Positions 1 to 64,000 of a DNA stretch of 64,000 bases are shown one piece after another (the stretch's first letter is position 1; each line of letters begins with the position of its first letter). Location of the stretch: NCBI RefSeq assembly GCF_004323735.1, contig NZ_CP036455.1, positions 4,521,101-4,585,100 of the forward strand, in the 5' to 3' direction. Below the pieces are notes generated by a model, which saw only the letters and a list, made by a program, of their open reading frames with translations, had not been told where the DNA came from and ran no database searches. Source of the DNA: Streptomonospora litoralis (GTDB lineage Bacteria; Actinomycetota; Actinomycetes; Streptosporangiales; Streptosporangiaceae). Position numbers and translations under genes: made by a program.

Positions 1-194
1 TCGTGTGGATCATGACGACCGGCGGACCGGGCGACGCGTCGCTCATCCTCGCCGTCTGGTCCTACCGCGAGGCATTCGGCACGGGCCAGCCGGAGTTCTC
101 CCCGGCCGCCGCGATCGGCAATCTGCTGATCGTCCTCGCGCTGGTGTTCGGATTCATCCATCTGCGGATGCAGCGTTCCTGGGAGAGAAAATGA
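1..194 (+). CDS. Sugar ABC transporter permease, C-terminal fragment
   Basis: Only the last 63 or so residues lie in the window; the 5' end is upstream. The fragment has the typical end of a MalF/UgpA-type inner-membrane permease: a TGGPGDAS loop, a segment ending in YREAF, then a last hydrophobic helix (about residues 38-54, LLIVLALVFGFIHL) and a basic tail RMQRSWERK. The stop overlaps the next start as ATGA, so the two permease genes are translationally coupled, as is usual for heterodimeric carbohydrate importers. The substrate cannot be read from this piece; the glycosidase two genes downstream suggests an arabinose-containing sugar (inference). Confidence 0.85.
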   Translation, partial: VWIMTTGGPGDASLILAVWSYREAFGTGQPEFSPAAAIGNLLIVLALVFGFIHLRMQRSWERK

Positions 195-1003
195 CCGCCC
201 GCCCCTGGTGGAAGACGGCGCTCGGAGTCGTGCTCACCGCGTTCATGCTGTTCCCCGTCTACTGGATGGTGAACGTGTCGCTGACGCGGACCCAGGATCT
301 GCGCGGCACCCCGCGCTGGTTCCCCGCAGCCCCGACATTCGACGGCTACGCCTCCGCTCTGGCGCAGCAACTGCCGGCGCTGGGCACCAGCCTGGTGATC
401 GGATTCGGCTGTGTCGCCCTGACCGTCGTGATCGCGGCTCCTGCCGGTTACGCACTCGCGATCCTCCGGCTGCGCGGCGGGCGCACACTGAACTTCCTGC
501 TGCTGGCGGCCCAGATGATTCCGGCGGTGGTCATGGCCATGGGCTTCTACGCGGTCTATGTGAACCTGGGCCTGCTCAACACGGTCTGGGGCCTGATCGT
601 GGCCGATTCGACGATCGCGGTCCCCTTCGGCGTGCTGCTGTACTCGACGTTCATGGCCGGCATCCCGCGCGAACTCGTCCAGGCCGCGCGCATCGACGGC
701 GCCGGGGTGTGGCGCATCTTCCGCTCGATCGTGCTACCGGTCAGCAGGAACTCGACGGTCACCGTGTCGTTGTTCGCCTTCCTGTGGGCGTGGTCGGATT
801 TCATCTTCGCCTCCACACTCAACCGGGCGGGAGAGTTCGTCCCGATCACGCTCGGCATCTACCGGTACATCGGAAACAACACCACCCAGTGGAACGCGAT
901 CATGGCCACCGCCGTGGTGGCGTCCCTTCCCGCGGCGATCCTGCTGGTCGTCGCGCAACGCTACGTGGCCGCCGGAGTGACCGCCGGCGCAGTGAAGGAC
1001 TGA
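191..1003 (+). CDS. Carbohydrate ABC transporter permease (MalG/UgpE type)
   Basis: A 270-residue inner-membrane permease, normal length for the MalG family. The ATG at 191 overlaps the previous stop (ATGA) and a GGGAGAG Shine-Dalgarno sequence lies just upstream. It begins with a membrane helix (residues 8-28) and has about six in all. The cytoplasmic EAA loop, which docks on the ATPase, is clear: ELVQAARIDGAGVWRIF followed by RSIVLPVS. It is the partner of the upstream permease. No sugar-binding protein or ATPase is in the window; the binding protein is probably upstream, and such systems often share an MsiK-type ATPase encoded elsewhere. Confidence 0.92.
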   Translation: MTARPWWKTALGVVLTAFMLFPVYWMVNVSLTRTQDLRGTPRWFPAAPTFDGYASALAQQLPALGTSLVIGFGCVALTVVIAAPAGYALAILRLRGGRTLNFLLLAAQMIPAVVMAMGFYAVYVNLGLLNTVWGLIVADSTIAVPFGVLLYSTFMAGIPRELVQAARIDGAGVWRIFRSIVLPVSRNSTVTVSLFAFLWAWSDFIFASTLNRAGEFVPITLGIYRYIGNNTTQWNAIMATAVVASLPAAILLVVAQRYVAAGVTAGAVKD

Positions 1004-1006
1004 TAA

Positions 1007-2971
1007 GTGGACAACGACACCCGCGCCTCCGCCGTTATCGTCGAGCCCGCCGCCGGACCGCGCCGAGGCATCGGACTGGACGAGTTCCGACTGGCCGACG
1101 GTTTCTGGGAACGGATGCAGCGGTCGAATTCGCGCAACACCCTGCGCCACTGCCTGGACTGGATGGACCGGCTGGGTTGGACCGCGAACTTCGACCGGGT
1201 GTCGGAGGGCGCGACCGAGGACTCCCGCCCGGGGTGGCAGTTCTCCGATTCCGAGATATACAAGTTGCTGGAGGCCCTGGCCTGGGAATACGGCCGTACA
1301 GGCGAAGCCTGGGTGAATGCGCTGCTCGAATCGCTCGTCGACCGGGTCGCCGCGGCGCAGGACGGCGACGGCTACCTCAACACGTGCTTCGGACACGCCG
1401 GACAGCAGCCTCGCTACTCCGACCTGGCATCGGGACACGAGCTGTACTGCACGGGCCACCTGCTGCAGGCCGCCGCCGCGCGGGCGCGCACCGTCGGGCC
1501 GGACAAACTCGTGGAGGTCGCCCGCCGAGCCGCCGATCAGGTATGCCGCCAGTTCGGACCGGACGGCCGCGCGGGCCTGTGCGGGCACCCGGAGATCGAG
1601 CTCGGCCTCGCCGAGTTGGGGCGCGTCTTGCACGAACCCCGCTATACCGAGCAGGCGCGCTTGTTCGTGGAACGGCGCGGATACGGCACGCTGAAAGCGA
1701 TCCCGCTGTTGGACGCGTCCTACTTCCAGGACGACGTCCCCGTACGCGCGGCGGCGGTGTGGCGGGGCCACGCGGTGCGAGCGCTCTACCTGGCGGCCGG
1801 GGCAGCCGACGTGGCCGCTGACACGGGCGACACGGGGCTGCTGGAGGCCGTCGAGCGGCAGTGGGAGCGCACGGTCGAGCGACGCACCTACCTGACCGGC
1901 GGCATGGGCTCGCGCCATCAGGACGAGGGCTTCGGCGAGGACTGGGAGTTGCCGCCGGACCGCGCCTACTCCGAGACGTGCGCGGGGATCGCCTCCGTCA
2001 TGGTGGCGTGGCGGCTCTACCTCTCCACCGGCGAGGTGCGCTACGCGGACCTGATGGAGCGCACACTCTACAACGTGGTCGCCGCCTCTCCGAGCCCCGA
2101 CGGGCGCTCCTTCTTCTACGCCAACCCATTGCACCAGCGCACCGCCGCTGCCGGTATACGGCCGGACCAGGTGAACCCGCGTGCCGAGGGGGGCGTGCGG
2201 GCGCCCTGGTTCGACGTCTCGTGCTGCCCGACGAATCTCGCACGCACACTCGCGGCCTGGCAGGGCTACGCCGCCTCGGTCGAGGGCGACACCGTGACAC
2301 TGCTTCAGTACGCGGCCGGCGAACTTCGCCCGGCTCTGGACGGGGGCGGTGAACTCGTGCTGCGCATCACGACCGAATACCCGCACGACGGCGCCGTACG
2401 CGTCGAGGTCGTCGCGGCGCCCGATCGCGAGGTTGAGCTGCGGCTGCGGATTCCGGACTGGGCGCACGGAGCCACGCTGGCCGATCACGCCGGCGAGCGC
2501 GGCGTCGCACCCGGTTGGGCGCACGTCCGCGGCGTGCTCGTCCCCGGGGCGATCGTCGACCTCCATCTTCCGATGGAACCCCGCCTTACCTGGCCTGATG
2601 TCCGCATCGACGCGGTACGCGGCTGCGTGGCCGTCGAGCGCGGACCGCTCGTGCTCTGCGCGGAATCGCTCGACCTGCCGGTATCATGGTCGCTCGACAC
2701 CGTCCGCATCGACGCCGCACACCCGCCGCGGGCCGAAGGAGACGGTGCGGTCGCGTGGATGACCCCGGTGGAGACCCCCCCGAACCCGGCGGGCGCCGCA
2801 GGGTACCCCCCGTACCGGTCGTCGGCGGCGCCATCGCGCGAGGACAGCGCGTCCGCTTGGCGCGATGTGCCCCTCGTCCCCTACTACCGATGGGCGCGGC
2901 GGGGAAGCTCGGCGATGCGGGTGTTCCTCCCGGCCGCCCCTAACGGGTCACCGGCGACGACCGGCCGCTGA
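1007..2971 (+). CDS. Glycoside hydrolase family 127 (beta-L-arabinofuranosidase-like)
   Basis: A 654-residue DUF1680/GH127 protein, full length for the family. GH127 enzymes release beta-L-arabinofuranose from plant hydroxyproline-rich glycans using a zinc-bound cysteine nucleophile. The expected signature residues are present: YSETC (Glu323, Cys325) and SCCPTN (Cys406-Cys407), matching the Glu-Cys-Cys-Cys set known in HypBA1. The N-terminal part is an (alpha/alpha)6 barrel and the C-terminal 200 residues are beta-rich. There is no signal peptide, so it should act in the cytoplasm on imported oligosaccharide. GTG start three bases after the permease stop; it shares that operon. Exact substrate is not provable from sequence. 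Confidence 0.9.
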   Translation: MDNDTRASAVIVEPAAGPRRGIGLDEFRLADGFWERMQRSNSRNTLRHCLDWMDRLGWTANFDRVSEGATEDSRPGWQFSDSEIYKLLEALAWEYGRTGEAWVNALLESLVDRVAAAQDGDGYLNTCFGHAGQQPRYSDLASGHELYCTGHLLQAAAARARTVGPDKLVEVARRAADQVCRQFGPDGRAGLCGHPEIELGLAELGRVLHEPRYTEQARLFVERRGYGTLKAIPLLDASYFQDDVPVRAAAVWRGHAVRALYLAAGAADVAADTGDTGLLEAVERQWERTVERRTYLTGGMGSRHQDEGFGEDWELPPDRAYSETCAGIASVMVAWRLYLSTGEVRYADLMERTLYNVVAASPSPDGRSFFYANPLHQRTAAAGIRPDQVNPRAEGGVRAPWFDVSCCPTNLARTLAAWQGYAASVEGDTVTLLQYAAGELRPALDGGGELVLRITTEYPHDGAVRVEVVAAPDREVELRLRIPDWAHGATLADHAGERGVAPGWAHVRGVLVPGAIVDLHLPMEPRLTWPDVRIDAVRGCVAVERGPLVLCAESLDLPVSWSLDTVRIDAAHPPRAEGDGAVAWMTPVETPPNPAGAAGYPPYRSSAAPSREDSASAWRDVPLVPYYRWARRGSSAMRVFLPAAPNGSPATTGR

Positions 2972-3205
2972 CGCGCGAAAGCGCCTCCGAAGGGGCGGAT
3001 CAGGTCCGGCTCGACGGAGTTTCCCCGTCGGCGAACTGCGGCGCTCGCCGGCGAATTCGCGTGGACGGCCCCCGTACCGGGTCGGCCCTCACTCCCTTGG
3101 GGACAATCAGGTCATCGCCACCCGAGAGGGACGGCGGCTTCGCTCGGCGCCGCCTTCGCTTGAGGGCCGACGACACCGGAACCGTCGACGCAGATAGGAA
3201 GTCCC

Positions 3206-4006
3206 ATGGTCCACGTCGCAGTCGCGCAGTTCGCCCCAGGCGAAGACAAAATGGCGAACCTGGCGACCGCGGGACGGCTGGTCGCCGAAGCGGCCGAGCG
3301 CGGGGCCGGGGTGGTGCTGCTGCCCGAGTACGCGATGTTCACCGCGCCGCGGACCGATCAGCGGTTCGTGGAGGCGGCCGAGCCGCTGGACGGGGCTTTC
3401 GTCGGCGGCCTGTCCCGCTTGGCCGCCGAGTCCGGCGCGGTGGTGGTCGCCGGTGTGAACGAGCAGGTGGCCGGAGGCACCCGCTTCCGCAATACGCTGG
3501 TGGCGCTGGACCCCGGGGGCGGCATCGCGGCCCGGTACCGCAAGCTGCATCTCTACGACGCCTTCGGAGTGACCGAGTCCGACGTCGTCGAGCCCGGAGA
3601 GATCGAGGAGCCGCAGACGTTCTCCCTCGGCGGCCTCACCTTCGGCCTGCAGACATGCTACGATCTGCGCTTCCCCGAGGTGACCCGGCGCATCGCCGAC
3701 TCCGGCGCGCAGGTGCTGCTGCTCGCCGCCGAGTGGGTGCCGGGGCCGCTGAAGGAGGACCACTGGGAGACGCTGGTCCGGGCGCGTGCGATCGAGAACA
3801 CCCTCTACGTGGCGGCGGCCGGGCAGAACGCTCCGACGGGCGCCGGAAACAGCATGATCGTCGACCCCATGGGCACCCGCGTCGTGTCCCTCGGTGAGCA
3901 GACCGGGGTTGCGGTCGCCCCTATCTCCGAGAACCGCTTGGCGCAGGTGCGGACGCAGAACCCCGCTCTGCGCCTGCGCCGGTTCAGGGTGACTCCCGTC
4001 ACCTGA
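3206..4006 (+). CDS. Carbon-nitrogen hydrolase (nitrilase superfamily amidase)
   Basis: A 266-residue cytoplasmic hydrolase with the full Glu-Lys-Cys triad of the nitrilase fold: Glu41 in LLPEYAMF, Lys113 in YRKLHLYD, Cys151 in LQTCYDLRFPE. The CYDLRFPE context is typical of the Nit1/Nit2-like amidases that remove the amide from deaminated glutathione or omega-amides, rather than of true nitrilases. ATG with GGAAG upstream. It stands alone after a 234-bp gap from the glycosidase, so it probably has its own promoter. A role in the nitrogen-catabolic neighbourhood (aminotransferase, PucR, Lrp) is an inference; substrate unknown. Confidence 0.88.
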   Translation: MVHVAVAQFAPGEDKMANLATAGRLVAEAAERGAGVVLLPEYAMFTAPRTDQRFVEAAEPLDGAFVGGLSRLAAESGAVVVAGVNEQVAGGTRFRNTLVALDPGGGIAARYRKLHLYDAFGVTESDVVEPGEIEEPQTFSLGGLTFGLQTCYDLRFPEVTRRIADSGAQVLLLAAEWVPGPLKEDHWETLVRARAIENTLYVAAAGQNAPTGAGNSMIVDPMGTRVVSLGEQTGVAVAPISENRLAQVRTQNPALRLRRFRVTPVT

Positions 4007-4209
4007 CGGTGAGGTGTCCGAAATTTCCTGCCTTCACCCCCGATCGCACGGCTGCCCATTCTCCCTCCATCACAGATGGTTATCGAACTTCGGCTCTGAG
4101 TAACAAAATTCGGCCTGGGCTATTCCGGTTGCAGAGCGCTTCTGATTCAATAAGACCCGATCACCGCAAGCCCGCCAGACTGTCCTAAACCACGGGGGGA
4201 GCAAGGACG

Positions 4210-4470
4210 TTGAGCGGTCTGAGCATTATGTGCGATTCAGACATCGGAAATTCGGACACAACCGACATTCACCTCTTCGACGCTGGGGCACTCACTTTCG
4301 CGCAGCTCATGGGTGGCGCCTGCGCCGTCTGCCACGCCCGATGGCCGCGGCCCCGCCACCGCCTCGGGGAGTCGCCCGAGGGCGGCGAACTGCTCGGCTG
4401 CGAGGAGTGCGCCGGGTTCGCCGCCGACTACTCCGCCGGCGCGCTCGAACACGCCCTCGTCGCCCACTGA
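4210..4470 (+). CDS. Small protein with two CxxC motifs
   Basis: An 86-residue predicted protein read from a TTG at 4210 behind a GGGGGAGCAAGGA ribosome-binding sequence; an ATG at 4228 is an alternative start. The central part has CAVC (residues 38-41) and CEEC (64-67), a spacing that could form a small zinc ribbon, followed by an acidic Ala-rich tail. The upstream 200 bases are unusually AT-rich for this genome (about 4070-4170), as expected for a promoter region. No family is recognised with certainty. The alternative is a chance open frame, but the ribosome-binding site and paired CxxC argue against that. Confidence 0.6.
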   Translation: MSGLSIMCDSDIGNSDTTDIHLFDAGALTFAQLMGGACAVCHARWPRPRHRLGESPEGGELLGCEECAGFAADYSAGALEHALVAH

Positions 4471-5013
4471 GGCGGCACCGGCCCTACCGGCCGTTCCCAC
4501 CACGGGGCGGGGACCGCCGAAGACGCGACCGCGCCGGGGTCGCCGACCGCGTGCCGGCCTGCGCTCGGCCACCGACGATGGAAACACCGGCGGGGATCGA
4601 GGGTCGCCCTCGCCACCGGCGCGCGGCGCGCTCCGGGACCAGGGGGAGCCGGTCCCGGAGCGGCGCCACCGACGCACTCGCTTCCATGGGGAGGAGGGGA
4701 AGAGCGCGCGTCCGGGATCGTCCGGAATGCCGCCGCGGCCGGGTCGGGCCGCGGCGGCACGAGGTCCACCATACTCCTTGTGCTGAGCACAGGACGCTGG
4801 GTATCGGAATTCGCTCCGGAAGTTCCGACTGCGCCGTTCGCCGCCGATCCAATGGGCGACGTACTCGCTCATGGCGGAGCTCCCTGCCCGGGTTCGCAAG
4901 CGAGGGCGGTCGGCCCGCGGGTAGGGCGGCCCACCGTGCGGCGCCTTCGCCGCGGCACCGCACGGCAGGCGGCCGCAGTGCCCGCCGGGCCGCCGGCCGC
5001 CGGGAGAGCCGGG
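4471..5013. other. Gene-free interval
   Basis: These 543 bases lie between the small CxxC gene and the 3' end of the aminotransferase, which converge here. Open frames run through on both strands but have no ribosome-binding site, low-complexity Arg/Pro/Gly composition, and no recognisable domain. No RNA gene or convincing terminator was seen. Confidence 0.6.
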
Positions 5014-6306
5014 TCAGCGCGCCTGGGCGTCGACCTCGGTGACGGCGTCGACGAGGATGTCGCGGGCCTCGCGGACGTCGGCGTCGTCCACGGTGAGCGG
5101 CGGAGCCGCCCGCAGCGCGTTGCCACGCAACCCGCCCTTGCCGATGAGCAGGCCGCGGCGCCGCGCCGCCTCCAGCACCGCCGAGGCGAGCTGCGGGGAC
5201 GGCGCTCCGCCGCCGGGCTCGACCATCTCGACCGAGAACATCAGGCCCTTGCCGCGCACCGCGCCGACCGTGTCCAGCTCGGCGAGCGGACGCAGCCCGT
5301 CGAGCACGACCGGGCCCAGGCGGGCGGCGTTGGCCTGCAGGTCGTGGTCGAGCACGTAGTCCAGCGTGGCGTTCGCCGCGGCCATGGCGATCGGGTTGCC
5401 GCCGAAGGTGGAGACGCCGTTGGCGGTGAGGCCGTCCATCAGGTCGCCGCGCGCCACCACGCCGCCGACCGCGAACCCGTTGCCCAGGCCCTTCGCGAAG
5501 GTCAGGGCGTCGGGGACGACACCGTGCTCGCTGATCCCCCAGAACCCGGTGCCGGTGCGGCCCCAGCCGGTCTGCACCTCGTCGGAGACGAACAGCACGC
5601 CCTCCTCGTCGAGGACCTCCTTGTAGGCGGCGAACAGTCCGGGCGGAGGCATGGTGAAGCCGCCGACGCCCTGGACGGGCTCCGCGATCAGGCAGGCGAC
5701 GTCGCGGGCGGTCGCAGTGGCGAGCACGTCGCGCAGGTCCGCCACGCAGGCGTCGATGTACTCGGCGTCGGACATGGCGCGGAAGGCGGGCGCATCGCGG
5801 TCGGTACCGTGCAGGTAGTGCGTGTTCAGCGGGGACAGCGCGGAGTTCTTCCAGCCGCGGTTGCCGGTGACGGCGACGGTGCCGTAGGAGCGGCCGTGGT
5901 AGCCGTTGCGCATCGCCAGGACCTGATCACTGCCGCGGGCGCAGGTGGCCAGCAGGAGCGCGGTCTCGTTGGCCTCGGTTCCGGAGTTGGCGAAGAAGAC
6001 CTTGGCGTCGGGAATGCCGGAGAGCCGGGCGATCTTCTCGGCGAGTTCGACCTGGCCGCGCAGCAGGTACAGGGTCGAGGTGTGCACGACGCCGGTCGCG
6101 AGCTGGCGCTCGACCGCCTCGCGCACCTCGGCGACGTCGTAGCCGAGCATGTTGGTGAGGATGCCGGCGAAGAAGTCGAGGTAGGTGTTGCCGTCGGCGT
6201 CGGTGAGGCGCACTCCCTTGCCGCCGGTGATCTCGATCGGGTGGTCGTAGTAGAGGGCGAGCCACGAGGGCATCACGGCACGGTGGCGAGCGAGCAGTTC
6301 CGACAT
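5014..6306 (-). CDS. Class III aminotransferase (GabT/omega-transaminase type)
   Basis: A 430-residue PLP-dependent transaminase from the ATG at 6306 (MSELLARH); the frame is open further upstream but that part is not family-like. Visible features: the cofactor-phosphate loop NSGTEAN (108-114), NGYHGRSYG (135-142), the SDEVQTGWGRTG stretch with the pyridine-binding Asp (242), and the Schiff-base lysine in FAKGLGNG (Lys272). Family members transfer amino groups from omega-amino acids such as 4-aminobutyrate or beta-alanine to 2-oxo acids. It is divergent from the PucR regulator with about 150 bases between, so PucR is a likely controller. Substrate is inferred, not shown. Confidence 0.9.
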   Translation of the reverse strand: MSELLARHRAVMPSWLALYYDHPIEITGGKGVRLTDADGNTYLDFFAGILTNMLGYDVAEVREAVERQLATGVVHTSTLYLLRGQVELAEKIARLSGIPDAKVFFANSGTEANETALLLATCARGSDQVLAMRNGYHGRSYGTVAVTGNRGWKNSALSPLNTHYLHGTDRDAPAFRAMSDAEYIDACVADLRDVLATATARDVACLIAEPVQGVGGFTMPPPGLFAAYKEVLDEEGVLFVSDEVQTGWGRTGTGFWGISEHGVVPDALTFAKGLGNGFAVGGVVARGDLMDGLTANGVSTFGGNPIAMAAANATLDYVLDHDLQANAARLGPVVLDGLRPLAELDTVGAVRGKGLMFSVEMVEPGGGAPSPQLASAVLEAARRRGLLIGKGGLRGNALRAAPPLTVDDADVREARDILVDAVTEVDAQAR

Positions 6307-6443
6307 GGCTTCAGTCTCACCCGTGCGGCGCCTGCCCGCCAGCGCCAAGGTGTCGGTATCGGCCGTGTCCGGTTGACACCGTGTCATTCGCGGCGAGCGC
6401 GCGCCGCACCGTCCGGTCCCGGGTGCGGGCGGAAAGGCGGGCC

Positions 6444-6458
6444 TAGACTGGATACGTG
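6444..6458 (+). promoter_or_regulatory. Candidate -10 element and leaderless start of pucR
   Basis: TAGACT at 6444-6449 is followed after six bases by the GTG at 6456. This -10-to-start spacing is the usual arrangement of leaderless actinobacterial transcripts, and no ribosome-binding site precedes the GTG. No good -35 is visible at the matching distance. Confidence 0.5.
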
Positions 6459-8081
6459 CTGCCCACCCTCGCCGACGTGCTCGAACTTCCGGCCGTCCAG
6501 CGCGCGCGCCCGCGTGTGGCGGTCGGCGCCGACCGTCTCGACGTCACGGTGCGCTGGGTGCACATCGCCGAGGTGACCGACCTCGCCCACCTGCTGCGCG
6601 GCGGCGAGCTCGTGCTGACCACCGGCATCGCCATGCCCGACGACCCCGAGTCCCTGCAGGCCTACATCGACGGCATCGCCTCGGCGGGCGTCGCCGGGAT
6701 CGCCGTCGAGCTGGGCCGCAAGTACCGCGCGGAGTTGCCCGAGGAGCTGCTGCGCCCTGCCGGGGACGCGGGAATCCCGGTCGTGGCTCTGGAGCGCGAG
6801 GCCCGGTTCGTCGAGATCACCGAGGCCGTGCACATTCGCGTGGTCAACCAGCAGCTGGAGGAGCTGCGCGAATCCGAGCGGTTGCACGAGGTGTTCACCG
6901 AACTCTCGGTCGAGGGGGCGCACCCGGCCCGGGTACTGCGCGAGATCGCCGAGTTGTCGGGCTGCCCGGTCGTGCTGGAGAACCTGGCCCACCAGGTGCT
7001 GGTGTGCGACCTGAACGGCGAGGATCCCGGGCGGCTGCTGGCCTCGTGGGAGAACCGTTCGCGCGGCGTGCGCGTCCGGGGGCGCACCACCCACGACTCC
7101 CCCACCGGTTGGCTGGTGACTATGGTGGGCGCCCGCGGCCAGGACTGGGGGCGGCTCATCCTGATCACCGGTGCGGCGCCGACTCCGCGCCAGACCATGC
7201 TGATCGAGCGCGCGGCCACCACACTGGCGCTGGGGCGCCTGCTGGAGCGCCACCAGGAGAGCCTGGAGCGGCAGACGCACCGCACCATCATCGCCGGGAT
7301 CATCGACCGCGCCTACTCCGACCCCGAGGAGGCGCTGGTGCGGGCCCGCGCGGTCGGAGTCCCCCTCTCCGGACGCCCGCTGGTAGGCCTGGTGCTGCGG
7401 CTGCGCGAGCCCGGCACCGGTCTGGCCGCACAGGCGCGGCTCTCCGATACCGCCGAGGGGGTGGCCCGCGCCTGCCGGGCGCTGCGCGCGACGGCGCTCG
7501 TGGGATCGATCGACGACATGCGGGTGGGCGTGCTGATGGCGGTCCCGGCGACGGGCGGCCTGGAGTCGCACCTGCACCGGCTGGCGGAGGCCATCCGCGA
7601 GCGGGTCGGCGCGGAGTCGGTGCTGGCGGTCGGCTCCACCGCCGAGGGCGTCCGCGACGTCCGGCGGTCGTTCCTGGAGGCGCGGCAGGTGGGCGACGTC
7701 GCGCTGCACCAGCAGGACGGCAGCGGCGACCGCCCGTTCTACCGGCTGCCCGATCTGCACCTGCGCGGTCTGCTGCACCTCTTCCGCGACGACGAGCGCC
7801 TGCAGACCTACGTAGAAAGGGAGCTGGGGCCGCTGCTGGACTACGACGCACGCCACGGCAGCGACCTCACCGAGATGCTGCGCCACTACCTGTCGGCCGG
7901 ACGCAACAAGGCGCTGGCCGCCTCGCACGCCCACCTTTCGCGTCCGGCCTTCTACGAGCGGTTGCGGCGCATCTCCCATGTGCTGGAGGCCGATCTCGAC
8001 TCGGTCGAGACCTCCCTTTCGCTGCATGTGGCGCTGCTGTCGTTGGACTCGGTCCGGGGCAGGCTGTCCTCGTCAACTTGA
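6456..8081 (+). CDS. PucR-family transcriptional regulator
   Basis: A 541-residue regulator with the standard PucR layout: N-terminal PucR ligand-sensing domain (about residues 1-120, including VRWVHIAEVTDLAHLLRGGE), a central GGDEF-like domain (about 290-410), and a C-terminal helix-turn-helix of the CdaR/PucR type (about 470-535, LTEMLRHYLSAGRNKALAAS). Such proteins control purine, amino-acid and polyamine catabolism. It is transcribed away from the aminotransferase, its probable target. The gene ends directly at the hairpin end of an IS605-type element, so the insertion lies immediately 3' of its stop codon. Confidence 0.92.
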   Translation: MLPTLADVLELPAVQRARPRVAVGADRLDVTVRWVHIAEVTDLAHLLRGGELVLTTGIAMPDDPESLQAYIDGIASAGVAGIAVELGRKYRAELPEELLRPAGDAGIPVVALEREARFVEITEAVHIRVVNQQLEELRESERLHEVFTELSVEGAHPARVLREIAELSGCPVVLENLAHQVLVCDLNGEDPGRLLASWENRSRGVRVRGRTTHDSPTGWLVTMVGARGQDWGRLILITGAAPTPRQTMLIERAATTLALGRLLERHQESLERQTHRTIIAGIIDRAYSDPEEALVRARAVGVPLSGRPLVGLVLRLREPGTGLAAQARLSDTAEGVARACRALRATALVGSIDDMRVGVLMAVPATGGLESHLHRLAEAIRERVGAESVLAVGSTAEGVRDVRRSFLEARQVGDVALHQQDGSGDRPFYRLPDLHLRGLLHLFRDDERLQTYVERELGPLLDYDARHGSDLTEMLRHYLSAGRNKALAASHAHLSRPAFYERLRRISHVLEADLDSVETSLSLHVALLSLDSVRGRLSSST

Positions 8082-8110
8082 CCCGGCCCTGAAGGCCCTG
8101 AAGGGCCGGG
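8082..8110. terminator. Hairpin at the pucR stop / right end of the IS element
   Basis: A perfect 9-bp stem (8082-8090 with 8102-8110) and 11-base loop start at the base after the pucR stop codon. It is probably the right-end hairpin of the IS605-type element, and it can also act as a terminator for pucR. There is no T-run. Confidence 0.6.
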
Positions 8111-8167
8111 CTTGGAGGTAGCCGCCCGCCTGGCTGGCGGGTGGGCTCCTCCGTCCAGACACCCCTG

Positions 8168-9324
8168 TTACGGGGCGGCAGGGACGCGTGACGCACGCCC
8201 CGCATTCCACGCAGCCTCGCCGCGTACGGCGATGGTGCGGGAAGCGTTGCGGTCGGCGTGGGCAACGACCCCGCACGACCGGCACACGAACCGGGCCCGA
8301 TCGAGGCGGTTCCTCGTGTCGATGTGATGGCATTCGGCGCATTCCCGGCTGGTGTAGGCCGGATCCACCTGCACCAGCGGGACCCCGGCCCGCTTGGCCT
8401 TGTAGGTGATGAAGGCGGCGAGCTGGGCGAAGGCCCAGGAATGGATCGCGACCCGTTGGGGCCTGCAAAGCCGTACCCTCTGCCGGATGCCCGTCAGGTC
8501 TTCCAGGGCGATACCGGATGAGGTGCGTTCAGCCTCGGTCACGATCTGCTTGGCGATGGTGTGGTTGGTGTTCGCAACGTGGCGCGCTTCCCTGCGCCGC
8601 CGCGTCTTCAGCCGGCGTTTCGCCGATGTCGTCTTCTTGGCCTGGAGTTTGGCCCGCAGGGCGGCCTGGCGCTTGCGGTGGCGGTTCAAGCCCCGCCCGG
8701 CCGCCCGGTAACCGTGGAGGTGGTCGCGATGTTGGCGATGCCCAGATCCACACCGATGAACCCGTCCGGTTCATACTGTTCGGCTTCGGGCACCTCGCAG
8801 GTGGCCATCAGGTAGAACACGCCGCCGCGTTCGACCAGGTCGGATTCGCCTTGGCTGTGCTCTACCAGCATTTCGAGCGCCTCGGGGGAGCAGGCGAAGC
8901 GCACGTTCTTCAGCCGGCCCGCGGTGGTCCAGATACTGACGGTCCGCTGGTCGTACTGCCAGGACAGGCACCGGTCGTCGAAGGGGTGGGCGGCCTCGGG
9001 CCGGAAGGCGACCGGCGCGGACTCGGCCTTATGGCGGCGCTTGCTGCCGGGTTTGCCGAGGTGGCCGGCCCGGATGTCGGCCGCCAGCGTGGTGTAGGCG
9101 TCGCGGACCTTCTTGATGGTGTGCTGGGCCGCCTGGGCCCCCAGTCCTTGAGCGCGCAGGTCGGCGTAGGTGTGCTTGCGCAGCTCGTACTCGCGCGGCA
9201 CACCGTGCTCGAAGGCCACCGCCGAGACCCGGTTGGCGGCCTCGTTGAGGGTGCGCAGGGTCGCTGACAGCGCGGACGCCTGTGCGGCATCGGGCACGAG
9301 TTTGACCTGCACGACGAGCTTCAC
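8168..9324 (-). pseudogene. tnpB: tnpB (RuvC-like RNA-guided nuclease family), frameshifted
   Basis: Two open frames together make one TnpB of about 385 residues. The first (9324 to 8686, 212 aa) has the N-terminal domain and the RuvC-I aspartate (Asp193 in GVDLGIAN). The second (to 8168) has the arginine-rich helix NRHRKRQAALRAKLQ, the RuvC-II glutamate in GIALEDLTGIRQRV, the zinc finger CAEC...CRSC and the RuvC-III aspartate in HADRNASRTIA. The two frames are offset by one base. The out-of-frame reading YRAAGRGLNRHRK just before the second frame fits the family, so the shift lies near 8711-8718. All catalytic residues are present, so the break is recent, a sequencing error, or a programmed shift. 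Confidence 0.85.
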
Positions 9325-9560
9325 AGCGGTGATCCTACGATCACCGCCGCCCCGGCGGGGGCCGAACGCCGATATCCGCAGGCGTGCACGTATTCGGGGC
9401 GGGGCCGTGATGAGAAGCGATTCCTCCCGGCTCTGCAGAGCCGGGGCTCCTCGCTAAAATCGGCTGAAGTATTTTGATTCAGTCGAAGTGAGTTCCCTTC
9501 TCCACCAATTCACGGCCCACGTGGCGCGAGAACCGCCTTTAGTGCCAATCGGAGGACTCT

Positions 9561-10046
9561 GTGACCGACCACGACGATTCGGCGCCGGCCGCTCGGAAGA
9601 ACGCCCCTCTCGATGTGACGGCCAAGCGCATCATCGAGCAGCTGCAGCAGGACGGACGGCGCTCCTACGCCGCCATCGGCAAGGCCGTGGGCTTGTCCGA
9701 GGCGGCCGTGCGCCAGCGTGTCCAGCGCCTGCTGGAGACGGGGGTCGTCCAGGTCGTGGGAGTGACCGACCCGGTGATGCTCGGCTTCAGCCGCCAGGCC
9801 ATGATCGGGGTCCGCGCCGACGGCGACCTGACCGCCGTGGCCGACGAGATCGGCGAACTGGCGGGGGTCGACTATGTGGTGGTGACGGCCGGGTCCTTCG
9901 ACATCCTGGTGGAGATCGTGGCGGCCGACGACGACCGACTGCTGGAGCTGCTCAGCGCCATCCGCGCGGTGCCCGCCGTCACCGGCACGGAGACCTTCCT
10001 GTACCTGAAGCCGCGCAAGCAGAGCCGCGCCTGGGGCACCCGCTGA
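9561..10046 (+). CDS. Lrp/AsnC-family transcriptional regulator
   Basis: A 161-residue regulator from a GTG at 9561 with GGAGG at 9551. Residues 17-65 form the AsnC-type helix-turn-helix (TAKRIIEQLQQDGRRSYAAI, then GLSEAAVRQRVQRLLE), and residues 75-150 the RAM domain that binds amino acids and drives octamer formation. The family senses amino acids and controls their metabolism. It lies beyond the IS element from pucR and the aminotransferase; as all three fit one amino-acid-catabolic locus, the insertion probably split a functional group (inference). Confidence 0.9.
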   Translation: MTDHDDSAPAARKNAPLDVTAKRIIEQLQQDGRRSYAAIGKAVGLSEAAVRQRVQRLLETGVVQVVGVTDPVMLGFSRQAMIGVRADGDLTAVADEIGELAGVDYVVVTAGSFDILVEIVAADDDRLLELLSAIRAVPAVTGTETFLYLKPRKQSRAWGTR

Positions 10047-10079
10047 CCTTGCGCGCCCACTCCCCTACTTAAGCAGGGC

Positions 10080-10577
10080 CTAGAGCAGCGCCATCGCCAC
10101 GCCGGGAGCGTAGACGAGGACCGCGAAGCGGACGGTGCGCGTCAGGAAGGTCACCACGGCGAAGCTCACCAGCGGCATGCGCAGCGTACCGGCGAGCACG
10201 GCGACGACCATGAACGGCGGGATGCTGGTGAGCGAGCTGACCGCGACCAGTCCCGTGGTCCACAGCGGGCGCCCTTCGACCTTGGCGCGCCAGCGCTCCA
10301 TCCGCTCGGCCCACCGCGACGGTGTCTCGGCGCGGCGCTTGAGCCAGGGGATGTTCAGCGCGCCGCGGCCCACGTAGTAGTAGGGCAGTTTGGCAAGTGT
10401 CTGGCCGAGTCCGGCCGCCACCGCCATGCCGAACAGCACTCCGCCGCCCAGCGCCCCCATGCCGACCAGGTACAGCTCGACGTTCAGCACCGGGAAGAGA
10501 GCGGACGCGGCGCCGAAGAGGAAGGCCGGCCCGATCCGGGTCAGGAACTCGGTCACAGCGTCAGCTCCGGTTGTCAC
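10080..10577 (-). CDS. Small VTT/DedA-like membrane protein
   Basis: A 165-residue hydrophobic protein from a GTG at 10577. It has about four or five membrane segments with a VTT/SNARE-associated-like pattern: an N-terminal FLFGAASALFPVLNVELYLVG re-entrant-type segment, a central GLGQTLAKLPYYYVGR, a basic amphipathic stretch (LKRRAETPSRWAERMERWRAK) and a C-terminal pair around SIPPFMVVAVLAGTLRMP. DedA-superfamily proteins are linked to lipid scrambling and envelope homeostasis, but this small type has no defined role. It follows rlmN by 27 bases on the same strand and is probably co-transcribed. Confidence 0.7.
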   Translation of the reverse strand: MTTGADAVTEFLTRIGPAFLFGAASALFPVLNVELYLVGMGALGGGVLFGMAVAAGLGQTLAKLPYYYVGRGALNIPWLKRRAETPSRWAERMERWRAKVEGRPLWTTGLVAVSSLTSIPPFMVVAVLAGTLRMPLVSFAVVTFLTRTVRFAVLVYAPGVAMALL

Positions 10578-10604
10578 GGGCCGGGCGGCGGGTCCGGGCG
10601 CAGG

Positions 10605-11702
10605 CTACTTCTCCGCGGCGGCCAGCTGTCCGCAGGCCCCGTCGATCTCCTGGCCGCGGGTGTCGCGGATGGTGACCGGGACTCCGTGCGATTCGAGCCG
10701 GCGTACGAACTCGCGCTCGTCCTCGGGCCGGGACGCGGTCCACTTCGACCCGGGAGTCGGGTTCAGCGGGATCAGGTTCACGTGCACCAGGTTGCCTTTG
10801 AGCAGGCGCCCCAGCAGGTCGGCCCGCCACGCCTGGTCGTTGATGTCGCGGATCAGGGCGTATTCGACCGAGACGCGGCGGCCGGTGCTGTCGGCATAGC
10901 GCCAGGCGGAGTCGAGTACCTCGTCGACCTTCCACCTGTTGTTCACCGGCACCAGCTCGTCGCGCAGCTCGTCGTCGGGGGCGTGCAGCGAGATGGCCAG
11001 CCGCACCTGCATGCGCTCGGCGATCAGCTTCTCGACGGCCGGCACCAGGCCCACCGTCGAGACGGTGACACCGCGCTGGGACATGCCCAGCCCGCCGGGC
11101 ACCGGGTCGGTCATCCGGCGCACCGAGTCCAGCACGCGCCGGTAGTTCGCCAGCGGCTCGCCCATGCCCATGAACACGACGTTGCTGATGCGGCCCGGGC
11201 CGCCGGCGACGTCGCCGCGAGCCAGATCGCGCGCGACGCCCACCACCTGGTCCACGATCTCACCGGTGGAGAGGTTGCGGGTGAGGCCGTTCTGGCCGGT
11301 GGCGCAGAAGGGGCAGTTCATCCCGCAGCCGGCCTGGGACGACACGCACAGCGTGATGCGGTCGGGGTAGCGCATCAGCACGGACTCGAACAGGACCCCG
11401 TCGAACGCCCGCCACAGCGTCTTGCGGGTCATTCCGTTGTCGCACGTGATGTGCCGCACGGGGGTGAGCAGCGTGGGCAGCAGCGCCTCGCCGAGCCGGT
11501 CCCGCACCTCGGCAGGCAAGTCGGTCATCGCGGAAGTGTCGGACTCCAGCCGACCGAAGTAGTGCTGGGCGAGCTGCTTGGCGCGGAAGGGCTTCTCGCC
11601 GAGTTCGGTGACGACGCCGCGGCGTTCGTCGGGACTGAGGTCGGCGAGGTGGCGGGGCGGCGCGGCCCTGCGCGGTGCGGCGAAAGTGAGCTCGGCAGGC
11701 AT
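10605..11702 (-). CDS. rlmN: 23S rRNA (adenine-2503-C2)-methyltransferase RlmN
   Basis: A 365-residue radical-SAM methyltransferase that modifies A2503 of 23S rRNA and A37 of some tRNAs. The iron-sulfur motif is CGMNCPFC (Cys126, Cys130, Cys133). The two extra catalytic cysteines are present: Cys119 in ITLCVSS and Cys357 in IDGACGQL, equivalent to Cys118 and Cys355 of the E. coli enzyme. The SAM-binding GMGEP lies at 179-183. ATG at 11702. It belongs to the cdsA-frr-pyrH neighbourhood typical of actinobacteria, although an ArsR-MFS insert and two other genes separate it from cdsA here. Confidence 0.96.
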
Positions 11703-11952
11703 CGGTGTCCAAGGCGGATCGGAGGCTGGGCGGCGGCCGGAGACGCGACCGGCGATGCGCGGTACTTTAGGGGCCTAATCGACCATTGGCGACGGAAGCC
11801 GTAGTACCGCCGGTGCCGCCCGGTCGGGCACTACGGTTCATACTATGCGGCGCTCACGCGGGCGCCGTCCGGCGGAGTCCGGTCGCGTGCCCCTCGCGGA
11901 CCGGTGCGGCCGCCGACACAGGAGAACCGACGACATCCGACAAGGAGGGCAG

Positions 11953-13038
11953 GTGGCCGGAACGCGCGTCCTCCTCGACCAGTTCAGCCCTTATCGCAGC
12001 CGCCGCGTCATCGTCGAGCACGACTCCCGCACCACGGCCGCCTACCTGCTGGACGCGCGCGGCGCCATCCGCGTACCGGTGTGGCTGGCCAACCACGAGA
12101 TGGCCCCTGAGACCAGCGCCCCCGAGGGCCTGTACCGCGGCCAGGCGCCGCTGATGCCCGCCGCGCAGACCAAGCACCCGCAGGGGCGGGCGCCCTTCGA
12201 CGAGTCCGCGCTGCGCGCGGTGTGGTTCGAAGAGGGCGACGGCGTCGCGCTGCTCGACGACGACGGCCTGCTGGCGATCATCCCCGGCTGGGCCGAGGCC
12301 GACAGCGGGCTGCCGGGCTACGCCCGCGAGGCCATCGGGCGCACCCCTTACGCCTGGGCGCTGGACCCGGTGGCCGCGCAGCTGTGGCCGCGGGTCGTGC
12401 ACGCCGAGGCGTACTGGGACTGGCGGTCCGCGCCCAACGCCTGGCGCAGCGTACAGCGGACGGTCTTCAACCACCTCACCCGCACCGTCGGGCCCGCCGG
12501 GCACTACTGGGACGTCTCCGACGGCCACGCGCCGCTGATCCGGGTCTCCGAGCGGCCGCCCACCGAGGAGCGGCCCTACACCGTGCTGAGCACGGTGGGC
12601 ATGTGCGGGCAGCGGATGCCCACGCTGGACCGCTACATGGCCGACACCTCCGCCTACGCCCGCATCGAGTTGGCGCTGGCCACGACCACCCAGGCCCACG
12701 TCGCCGCACGCATCTTCCGCTGGATCGGGGCCTTCCCCTGGCGGGCGGTCACCTGGTTCGGCGCCGGGCACACCGTGAAGTGGCTGGACAACCGCGAGGA
12801 CACCGCGATGCGCGGCTCCAGCGCCGCGGTGCTGCTGGTGGCCGACCCCGCGCCGCTGGCCGGCCCCTCGGGCGAGCTGCCGCCGGACACCTCCGGGCTG
12901 ACCTTCCACGGCGACCCGGTCACCTGGCTGTGGATCGTCCCGATCACCCGGCCCGAGCACCTGTTCGCCAAGGAGCACGACTCCGCCACTCTCATCGGCA
13001 AGCTGGCGGCCGAAGGGCGCAGCTGGATCCTGGGCTGA
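11953..13038 (+). CDS. Suppressor-of-fused (SUFU) domain protein
   Basis: A 361-residue protein. I chose the GTG at 11953 because AAGGAGGG lies just upstream; the frame is open further 5' but that part is Arg-rich and unlike protein. The C-terminal half resembles the bacterial SUFU domain: VLSTVGMCGQRMP, RIELALATT, then a WFGAGHTVKW segment and a final WLWIVPITRPEHLFAKEH block. The N-terminal 150 residues have no clear match. Bacterial SUFU proteins often occur as immunity-like proteins in polymorphic toxin loci, but no toxin is adjacent. It is divergent from rlmN; function unknown. Confidence 0.72.
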   Translation: MAGTRVLLDQFSPYRSRRVIVEHDSRTTAAYLLDARGAIRVPVWLANHEMAPETSAPEGLYRGQAPLMPAAQTKHPQGRAPFDESALRAVWFEEGDGVALLDDDGLLAIIPGWAEADSGLPGYAREAIGRTPYAWALDPVAAQLWPRVVHAEAYWDWRSAPNAWRSVQRTVFNHLTRTVGPAGHYWDVSDGHAPLIRVSERPPTEERPYTVLSTVGMCGQRMPTLDRYMADTSAYARIELALATTTQAHVAARIFRWIGAFPWRAVTWFGAGHTVKWLDNREDTAMRGSSAAVLLVADPAPLAGPSGELPPDTSGLTFHGDPVTWLWIVPITRPEHLFAKEHDSATLIGKLAAEGRSWILG

Positions 13039-13082
13039 CGGGGGTGGCCGGTGCCGGGCACGAAGGCGCCGAAGGACGTGCC

Positions 13083-13349
13083 CTACGGCCAGCGCTGGGA
13101 GACGACCTCGTCGATCAGATCGGAGACGGCGTTGTAGGTGTGCGTCTGGTTGAACTCGGCCGCCCCCGCACCCAGGGCGAAGGGGGCGACGTCGGCGTCG
13201 CTCAGCGCCACCTCGTATCCGTGTGCGGTGGTGACGCGGTGGACGCGGCCCTCCGGCGTCTCCTCGGTGCTGTGGTAGTCGATGATCTTCAGCCCGGCCA
13301 GATCCATCAGGATCCGGCCCAAGGTGTCGCGCGGCGGCCAGGATTCCAT
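13083..13349 (-). CDS. Small conserved-looking hypothetical protein
   Basis: An 88-residue protein from the ATG at 13349, preceded by GAGGGGAG. It reads MESWPPRDTLGRILMDLAGL, then TTAHGYEVALSDADVAPFAL and a helical C-terminal end ESDL-like (VSDLIDEVVSQRW). Composition is normal for a soluble protein. No domain is recognised. It converges with the SUFU gene and is divergent from the arsR promoter, so it has its own promoter close to the arsR control region. Confidence 0.6.
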   Translation of the reverse strand: MESWPPRDTLGRILMDLAGLKIIDYHSTEETPEGRVHRVTTAHGYEVALSDADVAPFALGAGAAEFNQTHTYNAVSDLIDEVVSQRWP

Positions 13350-13449
13350 GAGCTCCCCTCGTGTCGTCCTGCCCCCAGACTGCCAGGGCAGCGGCGGCGG
13401 GGGCGGCCACTCGGCGCAATCAAGGGTCACGACGGACCCCGCTTAGCGC

Positions 13450-13489
13450 CAAAGAACTCTTTGACGGGTCCCAAGGAACCTCCTAAAGT
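13450..13489 (+). promoter_or_regulatory. arsR promoter with overlapping operator palindrome
   Basis: TTGACG (13461-13466) and TAAAGT (13484-13489) are separated by 17 bases, a near-ideal sigma-70-type promoter. The expected start site (13496-13498) falls on or just before the GTG of the ArsR gene, so the transcript should be leaderless. The palindrome CAAAGA-AC-TCTTTG (13450-13463) overlaps the upstream edge of the -35 box, where a repressor could block RNA polymerase. ArsR-family proteins commonly autoregulate through such sites. Confidence 0.75.
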
Positions 13490-13497
13490 CGTCGCTC

Positions 13498-14076
13498 GTG
13501 CAATCCGACTCCGAAGAAGGCGACCTCGCCGGCCTGCGACTGCTCGCCCATCCCCTACGGCTGCGGCTGCTGTCGCTGCTGACGGCCCAGGCGATGAGCG
13601 CTGCCGAGGCCGCCCGCGAACTGGGCGAGACCCAGGCCAACGTCAGCTACCACCTGCGGCGGCTGCACAAGGGCGGCCTGCTTGAGGTCGCCGAGGAGGT
13701 GGCGGTTTCCGGCGGGCGGGCGCGGCGCTACCGCCATGTCCCCGATAGCGGACCGGTCGCCCTCGGCGCGGGGCCGAGAGCCGACGGAGCGGACCACAGA
13801 CAGGTGGCCGCTGCCCTGGCCGCGGAGCTCCAACGCCGCGCGGCGCACGGGCGAACCGGCGAGCCCGTGCACCTGACAGACGCCGAACTGTGGATGGCGC
13901 CCGAGGAATGGCGCCGGCTGCGCGACGACTTCTCCGCACTCGGCGCGCGCCTGCACGAGGCGGCCCGCCCTGCCCACACCCCCGGCACCATCCCGACCAG
14001 CACCACCGTGGTCATGTTCGCGCTGGCCGAGGAGAACGACCCCGGCGCCGACGCCCCGGAGGGCGAGGTCCGATGA
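13498..14076 (+). CDS. ArsR-family helix-turn-helix regulator
   Basis: A 192-residue regulator from a GTG at 13498 with no ribosome-binding site. A winged helix-turn-helix fills residues 10-75 (LRLLAHPLRLRLLSLLTAQ, then ARELGETQANVSYHLRRLHK). The C-terminal half has no clear metal-binding cysteines, so it is more like the drug- or stress-type members than a classic arsenic sensor. It overlaps the MFS gene by ATGA and so is co-expressed with it. The likely role is repression of this pair through the palindrome upstream. Confidence 0.88.
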   Translation: MQSDSEEGDLAGLRLLAHPLRLRLLSLLTAQAMSAAEAARELGETQANVSYHLRRLHKGGLLEVAEEVAVSGGRARRYRHVPDSGPVALGAGPRADGADHRQVAAALAAELQRRAAHGRTGEPVHLTDAELWMAPEEWRRLRDDFSALGARLHEAARPAHTPGTIPTSTTVVMFALAEENDPGADAPEGEVR

Positions 14077-15341
14077 CGGCTCCGCCCGACGAACCACCCG
14101 GAGCCGCGGAGGCGGGGACTCTCACCGGTCCGGCCGACCACGGCGTCCGCGCGCCGCTGCGTTACCGCGACTTCCGCGGGCTCGCCGCCGGACGGTCGCT
14201 GATGTACTTCGGCAATGCGCTGGTCACCGTCGCGCTGGCGTTCGCGGTGCTCGACCTGCCCGGTGGCTCGCCGGTGGACCTGGGGATCGTGCTGGGCGCC
14301 CGGTCGATGGCGCTGGTCGTCTTCGCACTACTCGGCGGCGTCCTGGCCGACCGGCTGCCGCGCTCGGTCATCCTGCAGGGGGCCTGCGGGCTCGCCGCCG
14401 CCTCCCAGGCGGCCATCGCCGCGAGCGTACTGACCGGCGTCGCGTCGGTGCCGCTGCTGGCCGCGCTGAGCGTGGTCAACGGCACGGTCGCGGCCGTGGG
14501 ACTGCCCGCCGCCGTCTCCCTGACGCCGCAGACGGTGCCCCCGCACCTGCTGCGCCAGGCCAACGCCGTGGCGCGGATGGGGCTGATGCTCGGCCTGGCG
14601 GCGGGGATGTCGGCAGGCGGCGGTGCGGTCGGGCTCGTGGGACCTGGGTGGGCGCTGGCGTTCACCGCCGCCGTCTTCGCCGCAGCGGGCGCCGCGTTCC
14701 ACTTCGTCCGCGTCGCACCACCGTCCGCGGGCGAGCGCGGCCACCCGCTGCGCGAACTGGCCGAGGGGTGGACCGAGTTCACCGCGCGCCCCTGGGTGTG
14801 GGTCGTGGTGCTCCAGTTCATGGTGGTCAACGCGGTCTGGTCGGGCGGGGTGAAGGTGCTCGGCCCCGCGGTCGCCGACGCCACGATCGGACGCGGCCTG
14901 TGGGGCGTCGTCCTCAGCGCGGAGACCGTCGGCGCCGTGGTCGGCGGGCTGCTGGCGGCGCGGTGGCAGCCGCGGCGCGCCCTGCTGTTCGGGGTGTCGC
15001 TGACCGCGCTGGACGCGCTGCCGCTGCTCACGCTCGGATACGCGCCGTCGGTGCCGTTCCTGCTGCCCGCGATGTTCCTCACCGGGGTGGCACTGGAGCA
15101 GTTCGGCGTCGCCTGGGAGGTGTCGGTGCAGCAGAACATCCCGCCGGACAAACTGGCGCGGGTCTACTCCTACGACGCGCTGGGCTCCTTCGTGGCGCTC
15201 CCGATCGGCGAGACCCTGGCGGGGCCCTTGGCAGCACTGGTGGGCACCCGGACCACGCTCACGGGCGGCGCCGTGCTCATCGGACTGGCCTGCCTGGCGA
15301 CCCTTAGCGTTCGCGGGGTGCGCACACTGACCGCGAGATGA
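14073..15341 (+). CDS. MFS transporter (drug/siderophore exporter type)
   Basis: A 422-residue inner-membrane protein of about 12 helices. The ATG at 14073 overlaps the regulator stop. The loop between helices 2 and 3 has GGVLADRLPRSV, the MFS motif A variant of EntS/MdfA-like exporters. The cytoplasmic N-terminus (about 30 residues) ends in PLRYRDFRGLAAGRSLMYFG, a common opening of actinobacterial EntS-like efflux pumps. An ArsR regulator fused by overlap supports inducible efflux; the substrate is unknown. It converges with cdsA over a short GC-rich spacer. Confidence 0.88.
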   Translation: MTAPPDEPPGAAEAGTLTGPADHGVRAPLRYRDFRGLAAGRSLMYFGNALVTVALAFAVLDLPGGSPVDLGIVLGARSMALVVFALLGGVLADRLPRSVILQGACGLAAASQAAIAASVLTGVASVPLLAALSVVNGTVAAVGLPAAVSLTPQTVPPHLLRQANAVARMGLMLGLAAGMSAGGGAVGLVGPGWALAFTAAVFAAAGAAFHFVRVAPPSAGERGHPLRELAEGWTEFTARPWVWVVVLQFMVVNAVWSGGVKVLGPAVADATIGRGLWGVVLSAETVGAVVGGLLAARWQPRRALLFGVSLTALDALPLLTLGYAPSVPFLLPAMFLTGVALEQFGVAWEVSVQQNIPPDKLARVYSYDALGSFVALPIGETLAGPLAALVGTRTTLTGGAVLIGLACLATLSVRGVRTLTAR

Positions 15342-15377
15342 GACCGGACCGCCGAGGCGGGCCGGGCGGCGCCGCGG

Positions 15378-16442
15378 TCAGGGCACCAGCAGAGTCAGCA
15401 CCACCCAGGCGACCGGCCCGGCGATCAGCAGCGAGTCCACGCGGTCCAGCAGGCCGCCGTGGCCGGGCATGAACCGGCCCATGTCCTTGATGCCCAGATC
15501 CCGCTTGACCAGCGACTCGATCAGGTCGCCGACGGTGGCGGCCAGCACCACCGCCACGCCCAGCACCGCACCCGCCCACACGGGGCCGTCCAGCATCAGC
15601 GACACCGTGAGCGCGCCCGCCAGCATGCAGGCCAGCACCGATCCCCCGAAGCCCTCCCAGGTCTTGTTCGGGCTGATAACCGGGGCCATCTTGTGCCGGC
15701 CCATCAGGATGCCGGCGAAGTAGCCGCCGATGTCGCTGCTGATGGTCACCACGATGAACGCGATCAGCCGCTCCTGGCCGTCGCCCGGAGACGCGATCAG
15801 CAGCAGCCAGGTGCCCAGCAGGAACGGGACGTAGATCAGTGTGAACAGGTTGCCGCCGGCGTCGCGCACGTAGCCTTCGGCGCCGTCGCGCAACCGCCAC
15901 GACAGCGCGGCGATGGCCGTCAGCGCGGTGGCGCCCGCCAGCCACTGGGCTCCGCCGAAATAGGCGCAGACCTGCATCGCGACGCCGCCCACGGCCAGCG
16001 GCCACAGCGCGAGCCGCCCGCCGCGCACGGCCAGGCCGCGGTTCAGCTCGCGCAGGCAGATCAGTGTCGCAGCCGAGGTGATGGCCACGAACCCGGCCGA
16101 GAAGGGATAGATGGACAGCAGGACGAGCGCGCCGAGCGCAACGCCGCTGGCGATGGCCACCGGCAGGTTGCGTCCGGTACGCACGGGCTCGCCGTCGGGC
16201 TTGTGCAGCACGAAGCGCTGCCGCGCGCTCTCGTCGGTGTCGCCGCCGTCCGCATCCCCGCTTTGCGAGGCGCCGTCGGGCGGCGGCACCGGCCCGTCGG
16301 GCCACGCGCCGCCGCGGGGTCGGCGCCCCGCGGCGCCGGCGTCCTCGCCAGGCCCGGCGTCTTCCGTGTCGGGCCCCAAGGACGGCGGGTCGAACCTGCC
16401 GCGACCGTCGTCCTGCTCGGATCCGGGCTCAATGAACGTCAC
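15378..16442 (-). CDS. cdsA: Phosphatidate cytidylyltransferase
   Basis: A 354-residue integral membrane enzyme that makes CDP-diacylglycerol from CTP and phosphatidic acid. The CdsA signature is intact at the C-terminus (ISPNKTWEGFGGSVLA and KDMGRFMPGHGGLLDRVDSL). About eight helices follow a soluble, acidic and Pro/Gly-rich N-terminal extension of about 85 residues that is longer than in most bacteria. GTG at 16442, six bases downstream of the frr stop, so they are one operon (rpsB-tsf-pyrH-frr-cdsA order). Confidence 0.95.
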   Translation of the reverse strand: MTFIEPGSEQDDGRGRFDPPSLGPDTEDAGPGEDAGAAGRRPRGGAWPDGPVPPPDGASQSGDADGGDTDESARQRFVLHKPDGEPVRTGRNLPVAIASGVALGALVLLSIYPFSAGFVAITSAATLICLRELNRGLAVRGGRLALWPLAVGGVAMQVCAYFGGAQWLAGATALTAIAALSWRLRDGAEGYVRDAGGNLFTLIYVPFLLGTWLLLIASPGDGQERLIAFIVVTISSDIGGYFAGILMGRHKMAPVISPNKTWEGFGGSVLACMLAGALTVSLMLDGPVWAGAVLGVAVVLAATVGDLIESLVKRDLGIKDMGRFMPGHGGLLDRVDSLLIAGPVAWVVLTLLVP

Positions 16443-16447
16443 GGGCG

Positions 16448-17005
16448 CTAGACCTCGAGCAGCTCGGATTCCTTGTGCTTGAGCAGCTCGTCGATCTCCG
16501 CGACGTACTTGTGCGTGATCTCCTCCAGCTCCTCCTGCGCACGGTGGCCCTCGTCCTCGCCGATCTCGCCGGCCTTGACGGCCTTGTCGAACGAGTCCTT
16601 GGCGTGGCGCCGGATGTTGCGGATGGACACCCGGCCGTCCTCGGCCTTGCTCCGCACCACCTTGATGTACTCCCTGCGGCGCTCCTCGGTCAGATCCGGG
16701 AAGGCCACCCGGATGACGTTGCCGTCGTTGGCGGGGTTCACGCCCAGGTCGCTGTCCCGGATGGCCTTCTCGATCGCCTGCATCGACGACTTGTCGAACG
16801 GAGACACGACGACCATGCGCGGTTCGGGAACCGAGAACGACGCGAGTTGGTTGATCGGGGTCTGGGTGCCGTAGTACTCGGCCGTGATCTTGTTGAACGT
16901 CGCCGGACCGGGTCGGCCCGTGCGGATCGCGGCGAAGTCCTCCTTGGCGACCACGACCGCCTTCTCCATCTTCTCCTCGGCTTCGAGGAGGGTCTCTTCG
17001 GTCAT
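16448..17005 (-). CDS. frr: Ribosome recycling factor
   Basis: A 185-residue protein, exactly the family length. It begins [20 protein letters not shown] and has [17 protein letters not shown], the standard RRF N-terminal helix and turn, and ends with a helix around [17 protein letters not shown]. With EF-G it splits the post-termination ribosome. It sits between pyrH and cdsA in the conserved operon. Confidence 0.98.
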
Positions 17006-17063
17006 TGGGGCTCCCGTGTGTCGCTTCAGTCCATCTGTCGGGCTGTCGGAGGCCGGCGCCGTG

Positions 17064-17831
17064 TCAGTGGTCGGCCGGGCAGACTATGGTGCCCATCTTC
17101 TCGCCCCGCACGGCGCGGACGATGTTCCCCTCGGCCATCAGGTCGAAGACCACGATGGGCAGGCCGTTGTCCATGCACAGACTGACCGCGGTGGCGTCCA
17201 TGACCTTCAGGCCGCGGGTGAGCACCTCGTTGTAGTCCAGGCGGTCGAACTTGACCGCGCTGGGGTTGCGGTGCGGATCGGAGTCGTAGACCCCGTCGAC
17301 CTGGGTCCCCTTGAGGACGGCCTTGGCACCGATCTCCAGCGCCCGCTGAGCGGCCGTGGTATCGGTGGAGAAGAAAGGCGCGCCCAGGCCCGCGCCGAAG
17401 ATGACGACGCGGCCCTTCTGCAGGTGGCGGACCGCGCGGCGCGGAATGTAGGCCTCGGCGACCTGGCTCATGTGGATGGAGGTCTGGACCCGGGTCTCGA
17501 CCCCCTGGCGCTCCAGGAAGTCCTGCAGCGCCAGGCAGTTGATGACCGTGCCCAGCATCCCCATGTAGTCGGCCCGGCCGCGCTCCATACCGCGTTCGGA
17601 CATGGCGGAGCCGCGGAACATGTTGCCGCCGCCGACCACCACGGCGACCTCGATCCCCTCGGCGACGGCGGAGGCGATCGACTCGGCGAGGTACTCGACG
17701 ACGCCGGCGTCGATACCGAGGTCCTCACCGCCCGCGAACGCCTCGCCGGACAGTTTCAGTACGACACGCCCCCAGCCGGAGTCGTGCATGGCTGGGACCT
17801 CCGCGGCGGTATGGCCTTCGGTCTCCGACAC
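17064..17831 (-). CDS. pyrH: Uridylate kinase
   Basis: A 255-residue bacterial UMP kinase of the amino-acid-kinase fold, which phosphorylates UMP to UDP. Motifs: [14 protein letters not shown] (nucleotide phosphate binding), [11 protein letters not shown], and [22 protein letters not shown] near the C-terminus. The GTG at 17831 is preceded by AAGGAGG at a good distance, so the protein has a short N-terminal extension before MHDSGWGR. It lies between tsf and frr. Confidence 0.97.
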
Positions 17832-17968
17832 GGCGCTCGGCCTCCTTCTGGTTCCCCCGAGTGGTTATGCGGTGCGGGGCGGCCGAACCTGTGCCGAGCC
17901 GAGCCCCGCCTGATCCACCGAAGGTGCCGGGGTGGTGTGCACCCCGACACCTCCATCATGTCAAACGA

Positions 17969-18805
17969 CTAGGACTGGCCGACCTTGAAGCGCACGAAGC
18001 GGCGCACGGTGACACCGGCTTCGTCGACGATCTGCTGGACCGTCTTCTTGTTGTCCTTGACGAAAGGCTGGGCGAGCAGGGTGGCGTCCTTGAAGAAGCC
18101 GTTCACCCGGCCGTCGATGATCTTCGGCAGCGCCTGCTCCGGCTTGCCCTCCTCGCGAGCGGTGGCCTCGGCGATGCGGCGCTCGGCGGCGACGGTCTCC
18201 TCGGGCACGTCGTCCTTGCTCACGAAGCCCGGCGCGAGCGCGGCGATCTGCTGGGCGATGTCCTTGCCCACCTCGGCCTCGGCCTTGTCCAGCTCGACGA
18301 GCACGCCCATGGTCGGCGGCAGGTCGGGGTCGGACTTGTGCAGGTAGGTGGCCACATAGGCGCCGTCGTACTTCGCGACGCGGCGCAGCTCCAGCTTCTC
18401 GCCGATGACGGCGCTGCGCTCCTCGATGACCGTCTGCACGGTCTTTCCGTCGGAGAACTCGCTGTTGGCCACAGCACCGAGCTCGTCGATGTCGCCGGCG
18501 GCGACGAGCACGGCGATGTCGGCGGCGAGCTGCTGGAACTGCTCGTTCTTGGCGACGAAGTCGGTCTCGCAGCCCAGCTCGACGAGCACGGCGGAGTTGT
18601 CGCTGTCCTGCTTGAGCGCGACGAGCCCGTTGTCTGTGGTGCGCTCGGCGCGCTTGCTGACGGACTTGGCGCCCTTGATCCGCAGGAACTCGACGGCCTT
18701 GTCGAAGTCGCCGTCGCTGTCCTCCAGCGCCTTCTTGCAGTCCATCATGCCCGCGCCGGTCATGTCGCGGAGCTTCTTCACGTCAGCGGCGGTGTAGTTC
18801 GCCAT
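17969..18805 (-). CDS. tsf: Elongation factor Ts
   Basis: A 278-residue guanine-nucleotide exchange factor for EF-Tu. The start is the ATG at 18805 ([20 protein letters not shown]); the upstream open frame is not conserved-looking. The N-terminal UBA-like domain is followed by [19 protein letters not shown], the family signature that contacts EF-Tu. It directly follows rpsB with a spacer of about 120 bases in the operon rpsB-tsf-pyrH-frr-cdsA. Confidence 0.98.
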
Positions 18806-18925
18806 GGCTGTACTCAAATCCCGTAGGTGTGGGTCGACTGTCTCACTGGGGCGCCCGGACCGCCGCACCCGGCCCGGGCAGGCCCCCCGCGCCGGGTGTC
18901 GGTGCGGGGGGCCGGCGATCGGACG

Positions 18926-19873
18926 TCAGGCTTCCTTCGAGCCCTCGGCCTCGGCCTCGGCCTCGGGCGCGGGCGCCTCGGCCGCAGGGGCCTCGGCCAC
19001 GGGCGCTTCGGCCGCCACCGGGGCCGCCTCGGCGGCTGCGGGGGCCTCTGCCCCGGGCTCCGTGCCAGGCTGGGCGGACGGCGCCTCGGCGGCGGTCTCG
19101 CCCTTCTCCAGCAGCTCGCGCTCCCACTCGGCCAGCGGCTCCTCGCCGGACTTCTCGGTCCCCGCCGGGGCCGAAGCGCCCGAGCGGGCGAGCAGACCGT
19201 CGGCGACGGAGTCCGCGACGACGCGGGTGAGCAGGCTGACGCTGCGGATGGCGTCGTCGTTGCCCGGGATCGGGTAGTCGACCTCGTCGGGGTCGCAGTT
19301 GGTGTCCAGGATCGCGACGACCGGGATGTTCAGCTTGCGGGCCTCGCTGATCGCGATGTGCTCCTTCTTGGTGTCCACGATCCACACTGCGCTGGGCACG
19401 CGGGACATGTCGCGGATACCGCCGAGGGTGCGCTCCAGCTTCTCCTTCTCACGGCGCAGCCCGAGCAGCTCCTTCTTGGTGAGGCCCGAGGCGGCGACGT
19501 CGTCGAAGTCGATCTCCTCAAGCTCCTTGAGGCGCTGCAGCCGCTTGTGCACGGTGGAGAAGTTGGTGAGCATGCCGCCCAGCCAGCGCTGGTTGACGAA
19601 CGGCATCCCGACGCGGCGGGCCTGCTCGTCGATGGCCTCCTGCGCCTGCTTCTTGGTTCCGACGAAGAGGATGGTGCCGCCGTGGGCCACCGTCTCCTTG
19701 ACGAACTCGTAGGCGCGGTCGATGTAGGCCAGCGACTTCTGCAGGTCGATGATGTAGATGCCGTTGCGCTCGGTGAAGATGAAGCGCTTCATCTTCGGGT
19801 TCCAGCGCCGCGTCTGGTGCCCGAAGTGCACACCGCTTTCCAGCAGCTGCCGGATGGTCACGACTGTGGCCAT
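18926..19873 (-). CDS. rpsB: 30S ribosomal protein S2
   Basis: A 315-residue S2 protein. The core is canonical ([54 protein letters not shown]). It has a C-terminal extension of about 70 residues rich in Ala, Glu and Pro (after residue 245), common in high-GC actinobacteria and probably disordered. It is the first gene of the translation operon; a promoter should lie in 19874-20060, which is unusually A/T-containing around 20030. Confidence 0.98.
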
Positions 19874-20234
19874 GACTCGGTCCTCCTAGTACGGCGGGCA
19901 TCCCCGCCCCGGTTGTTCCTGACGCCCCGGCCGCTCCGCCGTGCCGCCGCGGCGGCACGGACCGTGAGAGCGGTCCCCTGCTTGGAAGGCACGGAGGCGT
20001 GCGTATTGGTCGGCTCGTGTCGAGCCTGATGGAATTCTAGCCGCCCTGGCGACGCGTCGGCGCCTATCGACGGCCGCCCGCCGGTGTCAAGAACCGCCGA
20101 GGGCCGGTTTCCGCCGCCGACGGGCGCCGGGAAGGCCGGGGCGAGCACCGATCGACCGAACCGGCCGGCGGCGCCCGTCCACAGGATCCCGATCGCAGCT
20201 GGCCGCGGCATCGACAGGCCGCCAAGCTGGACAC

Positions 20235-21368
20235 ATGACGCCTCCCTGCCGCCGCCGCATCCTCTCCATCGCTCTCGTGCCTCCGCTGCTGGTGCTCGCC
20301 CTCGCGCCGGCCCTCGCCGAGCAGCCCGCCGCCGCGCAGAGCGGGCACGGGCGCTGGCATCCGCCGCTTGACGGCGACCTGCGGCTGCTGCGGCCCTTCG
20401 ACCCCCCGCCGCAGCGCTGGCTGCCCGGCCACCGCGGTGTCGACTTCGCGGCCGCACCCGGCACCGAGGTCCGCGCCGCCGGAGGCGGGCGGGTGGCCTT
20501 CGCCGGGACCGTGGGCGGCACGGGCGTGGTCAGTGTCGTCCACGGCGCCCTGCGAACGACCTACCTGCCGGTCGTCCCGCGCACCCGGCCGGGGCGACGG
20601 GTCGAGGCGGGCGAGGTGATCGCGGCGGTCGCCGCCGATGCCGCGCACTGCCCGGGGGTGCCCTGTCTGCACTGGGGACTGCGCCACGACGGCCGCTACC
20701 TGGACCCCCTCGTACTGCTGGGGACGGGGTCGGTGCGCCTGCTGCCGCAGCCGGCGCCCCGCAGCGGCCGCGCACACCGCCGCGCCGCCGGTGGCAGGCT
20801 GGTCACGCCCGCGGATGCGCCCGGTTGTAGGTGCGCGTCAGGCGTTCGATCGAGACGTGGGTGTAGATCTGGGTGCTCGACAGCGACGCGTGGCCGAGGA
20901 TCTCCTGGACGCTGCGCAGGTCGGCCCCTCCGTCGAGGAGGTGGGTGGCCGCGCTGTGGCGGAGGGCGTGCGGAGCGGCGTCGGTGCCGTGGGAGCGCAG
21001 GTAGGAGTGTACGTCGCGGCGCGCCGAACGAGTGCCGAGCCGACCACCCCGCGCACCGAGGAACAGCGCGGGGCCGCTCGCGGGGACCGCCATCCGGGGG
21101 CGGCCCTCAAGCAGCCAGGCGCCCACAGCCTCCAGGGCCGGAGCACCCACCGGCACCACGCGCTCCTTGCCGCCCTTGCCGTACACGCGCAGGGTGCGGC
21201 GGTCCCGATCGATGTCGTCGACATCGAGCCCGCACAGTTCGGCCACGCGGATACCGGTGGCGTAGAGGACCTCGACCACCGCTCGCGAGCGCAGTAGCGG
21301 CGCGGCGCCGCCGGCGTCCGGGGAGGACTCCGCGGTCCCGAGCGCTCGGGTGGTCTCCTGCTCGCTGA
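20235..21368 (+). CDS. Secreted M23/LytM-like domain protein, overlapping xerC
   Basis: The first 170 residues are a signal peptide (residues 1-35, cleavage near AAAQS) and an M23-peptidase-like domain. The zinc-ligand pair is present in GHRGVDFAA (His66, Asp70) and [16 protein letters not shown] holds the third ligand (His146). However the first histidine of the usual HxH is Cys144, with a second cysteine at 139, so catalysis may be lost and a disulfide formed. No stop follows the domain: the frame runs on to 21368, antisense to the 3' half of xerC (20803-21368). The tail of about 185 residues is Arg/Gly-rich and unlike a protein domain. The true end is therefore doubtful. Confidence 0.72.
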
Positions 21369-21711
21369 GGACAGCAGGCAGCGCCCGGTGCGGGCTCGGC
21401 GCCGACAACTGCGGACCGGGGTCGTGGCCGATGCGGCCCGTGCGGTGCAGGAAGGCGGTGACCACCCGGGCGGCGGCGACCCGCCGCGCCATGGTGGAGC
21501 GCCCGGCTCCGCGGTCGCGCATGCGGGCGAGCCAGCCGCGCAGCGCGGCGATGTCGAGTCCGCCGACACCACACCCGGTCTCGTCCAGGTAGTCCAGCAG
21601 CGAGCGGGCGTCGCCGAGGTAGGCGCGCACGGTGTGCGGCGACCGGTCGGTGGCGAGGTGGCCGCGCAGGTCCTCCAGCAGTGACCGCCTCTCGGGCGGA
21701 TCCGCGCTCAC
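20803..21711 (-). CDS. xerC: Tyrosine recombinase XerC
   Basis: A 302-residue recombinase, the usual Xer length, that resolves chromosome dimers at dif with a partner. The active-site set is complete: Arg155 (TGIRVAEL), Lys179/Lys182 (GKGGKER), His248 and Arg251 ([16 protein letters not shown]), His274 ([10 protein letters not shown]) and the nucleophile Tyr283 (IYTHV). The SAM-like N-terminal core-binding domain spans residues 8-95. It begins with a GTG that overlaps the upstream gene stop as GTGA, so translation is coupled. It is the only tyrosine recombinase in the window; no dif-like site was recognised nearby. Confidence 0.93.
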
Positions 21712-22040
21712 TCGGACTCCGCGGGGCCGTGTCCGCGCGGCAGCCGGGCGGTGGCGGCTACCTCGATCGGGAAACGCGGGGCCACCAGCCCGCTCACCTC
21801 GACGAGCGTGCTCGCCGGGCGTGGCTCGTGCACCGGGTGCCCGCCGGTGGCCCGGCGCAGAGCGCCCGAATCCGCCATACGGCGCAGGTAGTAGGCGGCC
21901 TCGACCGGGTGGCGGGAATCGGCCCCGTGCCGGGCGAGCGCGGCGTCGATGTCGCGGGATACCTGCCGCGCCCGGAGCGCCGAGTCGCCGTCGGCGAGCA
22001 GCCCGTTGGCCGCGACGGCATCGCTGTACCTCTGCACCAT
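21708..22040 (-). CDS. Hypothetical protein coupled to xerC
   Basis: A 110-residue protein from the ATG at 22040, preceded by AGGAGGGG. It is mostly helical ([57 protein letters not shown]), then a beta-like C-terminus ending [10 protein letters not shown]. The stop overlaps the xerC start, so it is in one operon with it. No domain is recognised. It lies next to repeat copy A; its promoter must lie between 22041 and the repeat. Confidence 0.65.
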
Positions 22041-22347
22041 CGGCCCCTCCTGTCGTTCCCACACCTGTGATACCCCGACAGCACCGAGCCTGGAACAGCC
22101 GGCCGGCCGGGTGCAAGCCGATCGGAATCGGTTTTCCGCCAGATGAGTGGGTCGAGCGTCGTCGATGGCCGAAGGCGGCGCAGGTCCGCTGGGCGGCCTT
22201 GCGGGTCTGCCGGGTGGAGGGCGGTCTTGCAGAAAAGCGGCGCCGAGAGCGGCGGGTGGCCGGGCCTGCGGTCGTCGCACCGGGTGCCCGCCGGTGGCGG
22301 TGCGTGGCGGGGCGGCGTTGGGCCGCGGCGGGCCGGTCGGCGCATCT

Positions 22348-22400
22348 ATTGCGCGGTTTCCGCCGGATTCCGGCCCGCGGGTTGGTCGAAACCCCGCAAT
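22348..22400. repeat. Hairpin with covarying stem (copy A)
   Basis: Outer arms ATTGCGCGGTTT (22348-22359) and AAACCCCGCAAT (22389-22400) pair at 11 of 12 positions. An inner hairpin CCGG-ATT-CCGG lies at 22363-22373. The equivalent arms in copy B differ in sequence but still pair (see 52150-52201), which is compensatory change. Confidence 0.7.
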
Positions 22401-22430
22401 AGGTGGCACCGGTCCCGCCGAGTCTGTCTA

Positions 22431-22481
22431 TCGCGAACTTATGGTCGCAGGAAGGCGTATTCCGCGGCCATAAGTTCGCGA
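22431..22481. repeat. 51-base hairpin in the invariant block (copy A)
   Basis: Arms TCGCGAACTTATGG (22431-22444) and its exact complement (22468-22481) enclose a further paired TCGC/GCGG and GGAA/TTCC with a loop GGCGTA. The sequence is the same at 52295-52345. It is followed in both copies by a smaller hairpin built on TAGG-GGA-CCTA. Confidence 0.75.
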
Positions 22482-23683
22482 TCATCGCCGGATGGACCGG
22501 CATAGGGGACCTACCGGCGCCGGCGGGCCGGCTGGGTGTCGCCGTGTCCCCTGCCGGGCCCGCACAGGGTGGAGGCAGCGCGGCGGGGCGCGGTCGCGGG
22601 TGCCCGCACGGCCCGGTGGCGCCGGATCGGGGGCCGGGGGGCGACGACACGTCGCTCGTGGCGCCCGGGCGCGGCCGACGGGGGCCCCACCCCCGATGGA
22701 GTGGAATTTTGGGGGCCTATGCCCGTTTTGCGGGCGGCCTCGGCGGACGCGGCGGCCACGAGGTGCACGAAAAGTTGACGTCGGGGGTGTTTTCGCGCCA
22801 TTCGGCGCGCCTCGTGCGCCCTCGCCGCCACAGTGCGGATGGTGGCCCGCCGGGGACTCGGGCATTGGTGGACAGAACACCCCATTTTCTTTCGTATCGC
22901 GGAATGACGTTGCCAAGCTGGCGCCTCGGGGCGGCACCGAGGCGGGTGCCGCCGCACGTACGTGCATCTCGTGGCCCCGACCCGGCCGCATGACCGCCGC
23001 CGAGAGCCCCGCGTCGCGCCCTCACCGGTAACCGGGCGGCGGCCCTCCGGGCCTCGACCACCCGCGGCCGGGGCCGGTGACCGCCGCCCCGACTACCGCA
23101 GACCCGGCCCCGCCGGCGTCGTCGCCGCTCTCGTCGGGCGCCGCCACCGGTGAGCACCGGAACCGACGACCGCGGGCCGAACCCTGCGCCGTCCTCGGCG
23201 CCGCTTTTCCCTACAGGACCACCCATTCCACCCGGCAGACCGACAAGGCCGCCCAGCAGACCGAGGCCGCTTCGCCGGTGGCGGCCCCCGGCGGGCACCC
23301 GGCCCGTTGGGCTCAGGGCCAACCACCCGCCACCGTCGCCGCCGCTTCTCGGTCAAGATCACCCGCCACCCGGCAGACCGACAAGGGCGCACAGCAGAGC
23401 CGAGCCGCCTCCGCCGAGCGCCGCCACCGGCGAGCACCCGAACCGACGTCCGCGGGCCCGGCCCCCACGCCGCCCTCGCCGCCTCGTCGGATGAGCCACC
23501 GGCGAGCACCCGAACCGACCCTCGCAGGCGCCACCCCGCGGCGTCGTCGCCGCCCCTCGTCGGGCGACCCGCCCCCAGCCTCGGGCGCGCGACCGACCGC
23601 CTGCGAACACCGACGGCATCGGACTCACTCGGACAAGGGCGTTCCCCATCGCGAAGGCGGCCGACCGAGTGCGCACCGGCGCA

Positions 23684-24964
23684 TCACGGAGGCTTCTCCG
23701 CGGATCGGGTAGTACTCGTGCCGCTGCGCGTGCGCCACCCCGAGGCTCCGCGCTCGATGAAACCGGCGGCTGCCAGGAGGCCCAGGCGGCTGAGCGCGGT
23801 GTCGAGGTCGAGGTCGCAGGCCGCGGCGACGGCGGCTGTACCGACACAGGCGCGGTCGGGGATGCTGTCGAGTACCCGCCGGGCGGAATCGTCCAAGGCG
23901 CCGCGGTCGAGCGCGGTGCCGTCCTCGGGGCGCAGATCGGCGCCGATCCGGCCGACCTGCTCGACGACGTCGCCGGTGCCGGTGACGCAGACGGCGCCGC
24001 CGTCGCGCAGCAGCCGGTGGCAGCCCGCCGACAACGCCGAGGTGATCGGGCCCGGTACCGCCATGACCGCGCGGTGCAACTCCTCTGCGTGCCGCGCCGT
24101 GTTCAGGGCTCCGCTGCGCAGACCGGCTTCGACGACCACGGTCCCGGGCGTGAGGGCGGCGATGATCCGGTTGCGTACCAGGAAACCGTGCCTGGAGGGC
24201 GACGCGCCTGGCGGGTGCTCGCTCACCAGGACTCCGTGCGCGGCGATGTCGGTGAACAGGTTCTCGTTGCCACGCGGGTAGATCTGGTCCAGCCCGCAGG
24301 CGAGAACGGCCACGGCGGGGGCCGACGCCGCGAGTCCACCGCGGTGGGCGGCGGAGTCGACGCCGTAGGCGCCGCCGGAGACCACCGCCCACGAACGCTG
24401 CCCTAGGCCCCACGCGAGGTCGGCGGCGACGTGGCGGCCGTAGGCCGTCGCGGCGCGGGCACCCACCACGGCGACCGAGCGCAGGCACGCGTGTCGCAGG
24501 TCGTGCGACCCGCGCACCCAGAGGGCGTAGGGGCGGCGCTCCCGGAGCTGATCGAGTTGAGTGGGCCAGCCCGGATCGCCCGGAACGACGAGCCGGCTGC
24601 CCAGCTCGGCGGTGGCCGCCAGCAGGGCGTCGACGTCGAGCCGCGCCGCCCGCTCCCGCCAGCGCCCCGCCCGCCGGGCGAAGCCGTCCGCACGGACACC
24701 CGGCGGCGCCTGCAGCGTTCCTCCACCGCACAGCGTCTCCCACAGCGCGGCGGCACCGTACTCGTCGAGCAGCGCCCCGGCGGCGGGGTCGCCGGGGTCG
24801 GCCACGGTGGTCAAGCACGCCCGAGCCGTGGCGTCGTCGGAGCCCGGCGGTTCGTCCGCCCGGTCCGGCGGCCGGGGAACAGGCCGCGCGGGCGGTGGAG
24901 CGCCCTGCTCGGGCGATCCGGAGGGGTCGCGGTCGTCGGCGACGGAGCCGGTGGAACCGTTCAT
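23684..24964 (-). CDS. dprA: DNA-processing protein DprA
   Basis: A 426-residue Rossmann-fold protein of the DprA/Smf family, which loads RecA on incoming single-stranded DNA. Motifs: VAVVGARAATAYGRHVAADLAW, SGGAYGVDSAAHRGGL (the SGGA nucleotide-site turn) and VSEHPPG, then RNRIIAALTPGTVVVEA. The C-terminal about 70 residues form a DprA winged-helix-like domain (DLDTALSRLGLLAAAGFIER). I chose the ATG at 24964; the open frame continues upstream but that part is low-complexity. The residue span before the core is Pro/Ala-rich. It follows comM after a 0.6-kb gap, wider than usual. Confidence 0.92.
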   Translation of the reverse strand: MNGSTGSVADDRDPSGSPEQGAPPPARPVPRPPDRADEPPGSDDATARACLTTVADPGDPAAGALLDEYGAAALWETLCGGGTLQAPPGVRADGFARRAGRWRERAARLDVDALLAATAELGSRLVVPGDPGWPTQLDQLRERRPYALWVRGSHDLRHACLRSVAVVGARAATAYGRHVAADLAWGLGQRSWAVVSGGAYGVDSAAHRGGLAASAPAVAVLACGLDQIYPRGNENLFTDIAAHGVLVSEHPPGASPSRHGFLVRNRIIAALTPGTVVVEAGLRSGALNTARHAEELHRAVMAVPGPITSALSAGCHRLLRDGGAVCVTGTGDVVEQVGRIGADLRPEDGTALDRGALDDSARRVLDSIPDRACVGTAAVAAACDLDLDTALSRLGLLAAAGFIERGASGWRTRSGTSTTRSAEKPP

Positions 24965-25573
24965 GGTGGCGACGGCGACCGCAACCGGACCGGTTCCGGG
25001 GACGGCGCCGTCTTCCTCCCTTCGCAGGCTGGGAAAAGCGGGGTCCCGGCGCGTCCGAACGCAATCGCGAGGCCGGTTGGGGATCGCATGAGCTCTCGGG
25101 CGGCGACGGACGGCCGTACGAGCCGTCGTGTCCGCAGCTGCGCCGGAAGAAGTCGTCATCGAACAGGCCGCCCTCGGTCCGGCGGCCGAGGCTCGGCTTG
25201 CGGCTCCGCTCGTGCACGGGCATCGGCGCCACGGTCCGTTTCCGGGGCAAGGGTCCCGTTCCTTCTTTCCGTGGCTGTTGTGCGCGGAGTCGCGCGCGTC
25301 GCCGATGTGCCGGGGCGGTCGGTCTCGCAGAACCCTCCGGGAACCGTTCGGCGCCGCCACGCGGAGACGGCGGCGACGGGGCGCGAGACGAAACGTTTCG
25401 GATTCGGCGCTCGGCGCACGCGGCCCTCTGCGGCGGCCCGGCAGCCCCGGCGGCAGCTCCGGCGGCGCGGCGGACGCCCCGGGCCGTAAAAAGGATTCCC
25501 TTCTTCCAGGATGAAGACGTCCGGCGGCCGCGGCGCGTACGGCCGCCAGTCTGACGGCTTCAGCCGGGCGGGC
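24965..25573. other. Gene-free interval between comM and dprA
   Basis: About 609 bases with no gene that can be supported. Open frames exist on both strands but lack ribosome-binding sites and are Arg/Gly/Pro-rich. In many actinobacteria comM and dprA are adjacent or overlapping, so this spacer is an insertion or a long leader. No similarity to the repeat copies A or B was noticed. Confidence 0.55.
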
Positions 25574-27121
25574 TCACTGGGCACGCCCGGTCCACAGGGC
25601 ATAGGCATAGGCGGTGTCCTCCGCGGCGGGTTCGGGGCGGTCGGCGAGGTCGGCGAGGGTCCAGGAGACGCGGAGCGCACGGTCGAGACCGCGGGCGCTG
25701 ATCTCGCCGCGTTCCACGGCCGTGGCCAGAAGGCGCAGCGCAGCGGGGGCGACCGGGAAGTGTCGGCGCAGCTCCGCGCCCGGGATGGAGGCGTTCGTGG
25801 TCCAAGGTGTGCCCGCCAGGCGTGCGGCGGCGCGTTCGCGGGCCCGCGCGACCCGCTGGGCGACGGTCGCCGAAGACTCCGCGTAGCCGCGGTCGGCGAA
25901 CAGTTCGGCATGGGCGACGGGTTGCAGTTCGACTTTGAGGTCGACGCGGTCCACAAGGGGGCCGGAGAGGCGGGACAGGTAGCGGCGGCGCTGGGTCGAC
26001 GAGCAGGTGCAGGCGTTGCCGGACTTGCCGCAGGGGCAAGGGTTGGCGGCCAGAACGAGCAGGAACCGCGCGGGGAAGCACACTGTGGCTGCCGAGCGCG
26101 CGACGACGACTTCGCCGCTCTCCAGCGGTTGGCGCAGCGAGTCGAGCACCCCGCGGGCGAACTCCGGCGCCTCGTCGAGGAAGAGCGCACCGCGGTGGGC
26201 CAGGGAGACGCAGCCCGGCCGCAGCCGGGTGCTGCCGCCCCCGACGATGGCGGCGCGGGTGGCCGTGTGGTGGGGCGCGCAGAACGGCGGAGCGGTGATC
26301 AGCGGTGAGCGTTTCGGCAGCGCCCCGGCCACCGAGTGGACCGCGGTGACTTCGATGGACTCCTCCGCGGTGAGCCGCGGCAGGACGGTGGGCAGGCGTT
26401 CGGCCAGCAGGCTTTTGCCGGTGCCCGGCGGGCCGACCATCATCAGGTGGTGACCTCCGGCCGCCGCGATCTCCACCGCCCGGCGGGCCACGGGCTGTCC
26501 GAGCACGTCGGCGAGATCGGGGCAGCGCTCTGCAGCGGAGTCGGCGTCCGCACCCGCGTCCCGCTGCGGCTCCGAATCGTCGTCGCCGGGCGGGGGCTCG
26601 GTTACCGGTTCGCCGCGCAGCCGCGCCAGCAGCTCGCCCAGCGACGAGACCGCCACGACCTTGATGCCGGGCACCAGGGCGGCCTCCTCTGCGTTGCCGC
26701 GGGCGACGACGAAGGTGGTATGCCCGCAGCGGACACCGGCCAGGACGGCGGGCAGCACGCCGCTCACCGGGCGGGTGCGGCCGTCGAGGCCCAACTCCGC
26801 CAGCACGACCGCACTGTGCAGCGGCATCCCCGGAGCTGCGCCTTCGGCGGCCAGGACGGCGGCCGCGATGGCGAGGTCGAATCCGCTGCCGCGCTTGGGC
26901 AGACTCGCTGGAGAAAGGCTGACCGTTATGTGCCCCTCGGGCCAGTGTTCGCCGGAGTTGACCACCGCGGCCCGGATGCGGTCGCGAGCCTCGCGCAGAG
27001 CGGTGTCGGGCAGACCCACCAGGGTCAACCCGGGCGGGCCGTCGCCCAGGTGGGCCTCGACCTCGATGATGTGGCCGTCGACGCCGACGAGGGCCATGGA
27101 ACGGGTGCGGGCGAGCGCCAT
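25574..27121 (-). CDS. comM: YifB/ComM-family magnesium-chelatase-like AAA+ ATPase
   Basis: A 515-residue protein of the ComM (YifB) family, hexameric helicases that promote branch migration during natural transformation. Order: N-terminal Lon-like domain (residues 10-165, including GLTLVGLPDTALREARDRIR), Walker A GPPGTGKS (230-237), Walker B LFLDE (313-317), and a C-terminal Mg-chelatase domain. A CPCGKSGNACTCSS cluster (about 365-380) could bind zinc, as is usual in the family. The ATG at 27121 overlaps the yraN stop by one base (TGATG). With dprA downstream it forms the conserved yraN-comM-dprA group. Confidence 0.95.
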   Translation of the reverse strand: MALARTRSMALVGVDGHIIEVEAHLGDGPPGLTLVGLPDTALREARDRIRAAVVNSGEHWPEGHITVSLSPASLPKRGSGFDLAIAAAVLAAEGAAPGMPLHSAVVLAELGLDGRTRPVSGVLPAVLAGVRCGHTTFVVARGNAEEAALVPGIKVVAVSSLGELLARLRGEPVTEPPPGDDDSEPQRDAGADADSAAERCPDLADVLGQPVARRAVEIAAAGGHHLMMVGPPGTGKSLLAERLPTVLPRLTAEESIEVTAVHSVAGALPKRSPLITAPPFCAPHHTATRAAIVGGGSTRLRPGCVSLAHRGALFLDEAPEFARGVLDSLRQPLESGEVVVARSAATVCFPARFLLVLAANPCPCGKSGNACTCSSTQRRRYLSRLSGPLVDRVDLKVELQPVAHAELFADRGYAESSATVAQRVARARERAAARLAGTPWTTNASIPGAELRRHFPVAPAALRLLATAVERGEISARGLDRALRVSWTLADLADRPEPAAEDTAYAYALWTGRAQ

Positions 27122-27558
27122 CACGCCACCCCCGGGTGGTGCCGCACGAACACCCGGTCGCCGGGCAGCACGAGTACGCAGACGACGTCCACCCGAATCC
27201 GCCGGCGCCCGGCGCGGTGCGCGGCTGCCCACAGTCGGGCCAGTCGGCGCAGCCGCCGCCGCTTCGGCTCGGTGACCGCCTCCAGCGGCGAGCCGAACCG
27301 CAGGCCGGTGCGGGTCTTGACTTCGGCGACGATGACGTCGGGCCCCTGGCCCGCAACGATGTCGATCTCACCCTCGGAACAGCGCCAGTTGCGGGCGAGG
27401 ATGCGCAGCCCGCGGCGCTCCAGATACGCCGAGGCCACCTCCTCTCCGCGCCTGCCCAGCGCCGTTCTGTGCTCCGCGGGGCGCGCCGGAGCGGCGGGAG
27501 GGGCCTTCACGCGGTCGTGTCGGGGCAGGGGCGGGAGGGAGCGGCGCAAGGAGCTCAT
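27121..27558 (-). CDS. UPF0102 endonuclease-like protein YraN
   Basis: A 145-residue protein from the ATG at 27558 (a GTG at 27594 is possible). The UPF0102 core is complete: [20 protein letters not shown], then [13 protein letters not shown] and [11 protein letters not shown], giving the E-D-ExK arrangement of a Holliday-junction-resolvase/nuclease fold. The biochemical role is still unclear in the family. It overlaps comM. Confidence 0.92.
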
Positions 27559-27745
27559 ACCTTCAGCGTGCAGAGTCCGCGTCCGCCCTTCCACGCGGAT
27601 TCGCCGACTGTGGACAACCGCCGCGGCCGGTCACAGGCCGTTCTCCGGGGGAATGCCCGCGCCACCGGGTGAACGGTGAGTGCCCCGAACACACGAAACC
27701 GCCGGGCGGCGCGATCGGGGGCCGCCCGGCGGCGGGAAGTCGGGG

Positions 27746-27769
27746 CTTTCCGCCCTCTCAGGCGGAAAG
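27746..27769 (-). terminator. Hairpin terminator after the DUF2469 gene
   Basis: CTTTCCGCC (27746-27754) pairs perfectly with GGCGGAAAG (27761-27769) around a six-base loop, 9 bases downstream of the DUF2469 stop on its strand. No T-run, as is common in actinobacteria. Confidence 0.65.
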
Positions 27770-27777
27770 TGCAGCGA

Positions 27778-28101
27778 CTACTGCGGTTTGCCCGTGGCCG
27801 GGACCTCTAGGTCGGACTTGGTGATCTCCTCGACGTTGACGTCCTTGAACGTCACCACGCGCACGTTGCGGACGAACCTGGCCGGGCGGTACATGTCCCA
27901 GACCCAGGCGTCCTCCATCGTGACCTCGAAGTACATCTCGCCGTTCTCGGTGCTGCGCGGCTGCAGATCCACGTGGTTGGTGAGGTAGAACCGGCGTTCG
28001 GTCTCGACCACGTAGCTGAAGAGGCCGACGACGTCCCGATACTCGCGATAGAGCTGCAGCTCCATCTCGGCCTCGTACTTCTCCAGGTCCTCAGAACTCA
28101 T
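27778..28101 (-). CDS. DUF2469 protein
   Basis: A 107-residue acidic protein beginning MSSEDLEKYEAEMELQLYRE and containing VVGLFSYVVETERRFYLTNHV. This is the actinobacterial DUF2469 family (about 100 residues), whose position next to lepB/rnhB and yraN is conserved but whose function is unknown. Full length; followed by a hairpin terminator. Confidence 0.93.
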   Translation of the reverse strand: MSSEDLEKYEAEMELQLYREYRDVVGLFSYVVETERRFYLTNHVDLQPRSTENGEMYFEVTMEDAWVWDMYRPARFVRNVRVVTFKDVNVEEITKSDLEVPATGKPQ

Positions 28102-28212
28102 TTCGCGCTCGCTTTCGTCGTGCAGTCCCGGTTGAGCGGCCCGGCCCCCTTCGCCACTGGGGTCTCGCGGGAAGGAAGGTCCCGCGGGTTCGTCGATCGA
28201 CTACAGGAACCA

Positions 28213-29175
28213 TCATGCGCCACGTGTCAACCGCCCGGAGCGCGTTCGGCGCATCCGGCCGCACGCTCCTCGCGCCGCGGGTCCGCGGGCTCGGCCGCCG
28301 CGGGCTTTGGCCAGGGCCCGGCGCCCGGCTTCGCGGACCGGTACGGCGCCGGCCGCTCCGAGCACGAACGGCAGCGCAGCCGACGCCTCGACGGACCCCG
28401 CGGGGGCGCCTGCCGCCCCGCCGGTGCCAGAGGCTTCGCCGCCGTCGCCCCCGGCCTGCTTCGAGCCGCCTTCCTCCAGTTCCTCGAACGTCTCCGGAGT
28501 GGGCAGCGTCGACCAGCGATCCACCGGCCACACGACCAGGGAGGCGCGCCCGACCACATGGTCGATGGGGACGGAGCCGCCGCCCGGCTCGTTCTGGTGC
28601 CGTCGCGAGTCCTTGGAGCTGATCCGGTGGTCGCCCATCAGCCACAGCCGCCCCTCGGGGACCGTCACCGGCCCGAACTCCAGATGGGTCTCGATGCTGC
28701 CCGGATACAGGTAGGGCTCGTTGAGCGGTTCGTCGTTGACCAGCACCCGGTTCTGGGCGTCGCAGCACTCCACGGTGTCACCCGGAACCCCGATGACGCG
28801 CTTGATGTAGTCCCGCCCGCTGGGCGCGGCCCCGAACTGCTCAGCCACCCAGCTGAATCCCTGCCCGACGATGTTGCCGGACTCCTCGACCGGCACCGGA
28901 CTCGGGCCCTCGTCCCACGAGCCGCCGCCGTTGAACACAATGACGTCGCCCCGCTGGATCTCGCGGACCTGGTACACGAGCTTGTTGACCAGCACGCGGT
29001 CACCGACGAGCAGCGTGTTCTCCATCGACCCGGAGGGGATGTAGAAAGGCTGGGCGACCCACGTGCGGATGACGAACGCCAAGACCAGCGCGATGACGAT
29101 CAGGAGCGGGAGTTCCTTCCAGAACGAACCCGACTTCTCCGCCTTCTCGTCCGTGTTCTCCTTCTTGGCGTTCAT
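28213..29175 (-). CDS. lepB: Signal peptidase I
   Basis: A 320-residue membrane serine protease that cleaves signal peptides. Signal-peptidase boxes are clear: one N-terminal helix (residues 22-38), IPSGSMENTLLVGDR with the catalytic Ser50, DYIKRVIGVPGD with the general base Lys125, and GDHRISSKDSR. I chose the ATG at 29175 (GGGGG upstream); an ATG at 29229 would add 18 residues. The C-terminal 75 residues are Gly/Ala/Arg-rich with a weak hydrophobic segment. rnhB, usually next in the actinobacterial order, is absent. Confidence 0.93.
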   Translation of the reverse strand: MNAKKENTDEKAEKSGSFWKELPLLIVIALVLAFVIRTWVAQPFYIPSGSMENTLLVGDRVLVNKLVYQVREIQRGDVIVFNGGGSWDEGPSPVPVEESGNIVGQGFSWVAEQFGAAPSGRDYIKRVIGVPGDTVECCDAQNRVLVNDEPLNEPYLYPGSIETHLEFGPVTVPEGRLWLMGDHRISSKDSRRHQNEPGGGSVPIDHVVGRASLVVWPVDRWSTLPTPETFEELEEGGSKQAGGDGGEASGTGGAAGAPAGSVEASAALPFVLGAAGAVPVREAGRRALAKARGGRARGPAARGACGRMRRTRSGRLTRGA

Positions 29176-29248
29176 CGAACCCCCGCTCTCGGCTGCCTCG
29201 CCCGCACCACCGGCGCTACCGGCCTGCATACTCGCCCCGCCCCGACAT

Positions 29249-29290
29249 GATTCTGGCTCCCCTGCGCGGCCGCGCAGGGGAGCCAGAATC
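29249..29290. repeat. 42-bp perfect palindrome between rplS and lepB
   Basis: The 21-base arm GATTCTGGCTCCCCTGCGCG+G (29249-29269) is followed immediately by its exact complement (29270-29290) with no loop. It lies between the rplS stop and the lepB start, so it is a plausible terminator for rplS, or a cruciform-forming site. No T-run. Confidence 0.8.
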
Positions 29291-29454
29291 GCCGGATCGG
29301 GGACCGCCGACACGACCGGTGGTACCGGGCGCCGCGCCGAAGGCCGATCCTTGAATGGTCATCGACTCCGAAGCCTATCCGAGCGCGGCGCTGCGTGTCG
29401 GGAACGGCACAGCCGGAACAAGCGGAGCGAGTTCGGCTCGGAGCGGCGGTGGTA

Positions 29455-29799
29455 TCAGCGGCGCTCGGGGATGCGGGCGGCCTTGCCACGCAGGTGGCGC
29501 AGGTAGTAAAGCTTCGCCCGGCGCACGCGGCCGCGGGCGACGATCTCGATCTTCTCGATGACCGGGGTGTGCACGGGGAAGGTGCGCTCCACACCGACGC
29601 CGTAGCTGATCTTGCGGACGGTGAACGTCTCGCGGTTGGCGGCTCCCTGGCGCCGGATCACGGCGCCCTTGAAGACCTGGACACGCGAACGCGTGCCCTC
29701 GGTGACGCGCACGTGCACGTTCAGCGTGTCGCCCGGGCGGAAATCAGGAATGTCCGAGCGCAGTTGAGCCTTCTCAATTTCCTGAATAGCGGTGTGCAT
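29455..29799 (-). CDS. rplS: 50S ribosomal protein L19
   Basis: A 114-residue protein, standard length. It contains [20 protein letters not shown] and [19 protein letters not shown], then the basic [20 protein letters not shown]. It is located at the subunit interface of the ribosome. It follows trmD in the rpsP-KH-rimM-trmD-rplS group, here with a 265-base gap that should hold its own promoter. Confidence 0.98.
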
Positions 29800-30064
29800 C
29801 TCAGCGGTTCCTCATCGATTGCGCGCCGCGGCGACGGACAGTGCGGTTCGCGCGGGCGGATCTGCTGCTGGGGTCGTATCGGTGCGCCTGCGCCGGGCTT
29901 GTGCGGCCGCGAGCCGGTCGAACGGCGGCATGCGAGCAACGCGCGACGACAGGGGCAACTCCCCTAGTCTGCCACACGTTGAGACCCGGTCTGTAACCGA
30001 GCCCGCCACCCGGCCGCCGCTGCCCGCCCCTGCGCAGGACGGCCGCCGCGTGCGCGGCCGCCGG

Positions 30065-30847
30065 TCACTCGGGCCCGGAATCCGCAAGCAGCTGCTCGAC
30101 CAGCTCCCGATCGCGCCGGTCCATACTCTCCAACCGCTGCGCGGCCAGTTCCCGCAGCAGCTCCGGCCGGTTGCGGGCGGTCTTGCGCAGCGCCTCGTGG
30201 CGGCGCCAGCGGTCCACCGCACCGTGGTCCCCCGACAGCAGCACCGGCGGGACCTCCTGGTCGCGCCAGCGCGCCGGCTTGGTGTAGACGGGCCCTTCGA
30301 GGAGGTTCTCCATGGCGCCGGACGCGAAGGAGTCCTGCACGGCGGACTCGGCGTTGCCCAGGACGCCGGGTAGCAGCCGCGAGACCGTCTCCACGACGAC
30401 CAGCGTGGCCGCCTCACCGCCCGCGAGCACGTAGTCGCCGATACTGAGCTCCTCCACCGGCATCCGCTCCGCGGCGTCGGCGGCGACGCGGGCGTCGATG
30501 CCCTCGTAGCGGCCGCAGGCGAACACCAGCCGCGGCTGCTGCGACAGGCGCTTGGCGTGCTCCTGGGTGAACGGGGTGCCGCTGGGTGTGGGCAGGATCA
30601 ACCGCGCAGGCGCGGGGTCGTCCGCCGTCACCGCGTCGAGCGCCTCGCCCCAGGGCTCGGGCTTCATGACCATGCCGGGACCGCCGCCGTAGGGGGTGTC
30701 GTCGACGGTGTTGTGCCGGTCGTGGGTCCAGGACCGCAGGTCGTGCAGCCGGACGTCGAGGATGCCCGCCTCCCGCGCCTTGCCGATGAGCGACAGCTCC
30801 AGCGGCACGAAGTAGTCGGGGAAGATGGTGATGATGTCGATGCGCAT
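30065..30847 (-). CDS. trmD: tRNA (guanine-37-N1)-methyltransferase
   Basis: A 260-residue SPOUT methyltransferase from the ATG at 30847 (MRIDIITIFPDYF). The knot regions are visible: RLVFACGRYEGIDARV and SIGDYVLAGGEAATLVVVE. It protects against +1 frameshifting by methylating G37 of tRNAs. Full length. Confidence 0.98.
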   Translation of the reverse strand: MRIDIITIFPDYFVPLELSLIGKAREAGILDVRLHDLRSWTHDRHNTVDDTPYGGGPGMVMKPEPWGEALDAVTADDPAPARLILPTPSGTPFTQEHAKRLSQQPRLVFACGRYEGIDARVAADAAERMPVEELSIGDYVLAGGEAATLVVVETVSRLLPGVLGNAESAVQDSFASGAMENLLEGPVYTKPARWRDQEVPPVLLSGDHGAVDRWRRHEALRKTARNRPELLRELAAQRLESMDRRDRELVEQLLADSGPE

Positions 30848-30939
30848 AGTTGTGCGGGTCGTCTCGGCGGCGCTCGGGCCCGCGGCCTTTCGGTTCGGTG
30901 TCGATTGGCGGGGGTGCCGTGCGCCGAGGCGGCGGGCCG

Positions 30940-31455
30940 TTACTCGCGCCCGAGCTCCAGCAGCCCGGGCGGCGGATCGATCACCAGGCGGCCGGCCGCG
31001 GTATCGACCTCGGGTACCAGGTCGCGGACGAAGGGCACCAGGATCTCGGTACCGGCGCCGCCGGTGATCACCAGTACGTCCTGGGCGTTGTGCAGCACGT
31101 CGGCGACGGTGCCCACCGCGGAGCCGTCGGCGGTCTCGGCCTGTAACCCGATGAGCTCGTGGTCGTGGAACTCGTCGGGGTCGGCGAGGGGAGGCACATC
31201 GGCCGAGTCGACCAGCAGGGTCGTCCCGCGTAGCTCCTCGGCGGCCGTACGGTCGCGGACGCCCTCGAAACGGACCAGCAGGCGGCCCGAGTGCCTGCGT
31301 ACCGACGCCACGGTGAGGGGTCCGGCTGTGCCGGGGTCGGTCTGCAGGAGAACGCCGGGCGCGAAGCGCGAACCGGGATCGTCGGTGCGCACGTCGACCG
31401 CGACGTCGCCGCGGATCCCGTGGGCGCGGCCGATCCGGCCGACAACGAGACGCAT
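30940..31455 (-). CDS. rimM: 16S rRNA processing protein RimM
   Basis: A 171-residue, two-domain RNA maturation factor. Motifs: VVGRIGRAHGIRGDVAVDV at the N-terminus and the PRC-barrel ELIGLQAETADGSAVGTVAD, then EILVPFVRDLVPEVDTAAG. It binds ribosomal protein S19 in 30S assembly. Followed by trmD after 92 bases. Confidence 0.97.
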   Translation of the reverse strand: MRLVVGRIGRAHGIRGDVAVDVRTDDPGSRFAPGVLLQTDPGTAGPLTVASVRRHSGRLLVRFEGVRDRTAAEELRGTTLLVDSADVPPLADPDEFHDHELIGLQAETADGSAVGTVADVLHNAQDVLVITGGAGTEILVPFVRDLVPEVDTAAGRLVIDPPPGLLELGRE

Positions 31456-31599
31456 CGTCCTCCTGCGGTTCTGGGGCGCGCGGCAGGAGTCCTGCGCGCA
31501 CGACGGAACCGCGCCGCGCCTCGGCAGCGGCGCGGTGTCCCGGCCCGCCGCGGCGGCGCCCGCGGATACGGACGCGCGGCAGCGGGCCGGGAGCAGCGC

Positions 31600-31842
31600 T
31601 CAGCGCACTTCGTTCAGGTCCAGCAGGTCGACGCGGACGTAGCGCCCGCCCGCCAGGGAGCCGACGACGGTACGCAGCGCCTTGGCGGTGCGCCCGTTGC
31701 GGCCGATGACCTTCCCGAGGTCGTCGGGATGGACCCGGACTTCGAGCACCTTGCCCTTGCGGAGCCTGCGGGCTCTGACCTGGACGTCGTCGGAGTTGGC
31801 GACGATGCCCCGAACCAGGTGCTCTAGCGCCTCTTCCAGCAC
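31600..31842 (-). CDS. KH-domain RNA-binding protein (YlqC/KhpA type)
   Basis: An 80-residue protein from a GTG at 31842 (VLEEALEHLVRGIVANSDDV), one base after the rpsP stop, so tightly coupled. The KH motif HPDDLGKVIGRNGRTAKALR carries the GxxG loop (GRNG). KhpA-type proteins bind RNA with KhpB and influence cell division and translation in other bacteria. Standard length. Confidence 0.94.
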   Translation of the reverse strand: MLEEALEHLVRGIVANSDDVQVRARRLRKGKVLEVRVHPDDLGKVIGRNGRTAKALRTVVGSLAGGRYVRVDLLDLNEVR

Positions 31843-31843
31843 G

Positions 31844-32317
31844 TCAGGCCTCGCCCTCGGGCTCCGTGGTGGTGTCTTCGCCGGTGTTCTCGGTCTTCTC
31901 GGCCTTCTTCTCCGAGCCGGAGGACTTCCTGGACTTGCCACCGCCCTTGGCGGTGGATTCGTTGTCCGGCAGGACGAGCTCCTTGAGCACGTTCTGGAAG
32001 GCGGCCTCCTCGGCCTCCTTGTCGCGCGGCTCGGCGACCTTCAGCGGAGCCGGCTCGGGCAGCCCCTTGAAGCGCTGCCAGTCACCGGTCAGCTTCAGCA
32101 GGTTCTTGACCGGGACGGTGGGCTGCGCCCCCACAGACAGCCAGTGCTGCGCCCGCTCCGAGTCCAGCTTGATGAAGCTCGGCTCTTCCTTCGGGTGGTA
32201 GGTCCCGATCTCCTCGATGGACTGGCCATCGCGCTTGGTGCGGGCGTCGGCGACGACGATGCGGTACTGCGGCGTACGGATCTTCCCCATACGCTTGAGC
32301 TTGATCTTGACAGCCAC
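31844..32317 (-). CDS. rpsP: 30S ribosomal protein S16
   Basis: A 157-residue S16. The first 85 residues are canonical ([20 protein letters not shown] through [20 protein letters not shown]). The last 70 are an acidic and Lys-rich low-complexity tail ([21 protein letters not shown]), as often seen in actinobacteria. It opens the group rpsP-KH-rimM-trmD. Confidence 0.97.
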
Positions 32318-32620
32318 GGGTGTGGTATCTCCCAGTTGCGATGCGATTGCCCGGGATCACCCGCCGCGTGGGGATGCGGCGGCGTCACCAGGCGGGGACG
32401 TTAGGTGCCCGGGCTAGTTAGAGGGCCGGCCCATCACACCGTTAGTCAACCACCTATTGTGCCAGATCCCGGAGGACGCAACGCGCAATCCGGAGGTCCT
32501 CGGCAGGTCGGGAGCCGGTGAGAGCCGTCTCACCTCGGCGGGAGGCCGATCCCGCCGAGCGCGCGTACCGCGTATACACCACCGGACGCCCTAGCGGCGC
32601 GCGGCGCGTGTCGACGCCGG

Positions 32621-34210
32621 CTACTGCTTGGGCAGCTTGAAGTTCGACAGGTCGGGCATCGAGCCGCCCCCCAGCCCTGGAGGCAGCTGCTGGCCGCCGC
32701 CCAGCCCGGGCGGAAGCTGCTGCTGGTCCCCGCCGTCCTCGCGGCGCCGCTGGCGTTCGGCTTCGCGCTCGGCCTCCTGCTGCTTGGCCTTGAGCGGGTT
32801 GCCGCTGCGCTGCTTGCCCTTCTTGCCGGCCTTCTTCGCCTGCGCCTTGGCCTTCTTGCGGTTTCCGCCGCCCCCGCCACCGGGCATCCCCGGCATTCCG
32901 GGCATGCCGCTGTTCTTCATCTGGCGCATCATCTTCTGCGCCTCGAAGAACCGGGTGACCAGGCCGTTGACGTCGCTGACCTCGGTGCCCGAACCGTTGG
33001 CGATGCGCAGCCGTCGGGACCCGTTGATGATCTTGGGGTTGCCGCGCTCGGCCGGTGTCATCGAGCGGATGATGGCCGTGATGCGGTCGAGGTCCGTCTC
33101 GTCGACGTTGCTGATCTGGTCCTTCATCTGCCCCATGCCCGGCATCATGCCGAGCAGGTTGCTGATCGGACCCATCCGCCGCAGCATGCCCATCTGCTGC
33201 AGGAAGTCGTCGAGGGTGAAGTCGTCCTCCGAGGCCAGCGTGCTGGCCATCTGGGCGACCTCGTCCTCTTCGAACGTGCGCTGCGCCTGCTCGATGAGGG
33301 TGAGGACGTCCCCCATGTCGAGGATGCGCGAGGCCATCCGGTCGGGATGGAAGAGGTCGAAGTCCTCGAGCTTCTCGCCGGTGGAGGCGAACATGATCGG
33401 CCGGCCGGTGACGTGCCGGATGGACAGCGCGGCGCCGCCGCGGGCGTCGCCGTCGAGCTTGGTCAGGGCCACGGCGTCGTAGCCGACTCCGTCCAGGAAC
33501 GCCTGCGCGGTGTTCACGGCGTCCTGGCCGATCATCGCGTCGACGACGAAGAGGATCTCGTCGGGACTGACCGCGTCGCGGATGTCTGCGGCCTGCTGCA
33601 TCATCTCGCTGTCGACGCCGAGCCGGCCGGCGGTGTCGATGACGACCACGTTGTGGTTGTTGCGCTCGGCCTGCTCGATGGAGGTCCGCGCCACCTCGAC
33701 GGGGTCGCCCACCCCGTTGCCCGGCTCGGGAGCGAACACCGGCACCCCGGCGCGCTCCCCCACCACCTGCAGCTGGGTGACGGCGTTGGGGCGCTGGAGG
33801 TCGGCTGCCACCAGCAGCGGAGTGTTCCGCTCACCGGCCAGCCACCGCCCCAGCTTGCCCGCCAGGGTGGTCTTACCCGAACCCTGCAGGCCGGCGAGCA
33901 TGATGACCGTCGGCGGCTTCTTGGCGAATCGGATCTCACGGGTCTCGCCACCGAGGATCTCCACGAGCTCCTCGTTGACGATCTTGATGACCTGCTGCGC
34001 CGGATTCAGCGCCTTGGAGACCTCGGCTCCCCGGGCCCGCTCCTTGACCTGCGCGATGAAGGCGCGGACGACGGGCAGCGCGACATCGGCCTCCAGCAGC
34101 GCGAGACGGATCTCCCGCGCGGTCGCGTCGATGTCCTCCTCAGACAACCGCCCCTTGCCGCGCAGAGAGGTGAAGACCGAGGTCAGCCGGTCGGAAAGCG
34201 TCTCGAACAC
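32621..34210 (-). CDS. ffh: Signal recognition particle protein Ffh
   Basis: A 529-residue SRP GTPase. Order: N domain (1-90), G domain with GLQGSGKTT (107-115), VDTAGRL and TKLDGDARGG, then the methionine-rich M domain (about 330-440, MGMLRRMGPISNLLGMMPGM) that binds signal sequences and 4.5S RNA. The C-terminal 90 residues are Lys/Gln/Gly-rich, longer than in E. coli. GTG start at 34210. It works with FtsY, encoded 6 kb away. The 4.5S RNA gene was not seen here. Confidence 0.97.
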   Translation of the reverse strand: MFETLSDRLTSVFTSLRGKGRLSEEDIDATAREIRLALLEADVALPVVRAFIAQVKERARGAEVSKALNPAQQVIKIVNEELVEILGGETREIRFAKKPPTVIMLAGLQGSGKTTLAGKLGRWLAGERNTPLLVAADLQRPNAVTQLQVVGERAGVPVFAPEPGNGVGDPVEVARTSIEQAERNNHNVVVIDTAGRLGVDSEMMQQAADIRDAVSPDEILFVVDAMIGQDAVNTAQAFLDGVGYDAVALTKLDGDARGGAALSIRHVTGRPIMFASTGEKLEDFDLFHPDRMASRILDMGDVLTLIEQAQRTFEEDEVAQMASTLASEDDFTLDDFLQQMGMLRRMGPISNLLGMMPGMGQMKDQISNVDETDLDRITAIIRSMTPAERGNPKIINGSRRLRIANGSGTEVSDVNGLVTRFFEAQKMMRQMKNSGMPGMPGMPGGGGGGNRKKAKAQAKKAGKKGKQRSGNPLKAKQQEAEREAERQRRREDGGDQQQLPPGLGGGQQLPPGLGGGSMPDLSNFKLPKQ

Positions 34211-34310
34211 GAGTGTGGCCAGTCCTTCGTCTCGGGATTGGCTTCCTAGATTACCTGCCGGGACGCGCCGCGCGCGCCCTGGAGGGAACCCGTTCTCACC
34301 GCCCCGGCCG

Positions 34311-35528
34311 TCAGTTTCCGGCAGACTGCGCGGCCGAGGGGGACTCCGAGGCCGGCGCCGAGGGCGACGCCCCGGAGGCGGCGGCGTCGCGCTGCTCCTC
34401 GATGGCCGAGACCAGCTCCTCGCGGGCGTCGCCGCTGAGCGCCTGCGTGGAGAGCCGCGCGTCGCCGCTCATCTGGTAGGTCTGCGGCGACGTGCTCGGG
34501 GCGAGGGCGAAGTCCACCCCGCAGGAGAGCTCGACGCTGCCGCCCGCCTCCAGCGAGGCGGAGTCGTCGCACTTCTTCGAGCCGAGCTCGTCGTTCTTCA
34601 CGTTGGCGTCCATACGCACCAGGACGCTCATGTCCCCGCCGCTGCCGGACTCGTCCTGCACGGTGCCGCTGACGCTGCACGCGCCGCCGGTCTCGCAGCT
34701 CAGGTCGAGCTGGCCCTTCCAGGCCACCGCCATACGCGCATCGGGCGAATTCTTCAGCTCGTCCTGGGCGACGGCCAGCACATCATCGTAGAGGGTCTGG
34801 ACCTCCGACGACTCGGGGACGCTGAAGTTCAGCCGGCTGCGCGGGCCGGAGTCCGCGCCCTTCGGGGCCAGCTGTTCGATCTCGGCGCGCAGCAGTTCGC
34901 CGGATTCCTCGCCGATCCACACCCGGTTCTGCTCGCCGCCCTGGAGGTCGACACGGTAGGCCGTGGTGCCGTCGAGGTTCTCCAGCCGGGCTCGGCCGGT
35001 GTCGGGGGCCATTCCGGCGATGATGTCGGCAAGCTGCGCCGGCGCCAGCATGGCGGCCGGGTCGACGCCGACCTGTTCGCCGGTCACGCGTGTCCAGGTG
35101 TCGGCGTAGCTGCCGGTGTCGGGGTTGACGATGTCCCGGTCCAGCCAGTAGGCGTCCGAGGCGTTCACGAAGATCCGGTCGTCGGCCTGCATGACCTGGG
35201 CTTCGGCTTCGTTCACCTGCATCGTGCCGCTCGCCGCACCGGCGCGGGTGGTGGTGAGCGAGATGTCGCTGACCGTGCTGCTCTGCGACGGGGAGATCTG
35301 CCCCTGCACGGTGACGGCGGGCTGGGAGCGCAGGGTCTCCAGCGCCGACTCCAGCAGCGGCGGCGCCTTGACCGGTGTGGGGGAGGGCGAGGGCTCCTCG
35401 CCGCCGCCCGGGCGGAACTCGCTGAGGTCGATGGTGCAGCCGGACGCGCCGATCACGACAGCGGCCGCCGCTGCGGCGAACACCAAGGGCCCGCCCGATC
35501 GGCGTGAGAAGGGTTGGACCGGCGACAT
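34311..35528 (-). CDS. Secreted lipoprotein (LppX/LprG-like)
   Basis: A 405-residue lipoprotein. The signal peptide with lipobox ASGC places lipidation at Cys31. Two similar halves follow, each beta-rich, with the first carrying a TVQGQISPSQSS segment and the second LDLSCETGGACSVSGTVQDE; both contain domain-like repeats of extended strands, resembling LppX/LprG lipid-carrier folds (inference from pattern only). The tail is Ala/Ser/Pro-rich. SD AGGAGGCAAAG precedes the ATG at 35528. It lies between amtB and ffh, where glnK and glnD are usual. Confidence 0.75.
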   Translation of the reverse strand: MSPVQPFSRRSGGPLVFAAAAAAVVIGASGCTIDLSEFRPGGGEEPSPSPTPVKAPPLLESALETLRSQPAVTVQGQISPSQSSTVSDISLTTTRAGAASGTMQVNEAEAQVMQADDRIFVNASDAYWLDRDIVNPDTGSYADTWTRVTGEQVGVDPAAMLAPAQLADIIAGMAPDTGRARLENLDGTTAYRVDLQGGEQNRVWIGEESGELLRAEIEQLAPKGADSGPRSRLNFSVPESSEVQTLYDDVLAVAQDELKNSPDARMAVAWKGQLDLSCETGGACSVSGTVQDESGSGGDMSVLVRMDANVKNDELGSKKCDDSASLEAGGSVELSCGVDFALAPSTSPQTYQMSGDARLSTQALSGDAREELVSAIEEQRDAAASGASPSAPASESPSAAQSAGN

Positions 35529-35872
35529 CTTTGCCTCCTGCCCCCTGTCATGGGGTGCACATGGGTCTGCGGAATTCGACTGGGTGGAACCGACGCGCGG
35601 GCCGCTCGAACCGCGGCACCGGGCGCGTCCGTAAGGAAGGGGCCGGACCGCGCGGAAGTCGGGCAGGGGCCGCGGCGGGTGTCGGTCGCCCTCTCCGTTG
35701 ACGCATAAGCGTACCCAACACCGCGGGCCCGGGAAGCGGAGCCGGGCCGCGTTCGGCTGCGGGATTCCTGGCCGGTCCCGGCCGCGACCCCCGTGTCGCG
35801 GGGGCGGAGGGCTCCTACCCGTGCGTGCGTCGATCCCGCCGGCCGTGACGGAGGACACCCCCGCACATGCGC
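35529..35872. other. Spacer upstream of the lipoprotein gene
   Basis: These 344 bases form the 5' region of the lipoprotein gene. No gene is supportable; it should hold the lipoprotein promoter. Nothing else was recognised. Confidence 0.5.
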
Positions 35873-35906
35873 CCGGGCCGGCGGGGAACGTTCCCCGCCG
35901 GCCCGG
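35873..35906. terminator. 34-bp perfect palindrome, terminator downstream of amtB
   Basis: Arm CCGGGCCGGCGGGGAAC (35873-35889) and its exact complement (35890-35906) with no loop lie 56 bases downstream of the amtB stop. On the plus strand it is followed by TTTT, on the minus strand by no T-run. It is best read as a terminator for amtB. Confidence 0.7.
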
Positions 35907-35961
35907 TTTTCGCCTCACGGCATCGTCTGGCTCGGCCGACCGCCTCTACATTGAGCCGGGC

Positions 35962-37269
35962 TCAGGGCCGGGCCTGCTGTGAGACCACCTCCTCGCCCGG
36001 AGGCGTCGGCGAGGAGGACTCGGCGCCTTCGAGCTCGTCCAGCTCGTCGAAGGCGTAAGCGGTCTCCGAGTGCAGCTCGGCGTCGAGGCCGTTGGTCTCG
36101 ACGTGCTCGGGGATCCGGAAGCCCATGACCAGGTCGATGATCTTGGCGATGACGAAGGTGACCACGAAGGAGTAGACGAGGACGCCGACCACGCCGATCG
36201 CCTGGACCGCGAGCAGGCCGAAGGAGCCGCCGTAGAGCAGGCCGGCGGACCCGCCGGCCGAGGAGGCGGCCAACAGGCCGATCAGCAGCGAGCCGATGAT
36301 GCCGCCGACCATGTGGATGCCGACCACGTCCAACGCGTCGTCGTACTTGAACTTGTACTTCCAGCTGATCGCGTAGGCGCAGACACCGCCGGACACCAGG
36401 CCCAGCGCTATGGAGCCCAACGGGGTCAGATCGGCCGCGGCCGGGGTAATGGCGACGAGGCCGGCGACGGCGCCGGACGCGAAGCCCAGCGCAGTGGCCT
36501 TGCCGTAGCGGATCCGCTCGACCAGCATCCAGGCGCCGGTGGCGGCGGCGGTGGCGACCTGGGTGTTGATCAGCGCCAGGGCGGCGACGCCGTCGGCGGC
36601 GTAGGCCGAGCCTGCGTTGAAGCCGAACCAGCCGAACCACAGCAGGGCCGCGCCCAGCAGCACGAACGGAAGGTTGTGCGGCCGCATCGACTCGGACCCG
36701 AAGCCCTTGCGGCGGCCCAGCACGAAGGTCAGCGCGAGGGCGGCGGCGCCGGCGTTGATGTGCACGGCGGTACCGCCGGCGAAGTCGACGACGTTGTAGC
36801 CGCCGATCTCCAGGCCGCCGATCCAGCCGTCACCCCACACCCAGTAGGCGACCGGGGAGTACACCAGCACCGACCAGACCGGGACGAAGAGCAGCCAGGC
36901 TCCGAACTTGGCCCTGTCTGCTATGGCGCCGCTGATGAGCGCGACTGTGATGACCGCGAACATCATCTGGAAAGCGACGTCGAGCAGGACCGGGATGCCC
37001 CCGTCGACGTCGCTGATGAGTCCGGTGACACCGAGGTAGCCGAAACCGCCGACGAAGGGGCCGGCCGTGTCGTAGGCCAGTGAATAGCCGATGAGGACCC
37101 ACAGGACGCTGACGACCGCGATACTCGCGAAGCTCATCAGCATCATGTTCAGCACGCTCTTGGCCCGGGACATCCCTCCGTAGAAGAAGGCCAGGCCCGG
37201 GGTCATCAGCATCACCAGCGCGGAGGAGATCAGCAGCCACGCCGTGGTGCCGCTGTCGATGCCTTCCAT
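35962..37269 (-). CDS. amtB: Ammonium transporter
   Basis: A 435-residue Amt protein with about 11 helices from the ATG at 37269 (MEGIDSGTTAWLL). Family features: GLAFFYGGMSRAKSVLNMM, the central DFAGGTAVHINAGAAALALT with one pore histidine, and DVVGIHMVGGIIGSLLIGL with the second. The C-terminal cytoplasmic tail (about 45 residues) contacts GlnK in relatives. In many actinobacteria amtB is followed by glnK and glnD; neither is present here. Candidate GlnR boxes lie 140-190 bases upstream. Confidence 0.96.
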   Translation of the reverse strand: MEGIDSGTTAWLLISSALVMLMTPGLAFFYGGMSRAKSVLNMMLMSFASIAVVSVLWVLIGYSLAYDTAGPFVGGFGYLGVTGLISDVDGGIPVLLDVAFQMMFAVITVALISGAIADRAKFGAWLLFVPVWSVLVYSPVAYWVWGDGWIGGLEIGGYNVVDFAGGTAVHINAGAAALALTFVLGRRKGFGSESMRPHNLPFVLLGAALLWFGWFGFNAGSAYAADGVAALALINTQVATAAATGAWMLVERIRYGKATALGFASGAVAGLVAITPAAADLTPLGSIALGLVSGGVCAYAISWKYKFKYDDALDVVGIHMVGGIIGSLLIGLLAASSAGGSAGLLYGGSFGLLAVQAIGVVGVLVYSFVVTFVIAKIIDLVMGFRIPEHVETNGLDAELHSETAYAFDELDELEGAESSSPTPPGEEVVSQQARP

Positions 37270-37409
37270 TCGTGTCGCCTCCATAGATCGGGCGGGGGAT
37301 TCGACGTCGTTCGTCCGAGGGACGGATCGGCGAGCACGTCGTCGGGCTCGGCGAAGACCACCACGACCGCAACCTTGGGTCCCGCGTGTTTCTGCACGTC
37401 GCCAGGCAC

Positions 37410-37456
37410 GTTGCACCGGCGTAAAGAGATCGCCCGACGTGTTACGGGGCGGTGAA
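37410..37456 (-). promoter_or_regulatory. Two candidate GlnR boxes upstream of amtB
   Basis: On the minus strand, TTCAC-n6-GTAAC (37456 to 37441) and TTTAC-n6-GCAAC (37425 to 37410) each match the actinobacterial GlnR pattern gTnAC-n6-GnAAC, with the second half perfect in both. They sit 140-190 bases upstream of the amtB start in the same orientation. amtB is a classical GlnR target. The pair is spaced 15 bases apart, more than the usual 6. Confidence 0.55.
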
Positions 37457-38215
37457 GGAACAGGCCACGGCGGTAGTCGGGCGCCGTTGCGGTGACATGC
37501 GGCGCGATCGGGGCGCGCTGCGCCGTTAAGAATGCGCTAGACACCGGCTGAACGCGGTTCGGATCGGGGAGAGTCTGGGGTGCGGACACTTATCCGCCCG
37601 AACCCACGCGAAGAGCGAGCGATGTTGAAGGCCGAAGAGAGCCCGCGGGACCCGCCCGCGGCCGCCGCAGAGGGGCTGACGGCGCCGTCCCGGACGGCGA
37701 GCCGCACCCCTGTGGACCACGAGCCGACCCGCACGCACGCGGGAAGCGCGGCACGCGTGGGCTGACGCGCCCGCAGCTACGGGCAGGCCCCTGTGCCGCC
37801 TGGCCGCGCGTGTCGGTCAAGGGTCGTTCACACCGGCGCGGCGCCCGCCGACGTGCGCCCGCCTTCCGCGCCGAGGCCGGCGCGCACGTCCGCGCGCCCG
37901 GCCGACCGCGCGGTCGGCGGGTCGCCACGGCTGCCGCGGCGGCTCTCCGCCGCACCGCCGAGAGGACTGTTCACACCCGATCGGCGCGGCGGTGCCGGTG
38001 TTCCGGCGCTCTGCCGACCGGATGCGCCCACGGCACGTTCGCGAGGAACCGAACGCGGCGCGCCCGCATTGTGGGCTGTACGGCGGTCGGCGGTGCGCGG
38101 CGGACGGCCGCGTGCCGTTCCGCGACCACCGCCGGGCCGTCCGCGCCCGAACGACCATGCGACATCCCGGAAGCGAGCCGGGAACGAGTGGCAAGCGCAG
38201 AATCGAGTTCATGCC
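37457..38215. other. Gene-free interval between amtB and the ABC-2 genes
   Basis: About 760 bases with divergent transcription units at both ends. No gene is supportable; open frames are Arg-rich and lack ribosome-binding sites. It must hold the promoters of amtB (left) and of the ABC exporter (right). Confidence 0.5.
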
Positions 38216-39154
38216 ATGACCGCAGATCCCCTACCGGTCATCAGTTGCCGAGGACTGACCAAGAACTACGGGCGCCACCGGGCGCTCTCCGGAGTCGACC
38301 TGACCGTCGCAGAGGGCGACGTCTTCGGCTTCCTCGGTCCCAACGGGGCCGGAAAGACCACGACCATCCGCATCCTGCTGGATCTCATCCGCCGCGACGC
38401 CGGCGAGGTGACCCTGCTGGGCGGCGAGCCGCGCCGCGACGGCGTGCGGCTGCGCCGCGACATCGGCTACCTGCCGGGCGAGCTGCCCATGACCAGCAGG
38501 CGACCCGCCCGGGAGATGCTGTCGTTCCTGGGCCACCTGCGCGGCGGCGTCGACCGGCGCGAGATCGAGATCCTGGCCGAGCGGTTCGCCCTCGACCTGG
38601 ACCGGCCGGTGCGGGGGCTGTCCAAGGGCAACAAGCAGAAGGTCGGGCTGGTGCAGGCGTTCATGCACCGGCCGCGGCTGCTCATCCTGGACGAGCCCAC
38701 CAGCGGACTGGACCCGCTGCTGCAGCAGGAGTTTCTGAACCTGGTACGCGAGGTCCGCGACGACGGCCGCACCGTGTTCATGTCCTCCCACGTCCTCAGC
38801 GAGGTGCAGGACGTAGCCGACGAGGCCGCCATCATCCGCGCCGGCCGCATCGTGGCGCTGGAGGACATGGACGACCTGCGGGCGCGGGCGCTGCGCCGGG
38901 TCACCCTGGCTTTCGCCGAGCCGGTGGACGCCGCGGAGTTCGCCGGGCTGGAGCACGTGCGCGACGCCTCCGTGGAGGGCAGGACGCTGACCTGCACGGT
39001 CGAGGGCAGCCCCGACGCGCTGGTCAAACAGGCCGCTGCGCACACCGTGACGGGGCTCACCAGCGAGGAACCCGACCTGGAGGAGCTGTTCTTCACCCAC
39101 TACAACAACGGCGACGCGGCGCGCCGGGAGGAGGGCTCCGATGCTCACGCGTGA
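38216..39154 (+). CDS. ABC transporter ATPase (ABC-2 type exporter)
   Basis: A 312-residue ATPase from the ATG at 38216; the frame continues upstream without sense. Walker A GPNGAGKT (41-48), a variant signature LSKGNKQKVGL in place of LSGGQ, Walker B LLILDEPTSGLDP, and the H-loop histidine in SSHVLSEVQ. A C-terminal domain of about 95 residues follows. It overlaps the permease start by 14 bases. Such pairs export drugs or lipids; the substrate is not evident. Confidence 0.92.
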   Translation: MTADPLPVISCRGLTKNYGRHRALSGVDLTVAEGDVFGFLGPNGAGKTTTIRILLDLIRRDAGEVTLLGGEPRRDGVRLRRDIGYLPGELPMTSRRPAREMLSFLGHLRGGVDRREIEILAERFALDLDRPVRGLSKGNKQKVGLVQAFMHRPRLLILDEPTSGLDPLLQQEFLNLVREVRDDGRTVFMSSHVLSEVQDVADEAAIIRAGRIVALEDMDDLRARALRRVTLAFAEPVDAAEFAGLEHVRDASVEGRTLTCTVEGSPDALVKQAAAHTVTGLTSEEPDLEELFFTHYNNGDAARREEGSDAHA

Positions 39155-39938
39155 CATCTTCGGCAAGTTCCTGATCGACAGCCGCCGCGGCATCCTGGGC
39201 TGGATGATCGGCGTCGCCGCCGTGACCGCGCTCTACAGCTCCTTCTGGCCGTCGATGCGCGAGACCGGCGACGCCATGGCCGCGTTCGTCGAGCAGATGC
39301 CGCAGCTGGCCGAATCCATGGGTTGGAGCGACCTCACCTCGGCGGAGGGGTACTTGGGCAGCACGGTCTTCGGGCTGCTCACGCCGATCCTGATCACGAT
39401 CGCCGCGATCGCCTTCGGCACGCGCGCCATCGCCGGCGAGGAGGAAGAGGGCGCCCTGGAGCTGGTGCTGTCCCACCCGGTCGGCCGCTACCGGGTGCTG
39501 CTGCAGCGCTTCGCCGCCCTCGTGGTGTTCGTCGCGCTGCTGGGCCTGACCATCTGGGTGGTGCTCCTGGCGCTGAGCCCCGCGCTGGATCTGGACATCG
39601 CCGCGGGCAGACTGGCGGCCGCCGCGCTGGGCACGGCCCTGATCGGCTTGTGCTACGGGACGTTGGCCCTGGCCGTCGGCGCGGTCACCGGCCGGCGCGT
39701 CTATGCGATCGGTGGCGCCGCCGTGCTCGCGGTCGTGGGCTACCTCGGCAACACCTTCGCGCTGCAGCAGGACGAACTGGAGTGGATGCGGTTCCTCTCG
39801 CCGTTCTACTACGCGCTCGACCCCGAGCCGCTGCGCAACGGCATCGACCCGGCCTTCACAGCGGTGCTGGTGGGCATCCCGCTGGTGCTGGCCGGACTCG
39901 GGCTGGCCCGGTTCGCCCGGCGCGACGTACTGGTGTAG
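39141..39938 (+). CDS. ABC-2 type permease
   Basis: A 265-residue membrane protein of about six helices. A first helix (GILGWMIGVAAVTALYSSFW) is followed by a periplasmic loop and then GEEEEGALELVLSHPVGR, the cytoplasmic coupling helix typical of NatB/ABC-2 permeases. ATG at 39141 overlaps the ATPase gene. It forms the exporter with the upstream ATPase. Confidence 0.9.
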   Translation: MLTRDIFGKFLIDSRRGILGWMIGVAAVTALYSSFWPSMRETGDAMAAFVEQMPQLAESMGWSDLTSAEGYLGSTVFGLLTPILITIAAIAFGTRAIAGEEEEGALELVLSHPVGRYRVLLQRFAALVVFVALLGLTIWVVLLALSPALDLDIAAGRLAAAALGTALIGLCYGTLALAVGAVTGRRVYAIGGAAVLAVVGYLGNTFALQQDELEWMRFLSPFYYALDPEPLRNGIDPAFTAVLVGIPLVLAGLGLARFARRDVLV

Positions 39939-40001
39939 ACGGTGAAGCGGCCCGGTCGGCAAGGGGCTCCCCTCGGCCGGGCCGACACTGCCGGCGCGCG
40001 C

Positions 40002-41174
40002 CTACTCCCCGCCTTCGAGGATCGCGTCGACGAACGCCTCAGGGTCGAACGGCGCGAGGTCGTCGGGGCCCTCCCCCAGGCCCACCAGCTTGACCGGGAC
40101 CCCCAGTTCGCGCTGGACCTGGATGATGATGCCGCCCTTGGCCGTGCCGTCGAGCTTGGTGAGCACGATCCCGGAGATGTTGACCACCTCGGCGAACACC
40201 CGCGCCTGGCGGAGCCCGTTCTGGCCGGTGGTGGCGTCCAGCACCAGCAGGACGTCGTCGACCGGCGTCTGCTTCTCGATGACGCGCTTGACCTTGCCGA
40301 GCTCGTCCATCAGCCCGGTCTTGGTGTGCAGGCGGCCGGCGGTGTCGACGATGACCGTGTCGGCGCCGTCCGCGGCACCGCGCGAGACCGCCTCGAAGGC
40401 CACGCTCGCGGGGTCGGCGCCCTCCTCCTTGCGGACCACCGGGGCGCCGACGCGGCCGCCCCAAGTCTCCAGCTGGTCGGCCGCCGCCGCGCGGAAGGTA
40501 TCGGCGGCACCCAGCACCACGCTGCGGCCGTCGCCCACCAGCACCCGGGCGAGCTTGCCGGTGGTGGTGGTCTTGCCCGTGCCGTTGACCCCGACGACCA
40601 TGACGACCGCGGGCGAACCGGCGCGCGGCTCGGTGTGCACGGTGCGGTCCTGATCGGTGCCGATCTGCGCCAGCAGCTCCGTGCGCAGCAGGTCGCGCAC
40701 CTCCTCGGGCGTGCGGCTGCCCAGCACCTTGACCTTGGTGCGCAGGTTGTCGACGATCGCGGACGCCGAGGCGACGCCCACGTCGGCGGTGATCAGGGTG
40801 TCTTCGATCTCCTCCCAGGCGGACTCGTCGAGCCGGTCCGCCGAAAGCAGGCTCAGCAGCCCCTGGCCGAACGCGTTCTGCGAGCGCGCCAGCCGGGCGC
40901 GCAGCCGCACCAGGCGGCCCGCCGACGGCGGAGGGGTCTCGACCTCCGGCGCCGCGGGCGCCTCGGGTGTGGCTCCCTTGGCGGCGTCCAGAGGCCGCTC
41001 CCGCTCCTCGGCCTCCTCGGGCTCCGCCGTCGTCGTGCCCGCGGCGCCGCCTTCGCGCTCCCCGGGCCGCGGCTTGGGCGGGGCCTCCGACCGCCGGGGC
41101 CGGATCAGGAAGGCGCCGCCGACGACCAGCAGGGCCACGACGAAGATGATCACGGCGAAGATCGTGTAGTCCAT
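40002..41174 (-). CDS. ftsY: SRP receptor FtsY
   Basis: A 390-residue SRP receptor. Unusually for bacteria but typical of actinobacteria it begins with a membrane helix (residues 5-25), then an acidic low-complexity linker (30-85), the N domain and the GTPase domain: GVNGTGKT (195-202), DTAGRLHTKTGLMDEL, TKLDGTAKGG. It pairs with Ffh to dock ribosomes at the membrane. It is followed 3' by the convergent ABC-2 permease. Confidence 0.97.
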   Translation of the reverse strand: MDYTIFAVIIFVVALLVVGGAFLIRPRRSEAPPKPRPGEREGGAAGTTTAEPEEAEERERPLDAAKGATPEAPAAPEVETPPPSAGRLVRLRARLARSQNAFGQGLLSLLSADRLDESAWEEIEDTLITADVGVASASAIVDNLRTKVKVLGSRTPEEVRDLLRTELLAQIGTDQDRTVHTEPRAGSPAVVMVVGVNGTGKTTTTGKLARVLVGDGRSVVLGAADTFRAAAADQLETWGGRVGAPVVRKEEGADPASVAFEAVSRGAADGADTVIVDTAGRLHTKTGLMDELGKVKRVIEKQTPVDDVLLVLDATTGQNGLRQARVFAEVVNISGIVLTKLDGTAKGGIIIQVQRELGVPVKLVGLGEGPDDLAPFDPEAFVDAILEGGE

Positions 41175-41294
41175 CAGTCTCCTTGCGTGTGCGTACGCCC
41201 TGGTCGATGCCGCTCGGACCGCGGACCGGGGAGGAGCCGCAACAGCCTCCAGTCTCCCAGACCACGGCTCTCGATCGGGTCACGCGGCGATGTA

Positions 41295-42329
41295 TCAGCC
41301 GGCTCTGTTGCGTGTCGTCCGGAGGATGAACACGAAGAACGGCGCGCCGAGGAACGCCGTCACCACGCCCAGCGGCAGCTCGGCCGGCGCGATCAGGGTG
41401 CGTGCCGCGATATCCACCAGGACCAGGAACGCCGCTCCGCTAAGCAGCGAAACGGGCAGGATCATCCGGTAACCGGTACCCACCAGCCGCCGGACGATGT
41501 GCGGTACCACAATCCCCACGAAGCCGATCAGCCCGCTGACCGACACGGCCGCGGCGGTGGCCAGCGACGCCGCCGAGATCACCACGAGCCGCACGCCGGT
41601 GGCGTTCAACCCCAGGCTGGCGGCCTTCTCGTCGCCCAGGGCGAGCAGATCCAGCAGGTAGCCGCAGCCCATCAGCACCGCCACGCTCGCCGCCGCGTAG
41701 GGGGCGATCATCGCCACGTCGTCCCAGCCGCCGGTGCCCAGCCCGCCCAGCATCCAGGAGTAGATGCGCCGCAGCTCCTCCACCCGGATCATCTGCACCA
41801 GGTTCTGCGCCGCCGACAGGAACGACGACACCGCGATCCCGGCCAGCAGCAGGGTCGCGGTGCCGCCGCGGCCCGCCATGGCGCCCAGAGCGTAGGCGGC
41901 GGCCACCCCGGCCAGCGCACCCGCGAAGGCCGCGACCGGGACCACGGCCTGCGGCGCGTCCAGCAGCTGCGCCCCGAACGCAAGCACCAGGGTGGCGCCC
42001 AGTCCCGCACCGCTGGCCGCCCCCAGCAGGTAGGGGTCGGCCAGCGGGTTGCGAAAGACCCCCTGGTAGGCGGCACCCGCGCTGGCCAGCAGCCCGCCGA
42101 CCAGGGCGCCCAGCACCACTCGGGGCAGCCGCAGCTCGACGAGTACGGCCCCCTGCAGCTCGCTCAGCGGGGATTCGATCGGGCTGAGCGGCAGGCGGCT
42201 CGCCAGTGCCGCGGCGATGTCGACAGGGCCGATGGACGCGGCACCGGCGGCCACGCCCATCAGCATGGCCGCGGCGAGCGCCGCCAACCCCAGCGGCGGC
42301 CACAGCCAGGCCGTCCGCACGCGTCTCAC
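41295..42329 (-). CDS. FecCD/BtuC-family ABC permease
   Basis: A 344-residue permease of about 10 helices. BtuC-type landmarks: VELRLPRVVLGALVGGLLASAGAAYQGVFRNPLADPYLLG, and the coupling loop GDEKAASLGLNATGVRL. It lies 13 bases after the binding-protein gene and under the same cobalamin riboswitch, so cobalamin or cobinamide is the likely substrate, though siderophores are the usual cargo of the family. No ATPase gene follows; ftsY is next, so the ATPase must be elsewhere. Confidence 0.9.
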   Translation of the reverse strand: MRRVRTAWLWPPLGLAALAAAMLMGVAAGAASIGPVDIAAALASRLPLSPIESPLSELQGAVLVELRLPRVVLGALVGGLLASAGAAYQGVFRNPLADPYLLGAASGAGLGATLVLAFGAQLLDAPQAVVPVAAFAGALAGVAAAYALGAMAGRGGTATLLLAGIAVSSFLSAAQNLVQMIRVEELRRIYSWMLGGLGTGGWDDVAMIAPYAAASVAVLMGCGYLLDLLALGDEKAASLGLNATGVRLVVISAASLATAAAVSVSGLIGFVGIVVPHIVRRLVGTGYRMILPVSLLSGAAFLVLVDIAARTLIAPAELPLGVVTAFLGAPFFVFILRTTRNRAG

Positions 42330-42342
42330 CGGCCCGCTGCTC

Positions 42343-43290
42343 CTACTGATCTTCGGCGGCGGCGGTGACCGCGGCGGAGACGCTCTCGGCCAGGTCCACC
42401 ACGCGCGGACCCCACCGCGAGGAGATGTCGGGGTCGAGCCGGACGATGTCGCCGTCCTGTACGGCGTCGATCTCGTCGAAGGCGGGACGCTTGCGTACCT
42501 CCTGGACCACCTGGTCGCCGGGGTAGGAGAGGAAGATCAGGTCGGGGTCCTGCTCGACGACGTACTCCGCCGAAAGCTGGGGGTAGCCGCCGGCCGCGTC
42601 CTCGGCGGAGTCGGCGATGTTCTCCAGCCCGAAGCGGTCGTAGACCTGGCCGATGAACGTCTCGGAGGTGACCGAGTACAAGCCCGCGTCCAGCTCGTGG
42701 TAGAAGCTGAGGTCGGTGTCGCCGAGCTCGGCGGTGGTCTCCTCGACGATGCGGTCGACGTCGCTTTCGACCCGGTCGGCGACCTCGTCGGCCCGGTCGG
42801 CGTGACCGGTGGACTCGCCCAGCATGCGCATCTGCCCGTAGGCCTGGTCGAGGGTGGTGGCAGCGGGCATCAGCAGCACCGGAACGTCGACCTTGCGCAG
42901 CTGCTCGGCGGCGTCGGCGGCGTCGCGCGCCAGCACCACCAGATCGGGGTTGTACTCGGTGATCGCCTCGACGCTGGGCTCGAAGCCGGACAGGTCGGTC
43001 GTGGGCGCCTTCTCGGGGTGGTTCGAGTACTCGTCGACGGCGGCCACCTGCTCGCCGGCGCCGATCGCGAACAGCATCTCGGTCACCGAGGGCGTCAGTG
43101 AAACGATGCGCTGGGGCGGGGATTCGATGGTGACCTCGCCGGAGGCGTCCTGGACGGTGACGGGGAACGCACCGGCGTCTTGGTCGTGCTGCTCCTGGGC
43201 GTCCTGGCCGGTGTTCTGCGGGCTGCCGCAGGCGGACAGGGCGAGTGCCGCCAGCAGCAGTGCGGCCGGCAGGCGACGTGCGCTTGGCAC
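42343..43290 (-). CDS. Periplasmic-binding lipoprotein (BtuF/FepB type)
   Basis: A 315-residue secreted substrate-binding protein with a lipobox LSAC at Cys21. After a short linker the TroA/BtuF fold begins (PQRIVSLTPSVTEMLFAIGA) and continues with GFEPSVEAITEYNPDLVV and the long helix linking the lobes (TLDQAYGQMRMLGESTGHAD). The cobalamin riboswitch directly upstream makes it a likely BtuF. First gene of a two-gene operon with the permease. Confidence 0.9.
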   Translation of the reverse strand: MPSARRLPAALLLAALALSACGSPQNTGQDAQEQHDQDAGAFPVTVQDASGEVTIESPPQRIVSLTPSVTEMLFAIGAGEQVAAVDEYSNHPEKAPTTDLSGFEPSVEAITEYNPDLVVLARDAADAAEQLRKVDVPVLLMPAATTLDQAYGQMRMLGESTGHADRADEVADRVESDVDRIVEETTAELGDTDLSFYHELDAGLYSVTSETFIGQVYDRFGLENIADSAEDAAGGYPQLSAEYVVEQDPDLIFLSYPGDQVVQEVRKRPAFDEIDAVQDGDIVRLDPDISSRWGPRVVDLAESVSAAVTAAAEDQ

Positions 43291-43374
43291 GGGACTCCTT
43301 CTCGGGTCTCGGTGGGCGCGGCAGAGGAGCGGAACCCGCGCGCGTACGCGTCGTGGGCGGTCCGCCCTCCCGCG

Positions 43375-43520
43375 AGGGCAGTGGGCCGCGGCACAGCGGA
43401 GGCGACCTGGCTCGCCGCGCCCGTCGCCGGGCGCGTCTCACAGTTGCGGGGCAGCGCCGGATTCGCGGGGCCGGCGGCGCCGGTCGCCCGCACCGGACTT
43501 CGCTCGCACGGTGCCGTTGC
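43375..43520 (-). ncRNA. Cobalamin riboswitch
   Basis: The minus strand upstream of the binding-protein gene carries the conserved order of a cobalamin riboswitch. AAGTCCGGTG lies near 43500-43491, then AATCCGGCGCTGCCCCGCAA (about 43463-43444), CTGTGAGACG (43442-43431), and the B12 box GAGCCAGGTCGCCT (43412-43399). CCCACTGCCCTCGCGGGAGG follows, forming a hairpin that could hide the ribosome-binding region. Cobalamin riboswitches of this type turn off uptake or synthesis genes when the vitamin is plentiful. Confidence 0.88.
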
Positions 43521-43648
43521 CCTGCGGTTTCGTACGCAGGGCGCGATGTCCACTTTAGCCGTTGATTCGCGCCCCCTTGGGCCGGGGGTGGCGGCGACCG
43601 GCCCGACCTGCGCGAACACGTCCGCGGCGGTTCCGCCGCGCCCGGATT

Positions 43649-46600
43649 TCAGGGGCCGGGGACGGTGCGGTCCAGCTTCTGGCTGATGACTTGGGAGATC
43701 CCGTCGTTCTGCATGGTCACGCCGTAAAGGGCGTCGGCGGCCTCCATGGTGCGTTTCTGGTGGGTGATGACGATGAGCTGGGACGCCTCGCGGAGCTCGT
43801 CGAAGATCACCAGGAGCCGCTGCAGATTGGTGTCGTCGAGGGCCGCCTCGACCTCGTCCATGACGTAGAACGGCGACGGGCGCGCCTTGAAGATCGCGGC
43901 GAGGAAGGCGACCGCGGTCAGCGAGCGCTCGCCGCCGGAGAGCAGCGAGAGGCGCTTGACCTTCTTGCCGGGCGGGCGGGCCTCGACCTCGACGCCGGTG
44001 GCGAGCATGTCGCCGGGTTCACTGAGCACCAGCCGGCCCTCGCCGCCGGGAAACAGCCGGCCGAAGATCTGCGCGAACTCCCGCTCGACGTCGGCGAACG
44101 CGGCCGAGAACACCTCCTGCACCCGCGCGTCGACCTGCTCGACCACCGACAGCAGGTCGCGCCTGGTCTTCTTCAGGTCCTCCAACTGGGCGTTGAGGAA
44201 GGCGTGGCGCTCCTCCAGCGCGGCGTACTCCTCCAGCGCCAGCGGATTGATCTTGCCGAGCTGGTTGAGCTGCCGCTCCGCGCTGCGGGCGCGCTTCTCC
44301 TGCACCTCGCGCACGTAGGGGACGGCGACCGCCTCGTCCTCCTTGGCGTCGGCGGGCGGCGGCACGGGCACCCGGGGCCCGTACTCCTCGACGAGCACGG
44401 AGACCTCGATGCCCATCTCCTCCACGGCCTTGGTCTCCAGCTGCTCCAGGCGCAGCTTGCGCTCGGCGCGCGCGACCTCGCTACCGTGCACGGAGTTGAC
44501 GAGCTTCTCCAGTTCCACCGACAGCTCGCGCACCCGGGCACGCACCGTCTTCAGCTCGGCGTCGCGGGCGGCGCGCTCCTGCTCGGCCTCTTTGCGCTCG
44601 GCGTCGGCGGCGGCCAAGGAGGACTCGATGCGTTTCAGCGCCAGGGCGGCCGACTCGGCAACGGCCTCGGCGACCCGCGACTGGCTGCGGCGGCGGGCGC
44701 GGCGCTCGGTGGCGCGGCGGCGGGACTCCCGCTCCTCGGCGGCGGCGCGCAGCAGCCCTTCGGCCCGGCCCGCGATGGAGCGCACCCGCTCCTCGGAGGT
44801 GCGCACCGCCAGGCGGGACTCGGTCTCCTTGGCGCGGGCGGCGCTGGCCTGCTCGGCCAGAGTGTCGCGCCGCTCGGTATCGGGCTCGCCGTCGTCGACG
44901 GGTTCGGCCTCGGCTTCGGTGAGCCGCTCCTCCAGCGCGGCGAGGTCGTCCAGGTCGCTTTGGCGGGCGGTGCCGGCTTTCGCCGCGGCGGAGGTGTAGC
45001 GCTCGACCTCGGCGGCGGCCGCGCGGGCCTGTCCGCCGAGCTTGCCCAGCTGCTGGGCGACGTCGTTGCGCTGCTTGTCGGCGGCCCGGCGGCGCGCGGT
45101 GACCTCGTCCAGCGCGACGGCGAGGTCGCCGCGTTCGCGCCGGGCCGCGGCGAGGCGCTCGGCGGCGTCCTCGGCGGCCGCCGCGGCAGCGGCCAGCTGC
45201 TCGTCGGCCTCGTCCACGGCCGCCTGCACCTCCAGCAGGCTGGGCGCGGTGGCCGATCCGCCCTGGACCAGTCCGGTGCTGTAGACGTCACCGTCGGCGG
45301 TGACGGCGCGCAGCCGAGGCGAAGCCGCGAGCAGCTCGCGGGCCGCCTCGGCGTCGGCGACCAGCACGACGCGGTCCAGCAGCGCGGCGACAGCCGAGCG
45401 CAACCGCTCCGGGGGCCTCACCGCGTCGGCGGCGTAGCGGAACCCGTCGTGCAGCCGCGGCCAGTCCGCGCGGGCCTCGGCTCCGGCGCCGTCGGCGACG
45501 ACGACGCTCGCCCGACCGGCGTCCTCGGTCTTGAGCAGCTCGACGGCCGAGCGGGCGGTATCGGGGTCCTCGGCGGCCACGGCCTCGGACGCGGCCCCGA
45601 ACGCGGCGGCAACGGCGGTCTCGTGGCCGGGTTCGACGTCCACCAGGGTCGCCAGCGAACCGAGCAGGCCCGGCAGGCGCTCCCGGGCCGCGAGCAGCGC
45701 GGCGGCGCCGTCCTTGCGGTTCAGGCCCATCTCCAGGGCCTCCTTGCGCGCGGCGAGCGCGGCGCGCTCCCGCTCGGCGGTGCGCTCGGTCTCGCGCAGC
45801 TCCTCCAGACGCGCGTCCATATCGGCCAGGCGCCGCTTCGCGTCGTCCTGGGCGGTGTCGAGTTCGGCGTCGCCCTCGTCGAGCCCGGCGGAGTCGGCCT
45901 GGGCCTGCTCGTACTCGGCCTGTTGGGCCTCGGCGCGCTCGCGGGCCTCCACGGCGGCGGCGTCCAGCCGCTCGACCTCGGCCTCGCTGGCGGCGAGCCT
46001 GCTGCGCAGCGCGTCCACGCGCCCGCGCAGCTTGGCCAGCCCTTCGCGGCGGTCGGCGGCGGCGCGGGCGGCCGCGGCGACGCGCCGCTCCTCCTCCTGC
46101 AGCGCCTCCTCGGCGGCGGTGCGATCGGCGACGGCGGCCTCCAGCGTCTCGCGCGCGTCGTCGAGCCGGTACTGCAGCTCCTCCTCCTGCGCGCGGGCCT
46201 CCTCGGCCTCCCGCTCCAGCTCGGCCGGATCGCGACCGGTGCGCTCCTGCTCCGGCTCGGCGGCGAGGTTGCGGTGGCGTTCCCGGGCCAGGGAGGCCAC
46301 GGCGCTCATCCGCTCCTTGAGCCGGGACAAGCCGTGGTAGGTGTCCTGCAGGCGGGCGAGAACCGGGGCGGCCTCGCCGGCGGCGGTGTCCAGCCGCGTC
46401 TCACGCGCCTGGGCGTCGGCCAGCGACTTCTCGGCGGCCTCGCGCCGGCTGCGCACCGCGGCCTCGTCGGCCTCCTCCTTCTCCAGCGCCTCACGCAGGG
46501 TGACGATGTCGTCGGCGAGCAGGCGCAGGCGCGCGTCGCGCAGATCGGCCTGGATGACGGCGGCGCGCCGGGCGAGCTCAGCCTGCTTGCCCAGCGGTTT

Positions 46601-47206
46601 CAGCTGGCGGCGCAGCTCCGATGTGAGATCGGTGACGCGGTCGAGGTTGCCCTGCATCGCGTCGAGCTTGCGCAGCGCCTTCTCCTTGCGCTTGCGGTGC
46701 TTGAGGATGCCGGCGGCCTCCTCGATCAGTGCGCGGCGCTCGTCGGGGCCGGCGTGCAGAACGGTGTCCAACTGCCCTTGGCCGACGATGACGTGCATCT
46801 CGCGGCCGATTCCGGAGTCGCTGAGCAGGTCCTGGATGTCGAGCAGGCGGCAGGTGTCGCCGTTGATGGAGTACTCCGAGCCGCCGTTGCGGAACATGGT
46901 CCGCTTGATGGTGACCTCGGAGTAGTCGATGGGCAGGGCCCCGTCGCCGTTGTCGATGGTCAGGCTGACCTCGGCGCGGCCCAGGGCGGCGCGGGAGGAC
47001 GTCCCCGCGAAGATGACGTCCTCCATCTTGCCGCCGCGCAGGGACTTGGCGCCCTGCTCGCCCATGACCCACGCGAGCGCGTCGACCACGTTGGACTTGC
47101 CGGAGCCGTTGGGGCCCACGACGGTGGTGATGCCGGGCTCGAAGCGCAGCGTGGTGGCCGAGGCGAACGACTTGAAGCCGCGCAGCGTGAGGTTCTTCAG
47201 ATACAC
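43649..47206 (-). CDS. smc: Chromosome segregation protein SMC
   Basis: A 1185-residue SMC protein. N-terminal Walker A GPNGSGKSN (31-39) in an intact ATPase head, two long coiled-coil arms rich in Ala, Glu and Arg, a flexible hinge around the middle (about 500-680, LPGLLGSLATLVDVEPGHE), and the C-terminal signature LSGGERSLTA with Walker B FYVMDEVEAALDD. It condenses DNA with ScpA and ScpB, which are not in this window. GTG start at 47206. Confidence 0.97.
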   Translation of the reverse strand: MYLKNLTLRGFKSFASATTLRFEPGITTVVGPNGSGKSNVVDALAWVMGEQGAKSLRGGKMEDVIFAGTSSRAALGRAEVSLTIDNGDGALPIDYSEVTIKRTMFRNGGSEYSINGDTCRLLDIQDLLSDSGIGREMHVIVGQGQLDTVLHAGPDERRALIEEAAGILKHRKRKEKALRKLDAMQGNLDRVTDLTSELRRQLKPLGKQAELARRAAVIQADLRDARLRLLADDIVTLREALEKEEADEAAVRSRREAAEKSLADAQARETRLDTAAGEAAPVLARLQDTYHGLSRLKERMSAVASLARERHRNLAAEPEQERTGRDPAELEREAEEARAQEEELQYRLDDARETLEAAVADRTAAEEALQEEERRVAAAARAAADRREGLAKLRGRVDALRSRLAASEAEVERLDAAAVEARERAEAQQAEYEQAQADSAGLDEGDAELDTAQDDAKRRLADMDARLEELRETERTAERERAALAARKEALEMGLNRKDGAAALLAARERLPGLLGSLATLVDVEPGHETAVAAAFGAASEAVAAEDPDTARSAVELLKTEDAGRASVVVADGAGAEARADWPRLHDGFRYAADAVRPPERLRSAVAALLDRVVLVADAEAARELLAASPRLRAVTADGDVYSTGLVQGGSATAPSLLEVQAAVDEADEQLAAAAAAAEDAAERLAAARRERGDLAVALDEVTARRRAADKQRNDVAQQLGKLGGQARAAAAEVERYTSAAAKAGTARQSDLDDLAALEERLTEAEAEPVDDGEPDTERRDTLAEQASAARAKETESRLAVRTSEERVRSIAGRAEGLLRAAAEERESRRRATERRARRRSQSRVAEAVAESAALALKRIESSLAAADAERKEAEQERAARDAELKTVRARVRELSVELEKLVNSVHGSEVARAERKLRLEQLETKAVEEMGIEVSVLVEEYGPRVPVPPPADAKEDEAVAVPYVREVQEKRARSAERQLNQLGKINPLALEEYAALEERHAFLNAQLEDLKKTRRDLLSVVEQVDARVQEVFSAAFADVEREFAQIFGRLFPGGEGRLVLSEPGDMLATGVEVEARPPGKKVKRLSLLSGGERSLTAVAFLAAIFKARPSPFYVMDEVEAALDDTNLQRLLVIFDELREASQLIVITHQKRTMEAADALYGVTMQNDGISQVISQKLDRTVPGP

Positions 47207-47590
47207 GCCGCTGGCCCCCTTGTCCGCTAGCCGGCTCCGGTCGTATGGAGACCAAGGGTGCCATGAACCGGCGGCGTCCGTCTGCGCATTCGCCCCGGTG
47301 TCCGTTCCGATCCGCGGCGCCTGCCCACCCGTGTGCGCCCCTGGCCGTCTCGGGGGCGGCGGGGCGCGCGGGGTGGGTGGGGTGTCGGATTCCCCTGGGC
47401 GCCGGATCCGCGGAGCGCCGAAAGCGCATCCGCCGGGGGTTGCGGGATCGCACTCCCGGGTATGCCGCAGAGAGGATCTCGGTGAACAGAATCGTTCGAT
47501 CGGGGAAACAGGGTCTCCCCTATGCCCCGCTCAGGGACGCCGGTCGATGATGGGGCGCCCCTTTATCGCGTCGCGGGTTGCCGCGGGGCG
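47207..47590. other. Gene-free spacer upstream of smc
   Basis: These 384 bases hold no supportable gene. They should contain the smc promoter. Nothing else was seen. Confidence 0.5.
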
Positions 47591-47782
47591 TCAGGCGAGC
47601 GCGGGCTCGCGGTCGGTCGCACTGACAGCGACGTCGGTCACAGCCGCGGAGAGCTGGTCGTTTCGCGCCTGAAGCCGACCGATCTCGTCTTCGAGGTCAC
47701 GTACTCGTTTCTGCAGTCGCCGCATCTCCTGAACCATCTGAGGGTCAGGACCTCCGACGTGGCCAAACAGAGCCTTCGCCAT
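47591..47782 (-). CDS. Small coiled-coil protein
   Basis: A 63-residue protein from the ATG at 47782 (MAKALFGHVGGPDPQMVQEM). A heptad pattern (MRRLQKRVRDLEDEIGRLQA) predicts one coiled coil. A MAK(A/L)LxGHVGGPDP opening is typical of a conserved actinobacterial small protein near smc and mutM, function unknown. Expression unit separate from smc because of the spacer. Confidence 0.8.
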   Translation of the reverse strand: MAKALFGHVGGPDPQMVQEMRRLQKRVRDLEDEIGRLQARNDQLSAAVTDVAVSATDREPALA

Positions 47783-48068
47783 GATGTGGGTCCTCCACAC
47801 TGAGTGACCAGATTCGATTCACGCGCATATGAGCCTCGGGAGCGCCGTCGGTAGTCGGCAACTCCCGGTATGGAAAGGCGCGCGGTCCACTTTCCAGAGT
47901 CTCACCATGGGCGTTGCTGGTCAAGGTTGTACGAATGAGCAGGTTACGCGCCGTAATCGGGCAGGTCGCAACGCACGACCCGGCGCAGAGCACCCCCGTG
48001 CGCGCATCCAGCGGCCGATACCGGCGTCCGGACGGGTGCCCGCGAATCGTGTTGCTCCTCCAGGATAC

Positions 48069-48359
48069 TCACCGCTCGGTGAATCCGGAGAACGCACCCC
48101 GGGGATTTTCCCATCTCTCGACGACCCCCGTCACCTCTCCGGGGGTCTCACCCCCGCCCAGCAGGGTGAGAAGTTCCTCGCACCGCGGGCGCGGCCCCTC
48201 GGCCACCACCTCGACCCGACCGTCGCCGAGGTTGGTGGCGGCCCCGGTCAGGCCCAGTTCCAGCGCCCGCGCGCGGACCCACCAGCGGAATCCGACGCCC
48301 TGTACCCGGCCGCGCACCCACGCGGTCATCCGTGCCTCGGAGTCCTGTTCCGAATCCAT
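48069..48359 (-). CDS. Acylphosphatase
   Basis: A 96-residue acylphosphatase from the ATG at 48359 with GGGGGAGGAG upstream. The signature [15 protein letters not shown] contains the phosphate-binding Arg25, and Asn43 in [15 protein letters not shown] completes the active site. It hydrolyses acyl phosphates such as 1,3-bisphosphoglycerate. It lies between mutM and the small coiled-coil gene. Confidence 0.94.
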
Positions 48360-48382
48360 CGGCTCCTCCCCCTTCCGGCGTT

Positions 48383-49249
48383 TCACCCGCGCGGCGGGCG
48401 CTGACAGCGCGGGCAGCTGTAGGACGAGCGGTTCATGAAGGCGTCGCGCCGGATCGGCGCGCCACAGCGCTCGCAGGGCAGGCCGCGGCGCCCATAGGCC
48501 TTCAGACCGCGCTCGAAGTACCCGCTTTCGCCGTTGACGTTGACGTACAGGCTGTCGAACGAGGTCCCGCCCGCGGCCAGGGCCTCGCACAGCACCGCTC
48601 GGAGCTCCTCCAGCAGGGCGGCGACCTGCGGGCGGCGCAGGGTCGCCGTGGCACGCGCCCAGTGCAGCCGGGAGCGCCACAGCGCCTCGTCCGCATAGAT
48701 GTTGCCTACCCCGCTGACGAGCGACTGATCCAGCAGAGCACGCTTCAGCTCGGTGCGCCGCCGCCTCAGCAGCGCGGAGAACGCGTCGTCGTCGAAGTCG
48801 CGGTCGAGCGGGTCGAGCGCGATGTGGCCGATCACCGACGGCACACCGACCGAGCCGCCGCGGGCGTCGTCGACCATGGGATCGACCATGAGGTGCCCGA
48901 ACGTGCGCTGGTCGACGAAGCGCAGCTCGCGCTCGTCGGCTCCCAGCCCGATCCGGACCCGCTGGTGGCGCTCGGCGGCCTGCTCGCGCGGCTGCATCAG
49001 CAGCTGGCCGCTCATGCCCAGGTGCGCCAGCAGCGCGTCGCCGGAGTCCAGCGTCAGCCACAGGTACTTGCCGCGGCGCCGCACCTCGGTGACCGTGCGC
49101 TCACGCAGCCGCGCCGAGAAGTCGTCGGCACCGGCGGCGTGGCGGCGCACCGAGCGGGGGTGCAGGACGGCGACGTCGTCGACCGTGCGCTCCCGCACCC
49201 AGCGCTCCAGTCCGGCGCGGACGACCTCGACCTCGGGAAGCTCGGGCAC
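48383..49249 (-). CDS. mutM: Formamidopyrimidine-DNA glycosylase
   Basis: A 288-residue base-excision repair enzyme that removes 8-oxoguanine. The start [14 protein letters not shown] carries catalytic Pro2 and Glu3 and Lys61 (RRGKYLWL) is the beta-hairpin lysine. The zinc finger [20 protein letters not shown]...CPRC closes the C-terminus. The helix-two-turn-helix region ([15 protein letters not shown]) is present. It follows rnc after eight bases and shares its operon. Confidence 0.97.
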
Positions 49250-49257
49250 CAGACACC

Positions 49258-50037
49258 TCAGTCCCGGTCGTCGGCCGGGTCGACCGAGTCGCCCGGGTCG
49301 GCAGAGCCCACCGCGTCGACCGGATCCTCGACGCGCGCCGAGGCGGCGCGGATGGCCTTCCAGGCGGACTCGGCCGCCTGCTGCTCGGCCTCCTTCTTGC
49401 TGCGCCCCTCGCCCATGCCGTAGTCGTCGCCGGCCACCCGCACGGTCGCGCGGAAGGTCTTCTGGTGGTCGGGGCCGCTCTCGTCGACGTGGTACTCGGG
49501 CACACCGAGCATCTCCGCGGCGGTGAGCTCCTGCAGGGACGTCTTCCAGTCCAGACCCGCTCCCAGGCCCGAAGCCGTGGCGATGAGCGGGTCGAACAGC
49601 CGGTGCACGAACCGGGAGGCCACCTCCAGGCCGCGGTCGAGGTAGACCGCCCCGATGATGGCCTCCAAGGTGTCGGCCAGGATCGAGGACTTGTCGCGAC
49701 CGCCGGTGCCCTCCTCGCCGCGCCCCAGCCGGATGTAATCGCCGATGCCCAGGTCCCGGGCGACGTCGGCCAGCGCCCGCATGTTGACCACGGCCGCGCG
49801 CAGCTTGGCGAGCTGCCCCTCGGGCAGGTCCGGGTGCTCGCGGAACAGGGTGTCGGTGACGATCAGCCCGAGCACGGAGTCGCCGAGGAACTCCAAGCGC
49901 TCGTTGGTGGGCAGGCCGCCCTTCTCATAGGCGTAGGAGCGGTGCGTCAGCGCCCGCGCCAGGACCTGGGCGTCGATCTCGACACCGATCGCACGGTAGA
50001 ACTCGCGGGCCTCGGCCGCGTTGAGCTGTGTGGCCAC
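49258..50037 (-). CDS. rnc: Ribonuclease III
   Basis: A 259-residue double-strand RNase from the GTG at 50037 ([18 protein letters not shown]); the open frame upstream is not family-like. The nuclease signature [14 protein letters not shown] and a C-terminal double-stranded-RNA-binding domain ([37 protein letters not shown]) are intact. A tail of about 25 residues is acidic. It matures rRNA precursors. Part of the rpmF-rnc-mutM group. Confidence 0.96.
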
Positions 50038-50435
50038 TCGACGTTCACACTCCTGATCTTCAGCTCCGCTCGCCCAACCGCGCGGTCGCTCCGGCGCTGG
50101 GCTCAACTAAGCCGATCAGGGACGCTCGAGGGCGAGGTGAGCGTCGCGGAGAGACTGCGGCCCTCCCCGGCGGCCACCACGGCCTCGGGATATGCCCGAA
50201 CCGGCGCGGTCGTCTTCGGTTGTCGCGAATACCCGAAAAGCCCTCCGCGAGCGGGCGCGGTGGGGTGTCCCTGCGGGCGGGCCCGCACACGGCCCGCCGC
50301 GCCCGCTTCGCACGGCTCGCGTAGACCGGGCAGGCGGCGGCCCGGCGCGGTGTCCGCGCTCACCGCCGCCTATCCCGGAAGCGCGTGCGCTGCGCCCGGG
50401 CGGAGCCGGCCGCAGCTGCCCTGGTCCGGCTCTCC
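50038..50435. other. Gene-free interval between rpmF and rnc
   Basis: About 398 bases. In most actinobacteria rpmF and rnc are almost contiguous, so this is a longer than usual gap. It is highly GC-rich with short inverted stretches (for example around 50271-50283) but no supported gene or RNA. Confidence 0.5.
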
Positions 50436-50612
50436 TTAGGAGACGTCGAGGACCTGGCGGTTGTTGTAGGTGCCACACGTCGGGCAGGCCGTGTGGGGCA
50501 GCTTGGGGTCGCGGCAGCGCGGGCAGGTGACGAGCTCCGGGCGCGACGCCTTCCACTGGGAACGGCGCTTGCGGGTGTTGCTCCGCGACATCTTCCGCTT
50601 CGGGACAGCCAC
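50436..50612 (-). CDS. rpmF: 50S ribosomal protein L32
   Basis: A 58-residue ribosomal protein beginning [19 protein letters not shown] (GTG at 50612, AGGAGG upstream) with the zinc-ribbon pairs CPRC and CPTC. Stop TAA at 50436. It follows yceD on the same strand, the conserved pair of L32 with DUF177. Confidence 0.96.
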
Positions 50613-50750
50613 TTCAATCCTCCTGGGTCACCCGCGCGGTCGCGGGAGCGTTACTTGCAGGGGTGCGCCCCGCATGGGCGGGGAACACCGCGGTGCTCCG
50701 GGGGTCCGTCTCCGCCCGGAGGCGAAGGCGAGACGCTCCGCGGAGCGGGC

Positions 50751-51428
50751 TCATCGGTCACCGAACTCCTCGCCGAGGTCGCGCAGCGCCTCCCAGCGGG
50801 GGTCGATGCGCTCACCGTGACCGTGCTCGGGGCCGGCCTCGGCGAGTTTCGCCCCGCACTCGGCGCACAGGCCCGGACAGTCGTCCCGGCACAGCGGCGA
50901 CAGCGGCAGCGCGAGCACGACGGCGTCGCGCACCACTTGTTCGAGGTCGAGGAGTTCGCCCTCTAGATAGTAATCCTCTTCCTCGTCCTCGGTGTCCGTG
51001 TCCTCGGGTCCCAGCCCGTCCTCGCCGGGGTAGCGGAACAGCTCCTGGAACTCCGCCTCCACGGTGTCGTGGATGGGATCCAGGCACCTGGCGCACTCGG
51101 CCTCGTAGTCGACGCGGGCCCGGCCCGTGACGAGGACCCCTTCCATCACGGCCTCAAGCCGCAGGCGGAGTTCGATCGGCGCGCCCTCGGACACGGTCGC
51201 CATCCCCGTGGCGAACTGTGCGGGTGCGGGCACGGAGCGCTCGACGGTCCGCATGGAGCCGGGCTGGCGCCCCAGCGGCCGCGTATCGACCACCAGCGGG
51301 GCCCGGGCGTCTAGACGAGACAGAGTGATCGCGCTTTCAGCAGTCGCCGCCCCCGCTTGAGCGGGTACGGCCGGTCGGTGGTCGCCGGAACGGCGTCGCG
51401 GACGACTTCGGACAGGAAGAAAGACCAC
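50751..51428 (-). CDS. YceD/DUF177 family protein
   Basis: A DUF177 protein of the kind encoded just before rpmF (in E. coli linked to rRNA accumulation). Core: RAPLVVDTRPLGRQPGSMRT, an ECARCLDPI pair and CRDDCPGLCAECG near the end, with an acidic stretch between. Its start is unclear: no ATG, GTG or TTG stands just before the conserved ITLSRLDARAPLVV. The nearest in-frame start upstream is the GTG at 51428, which adds about 33 residues; a GTG at 51293 would remove the conserved opening. ATC stands where ATG would be expected (51329). I gave the GTG at 51428 since a promoter lies just upstream. Confidence 0.78.
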   Translation of the reverse strand: MVFLPVRSRPRRRSGDHRPAVPAQAGAATAESAITLSRLDARAPLVVDTRPLGRQPGSMRTVERSVPAPAQFATGMATVSEGAPIELRLRLEAVMEGVLVTGRARVDYEAECARCLDPIHDTVEAEFQELFRYPGEDGLGPEDTDTEDEEEDYYLEGELLDLEQVVRDAVVLALPLSPLCRDDCPGLCAECGAKLAEAGPEHGHGERIDPRWEALRDLGEEFGDR

Positions 51429-51457
51429 ACCTGGTATAAGGGCGTAGCCGGTCCGCC

Positions 51458-51487
51458 AGTATAGCTACGACACGACACGCGGCCCAA
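51458..51487 (-). promoter_or_regulatory. Candidate yceD-rpmF promoter at the edge of repeat copy B
   Basis: On the minus strand TTGGGC (51487-51482) and TATACT (51463-51458) are separated by 18 bases. The predicted start site is near 51451, about 23 bases upstream of the GTG at 51428. The promoter lies 70-100 bases from the 140-bp repeat array. Confidence 0.5.
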
Positions 51488-51560
51488 ATCAACCCCGCAA
51501 AGCTCCGGAAGAGGCCCGGTCCACAGCCGATGGCGGGGCGGTTGCGCGAGCGGCGAGGCG

Positions 51561-52115
51561 GCTCGTCTGCGCTGTGCGGCCTTGCCGGCCTGCCGGGCGG
51601 CGGGTGGCCTGCGGGGAACGACGGGCGCCGAGGGCGGCGGAGGGCCGGGCCCGCGGTCGACGCACCCGGTGCTGGCCGGTGGCCGTGGCCGACGCGAACG
51701 GGTCGGGTCCGCTGGGCGGCCTTGCTGGTCTGCCGGGCGGCGGGTGGCCTGCGGGGAACGACGGGCGCCGAGGACGGCGCAGGGCCGGGCCCGCGGTCGA
51801 CGCACCCGGTGCTCGCCGGTGACCGTGGCCGACGCGAACGGGTCGGGTCCGCTGGGCGGCCTTGCTGGTCTGCCGGGCGGCGGGTCACCTGCACGAAAAG
51901 GCGGCACCGAGGACGGCGCGGGGTCCGGCCTGCGGTTGACGCACCCGGTGCTGGCCGGTGACCGTGGCCGACGCGAACGGGTCGGGTCCGCTGGGCGGCC
52001 TTGCTGGTCTGCCGAGTGACGGGGCGCCTGACGGGGAACGACGGGCGCCGAGGGCGGCGGAGGGCCGGGCCCGCGGTCGACGCACCCGGTGCTCGCCGGT
52101 GGCCCGTGCGGCGGC
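51561..52115. repeat. Tandem array of 140-bp units (left side of copy B)
   Basis: Four near-identical units begin at 51561, 51701, 51841 and 51980 (periods 140, 140, 139). Each opens with GGTCGGGTCCGCTGGGCGGC (divergent in the first) and ends with CCGTGGCCGACGCGAACG (last unit divergent). The units are not CRISPR-like: they are long, have no spacers, and differ by scattered substitutions. The fourth unit runs into the core. Confidence 0.85.
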
Positions 52116-52149
52116 GGCGTTGGGCCGCGGCGGGCCGGTTGGCGCATCG

Positions 52150-52201
52150 AACGCGCGGTTTTCACCGGATTCCGGCCGCTGTCTGGTTAAAACCCTGCGT
52201 T
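52150..52201. repeat. Hairpin with covarying stem (copy B)
   Basis: Outer arms AACGCGCGGTTTT (52150-52162) and AAAACCCTGCGTT (52189-52201) pair throughout except for one C-C mismatch and one G-T wobble. Inner hairpin CCGG-ATT-CCGG is at 52165-52175. Compared with copy A, T-A and T-A pairs became A-T and C-G. Confidence 0.7.
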
Positions 52202-52219
52202 GGGCGGTACCGGTCCCAT

Positions 52220-52275
52220 CGAGTCTGTCTGCAGGGCTGGATTCGGCGCCGAATCCAGCCCTGCAGACAGACTCG
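52220..52275. repeat. 56-bp perfect palindrome unique to copy B
   Basis: The left arm of 28 bases starts CGAGTCTGTCTGCAGGGCTG and is followed, with no loop, by its exact complement. It is part of a 63-bp segment (52231-52293) present in copy B and absent from copy A, flanked by GTCT on both sides. It could be a slippage product or a mobile hairpin. Confidence 0.85.
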
Positions 52276-52294
52276 GCGCGGCTTGGCGCGTCTA

Positions 52295-52345
52295 TCGCGA
52301 ACTTATGGTCGCAGGAAGGCGTATTCCGCGGCCATAAGTTCGCGA
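52295..52345. repeat. 51-base hairpin in the invariant block (copy B)
   Basis: Same sequence as 22431-22481: perfect 14-base outer stem TCGCGAACTTATGG, an inner TCGC/GCGG and GGAA/TTCC stem, loop GGCGTA. Full identity in both copies over this hairpin and 110 bases beyond. Confidence 0.75.
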
Positions 52346-53376
52346 TCATCGCCGGATGGACCGGCATAGGGGACCTACCGGCGCCGGCGGGCCGGCTGGG
52401 TGTCGCCGTGTCCCCTGCCGGGCCCGCACAGGGTGGAGGCAGCGCGGCGGGGCGCGGCCGCGGGCGCTCGCACGCCCCCGGTGGTGCGCCGGAACGGGGG
52501 CCGAGGGGGCGACGTGTCGCTCGTGGCGCCCGGGCGCGGCCGCGGGGAGCCCCACCCCCCGATGGGGTGGTTTTTGGGGTCTATGCCCGTTTTACGGGCG
52601 ACCTCGGCAGGCGCAGCGGCCACGAGGGGCACGAAAAGTTGACGTCGGGGGCTGTTTTCGCGCCATTCGGTGCACCTCGTGCGCCATCCCCGCCGCAGCG
52701 CGGAGGCAGGCCCACCGATAACTCGGTCATTGGCGAACAAAACACCCCGTTTTATTTCGCATCGCGGAATGACGGCGCGAGAGTGGCACCTCGGGGCGGC
52801 GCCGAGGCCGATGCCACCGCACGTAGGTGCATTGCGTGCCCCCGGTCCGGCCGTATGACCACCGCCGACCGCCCCGTATCGGGCCCCGCCGACGACCGGG
52901 CGCCGCCCCGACCACCCCAGGCCCGGCCCCGCCGACGTCGTCGCTGCCCCCGTCGGGCGCGCCACCGGCGGGCACCCGGCCCGGTGTCCGCAGGCCCAGC
53001 CCACCGCCGTCCTCGGCGCCGCTTTTCCGTAAGACCACCCGTCGCCCGGCAGACCAACAAGGCCGCACAGCAGACCCGGGCCACCGCCTCGCCACCCCGC
53101 GGTGCCCTCGCCGCCACCGTCGGAACCGCCACCGGCACGCACCCGAACCGACGGGCACAGGCCCGGCCATCGCCGTCCTCGGTGCCGCCTTTCCCTCCAG
53201 GGCGCCTTGTTCCCGCCCGGTATCAAGACCGCACAGCGCAGCGGGGGCGCCGCTCCAGGCGGGGGCGCGCCGAGCGGACGGGCACACGGCACTCGGGAAC
53301 TCAGGGAACGGAACTGAGGAACTCGCGAACTCGGGAACCCGACGACGTCCCGTTAGCTGGGCCGACTCGCTTTTAG

Positions 53377-53862
53377 CTAGGCGGACTCGCTCTTGTACTT
53401 GTCGCGCAGCCGCTGCTCCACATTGGGCGTGACGAGGCTGCTCACGTCGCCGCCGTACTGGGCGATCTCGCGCACGAGGCTGGAGCTGAGGAAGGAGTAC
53501 TGCGGATTGGCCGTCATGAACAGCGTCTCGACGCCCGCCAGCCGGTAGTTCATCTGGGCGATCTGCAGTTCGTAGTCGAAGTCGCTGACCGAGCGCAGGC
53601 TGCGGATGATCGCGCCGATGCCGTTGTCCCGGCAGAAGTCCACCAGCAGGCCGCTGAACTGCGAGATGGACACGTTGGAGAGGTCCGCGGTGCACTCGCG
53701 GAGCATCTCGGTCTTCTCCTCGACGCTGAAGAGGCCCCGCTTGTTGACGTTGGTCAGCACGGCCGTGACCACCTCGTCGTATTGACGCGCGGCACGCCCG
53801 ATGATGTCGATGTGTCCATTGGTGACCGGGTCGAAGGACCCGGGGCAGACGACGCGACGCAC
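53377..53862 (-). CDS. coaD: Phosphopantetheine adenylyltransferase
   Basis: A 161-residue nucleotidyltransferase for the penultimate step of coenzyme A synthesis, read from a GTG at 53862 (VRRVVCPGSFDPVTNGHIDI). The TxGH motif (Thr14 to His17) and the SFLSSSLVREIA motif bind ATP. Full length. Its last 17 or so bases and the stop are duplicated in imperfect form just downstream (53353-53371). Confidence 0.96.
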   Translation of the reverse strand: MRRVVCPGSFDPVTNGHIDIIGRAARQYDEVVTAVLTNVNKRGLFSVEEKTEMLRECTADLSNVSISQFSGLLVDFCRDNGIGAIIRSLRSVSDFDYELQIAQMNYRLAGVETLFMTANPQYSFLSSSLVREIAQYGGDVSSLVTPNVEQRLRDKYKSESA

Positions 53863-53947
53863 GTGGATCGTTTCCTCTCGACGAACGTTGGCTTCCAGCG
53901 CGAGCGGGTGGCGGAGGGCGGTGTTCGCAGGAGTGCTGCCGCGGAGC

Positions 53948-54529
53948 TCAGCGCGGGTCGGAAAGGCTCGCTGCGCGACCGTACCAAAGCGCCGCCTCGC
54001 CGTACCGGCGGACCCGGTCGGGCACGTAGCTCTCTGGCCAGACCAGGTCGTCGTCGCGGTCGGAGCGCTCCACCACCACCAGCGCACCGGGCCGCAACCA
54101 GTCGTGCTCGCGCAGCGCCGCCAGGACCGCGGCGACCTCGGCGGGGCCGGCGGCGTAGGGCGGATCGGCCACCGCGACGTCATAGGCGCCGTCGCGCGGC
54201 CCCTCGTCGAGCACCCGCCGCACCCGCCCGGCGGCCACGCGCGCGCCGGGCAGCCCCAGCGAGGAGATGTTGGCCCGCAGCGTGGCCACCGCCTTGCGGT
54301 CGGACTCCACGAGCAGGGCGTGGTCGGCCCCGCGGGAGAGGGCTTCCAGTCCGATCGCCCCGGATCCGGCGTAGAGGTCGAGCACCCGGAGCCCCTCGAA
54401 GGAACCGAGGTCGCTCAGCGCCGAAGCGAACAGCGCCTCGCGTGCGCGGTCGCTGGTGGGCCGGGTGCCTCCTCCGCCGGGAACGGCGATCCGGCGCCCG
54501 CGGGCGGTGCCGGCGATGATGCGGGTCAT
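53948..54529 (-). CDS. rsmD: 16S rRNA (guanine-966-N2)-methyltransferase
   Basis: A 193-residue methyltransferase from the ATG at 54529 (MTRIIAGTARGRRIAVPG). The SAM-binding LDLYAGSGAIGLEALSRGA and the catalytic DPPY motif (VADPPYAAG) are intact. It modifies G966 in 16S rRNA. It lies between recG and coaD, the common actinobacterial order. Confidence 0.96.
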   Translation of the reverse strand: MTRIIAGTARGRRIAVPGGGGTRPTSDRAREALFASALSDLGSFEGLRVLDLYAGSGAIGLEALSRGADHALLVESDRKAVATLRANISSLGLPGARVAAGRVRRVLDEGPRDGAYDVAVADPPYAAGPAEVAAVLAALREHDWLRPGALVVVERSDRDDDLVWPESYVPDRVRRYGEAALWYGRAASLSDPR

Positions 54530-54581
54530 GCCGGCCACGGTAGCGCGGCCGGCGGCGTGGGCGGCGGAGGGCGCTCGGAAC

Positions 54582-56810
54582 TCAGGTCTTGTCCAGGTAC
54601 TCCGCCCGCTCCTCTGAGAGCAGCGCCTCAAGCGCCGCCGCCAGCGGCGGGTGGGCGGTGAGCGCGGGATCCTCGGCGATGTAGTGGGCGGCCTCCTCGC
54701 GTGCCCGGCCGATCAGCTCCTCGTCACGCAACAGGGTGAGCATCCGCAGCGACGACCGCCGACCGGACTGGGCGCCGCCCAATACGTCTCCCTCGCGGCG
54801 CTGCTCCAGGTCGACGCGGGACAGCTCGAAGCCGTCGGTGGTCGCGGCCACCGCGTCCAGGCGCTCGCGCGCCGGTGTGCCCTCCTCGGCCTCGGTGACC
54901 AGCAGGCACAGGCCGGGCAGGCCGCCGCGGCCGACGCGCCCGCGCAGCTGGTGCAGCTGGGAGACGCCGAAGCGGTCGGCGTCCATGACGACCATGGTCG
55001 TGGCGCCGGGCACGTCCACGCCGACCTCGATCACGGTGGTGGCCACGAGCACGTCGATCCGCCCCTCCGCGAAGCGGCGCATCGCGGCATCCTTCTCCTC
55101 GGGCGGCAGGCGGCCGTGCAGCGGTTCCACGCGCAGGCCGGCGAGCGGACCGGCGGAGAGTTCGGCGGCGACCTCGGTCACGGCCAGCGGGGGGCGGGGC
55201 GCTCCTTCGCCGGCCGAATCTTCGGATTCGTCTTCGCCCACTCCGCCGGGCGCCTCGGCGGCGTCCTCGCCCGGTGCGGAGCCTTCGTCGCCGATCCGCG
55301 GGCAGACGACGTAGACCTGGCGCTGCCGTCCGGCCTCCTCGCGCACCCGCTCCCAGGCGCGCTCCAGGTAGTGCGGCTTGTCGCGGGCGGGCACGACGTG
55401 CGTGGAGACCGGCGCCCGCCCCGAGGGCAACTGGGTCAGCGCCACGACGTCGAGATCACCGTAGACCGTCATGGCCACGGTGCGCGGGATGGGTGTGGCG
55501 GTCATCACCAGCACGTGCGGACGGCCCTCGGCGGACTTCTCGCGCAGCGCGTCGCGCTGCTCGACGCCGAATCGGTGCTGTTCGTCGACGACGACGAAGC
55601 CGAGATCGGCGAAGGAGACGTGCTCCTGCAGCAACGCGTGGGTGCCCACGACGATGCCCGCTGCGCCGGATGCGGCCTCCAGCAGCGCCTCGCGGCGCGC
55701 GGCCGCGCCTTGGGACCCGGTGAGCAGGGCGACGCTGGTGGCACCGTCGGCTCCGTCGAGCCGGCCGGCTCGGCCGAGCGGCCCGAGCATCTCGCAGATG
55801 GAGCGGTGGTGCTGCTGGGCGAGCACCTCTGTTGGGGCGAGCAGCACCGCCTGCCCGCCGGAGTCGACGACCTGGAGCATTGCCCGCAGTGCCACGAGCG
55901 TCTTGCCCGCGCCGACGTCGCCTTGCAGCAGCCGGTGCATGGGGTGGGTGGAGTCCAGTCCCTCGGCGATGGTCGCACCGACGTCGCGCTGGCCCTCGGT
56001 CAGCGTGAAGGGAAGTGCGGCGTCGAACGCGTCGAGCAGCCCCGACTCGCGTCCCGGGCGGGGGCGGGCGGCGACCTCGGCCGCGTCGCGGCGCCGCCGG
56101 GCCAAGGCGAGCTGGAGCACGAACGCCTCGTCCCATTTCAGCCGGAGGCGGGCGCGGGGTATCTGCTCGGAGTCGGCGGGGCGGTGGACGCGTTCGAGCG
56201 CATCGTGCAGACCGGCCAGGCGGTGGCGGGAGCGCAGGTCTGCTGGAAGGGGGTCGGGCAGCTCGGCGGCCTGGTCCAGCACGTCTTGCACGCAGCGGGC
56301 GATGGTCATCGACGGCAGGTCCTTGGTGGCCGGGTAGATGGGGATGGGGCGCTCGGCGAACTCGCGGGCGCGGTCGTCGGCGGTGGAGTCGTCGGGCAGC
56401 ATCTCGTAGACGGGGTGGGCGAGCTGCTTCTTGCCGCGGTAGGTGGAGACGCGTCCGGCGAACATGCCGCGCCGGCCCGTGACGAGTTCGCGCTGGTGGT
56501 AGCCGACCTTGGCGAAGAAGGCGAGGGTGAGCCGACCGGTGCCGTCGGTGATGACCGCCTCCAGCAGGCTGCGCGGCTTGCCGCCGGGGCCGCGGCGGAG
56601 ATCGCGCTTGTGCACCGAGTACACCTCCGCGACGACGGTGACCTGCTCCCCCTCGGCCAGTGCGGAGAGGTCGGTCAGCTCGCCGCGGGTGGCGTAGCGG
56701 CGCGGGTAGTAGCGCAGCAGGTCGCCGACGGTGTGCAGGTCGAGCTGATCGGCGAGCTTCTTCGCGGCCGACCCCAGGGGGGTGCGCAGCGGCTCGTCCC
56801 AACGGATCAC
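54582..56810 (-). CDS. recG: ATP-dependent DNA helicase RecG
   Basis: A 742-residue helicase from a GTG at 56810 (VIRWDEPLRTPLGSAAKKLA). N-terminal wedge/OB domain, helicase motif I GDVGAGKTLVALRA, DEQHRFGVEQRDAL (motif II DEQH), MTATPIPRT (III), and VATTVIEVGVDVPGATTMVV (V) with HQLRGRVGRGG (VI). It reverses stalled replication forks. The segment between motifs IIIa and IV has an acidic, low-complexity insert (SAPGEDAAEAPGGVGEDESE) found in some actinobacteria. Confidence 0.97.
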   Translation of the reverse strand: MIRWDEPLRTPLGSAAKKLADQLDLHTVGDLLRYYPRRYATRGELTDLSALAEGEQVTVVAEVYSVHKRDLRRGPGGKPRSLLEAVITDGTGRLTLAFFAKVGYHQRELVTGRRGMFAGRVSTYRGKKQLAHPVYEMLPDDSTADDRAREFAERPIPIYPATKDLPSMTIARCVQDVLDQAAELPDPLPADLRSRHRLAGLHDALERVHRPADSEQIPRARLRLKWDEAFVLQLALARRRRDAAEVAARPRPGRESGLLDAFDAALPFTLTEGQRDVGATIAEGLDSTHPMHRLLQGDVGAGKTLVALRAMLQVVDSGGQAVLLAPTEVLAQQHHRSICEMLGPLGRAGRLDGADGATSVALLTGSQGAAARREALLEAASGAAGIVVGTHALLQEHVSFADLGFVVVDEQHRFGVEQRDALREKSAEGRPHVLVMTATPIPRTVAMTVYGDLDVVALTQLPSGRAPVSTHVVPARDKPHYLERAWERVREEAGRQRQVYVVCPRIGDEGSAPGEDAAEAPGGVGEDESEDSAGEGAPRPPLAVTEVAAELSAGPLAGLRVEPLHGRLPPEEKDAAMRRFAEGRIDVLVATTVIEVGVDVPGATTMVVMDADRFGVSQLHQLRGRVGRGGLPGLCLLVTEAEEGTPARERLDAVAATTDGFELSRVDLEQRREGDVLGGAQSGRRSSLRMLTLLRDEELIGRAREEAAHYIAEDPALTAHPPLAAALEALLSEERAEYLDKT

Positions 56811-57206
56811 TCGGGTCTCCCCTCGCCCCGGCTGCCTCCTCTGCGGACACGTTAGAACGTTTGTACACCCTGGTGGCGACGCTGTGCCGTCGAAGCGCAC
56901 AGCCCGCCGGGCCCCCGAGCGCGCAGCGCGGTCCCGGGCAGCGGCGGCAGGCGGTATAGTGGCATACGGACGTGCGGCGTCCGCGCGCTTCCTTGCGGCC
57001 GCCCGCCGGGCCCGGGACCGGTTCCCGGGTACCCGCTCACGCGTGCGCGGTCAGCGCTCTGCACCACTGTGCGATTGGAAGTCGGTGCAGGTCGTCGTGT
57101 ACGCTCCGACGGTTGGTGCGCCGCGCCAGCCTGCTCATCAGACCTCTCTCGGGTTGCCGCACCACGCCTGCGCGCGTGCGGATCCGATCGCTTGAATGGA
57201 GTTACC
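56811..57206. other. Divergent recG-rpmB promoter region
   Basis: About 396 bases between divergent genes; it must hold the promoters for recG (minus) and rpmB (plus). YloV/DAK-phosphatase, often next to rpmB in other genomes, is absent. A TATAGT at 56955-56960 is a possible -10 for rpmB direction but has no clear -35. Confidence 0.5.
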
Positions 57207-57392
57207 GTGGCTTCCGTCTGCGACGTCTGCGGCAAGGGACCAGGGTTCGGTAACAGTGTTTCCCACTCGCACCGCCGCACCCGCCGCCGCTGGAACCCCA
57301 ACATCCAGACCGTGCGCACCCGCGTGGGCGGTACGCCCAAGCGCCTGCACGTGTGCACCTCCTGCATCAAGGCCGGCAAGGTCGATCGCTGA
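57207..57392 (+). CDS. rpmB: 50S ribosomal protein L28
   Basis: A 61-residue ribosomal protein from the GTG at 57207 (VASVCDVCGKGPGFGNSVSH). It has two cysteine pairs (CDVC and CTSC) for zinc, as in the C+ paralog. It ends in a basic segment. Followed by an intrinsic terminator. Confidence 0.96.
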   Translation: MASVCDVCGKGPGFGNSVSHSHRRTRRRWNPNIQTVRTRVGGTPKRLHVCTSCIKAGKVDR

Positions 57393-57426
57393 ACGCGGGG
57401 CCGCTCCGCGCTCCACTGCGTCCATG

Positions 57427-57456
57427 AGCGCCACGGCCGAGGGTCGTGGCGCTTTT
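57427..57456 (+). terminator. Intrinsic terminator of rpmB
   Basis: AGCGCCACG (57427-57435) pairs perfectly with CGTGGCGCT (57445-57453) around a nine-base loop, followed by TTT. It lies 35 bases after the rpmB stop. Confidence 0.85.
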
Positions 57457-57550
57457 CGGCGTGTCCGGCGGACGCTGCGCGGCCGAGCACGGTAGTGCCC
57501 GCACCTCCAGGAGCAGACGCTCCCCCGTTGCGGCTGTCGGCCCGAGGGGA

Positions 57551-58294
57551 TCAGCCCCGTTCCAGCTCGCAGGCGTGCCCGTTGAGCGAGCAGGAGACGG
57601 GGTTCTGCGTGCGTCCGTCGGCGGTGAAGCTGACGGTGACCGAATCGCCGGGGGCCAACCCGCCCGACCATTCGGGCTCGCGGGCGACCATGCCGTTCTC
57701 AGTGGCCCGCCACTGCACGTCCCAGGCCGAGGTGACCTCGGCGTCGGCGAACTCCAGCGCCAACTCCCAGTCGTCGAGCACCGCGGAGCCGGTGTTGGTG
57801 ACCGTGACCTCGCCGGTGAACCCGGTGTCCGAGGACTCCACCGCCTGGTAGGAGACGACGCTCATCACCGATGCGCTGGACGCGCTGCCGCCGCTGCCTT
57901 CTCCCGCGGAGTGCTCGGGCCCGGCGCTGCCCGTGGGTGCCGGCCGCAGGCCGCCGCCGGATTCGGCCGGTCCGCTCTCCTGGGCGGCCGGCGGTTCGCT
58001 GAAACGCAGGTAGATCTGGGTCGTGCTGTAGCCGAAGAGGGTGAGCGCGAGGGTGACGCCGGAGACGAGCAGCACGTTGAGCAGGCGCGGCGGCTGGACT
58101 TTCTTGGGCACGGTGCTGCCCAGGAAGTAGCCGACCGCGGCGAGCCGAGTCTTGTCCGCGGGTTCGGAGCGGTGCGCGCCGCGGCGCGGTTGGGCGAGCG
58201 GATCGCGGCGGTCGGACCTCATACGCTCGGAGATGTCCGGTCGCGGCGCCGGCGATCCCTGCTGGGACCGGTTATCGGTTCCACGTGGCCGCAC
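57551..58294 (-). CDS. Membrane-anchored protein with carbohydrate-binding module 2
   Basis: A 247-residue protein from a GTG at 58294 (an ATG at 58222 is possible). A cytoplasmic, Arg-rich N-terminus (about 70 residues) is followed by one membrane helix (LLNVLLVSGVTLALTLFGYS), a Gly/Ser-rich linker and a CBM2-like domain (about 145-245) with aromatic positions such as the tryptophans in DDWELALEF, AWDVQWRATENG and EPEWSGG and flanking cysteines. CBM2 domains bind cellulose or chitin, usually on secreted enzymes, so a membrane-anchored version without a catalytic domain is unusual. Role unknown. Confidence 0.75.
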   Translation of the reverse strand: MRPRGTDNRSQQGSPAPRPDISERMRSDRRDPLAQPRRGAHRSEPADKTRLAAVGYFLGSTVPKKVQPPRLLNVLLVSGVTLALTLFGYSTTQIYLRFSEPPAAQESGPAESGGGLRPAPTGSAGPEHSAGEGSGGSASSASVMSVVSYQAVESSDTGFTGEVTVTNTGSAVLDDWELALEFADAEVTSAWDVQWRATENGMVAREPEWSGGLAPGDSVTVSFTADGRTQNPVSCSLNGHACELERG

Positions 58295-58540
58295 GGTGAC
58301 CCCGTTCAGGTGCAGATTGACGAAGCAGCCAGAGCCTAGCGTGATTCAGCCTTCGAAACCGACATCCTAACCCGGCGTCCGTGGACCCTGACATAGTGTT
58401 CACCCTTTTCGGCAACCTTGGGTACTTCTGTGGCTAATGCGGCTTTGATGGCTGAATGACCGGTTTCTCCGGTGCTGCGCTGTGCCGTGCCCGACACCGG
58501 CCGCGGCAGCGGCCACCGGCGAGCACGGTGCGGCTCCGGA

Positions 58541-59560
58541 TCAACGGAAGTGCTCCCACCCCTGCGGCTCCGCGGGCGCGCCGTCGACGGTCACGCGCGG
58601 CCCGTCCTCGCCGGGGGCGGCGACCGATCCCACCACGCGCCAGTGCTCCGGCAGGTCGGTTTCCGGCGAGAAGACGGCGGCCAGAGCGTGGTCCTCGCCG
58701 CCGAAGAGTATGTGCTGCACGGCGCCGCGGCCGCCGCTGCCGAGCGCCTCCAGCAGCGCGACCGCCTCGCTCAGCGCGGGGTCCGGCACGAGGGCCGCGG
58801 TGCGCACGTCGATCGCCGTACCCCCGGCCCGGGCGATGTGCCCCAGGTCCCGCACCAGCCCGTCGCTGACGTCGAGCATGGCGCGGGCGCCGAGCCGCGC
58901 CGCGGCCGGACCCTCGGCGTAGGGCGGACGGGGGCGGCGGTGCTCGCTCAGGCACCGCTGCCACGAATCGCCGATGCCCGCGGCGGCCGACTCCGCTCGC
59001 GCACCCTCTGGGCCGCGGACTCCGGCCTGCAGCAGCGCGAAACCGGCCGAGGAGAGTCCGAGCGGTCCGGTCACCGCGACGACGTCGCCCGGCCGCGCAC
59101 CGTTGCGGCGCACGGCGGGCCGTCCTTCCAGGTCTCCCAGCGCGGTGACCGACACGGTGATGGCGTCGGCGCCCACTGTGTCGCCGCCGACCACGGCCGC
59201 GCCGGCGAACGCGCACTCGGCGCGCATCCCTTCGGCGAACTCCTCGGCCCAGGCGACGGGGAGCCCGCCGGGTGCGGCGAACCCGACCAGTAGAGCCGTG
59301 GGACGGGCGCCCATGGCGGCGATGTCGGCGATGTTCTGCGCCGCCGCCTTGCGCCCCACGTCCTCGGCCGAGGACCACTCGCGGCGGAAGTGCCTGGTCT
59401 CGACCAGCAGATCCGTCGTGGCCACAACCCGCTGATCGGGCGCGGTCACGATTGCGGCATCATCGCCGGGGCCGAGGATTACGTCGTCCGTTCCCGGGAA
59501 TCTGGCCGTCACGCGAGCGATCAGGCCGAATTCGCCCAGTTCCCCAATGGTGCTCCACAC
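58541..59560 (-). CDS. thiL: Thiamine-monophosphate kinase
   Basis: A 339-residue PurM-like kinase from a GTG at 59560 (VWSTIGELGEFGLIARVTAR). Motifs: GPGDDAAIV (nucleotide/Mg binding aspartates), DLLVETRHF, VGGDTVGADAITVSVTALG, MLDVSDGLVRDLGHIAR. It phosphorylates thiamine monophosphate to the active cofactor. It is convergent on the CBM2 gene side and divergent from the RAM-domain gene. Confidence 0.95.
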   Translation of the reverse strand: MWSTIGELGEFGLIARVTARFPGTDDVILGPGDDAAIVTAPDQRVVATTDLLVETRHFRREWSSAEDVGRKAAAQNIADIAAMGARPTALLVGFAAPGGLPVAWAEEFAEGMRAECAFAGAAVVGGDTVGADAITVSVTALGDLEGRPAVRRNGARPGDVVAVTGPLGLSSAGFALLQAGVRGPEGARAESAAAGIGDSWQRCLSEHRRPRPPYAEGPAAARLGARAMLDVSDGLVRDLGHIARAGGTAIDVRTAALVPDPALSEAVALLEALGSGGRGAVQHILFGGEDHALAAVFSPETDLPEHWRVVGSVAAPGEDGPRVTVDGAPAEPQGWEHFR

Positions 59561-59729
59561 AGCCCTCAGGGTACGGTGACGCCTCGGTACCAGTGGTCTA
59601 GACCCTGCTGCGGGCCCGGAGGGCGGCGGGCCCCGACGGCCGGTACCGGGTGCGGCGAGGGGGCGGCGGCCCGGATGGAGCGGCCCGGTTCGGCGCGGCC
59701 GGGCCAACGACGAGCGACGGAGAGGTTCC

Positions 59730-59963
59730 ATGGTGCAGGCATACGTGTTGGTCCAGACCGAGGCGGGCCGCGCGGCCGACGTGGCGCGCGACATCGCAGC
59801 GATCAGCGGGGTCACCCAGGCCGAGGACGTCACCGGCCCCTACGATGTGATCGTGCGCGCGCAGGCCGAGGATGTGGACGCGCTGGGCCGCCTGGTGGTG
59901 GCGAAGATCCAGCGGCTCGACGGCATCGCCCGCACGCTGACCTGCCCCATCGTGAACATCTGA
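59730..59963 (+). CDS. Stand-alone Lrp/AsnC ligand-binding (RAM) domain
   Basis: A 77-residue protein (MVQAYVLVQTEAGRAADVAR) consisting only of the RAM domain and no helix-turn-helix. Such proteins modulate Lrp-type regulators or act as small-molecule sensors. Its place next to thiL and DUF3515 is conserved in actinobacteria. Confidence 0.9.
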   Translation: MVQAYVLVQTEAGRAADVARDIAAISGVTQAEDVTGPYDVIVRAQAEDVDALGRLVVAKIQRLDGIARTLTCPIVNI

Positions 59964-59991
59964 CCGGCGAGTCGGACCGATGTGAGATCCG

Positions 59992-60468
59992 GTGACGAAG
60001 ACGTTGCGACGTTGTGCCGCGGCACTGGCCGCGCTGGCTGCCGCGGGCGTACTGGCGGGCTGCTCCCCGGCGACCGCGGAGCTGCCTGCGCCGTCACCGG
60101 GCCCGGCGGCAGACGACCTGTGCCGTGAACTGCTGGAGCGGGTGCCGCAGACGGTCTACGACCAGGAGCGCGTCGAGGTGCGCCCCGAGACCCCCTATGC
60201 CGCCGCCTGGGGCGACCCGCCGATCGCGCTGCGCTGCGGCGTGGGGCGCCCCGAAGAGCTGCGGCCCGACTCCGAACTGACGGTCGTCAACGGCATCGCC
60301 TGGCTGCCCGAGCCCGGCGAACGCCCGGACCTCTACACCGCCGTGGGCCGCGAAGCCTACGTCGAGATGTCCATCCCGGCCACCTACGGGGCCCCCGCGC
60401 AGGGGCTCGTGGCGATGAGCGACCTGATCGACCAGGAGATCCCGGCGCTGCCTGCGGGCGAACTCTGA
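59992..60468 (+). CDS. DUF3515 lipoprotein
   Basis: A 158-residue secreted lipoprotein with lipobox LAGC (Cys24) from a GTG at 59992. DUF3515 features: LCRELLERVPQTVYDQERVE and PPIALRCGVGRPEEL, then WLPEPGERPDLYTAVGREAYVEM. The domain family is actinobacterial and uncharacterised. In relatives it is followed by ddl and gpsA, which are absent here. Confidence 0.93.
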   Translation: MTKTLRRCAAALAALAAAGVLAGCSPATAELPAPSPGPAADDLCRELLERVPQTVYDQERVEVRPETPYAAAWGDPPIALRCGVGRPEELRPDSELTVVNGIAWLPEPGERPDLYTAVGREAYVEMSIPATYGAPAQGLVAMSDLIDQEIPALPAGEL

Positions 60469-60554
60469 TCACGCAGGTTTTCGCCGGCTTCCCCGCCCCG
60501 CGCCCGCGGAGGCGCCCGGCACCGGAGCGGGCCGCAGGGCGCCTGCGGGGCGCC

Positions 60555-61247
60555 TCAGCGCTGCATGCCGCCTCCCAGCGCCCCGATGCCTCCGGCCTCC
60601 TCCAGTTCGGCGGCGTTGAGGTTGAGGCCGCCGGTGCAGGCCGCACCCGGCTCGGGCACGTTGGGGCTGCGCTCGAAGGCCCGCAGGAACTGCGACAGTC
60701 GTTCGTCGTCGGGCGACTGCAGCTCGATCTGGTTGCCCCATGCGCTGGCGACGATCGGCGCGGGCATCTCCTGTCCGTCGAAGGGACTGACGAGGATGTA
60801 GCTGCCCTGGGTGTAGAGGTCGTTGAGCTTGTCCACCTGCTCCTGGGGCAGATCCGGCTGGTAGGTGACCCAGACCGCGCCGTGCTCCAGGGAGTGCACC
60901 GCGTTCATGGACGACAGGGGCGCGTCGTAGACGCCGCAGTTCTGCCAGACGGCGTGGTGGTTGCCGCCGGCGGGCGGGCTCATCTTGTAGTCGACCGGCT
61001 CACTCACGTGGGTGTTGGTGAGGCTGTCGTAGGTCTTCAGGTTCTCGATGTCGGACGCCTGCACACCGCCGCCGCCGGCTCCGCGGTCGTAGGCGACCCA
61101 GACTCCGAAGCCCACCAACCCGGCGAAGAGCACTCCCGCCCCGGTGAAAGCGGTCACGCGCAGGATGCGGCTGCGCCGCTCCGCGCGCTCGCGCTCGCGG
61201 CGGCGCTCCTCGGCCTTGCGGCGTCGTTCGGCTGAGTTCTTGCCCAT
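60555..61247 (-). CDS. DUF3105 membrane protein
   Basis: A 230-residue protein from the ATG at 61247. An N-terminal basic helix (KNSAERRRKAEERRRERERA) precedes one membrane helix (about 32-54), then a periplasmic DUF3105 domain: YKMSPPAGGNHHAVWQNCGVYDAP and VHSLEHGAVWVTYQPDL. The histidine cluster suggests metal binding. Divergent from the DUF305 gene with about 110 bases between starts; the two form a common actinobacterial pair. Confidence 0.9.
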   Translation of the reverse strand: MGKNSAERRRKAEERRRERERAERRSRILRVTAFTGAGVLFAGLVGFGVWVAYDRGAGGGGVQASDIENLKTYDSLTNTHVSEPVDYKMSPPAGGNHHAVWQNCGVYDAPLSSMNAVHSLEHGAVWVTYQPDLPQEQVDKLNDLYTQGSYILVSPFDGQEMPAPIVASAWGNQIELQSPDDERLSQFLRAFERSPNVPEPGAACTGGLNLNAAELEEAGGIGALGGGMQR

Positions 61248-61360
61248 TGCGCTACTCCCGGGGGATGGATACGGAACGGTGGCGCTTCGTGCGCCGTTAC
61301 TCTCAGAGCATCCCAAACGCACGATCGGCCGGAATCGTTCCCGTAGGTGGGGAAGAGCTT

Positions 61361-62065
61361 ATGACGGAACCGGTGGACGAAGACACCACCCGTAGCCAGA
61401 CGGAGACCGCTGACGACGGCTTCGACGAGGGCGGCGAGGCGGCCGCACCCGCGCGGCGCCGCCGCAGCGTGCCGCTGCTGATCGCGGCTCCCCTCGTTCT
61501 CGCGGCACTCATCGGGGGCTACCTGGTGGGGCGCCCGGCGTACCCGGTGGACAGCTCCGCCGACGCCGGCTTCCTGCGCGACATGAGCGTCCACCACGCC
61601 CAGGCCGTGGAGATGTCGCTGATCGTACGGGAGGAGGCCGACGACGAGGTGCTGCGGATCATGGCTACCGACATCCTGCGCACCCAGCAGGAGCAGATCG
61701 GCCGGATGCAGGGCTGGCTGGTGCAGTGGGACCTGCCAGCCCGCGGCGCACGGCCGGCGATGGCCTGGATGTCCGGGCACGGCGGCCACGGATCGGGCGG
61801 ACAGCCGCCCGAGCGCATGAGCGGCATGGCCTCGGAGGCCGAGATGCAAGACCTGCGCGAGGCCGAGGGCGAGGATGCGGAGATCCTCTTCCTGCAGCTG
61901 ATGATCGACCACCACGAGGGCGGCATCGACATGGCCGAGGCGGCGGTCGACCTCGCACGGAATCAGATGGTGGTCGGCTTCGCCGACGGCATGATCGCGA
62001 CGCAGCAGAGCGAGATCGACGCCATGGAGGGCATGCTGCGCGACCGCGGCGCCGAGGTGACCTGA
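61361..62065 (+). CDS. DUF305 protein
   Basis: A 234-residue protein from the ATG at 61361. After a cytoplasmic acidic N-terminus there is one membrane helix (about 34-54) and the DUF305 domain, with histidines in DMSVHHAQAVEMS and MIDHHEGGIDMA and methionine-rich stretches (GMASEAEMQ) suggesting copper binding. DUF305 proteins act in copper handling in several genomes; here the proof is only sequence pattern. Partner of the divergent DUF3105 gene. Confidence 0.9.
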   Translation: MTEPVDEDTTRSQTETADDGFDEGGEAAAPARRRRSVPLLIAAPLVLAALIGGYLVGRPAYPVDSSADAGFLRDMSVHHAQAVEMSLIVREEADDEVLRIMATDILRTQQEQIGRMQGWLVQWDLPARGARPAMAWMSGHGGHGSGGQPPERMSGMASEAEMQDLREAEGEDAEILFLQLMIDHHEGGIDMAEAAVDLARNQMVVGFADGMIATQQSEIDAMEGMLRDRGAEVT

Positions 62066-62110
62066 GCAGCGCGCCGGTCCGCCGCGGCACGCCGCCCCTG
62101 ACATGCGTCC

Positions 62111-62147
62111 GCCGGGCCCGCGCCGCCCGGATCGACGCGGGCCCGGC
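62111..62147. terminator. Hairpin terminator after DUF305 gene
   Basis: GCCGGGCCCGCG (62111-62122) pairs perfectly with CGCGGGCCCGGC (62136-62147), loop of 13 bases, 45 bases after the DUF305 stop. It separates the DUF305 transcript from cydAB. Confidence 0.7.
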
Positions 62148-62180
62148 GTCCCGGGTGATGTGTACCTCCCCCGGCCCCGG

Positions 62181-62222
62181 TCGACTTACGACGCCGTGTA
62201 GAACTACAGTTCGTAGTACTAC
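62181..62222 (+). promoter_or_regulatory. cydA promoter region with overlapping palindromes
   Basis: A possible -35 TCGACT (62181-62186) and -10 TACAGT (62205-62210) are spaced 18 bases. Two palindromes overlap the -10 and start: GAACT-AC-AGTTC (62201-62212) and GTAGTACTAC (62213-62222). They are good candidate operators; they do not match the Rex consensus TGTGAAC-n3-GTTCACA. Confidence 0.5.
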
Positions 62223-62257
62223 GGGTCGTCGACATAGGGAGCCTTGGAGAGGCGGGC

Positions 62258-63787
62258 ATGGACGCTCTGGATCTCGCACGGTGGCAGTTCGGCATCACGA
62301 CCATCTACCACTTCCTGTTCGTGCCGCTGACGATCGGCCTGTCGGTCATCGTCGCCTCCCTGCAGACCGCCTGGTACCGCACCGGCAAGCACCAGTACCT
62401 GCAGGCGACCAAGTTCTTCGGCAAGCTCTTCCTGATCAACTTCGCCATGGGCGTGGTGACGGGCATCGTGCAGGAGTTCCAGTTCGGGATGAACTGGAGC
62501 GAGTACTCCCGCTTCGTCGGCGACGTCTTCGGGGCCCCGCTGGCTCTGGAGGCCCTGCTGGCCTTCTTCCTGGAGTCCACTTTCATCGGTCTGTGGATCT
62601 TCGGCTGGGACAAGCTGCCGCGCAGGGTCCACCTCGCCTGCATCTGGGCCGCTGCCGTCGGCACCAACCTGTCCGCCTACTTCATCCTCGCGGCCAACGC
62701 CTGGATGCGGCACCCCGTCGGCTTCAGCCGCAACCCCGAGACGGGCCGCGCCGAGCTGACCGACATCTGGGCGGTACTCGCCAACAACCAGGCGTGGTCC
62801 ACCTACCTGCACGTCCTCGCCGCGGCCTTCATCACCGCCGGCATGTTCGTGGCCGCGGTCAGCGCCTACAAGCTCTGGAGTTCCCGCCCGGCCGCGAACG
62901 GCGACGGCGAAGCGGCCGAGGCCGCCGGGCGCGCGGCCGGTGCAGCGGGGCGCGGCACCGGCGCAGCGGGGACGGACGGCGATCCCGCCGGGCGGACACC
63001 GGCGGGCCGCGAGCGCGAACTGTTCCGCACCACCCTGCGGGCGGGTATGGTCGTCACCCTCATCGCCGGGGTCCTGGCGGTCTACTCCGGAGACCACCAG
63101 GCCAAGCTGGCCGCCGCCTACGAACCGATGAAGCTCGCCGCGGCCGAGGCCCACTGGGAGACCGAGGAGAGCGCTTCCTTCTCCGCCTTCGCCGTGGGCG
63201 ACACCGAGGAGCGGCTGAACGTCATCGACGTCAACGTGCCGCATGTGCTCAGCTTTTTGGCCACCGGCGAGCTGGACGGCACGGTGCAGGGCGTCAACGA
63301 CCTCCAGCGGGAGTACGAGCAGATCTACGGCGAGGGCGACTACACCCCCAACGTCTTCATCCTGTACTGGGCGTTCCGGCTGATGATCGGGCTCGGCCTG
63401 TTCGGCGTGGCGGTGTCGGCTCTGGGCCTGTGGCTGACGCGGCGCCGCCGCCTGCCGACGACCCGCTGGTTCTACTACGGGGCGATCGCTGCCCTGCCCG
63501 CCGCGCTGGCCGCCAACATCCTGGGCTGGATCCTCACCGAGATGGGCCGCCAACCCTGGACCGTGCACGGCGAACTGCTCACCGCCGCCAGCGTCTCCCC
63601 CGGCGTCAGCCTGGGCACCGTCGCGTTCTCGCTGGCGATGTTCACCGCGGTCTACGGGGTGCTCGCCGTCGTCGAGGCGGGACTGCTGTGGCGCTACATC
63701 AAGGCCGGACCCTCCCACGTCGTCCCCGACCGGGACGACGAGGACGAGTCCGGCTCCGAGCCCCCCGTCCCGGCCTTCGTCTACTAG
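62258..63787 (+). CDS. cydA: Cytochrome bd ubiquinol oxidase subunit I
   Basis: A 509-residue membrane oxidase subunit with about nine helices from the ATG at 62258. The first helix holds the haem-ligand His18 (ITTIYHFLF); later features include the GRQPWTV motif near the C-terminus. The Q-loop is of the short type. A Gly/Ala-rich cytoplasmic insert occurs at about 210-250. It reduces oxygen to water with low proton yield, for microaerobic or stressed growth. cydB follows after 12 bases. Confidence 0.96.
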   Translation: MDALDLARWQFGITTIYHFLFVPLTIGLSVIVASLQTAWYRTGKHQYLQATKFFGKLFLINFAMGVVTGIVQEFQFGMNWSEYSRFVGDVFGAPLALEALLAFFLESTFIGLWIFGWDKLPRRVHLACIWAAAVGTNLSAYFILAANAWMRHPVGFSRNPETGRAELTDIWAVLANNQAWSTYLHVLAAAFITAGMFVAAVSAYKLWSSRPAANGDGEAAEAAGRAAGAAGRGTGAAGTDGDPAGRTPAGRERELFRTTLRAGMVVTLIAGVLAVYSGDHQAKLAAAYEPMKLAAAEAHWETEESASFSAFAVGDTEERLNVIDVNVPHVLSFLATGELDGTVQGVNDLQREYEQIYGEGDYTPNVFILYWAFRLMIGLGLFGVAVSALGLWLTRRRRLPTTRWFYYGAIAALPAALAANILGWILTEMGRQPWTVHGELLTAASVSPGVSLGTVAFSLAMFTAVYGVLAVVEAGLLWRYIKAGPSHVVPDRDDEDESGSEPPVPAFVY

Positions 63788-63799
63788 GAGCCGACGACC

Positions 63800-64000
63800 A
63801 TGGAACTCCCCGACATCTGGTTCATCGCCATCGCCATCCTGTGGACGGGCTACTTCGTGCTGGAGGGCTTCGACTTCGGCGTGGGGGTGCTGCTCCCGTT
63901 CGTCGGCAAAGACGACACCGACAGGCGGGTCATGATCAACTCGATCGGGCCGGTCTGGGACGGCAACGAGGTGTGGCTGATCACCGCGGCAGGCGCGATG
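63800..64000 (+). CDS. cydB: Cytochrome bd oxidase subunit II, N-terminal fragment
   Basis: Only the first 67 residues are in the window, cut by its end. The sequence [20 protein letters not shown] followed by [20 protein letters not shown] is the standard CydB start, and [17 protein letters not shown] follows. It is the second subunit of the oxidase. ATG at 63800 with GGAG upstream, 12 bases after cydA. Confidence 0.96.

Follow-up and report, generated by a model that had tools for sequence, protein, structure and literature searches.

A family of about 100 intergenic elements with opposed unit arrays in Streptomonospora litoralis, probably non-autonomous transposons of IS5 type

What are the two long hairpin-rich repeats that lie in a 64,000-nucleotide stretch of the chromosome of the salt-loving Streptomonospora litoralis (hereafter the window), each with repeat arms of opposite orientation around a central core? 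An earlier note, made from the letters of the window, had left three readings side by side: a structured RNA gene, a non-autonomous mobile element, or a site bound by a chromosome-organising protein. The results below favour the second, through terminal repeats shared among copies, a TA target in CTAG-like sites, an insertion sequence (IS) with matching ends in a congener, and congeners that carry no unit at the site of the first copy; the other two readings are not supported.

The two copies, A and B, have the build described in the earlier note, with direct units, a hairpin core and inverted units in the expected places and orientation (Table 1). Its unit counts stand for the left arm of A and for both arms of B; the right arm of A, given as three units, resolves into two full and two half units. 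The span 22143-23620 proposed for A is approximate only, as no terminal repeat was seen there. Terminal repeats and exact boundaries were looked for at both copies and found at neither. A Pfam scan of six open frames from copies A and B gave no match, in agreement with the view that the element is not a protein gene and, as far as tested, holds no transposase in either copy. Open frames without a protein match do cross the copies, the longest (472 aa) at copy B. The perfect palindrome of B recurs in another copy (L205) as a variant in which the two arms differ from it by matching changes.

Table 1. Positions in the window of the parts of copies A and B
Feature	Position	Strand	Basis
Copy A left arm, one direct unit	22181..22301	+	unit HMM
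Copy A core	22302..23132	+	
Copy A main hairpin CGCGAACTTATGG..CCATAAGTTCGCG	22432..22480	+	hairpin pattern
Copy A right arm, inverted: two full and two half units	23133..23557	-	unit HMM
Copy B left arm, four direct units	51562..52104	+	unit HMM
Copy B core	52105..52959	+	unit HMM
Copy B perfect palindrome, 28-base arms without spacer	52220..52275	.	
Copy B main hairpin	52296..52344	+	hairpin pattern
Copy B right arm, two inverted units	52960..53240	-	unit HMM

Copies A and B belong to a large family. A search of the full genome with the core DNA of A, proposed in the earlier note, returned many intergenic copies, at least 40 (40 scored from 473 first-look candidates). The main hairpin was located at 53 places genome-wide at ≤3 mismatches (25 on the + strand, 28 on the -; reversed control 0), a second core pattern at 55 places (control 0) and the unit motif at 132 places (control 0), of which the first 100 were listed. 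Fetching the surroundings of the pattern matches yielded 111 clusters, together 104,708 bases, with a core in 99 of them, and ten further stretches raised the number of cores to 103. This is a lower bound because the other 32 unit places remained unlisted. Derivation of only two copies from one duplication, which the earlier note had kept as an alternative, is excluded by the roughly 100 copies in the genome; its count of two arose because its view was limited to the window. The printed length of the S. litoralis M2 chromosome is 5,878,427 in the accessible part of the genome report (PMC8448680), against 5724192 in C1, which is 154 kb less; the 89,998-bp episome agrees.

The arrangement of the arms is strict: the unit HMM placed 359 of 361 arm units in the genome on the expected side of the core, and both arms are present in 78 of the 99 core-bearing clusters. 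Units are about 140 bases long, half units about 70, and cores range from 109 to 879 bases. Mean pairwise identity was 81% among 55 aligned cores (55 of 75 kept, with cores below 480 bases omitted). One copy contains a transposase gene of the IS110 family (L100:4588-5898; NF033542, 182 bits, cut-off 140), flanked by core plus one unit and by outer arm units, and the gene is read as a secondary insertion.

Comparison of 278 units, those of ≤100 model positions being omitted, bears on how the arms may have formed. Units of one arm share a mean identity of 82%, with 10% of pairs exceeding 96%. Mean identity is 77.4% between opposite arms of an element and 76.8% between arms of different elements, which is no significant difference; homogenisation between the two arms of an element was not seen. 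At the level of sequence, these values fit tandem duplication within an arm, without correction between arms. Exchange between copies is suggested by A itself: 22426-23312 shares 96.6% identity, across 892 columns, with a copy on the opposite strand 38 kb away (genome 4504155-4505421; L085:3315-4202), and this tract stops within the elements, which would fit ectopic conversion or recombination between copies.

The copies sit between called genes, as judged for 75 elements with gene calls from a simple codon-usage script rather than a published caller. Their neighbouring gene pairs are tandem in 46 cases, convergent in 23, divergent in 5 and unclassified in 1, against 187/57/54 tandem/convergent/divergent for all adjacent pairs at the same loci, element pairs included. 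Gene 3' ends lie a median of 67 bases away, gene starts 268. Core orientation is unrelated to that of the neighbours (25 --, 23 +-, 21 ++ and 5 -+, relative to the core), strands are balanced in the two chromosome halves (28+/34- and 19+/18-), and spacing is near random (CV 1.08). One copy (L135:2138-3507, C1:2138-3507) begins 38 bases past the dnaA stop; beyond it lie a stretch containing two exact DnaA boxes and then dnaN, both genes being assigned by eye.

Sequences beyond the outermost units revealed that the better copies end on each side in a terminal repeat, CTAAGCCGTGTTTAAGAA, in inverted orientation. Its consensus is TA(A/G)GCC(G/C)TGTTTAAGAA, positioned at TA in CTAG-like sites; it occurs at 50 places genome-wide at ≤2 mismatches (control 0). 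Among 53 strict ends in the fetched sequence, CTAA precedes GCC in 33, and GCCCTGTTTAAGAAG is present in some copies (L205, L212). At least one terminal repeat was recognised in 39 of 103 elements and both in 20, leaving 64, including A and B, without a recognisable one. At the 3' end a unit directly abuts the terminal repeat; the 5' end carries a specific stretch of about 60 bases. Two-ended copies span about 0.4-1.8 kb, mostly about 1 kb or more. The complete copy at L205, of about 0.8 kb, illustrates the target site, as its flanks rejoin to CTAG around a single TA. TA lies on both sides of 13 of 23 candidate end pairs (CTAG 8, CTAC 2, CTAA 2, TTAG 1); the 10 pairs without TA on both sides are degenerate ends or spurious matches.

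Several copies depart from the common arrangement of ends. In L072 and L074 the core points the opposite way, with respect to the end types, from that in other copies; both ends of L086 are of the 3' type; and at L193:1465-1687 terminal repeats of both end types face each other about 0.2 kb apart, possibly a coreless miniature. Special targeting of stop codons was considered and set aside as unproven: frames of ≥80 codons are closed by 30 of 53 strict ends, and likewise by 414 of 966 other (C/T)TA(A/G) sites. A shifted control (24 of 541) was misleading because TA sites were not required in it.

A candidate partner for these ends was found in a congener. Genome G004 carries a 1040-bp IS (L226) with ends CTAGGCCCTGTTTAAGAAG, present as five copies that are 99-100% identical and a sixth at 83%. 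Its 302-aa transposase has DUF4096 and DDE domains and matches the IS5-family model NF033580 (E 2.5e-74, 250 bits, cut-off 110). The terminal repeats correspond, TAAGCC(G/C)TGTTTAAGAA in S. litoralis against TAGGCCCTGTTTAAGAAG in G004. The G004 IS probably belongs to the IS427 group, with which the TA target agrees. The accessible part of a published account gives IS5/IS427 elements as 832-865 bp long, with inverted repeats 13-21 bases in length and duplications that mostly measure 2 bases (PMC3281130); the G004 IS is like them in its IS5 family and TA, and unlike them in being longer.

The distribution of such transposases in the genus is uneven. PF13340 gave no match in S. litoralis or in Streptomonospora sp. 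PA3 (G005), and 2, 2, 18 and 13 matches in the other four congeners. The G004 transposase protein had no match in the S. litoralis genome; PA3 retains one C-terminal relic of this type, with no terminal repeat beside it (L249). The partner IS group thus exists in the genus and is undetected, except for the PA3 relic, in both species that carry the arm elements. A different IS5-type IS is present in G003 (L219:1423-2357, ends CTAGGGCGTGTTTTGTGG), a genome with 18 DUF4096 matches.

Beyond S. litoralis, the same architecture was recovered in PA3. No DNA relatives were found among plasmids and phages, and the exact hairpin pattern had no match in 84,980 genomes, the S. litoralis genome excluded. 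Core DNA 'matched' 104 of 200 family genomes (best 2 candidates per genome), and these matches were short outside S. litoralis (best E 2.4e-7 over 110 query bases) and are read as chance in G+C-rich DNA; a genus search with the best 40 candidates per genome gave 11 short matches in five congeners (best E 7.4e-6). A strict landmark pattern within the core identified S. litoralis and PA3 only among 297 family genomes. A looser form gave 21 stretches in 84,980 genomes, 18 of them in PA3; the other three, one each in Paenibacillus, a Clostridiales MAG and a Spartobacteria MAG, are taken as chance.

The PA3 family was characterised in 36 stretches, 16 obtained from arm similarity, 19 from the landmark and 1 as the site of A. 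Arm matches are mostly half units of about 60-70 bases, direct on the left and inverted on the right, and core length is 0.65-1.26 kb in the 13 stretches that have both arms. PA3 cores are alike among themselves, mostly at 82-88%, and mostly different from those of S. litoralis, the resemblance being confined to the short landmark, which occurs at 18 places in PA3, 20 in S. litoralis and none in the four other congeners. No terminal repeat was present at 43 PA3 outer ends, some places being counted twice. Several PA3 cores contain a stretch with GCCGTGT(T/C)T(G/C)AGAACGG-like starts, perhaps another repeat nested within them, which also lies without arms at the site of A. As PA3 contigs end inside or just past elements (L127, L128, L129), counts from draft assemblies may be too low.

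Positions appear to be rarely shared between the two species. When 72 S. litoralis loci and two window stretches were set against the 36 PA3 stretches (several duplicated), shared sites looked few: both flanks match at one locus (L023) and one flank at another (L030), while at five more loci the flanks match nearby off the element or, at A, arms are absent. The site of A carries no unit in any of five congeners (L116, L117, L118, L138, L139), a comparison of the absence of units rather than of a base-level empty site. In G002 and G003 the genes flanking A lie next to each other, their matches about 0.3-0.5 kb apart; in G001 and G004 the flanks are present, mutually inverted and 2.5 kb apart; in PA3 about 1.7 kb of other DNA lies there. 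Part of this PA3 DNA (L116:2547-3250) resembles a section of PA3 cores (consensus about 632-915) without arms.

Taken together, we read the family as a large non-autonomous DNA transposon of IS5 type, MITE-like and with foldback-like arms, presumably moved in trans by a transposase that has since been lost, and we place the probability of this reading at roughly 0.8. Such an element is known in kind and unusual in build. As far as sequence can tell, the copies are most likely relics, formerly moved by a borrowed enzyme. A well-preserved copy would consist of TA, the terminal repeat (A/G)GCC(G/C)TGTTTAAGAA, an inward array of ~140-base units or ~70-base halves, the palindrome-rich core, an inverted array, a second terminal repeat and TA. 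A transposase of the G004-type IS group would have cut at the terminal repeats, moved copies in trans into CTAG-like sites, and later been lost from S. litoralis. The CTAG-like target alone would place many insertions at gene ends, because so many (C/T)TA(A/G) sites, 414 of 966, close long frames. The arms may have grown by tandem duplication of DNA beside each terminal repeat, perhaps multiplying putative binding sites. Later, unit numbers would have drifted and ends decayed, and cores and arms would have been reshuffled as copies recombined with one another.

As in MITEs of the IS5 family, the copies, as judged from frames of A and B, encode no protein, share inverted terminal repeats that match an autonomous IS, show a short TA target and duplication, and are numerous and intergenic; an IS5 transposase is present in the G004 IS only. 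MITEs are usually under about 600 bp. The present copies differ in reaching ~0.4-1.8 kb, in the unit arrays of both arms, in the palindrome-rich core, and in that the partner IS was not detected in their own genome. Counting against the reading, 64 of 103 copies and all 43 outer ends in PA3 show no terminal repeat, the copies average 81% identity, an active source was not found in S. litoralis, and the partner is linked by ends, target and protein family alone, and comes from another species. The core-like stretch of PA3 at the site of A weighs on the same side, and the reading does not account for the persistence of so large a core.

A less probable reading treats the family as a bacterial foldback class that would date back at least to the separation of the two Streptomonospora species, with tandem arms that would serve as functional ends too. 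We hold this age and role of the arms only tentatively. We are equally doubtful of its second part, that cores would be replaced while arms and topology persist, with copies spreading or converting even without a terminal repeat, as PA3 might indicate. Foldback, Galileo and Tetris elements have long inverted arms of tandem direct units flanking a variable core. The present elements are like those of Drosophila (accessible parts of PMC4079207, PMC4168063, PMC3688188) in their inverted arms of tandem direct units, with 359 of 361 units so placed and 78 of 99 clusters two-armed. The Drosophila elements are eukaryotic and belong to other transposase superfamilies, whereas the ends described here match an IS5-family IS, so the likeness is one of form only; also unlike them, the two arms of an element resemble each other no more closely than they resemble arms of other elements.

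Improbable, by comparison, is an older intergenic repeat of arms and core that spread in some other way, some copies of which were later caught between IS5-type ends. The PA3 family, with arms and landmark and no terminal repeat detected, would suit it, as would the 64 of 103 S. litoralis copies that lack one. Against it, copies with a terminal repeat occur throughout the core tree (29 changes, shuffle mean 27.9; 93 of 103 cores, those below 200 bases omitted) and therefore form no late clade, and the 3' terminal repeat runs directly into a unit.

Slightly less probable still is a core encoding a structured RNA or RNA-guided element multiplied across the genome. A 22426-23115 does fold better than 20 shuffles, with z of -3.8 on the + strand and -4.2 on the -, an equality that follows because palindromes must fold on both strands. 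No Rfam match at the gathering threshold was obtained within the window. The main hairpin has 31 G.T pairs against 9 A.C, and among pairs common to both strands' folds G.T outnumber A.C by 64 to 28, half of this from a single hairpin; the larger excess in the + fold (1316 against 372 A.C), considered as a sign of strand-specific RNA, is mostly the fold's own bias. The top 200 covarying column pairs are mostly Watson-Crick in 24.5% of cases (12.6% for all pairs); a few, such as 227-258 (G-C 42, A-T 5), resemble real covariation. Yet of 45 pairs common to both folds only 4 show two Watson-Crick types, and many top columns split alike (43-44 against 8 sequences) even where pairing is impossible, so the covariation is weak and mostly what shared descent would give. 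Orientation unrelated to neighbours and cores of widely varying length likewise speak against an RNA gene. Least probable of all, a binding site for a chromosome-organising or origin protein, with arms as putative site arrays, would draw on the copy between dnaA and dnaN next to DnaA boxes and on the strict arm symmetry, and is countered by near-random spacing, the lack of strand bias and a core landmark in just 1 of 5 other congeners.

Known bacterial elements offer partial parallels to the IS5-type transposon favoured here. In the accessible part of its description, BrickBuilt of Porphyromonas gingivalis is a MITE with an internal tandem repeat, always intergenic and with 19 copies in one strain; its single array, made of a 23-base unit, is flanked by a leader and a tail (PMC4596501); the present elements instead carry two opposed arrays of 140-base units around a core. 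In a search outside which most subscription papers lay, we found no publication on repeat elements in Streptomonospora. Among the titles and abstract openings listed there on MITEs, IS5/IS427, foldback elements and subterminal repeats, none held a matching description, and the words 'foldback' and 'tandem' are absent from the accessible part of a 2024 review of prokaryotic MITEs (PMC10969869).

For annotation, the family is a warning, as long frames without a protein match, up to 472 aa, run across copies. If the reading is true, S. litoralis would harbour elements that parallel, in form, the foldback elements of eukaryotes, as a family of about 100 copies that makes up nearly 2% of the genome and has a candidate for its partner transposase in a sister species. 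It would open to test whether tandem subterminal arrays aid transposition, and how long inverted arrays persist and recombine within the chromosome of a bacterium.
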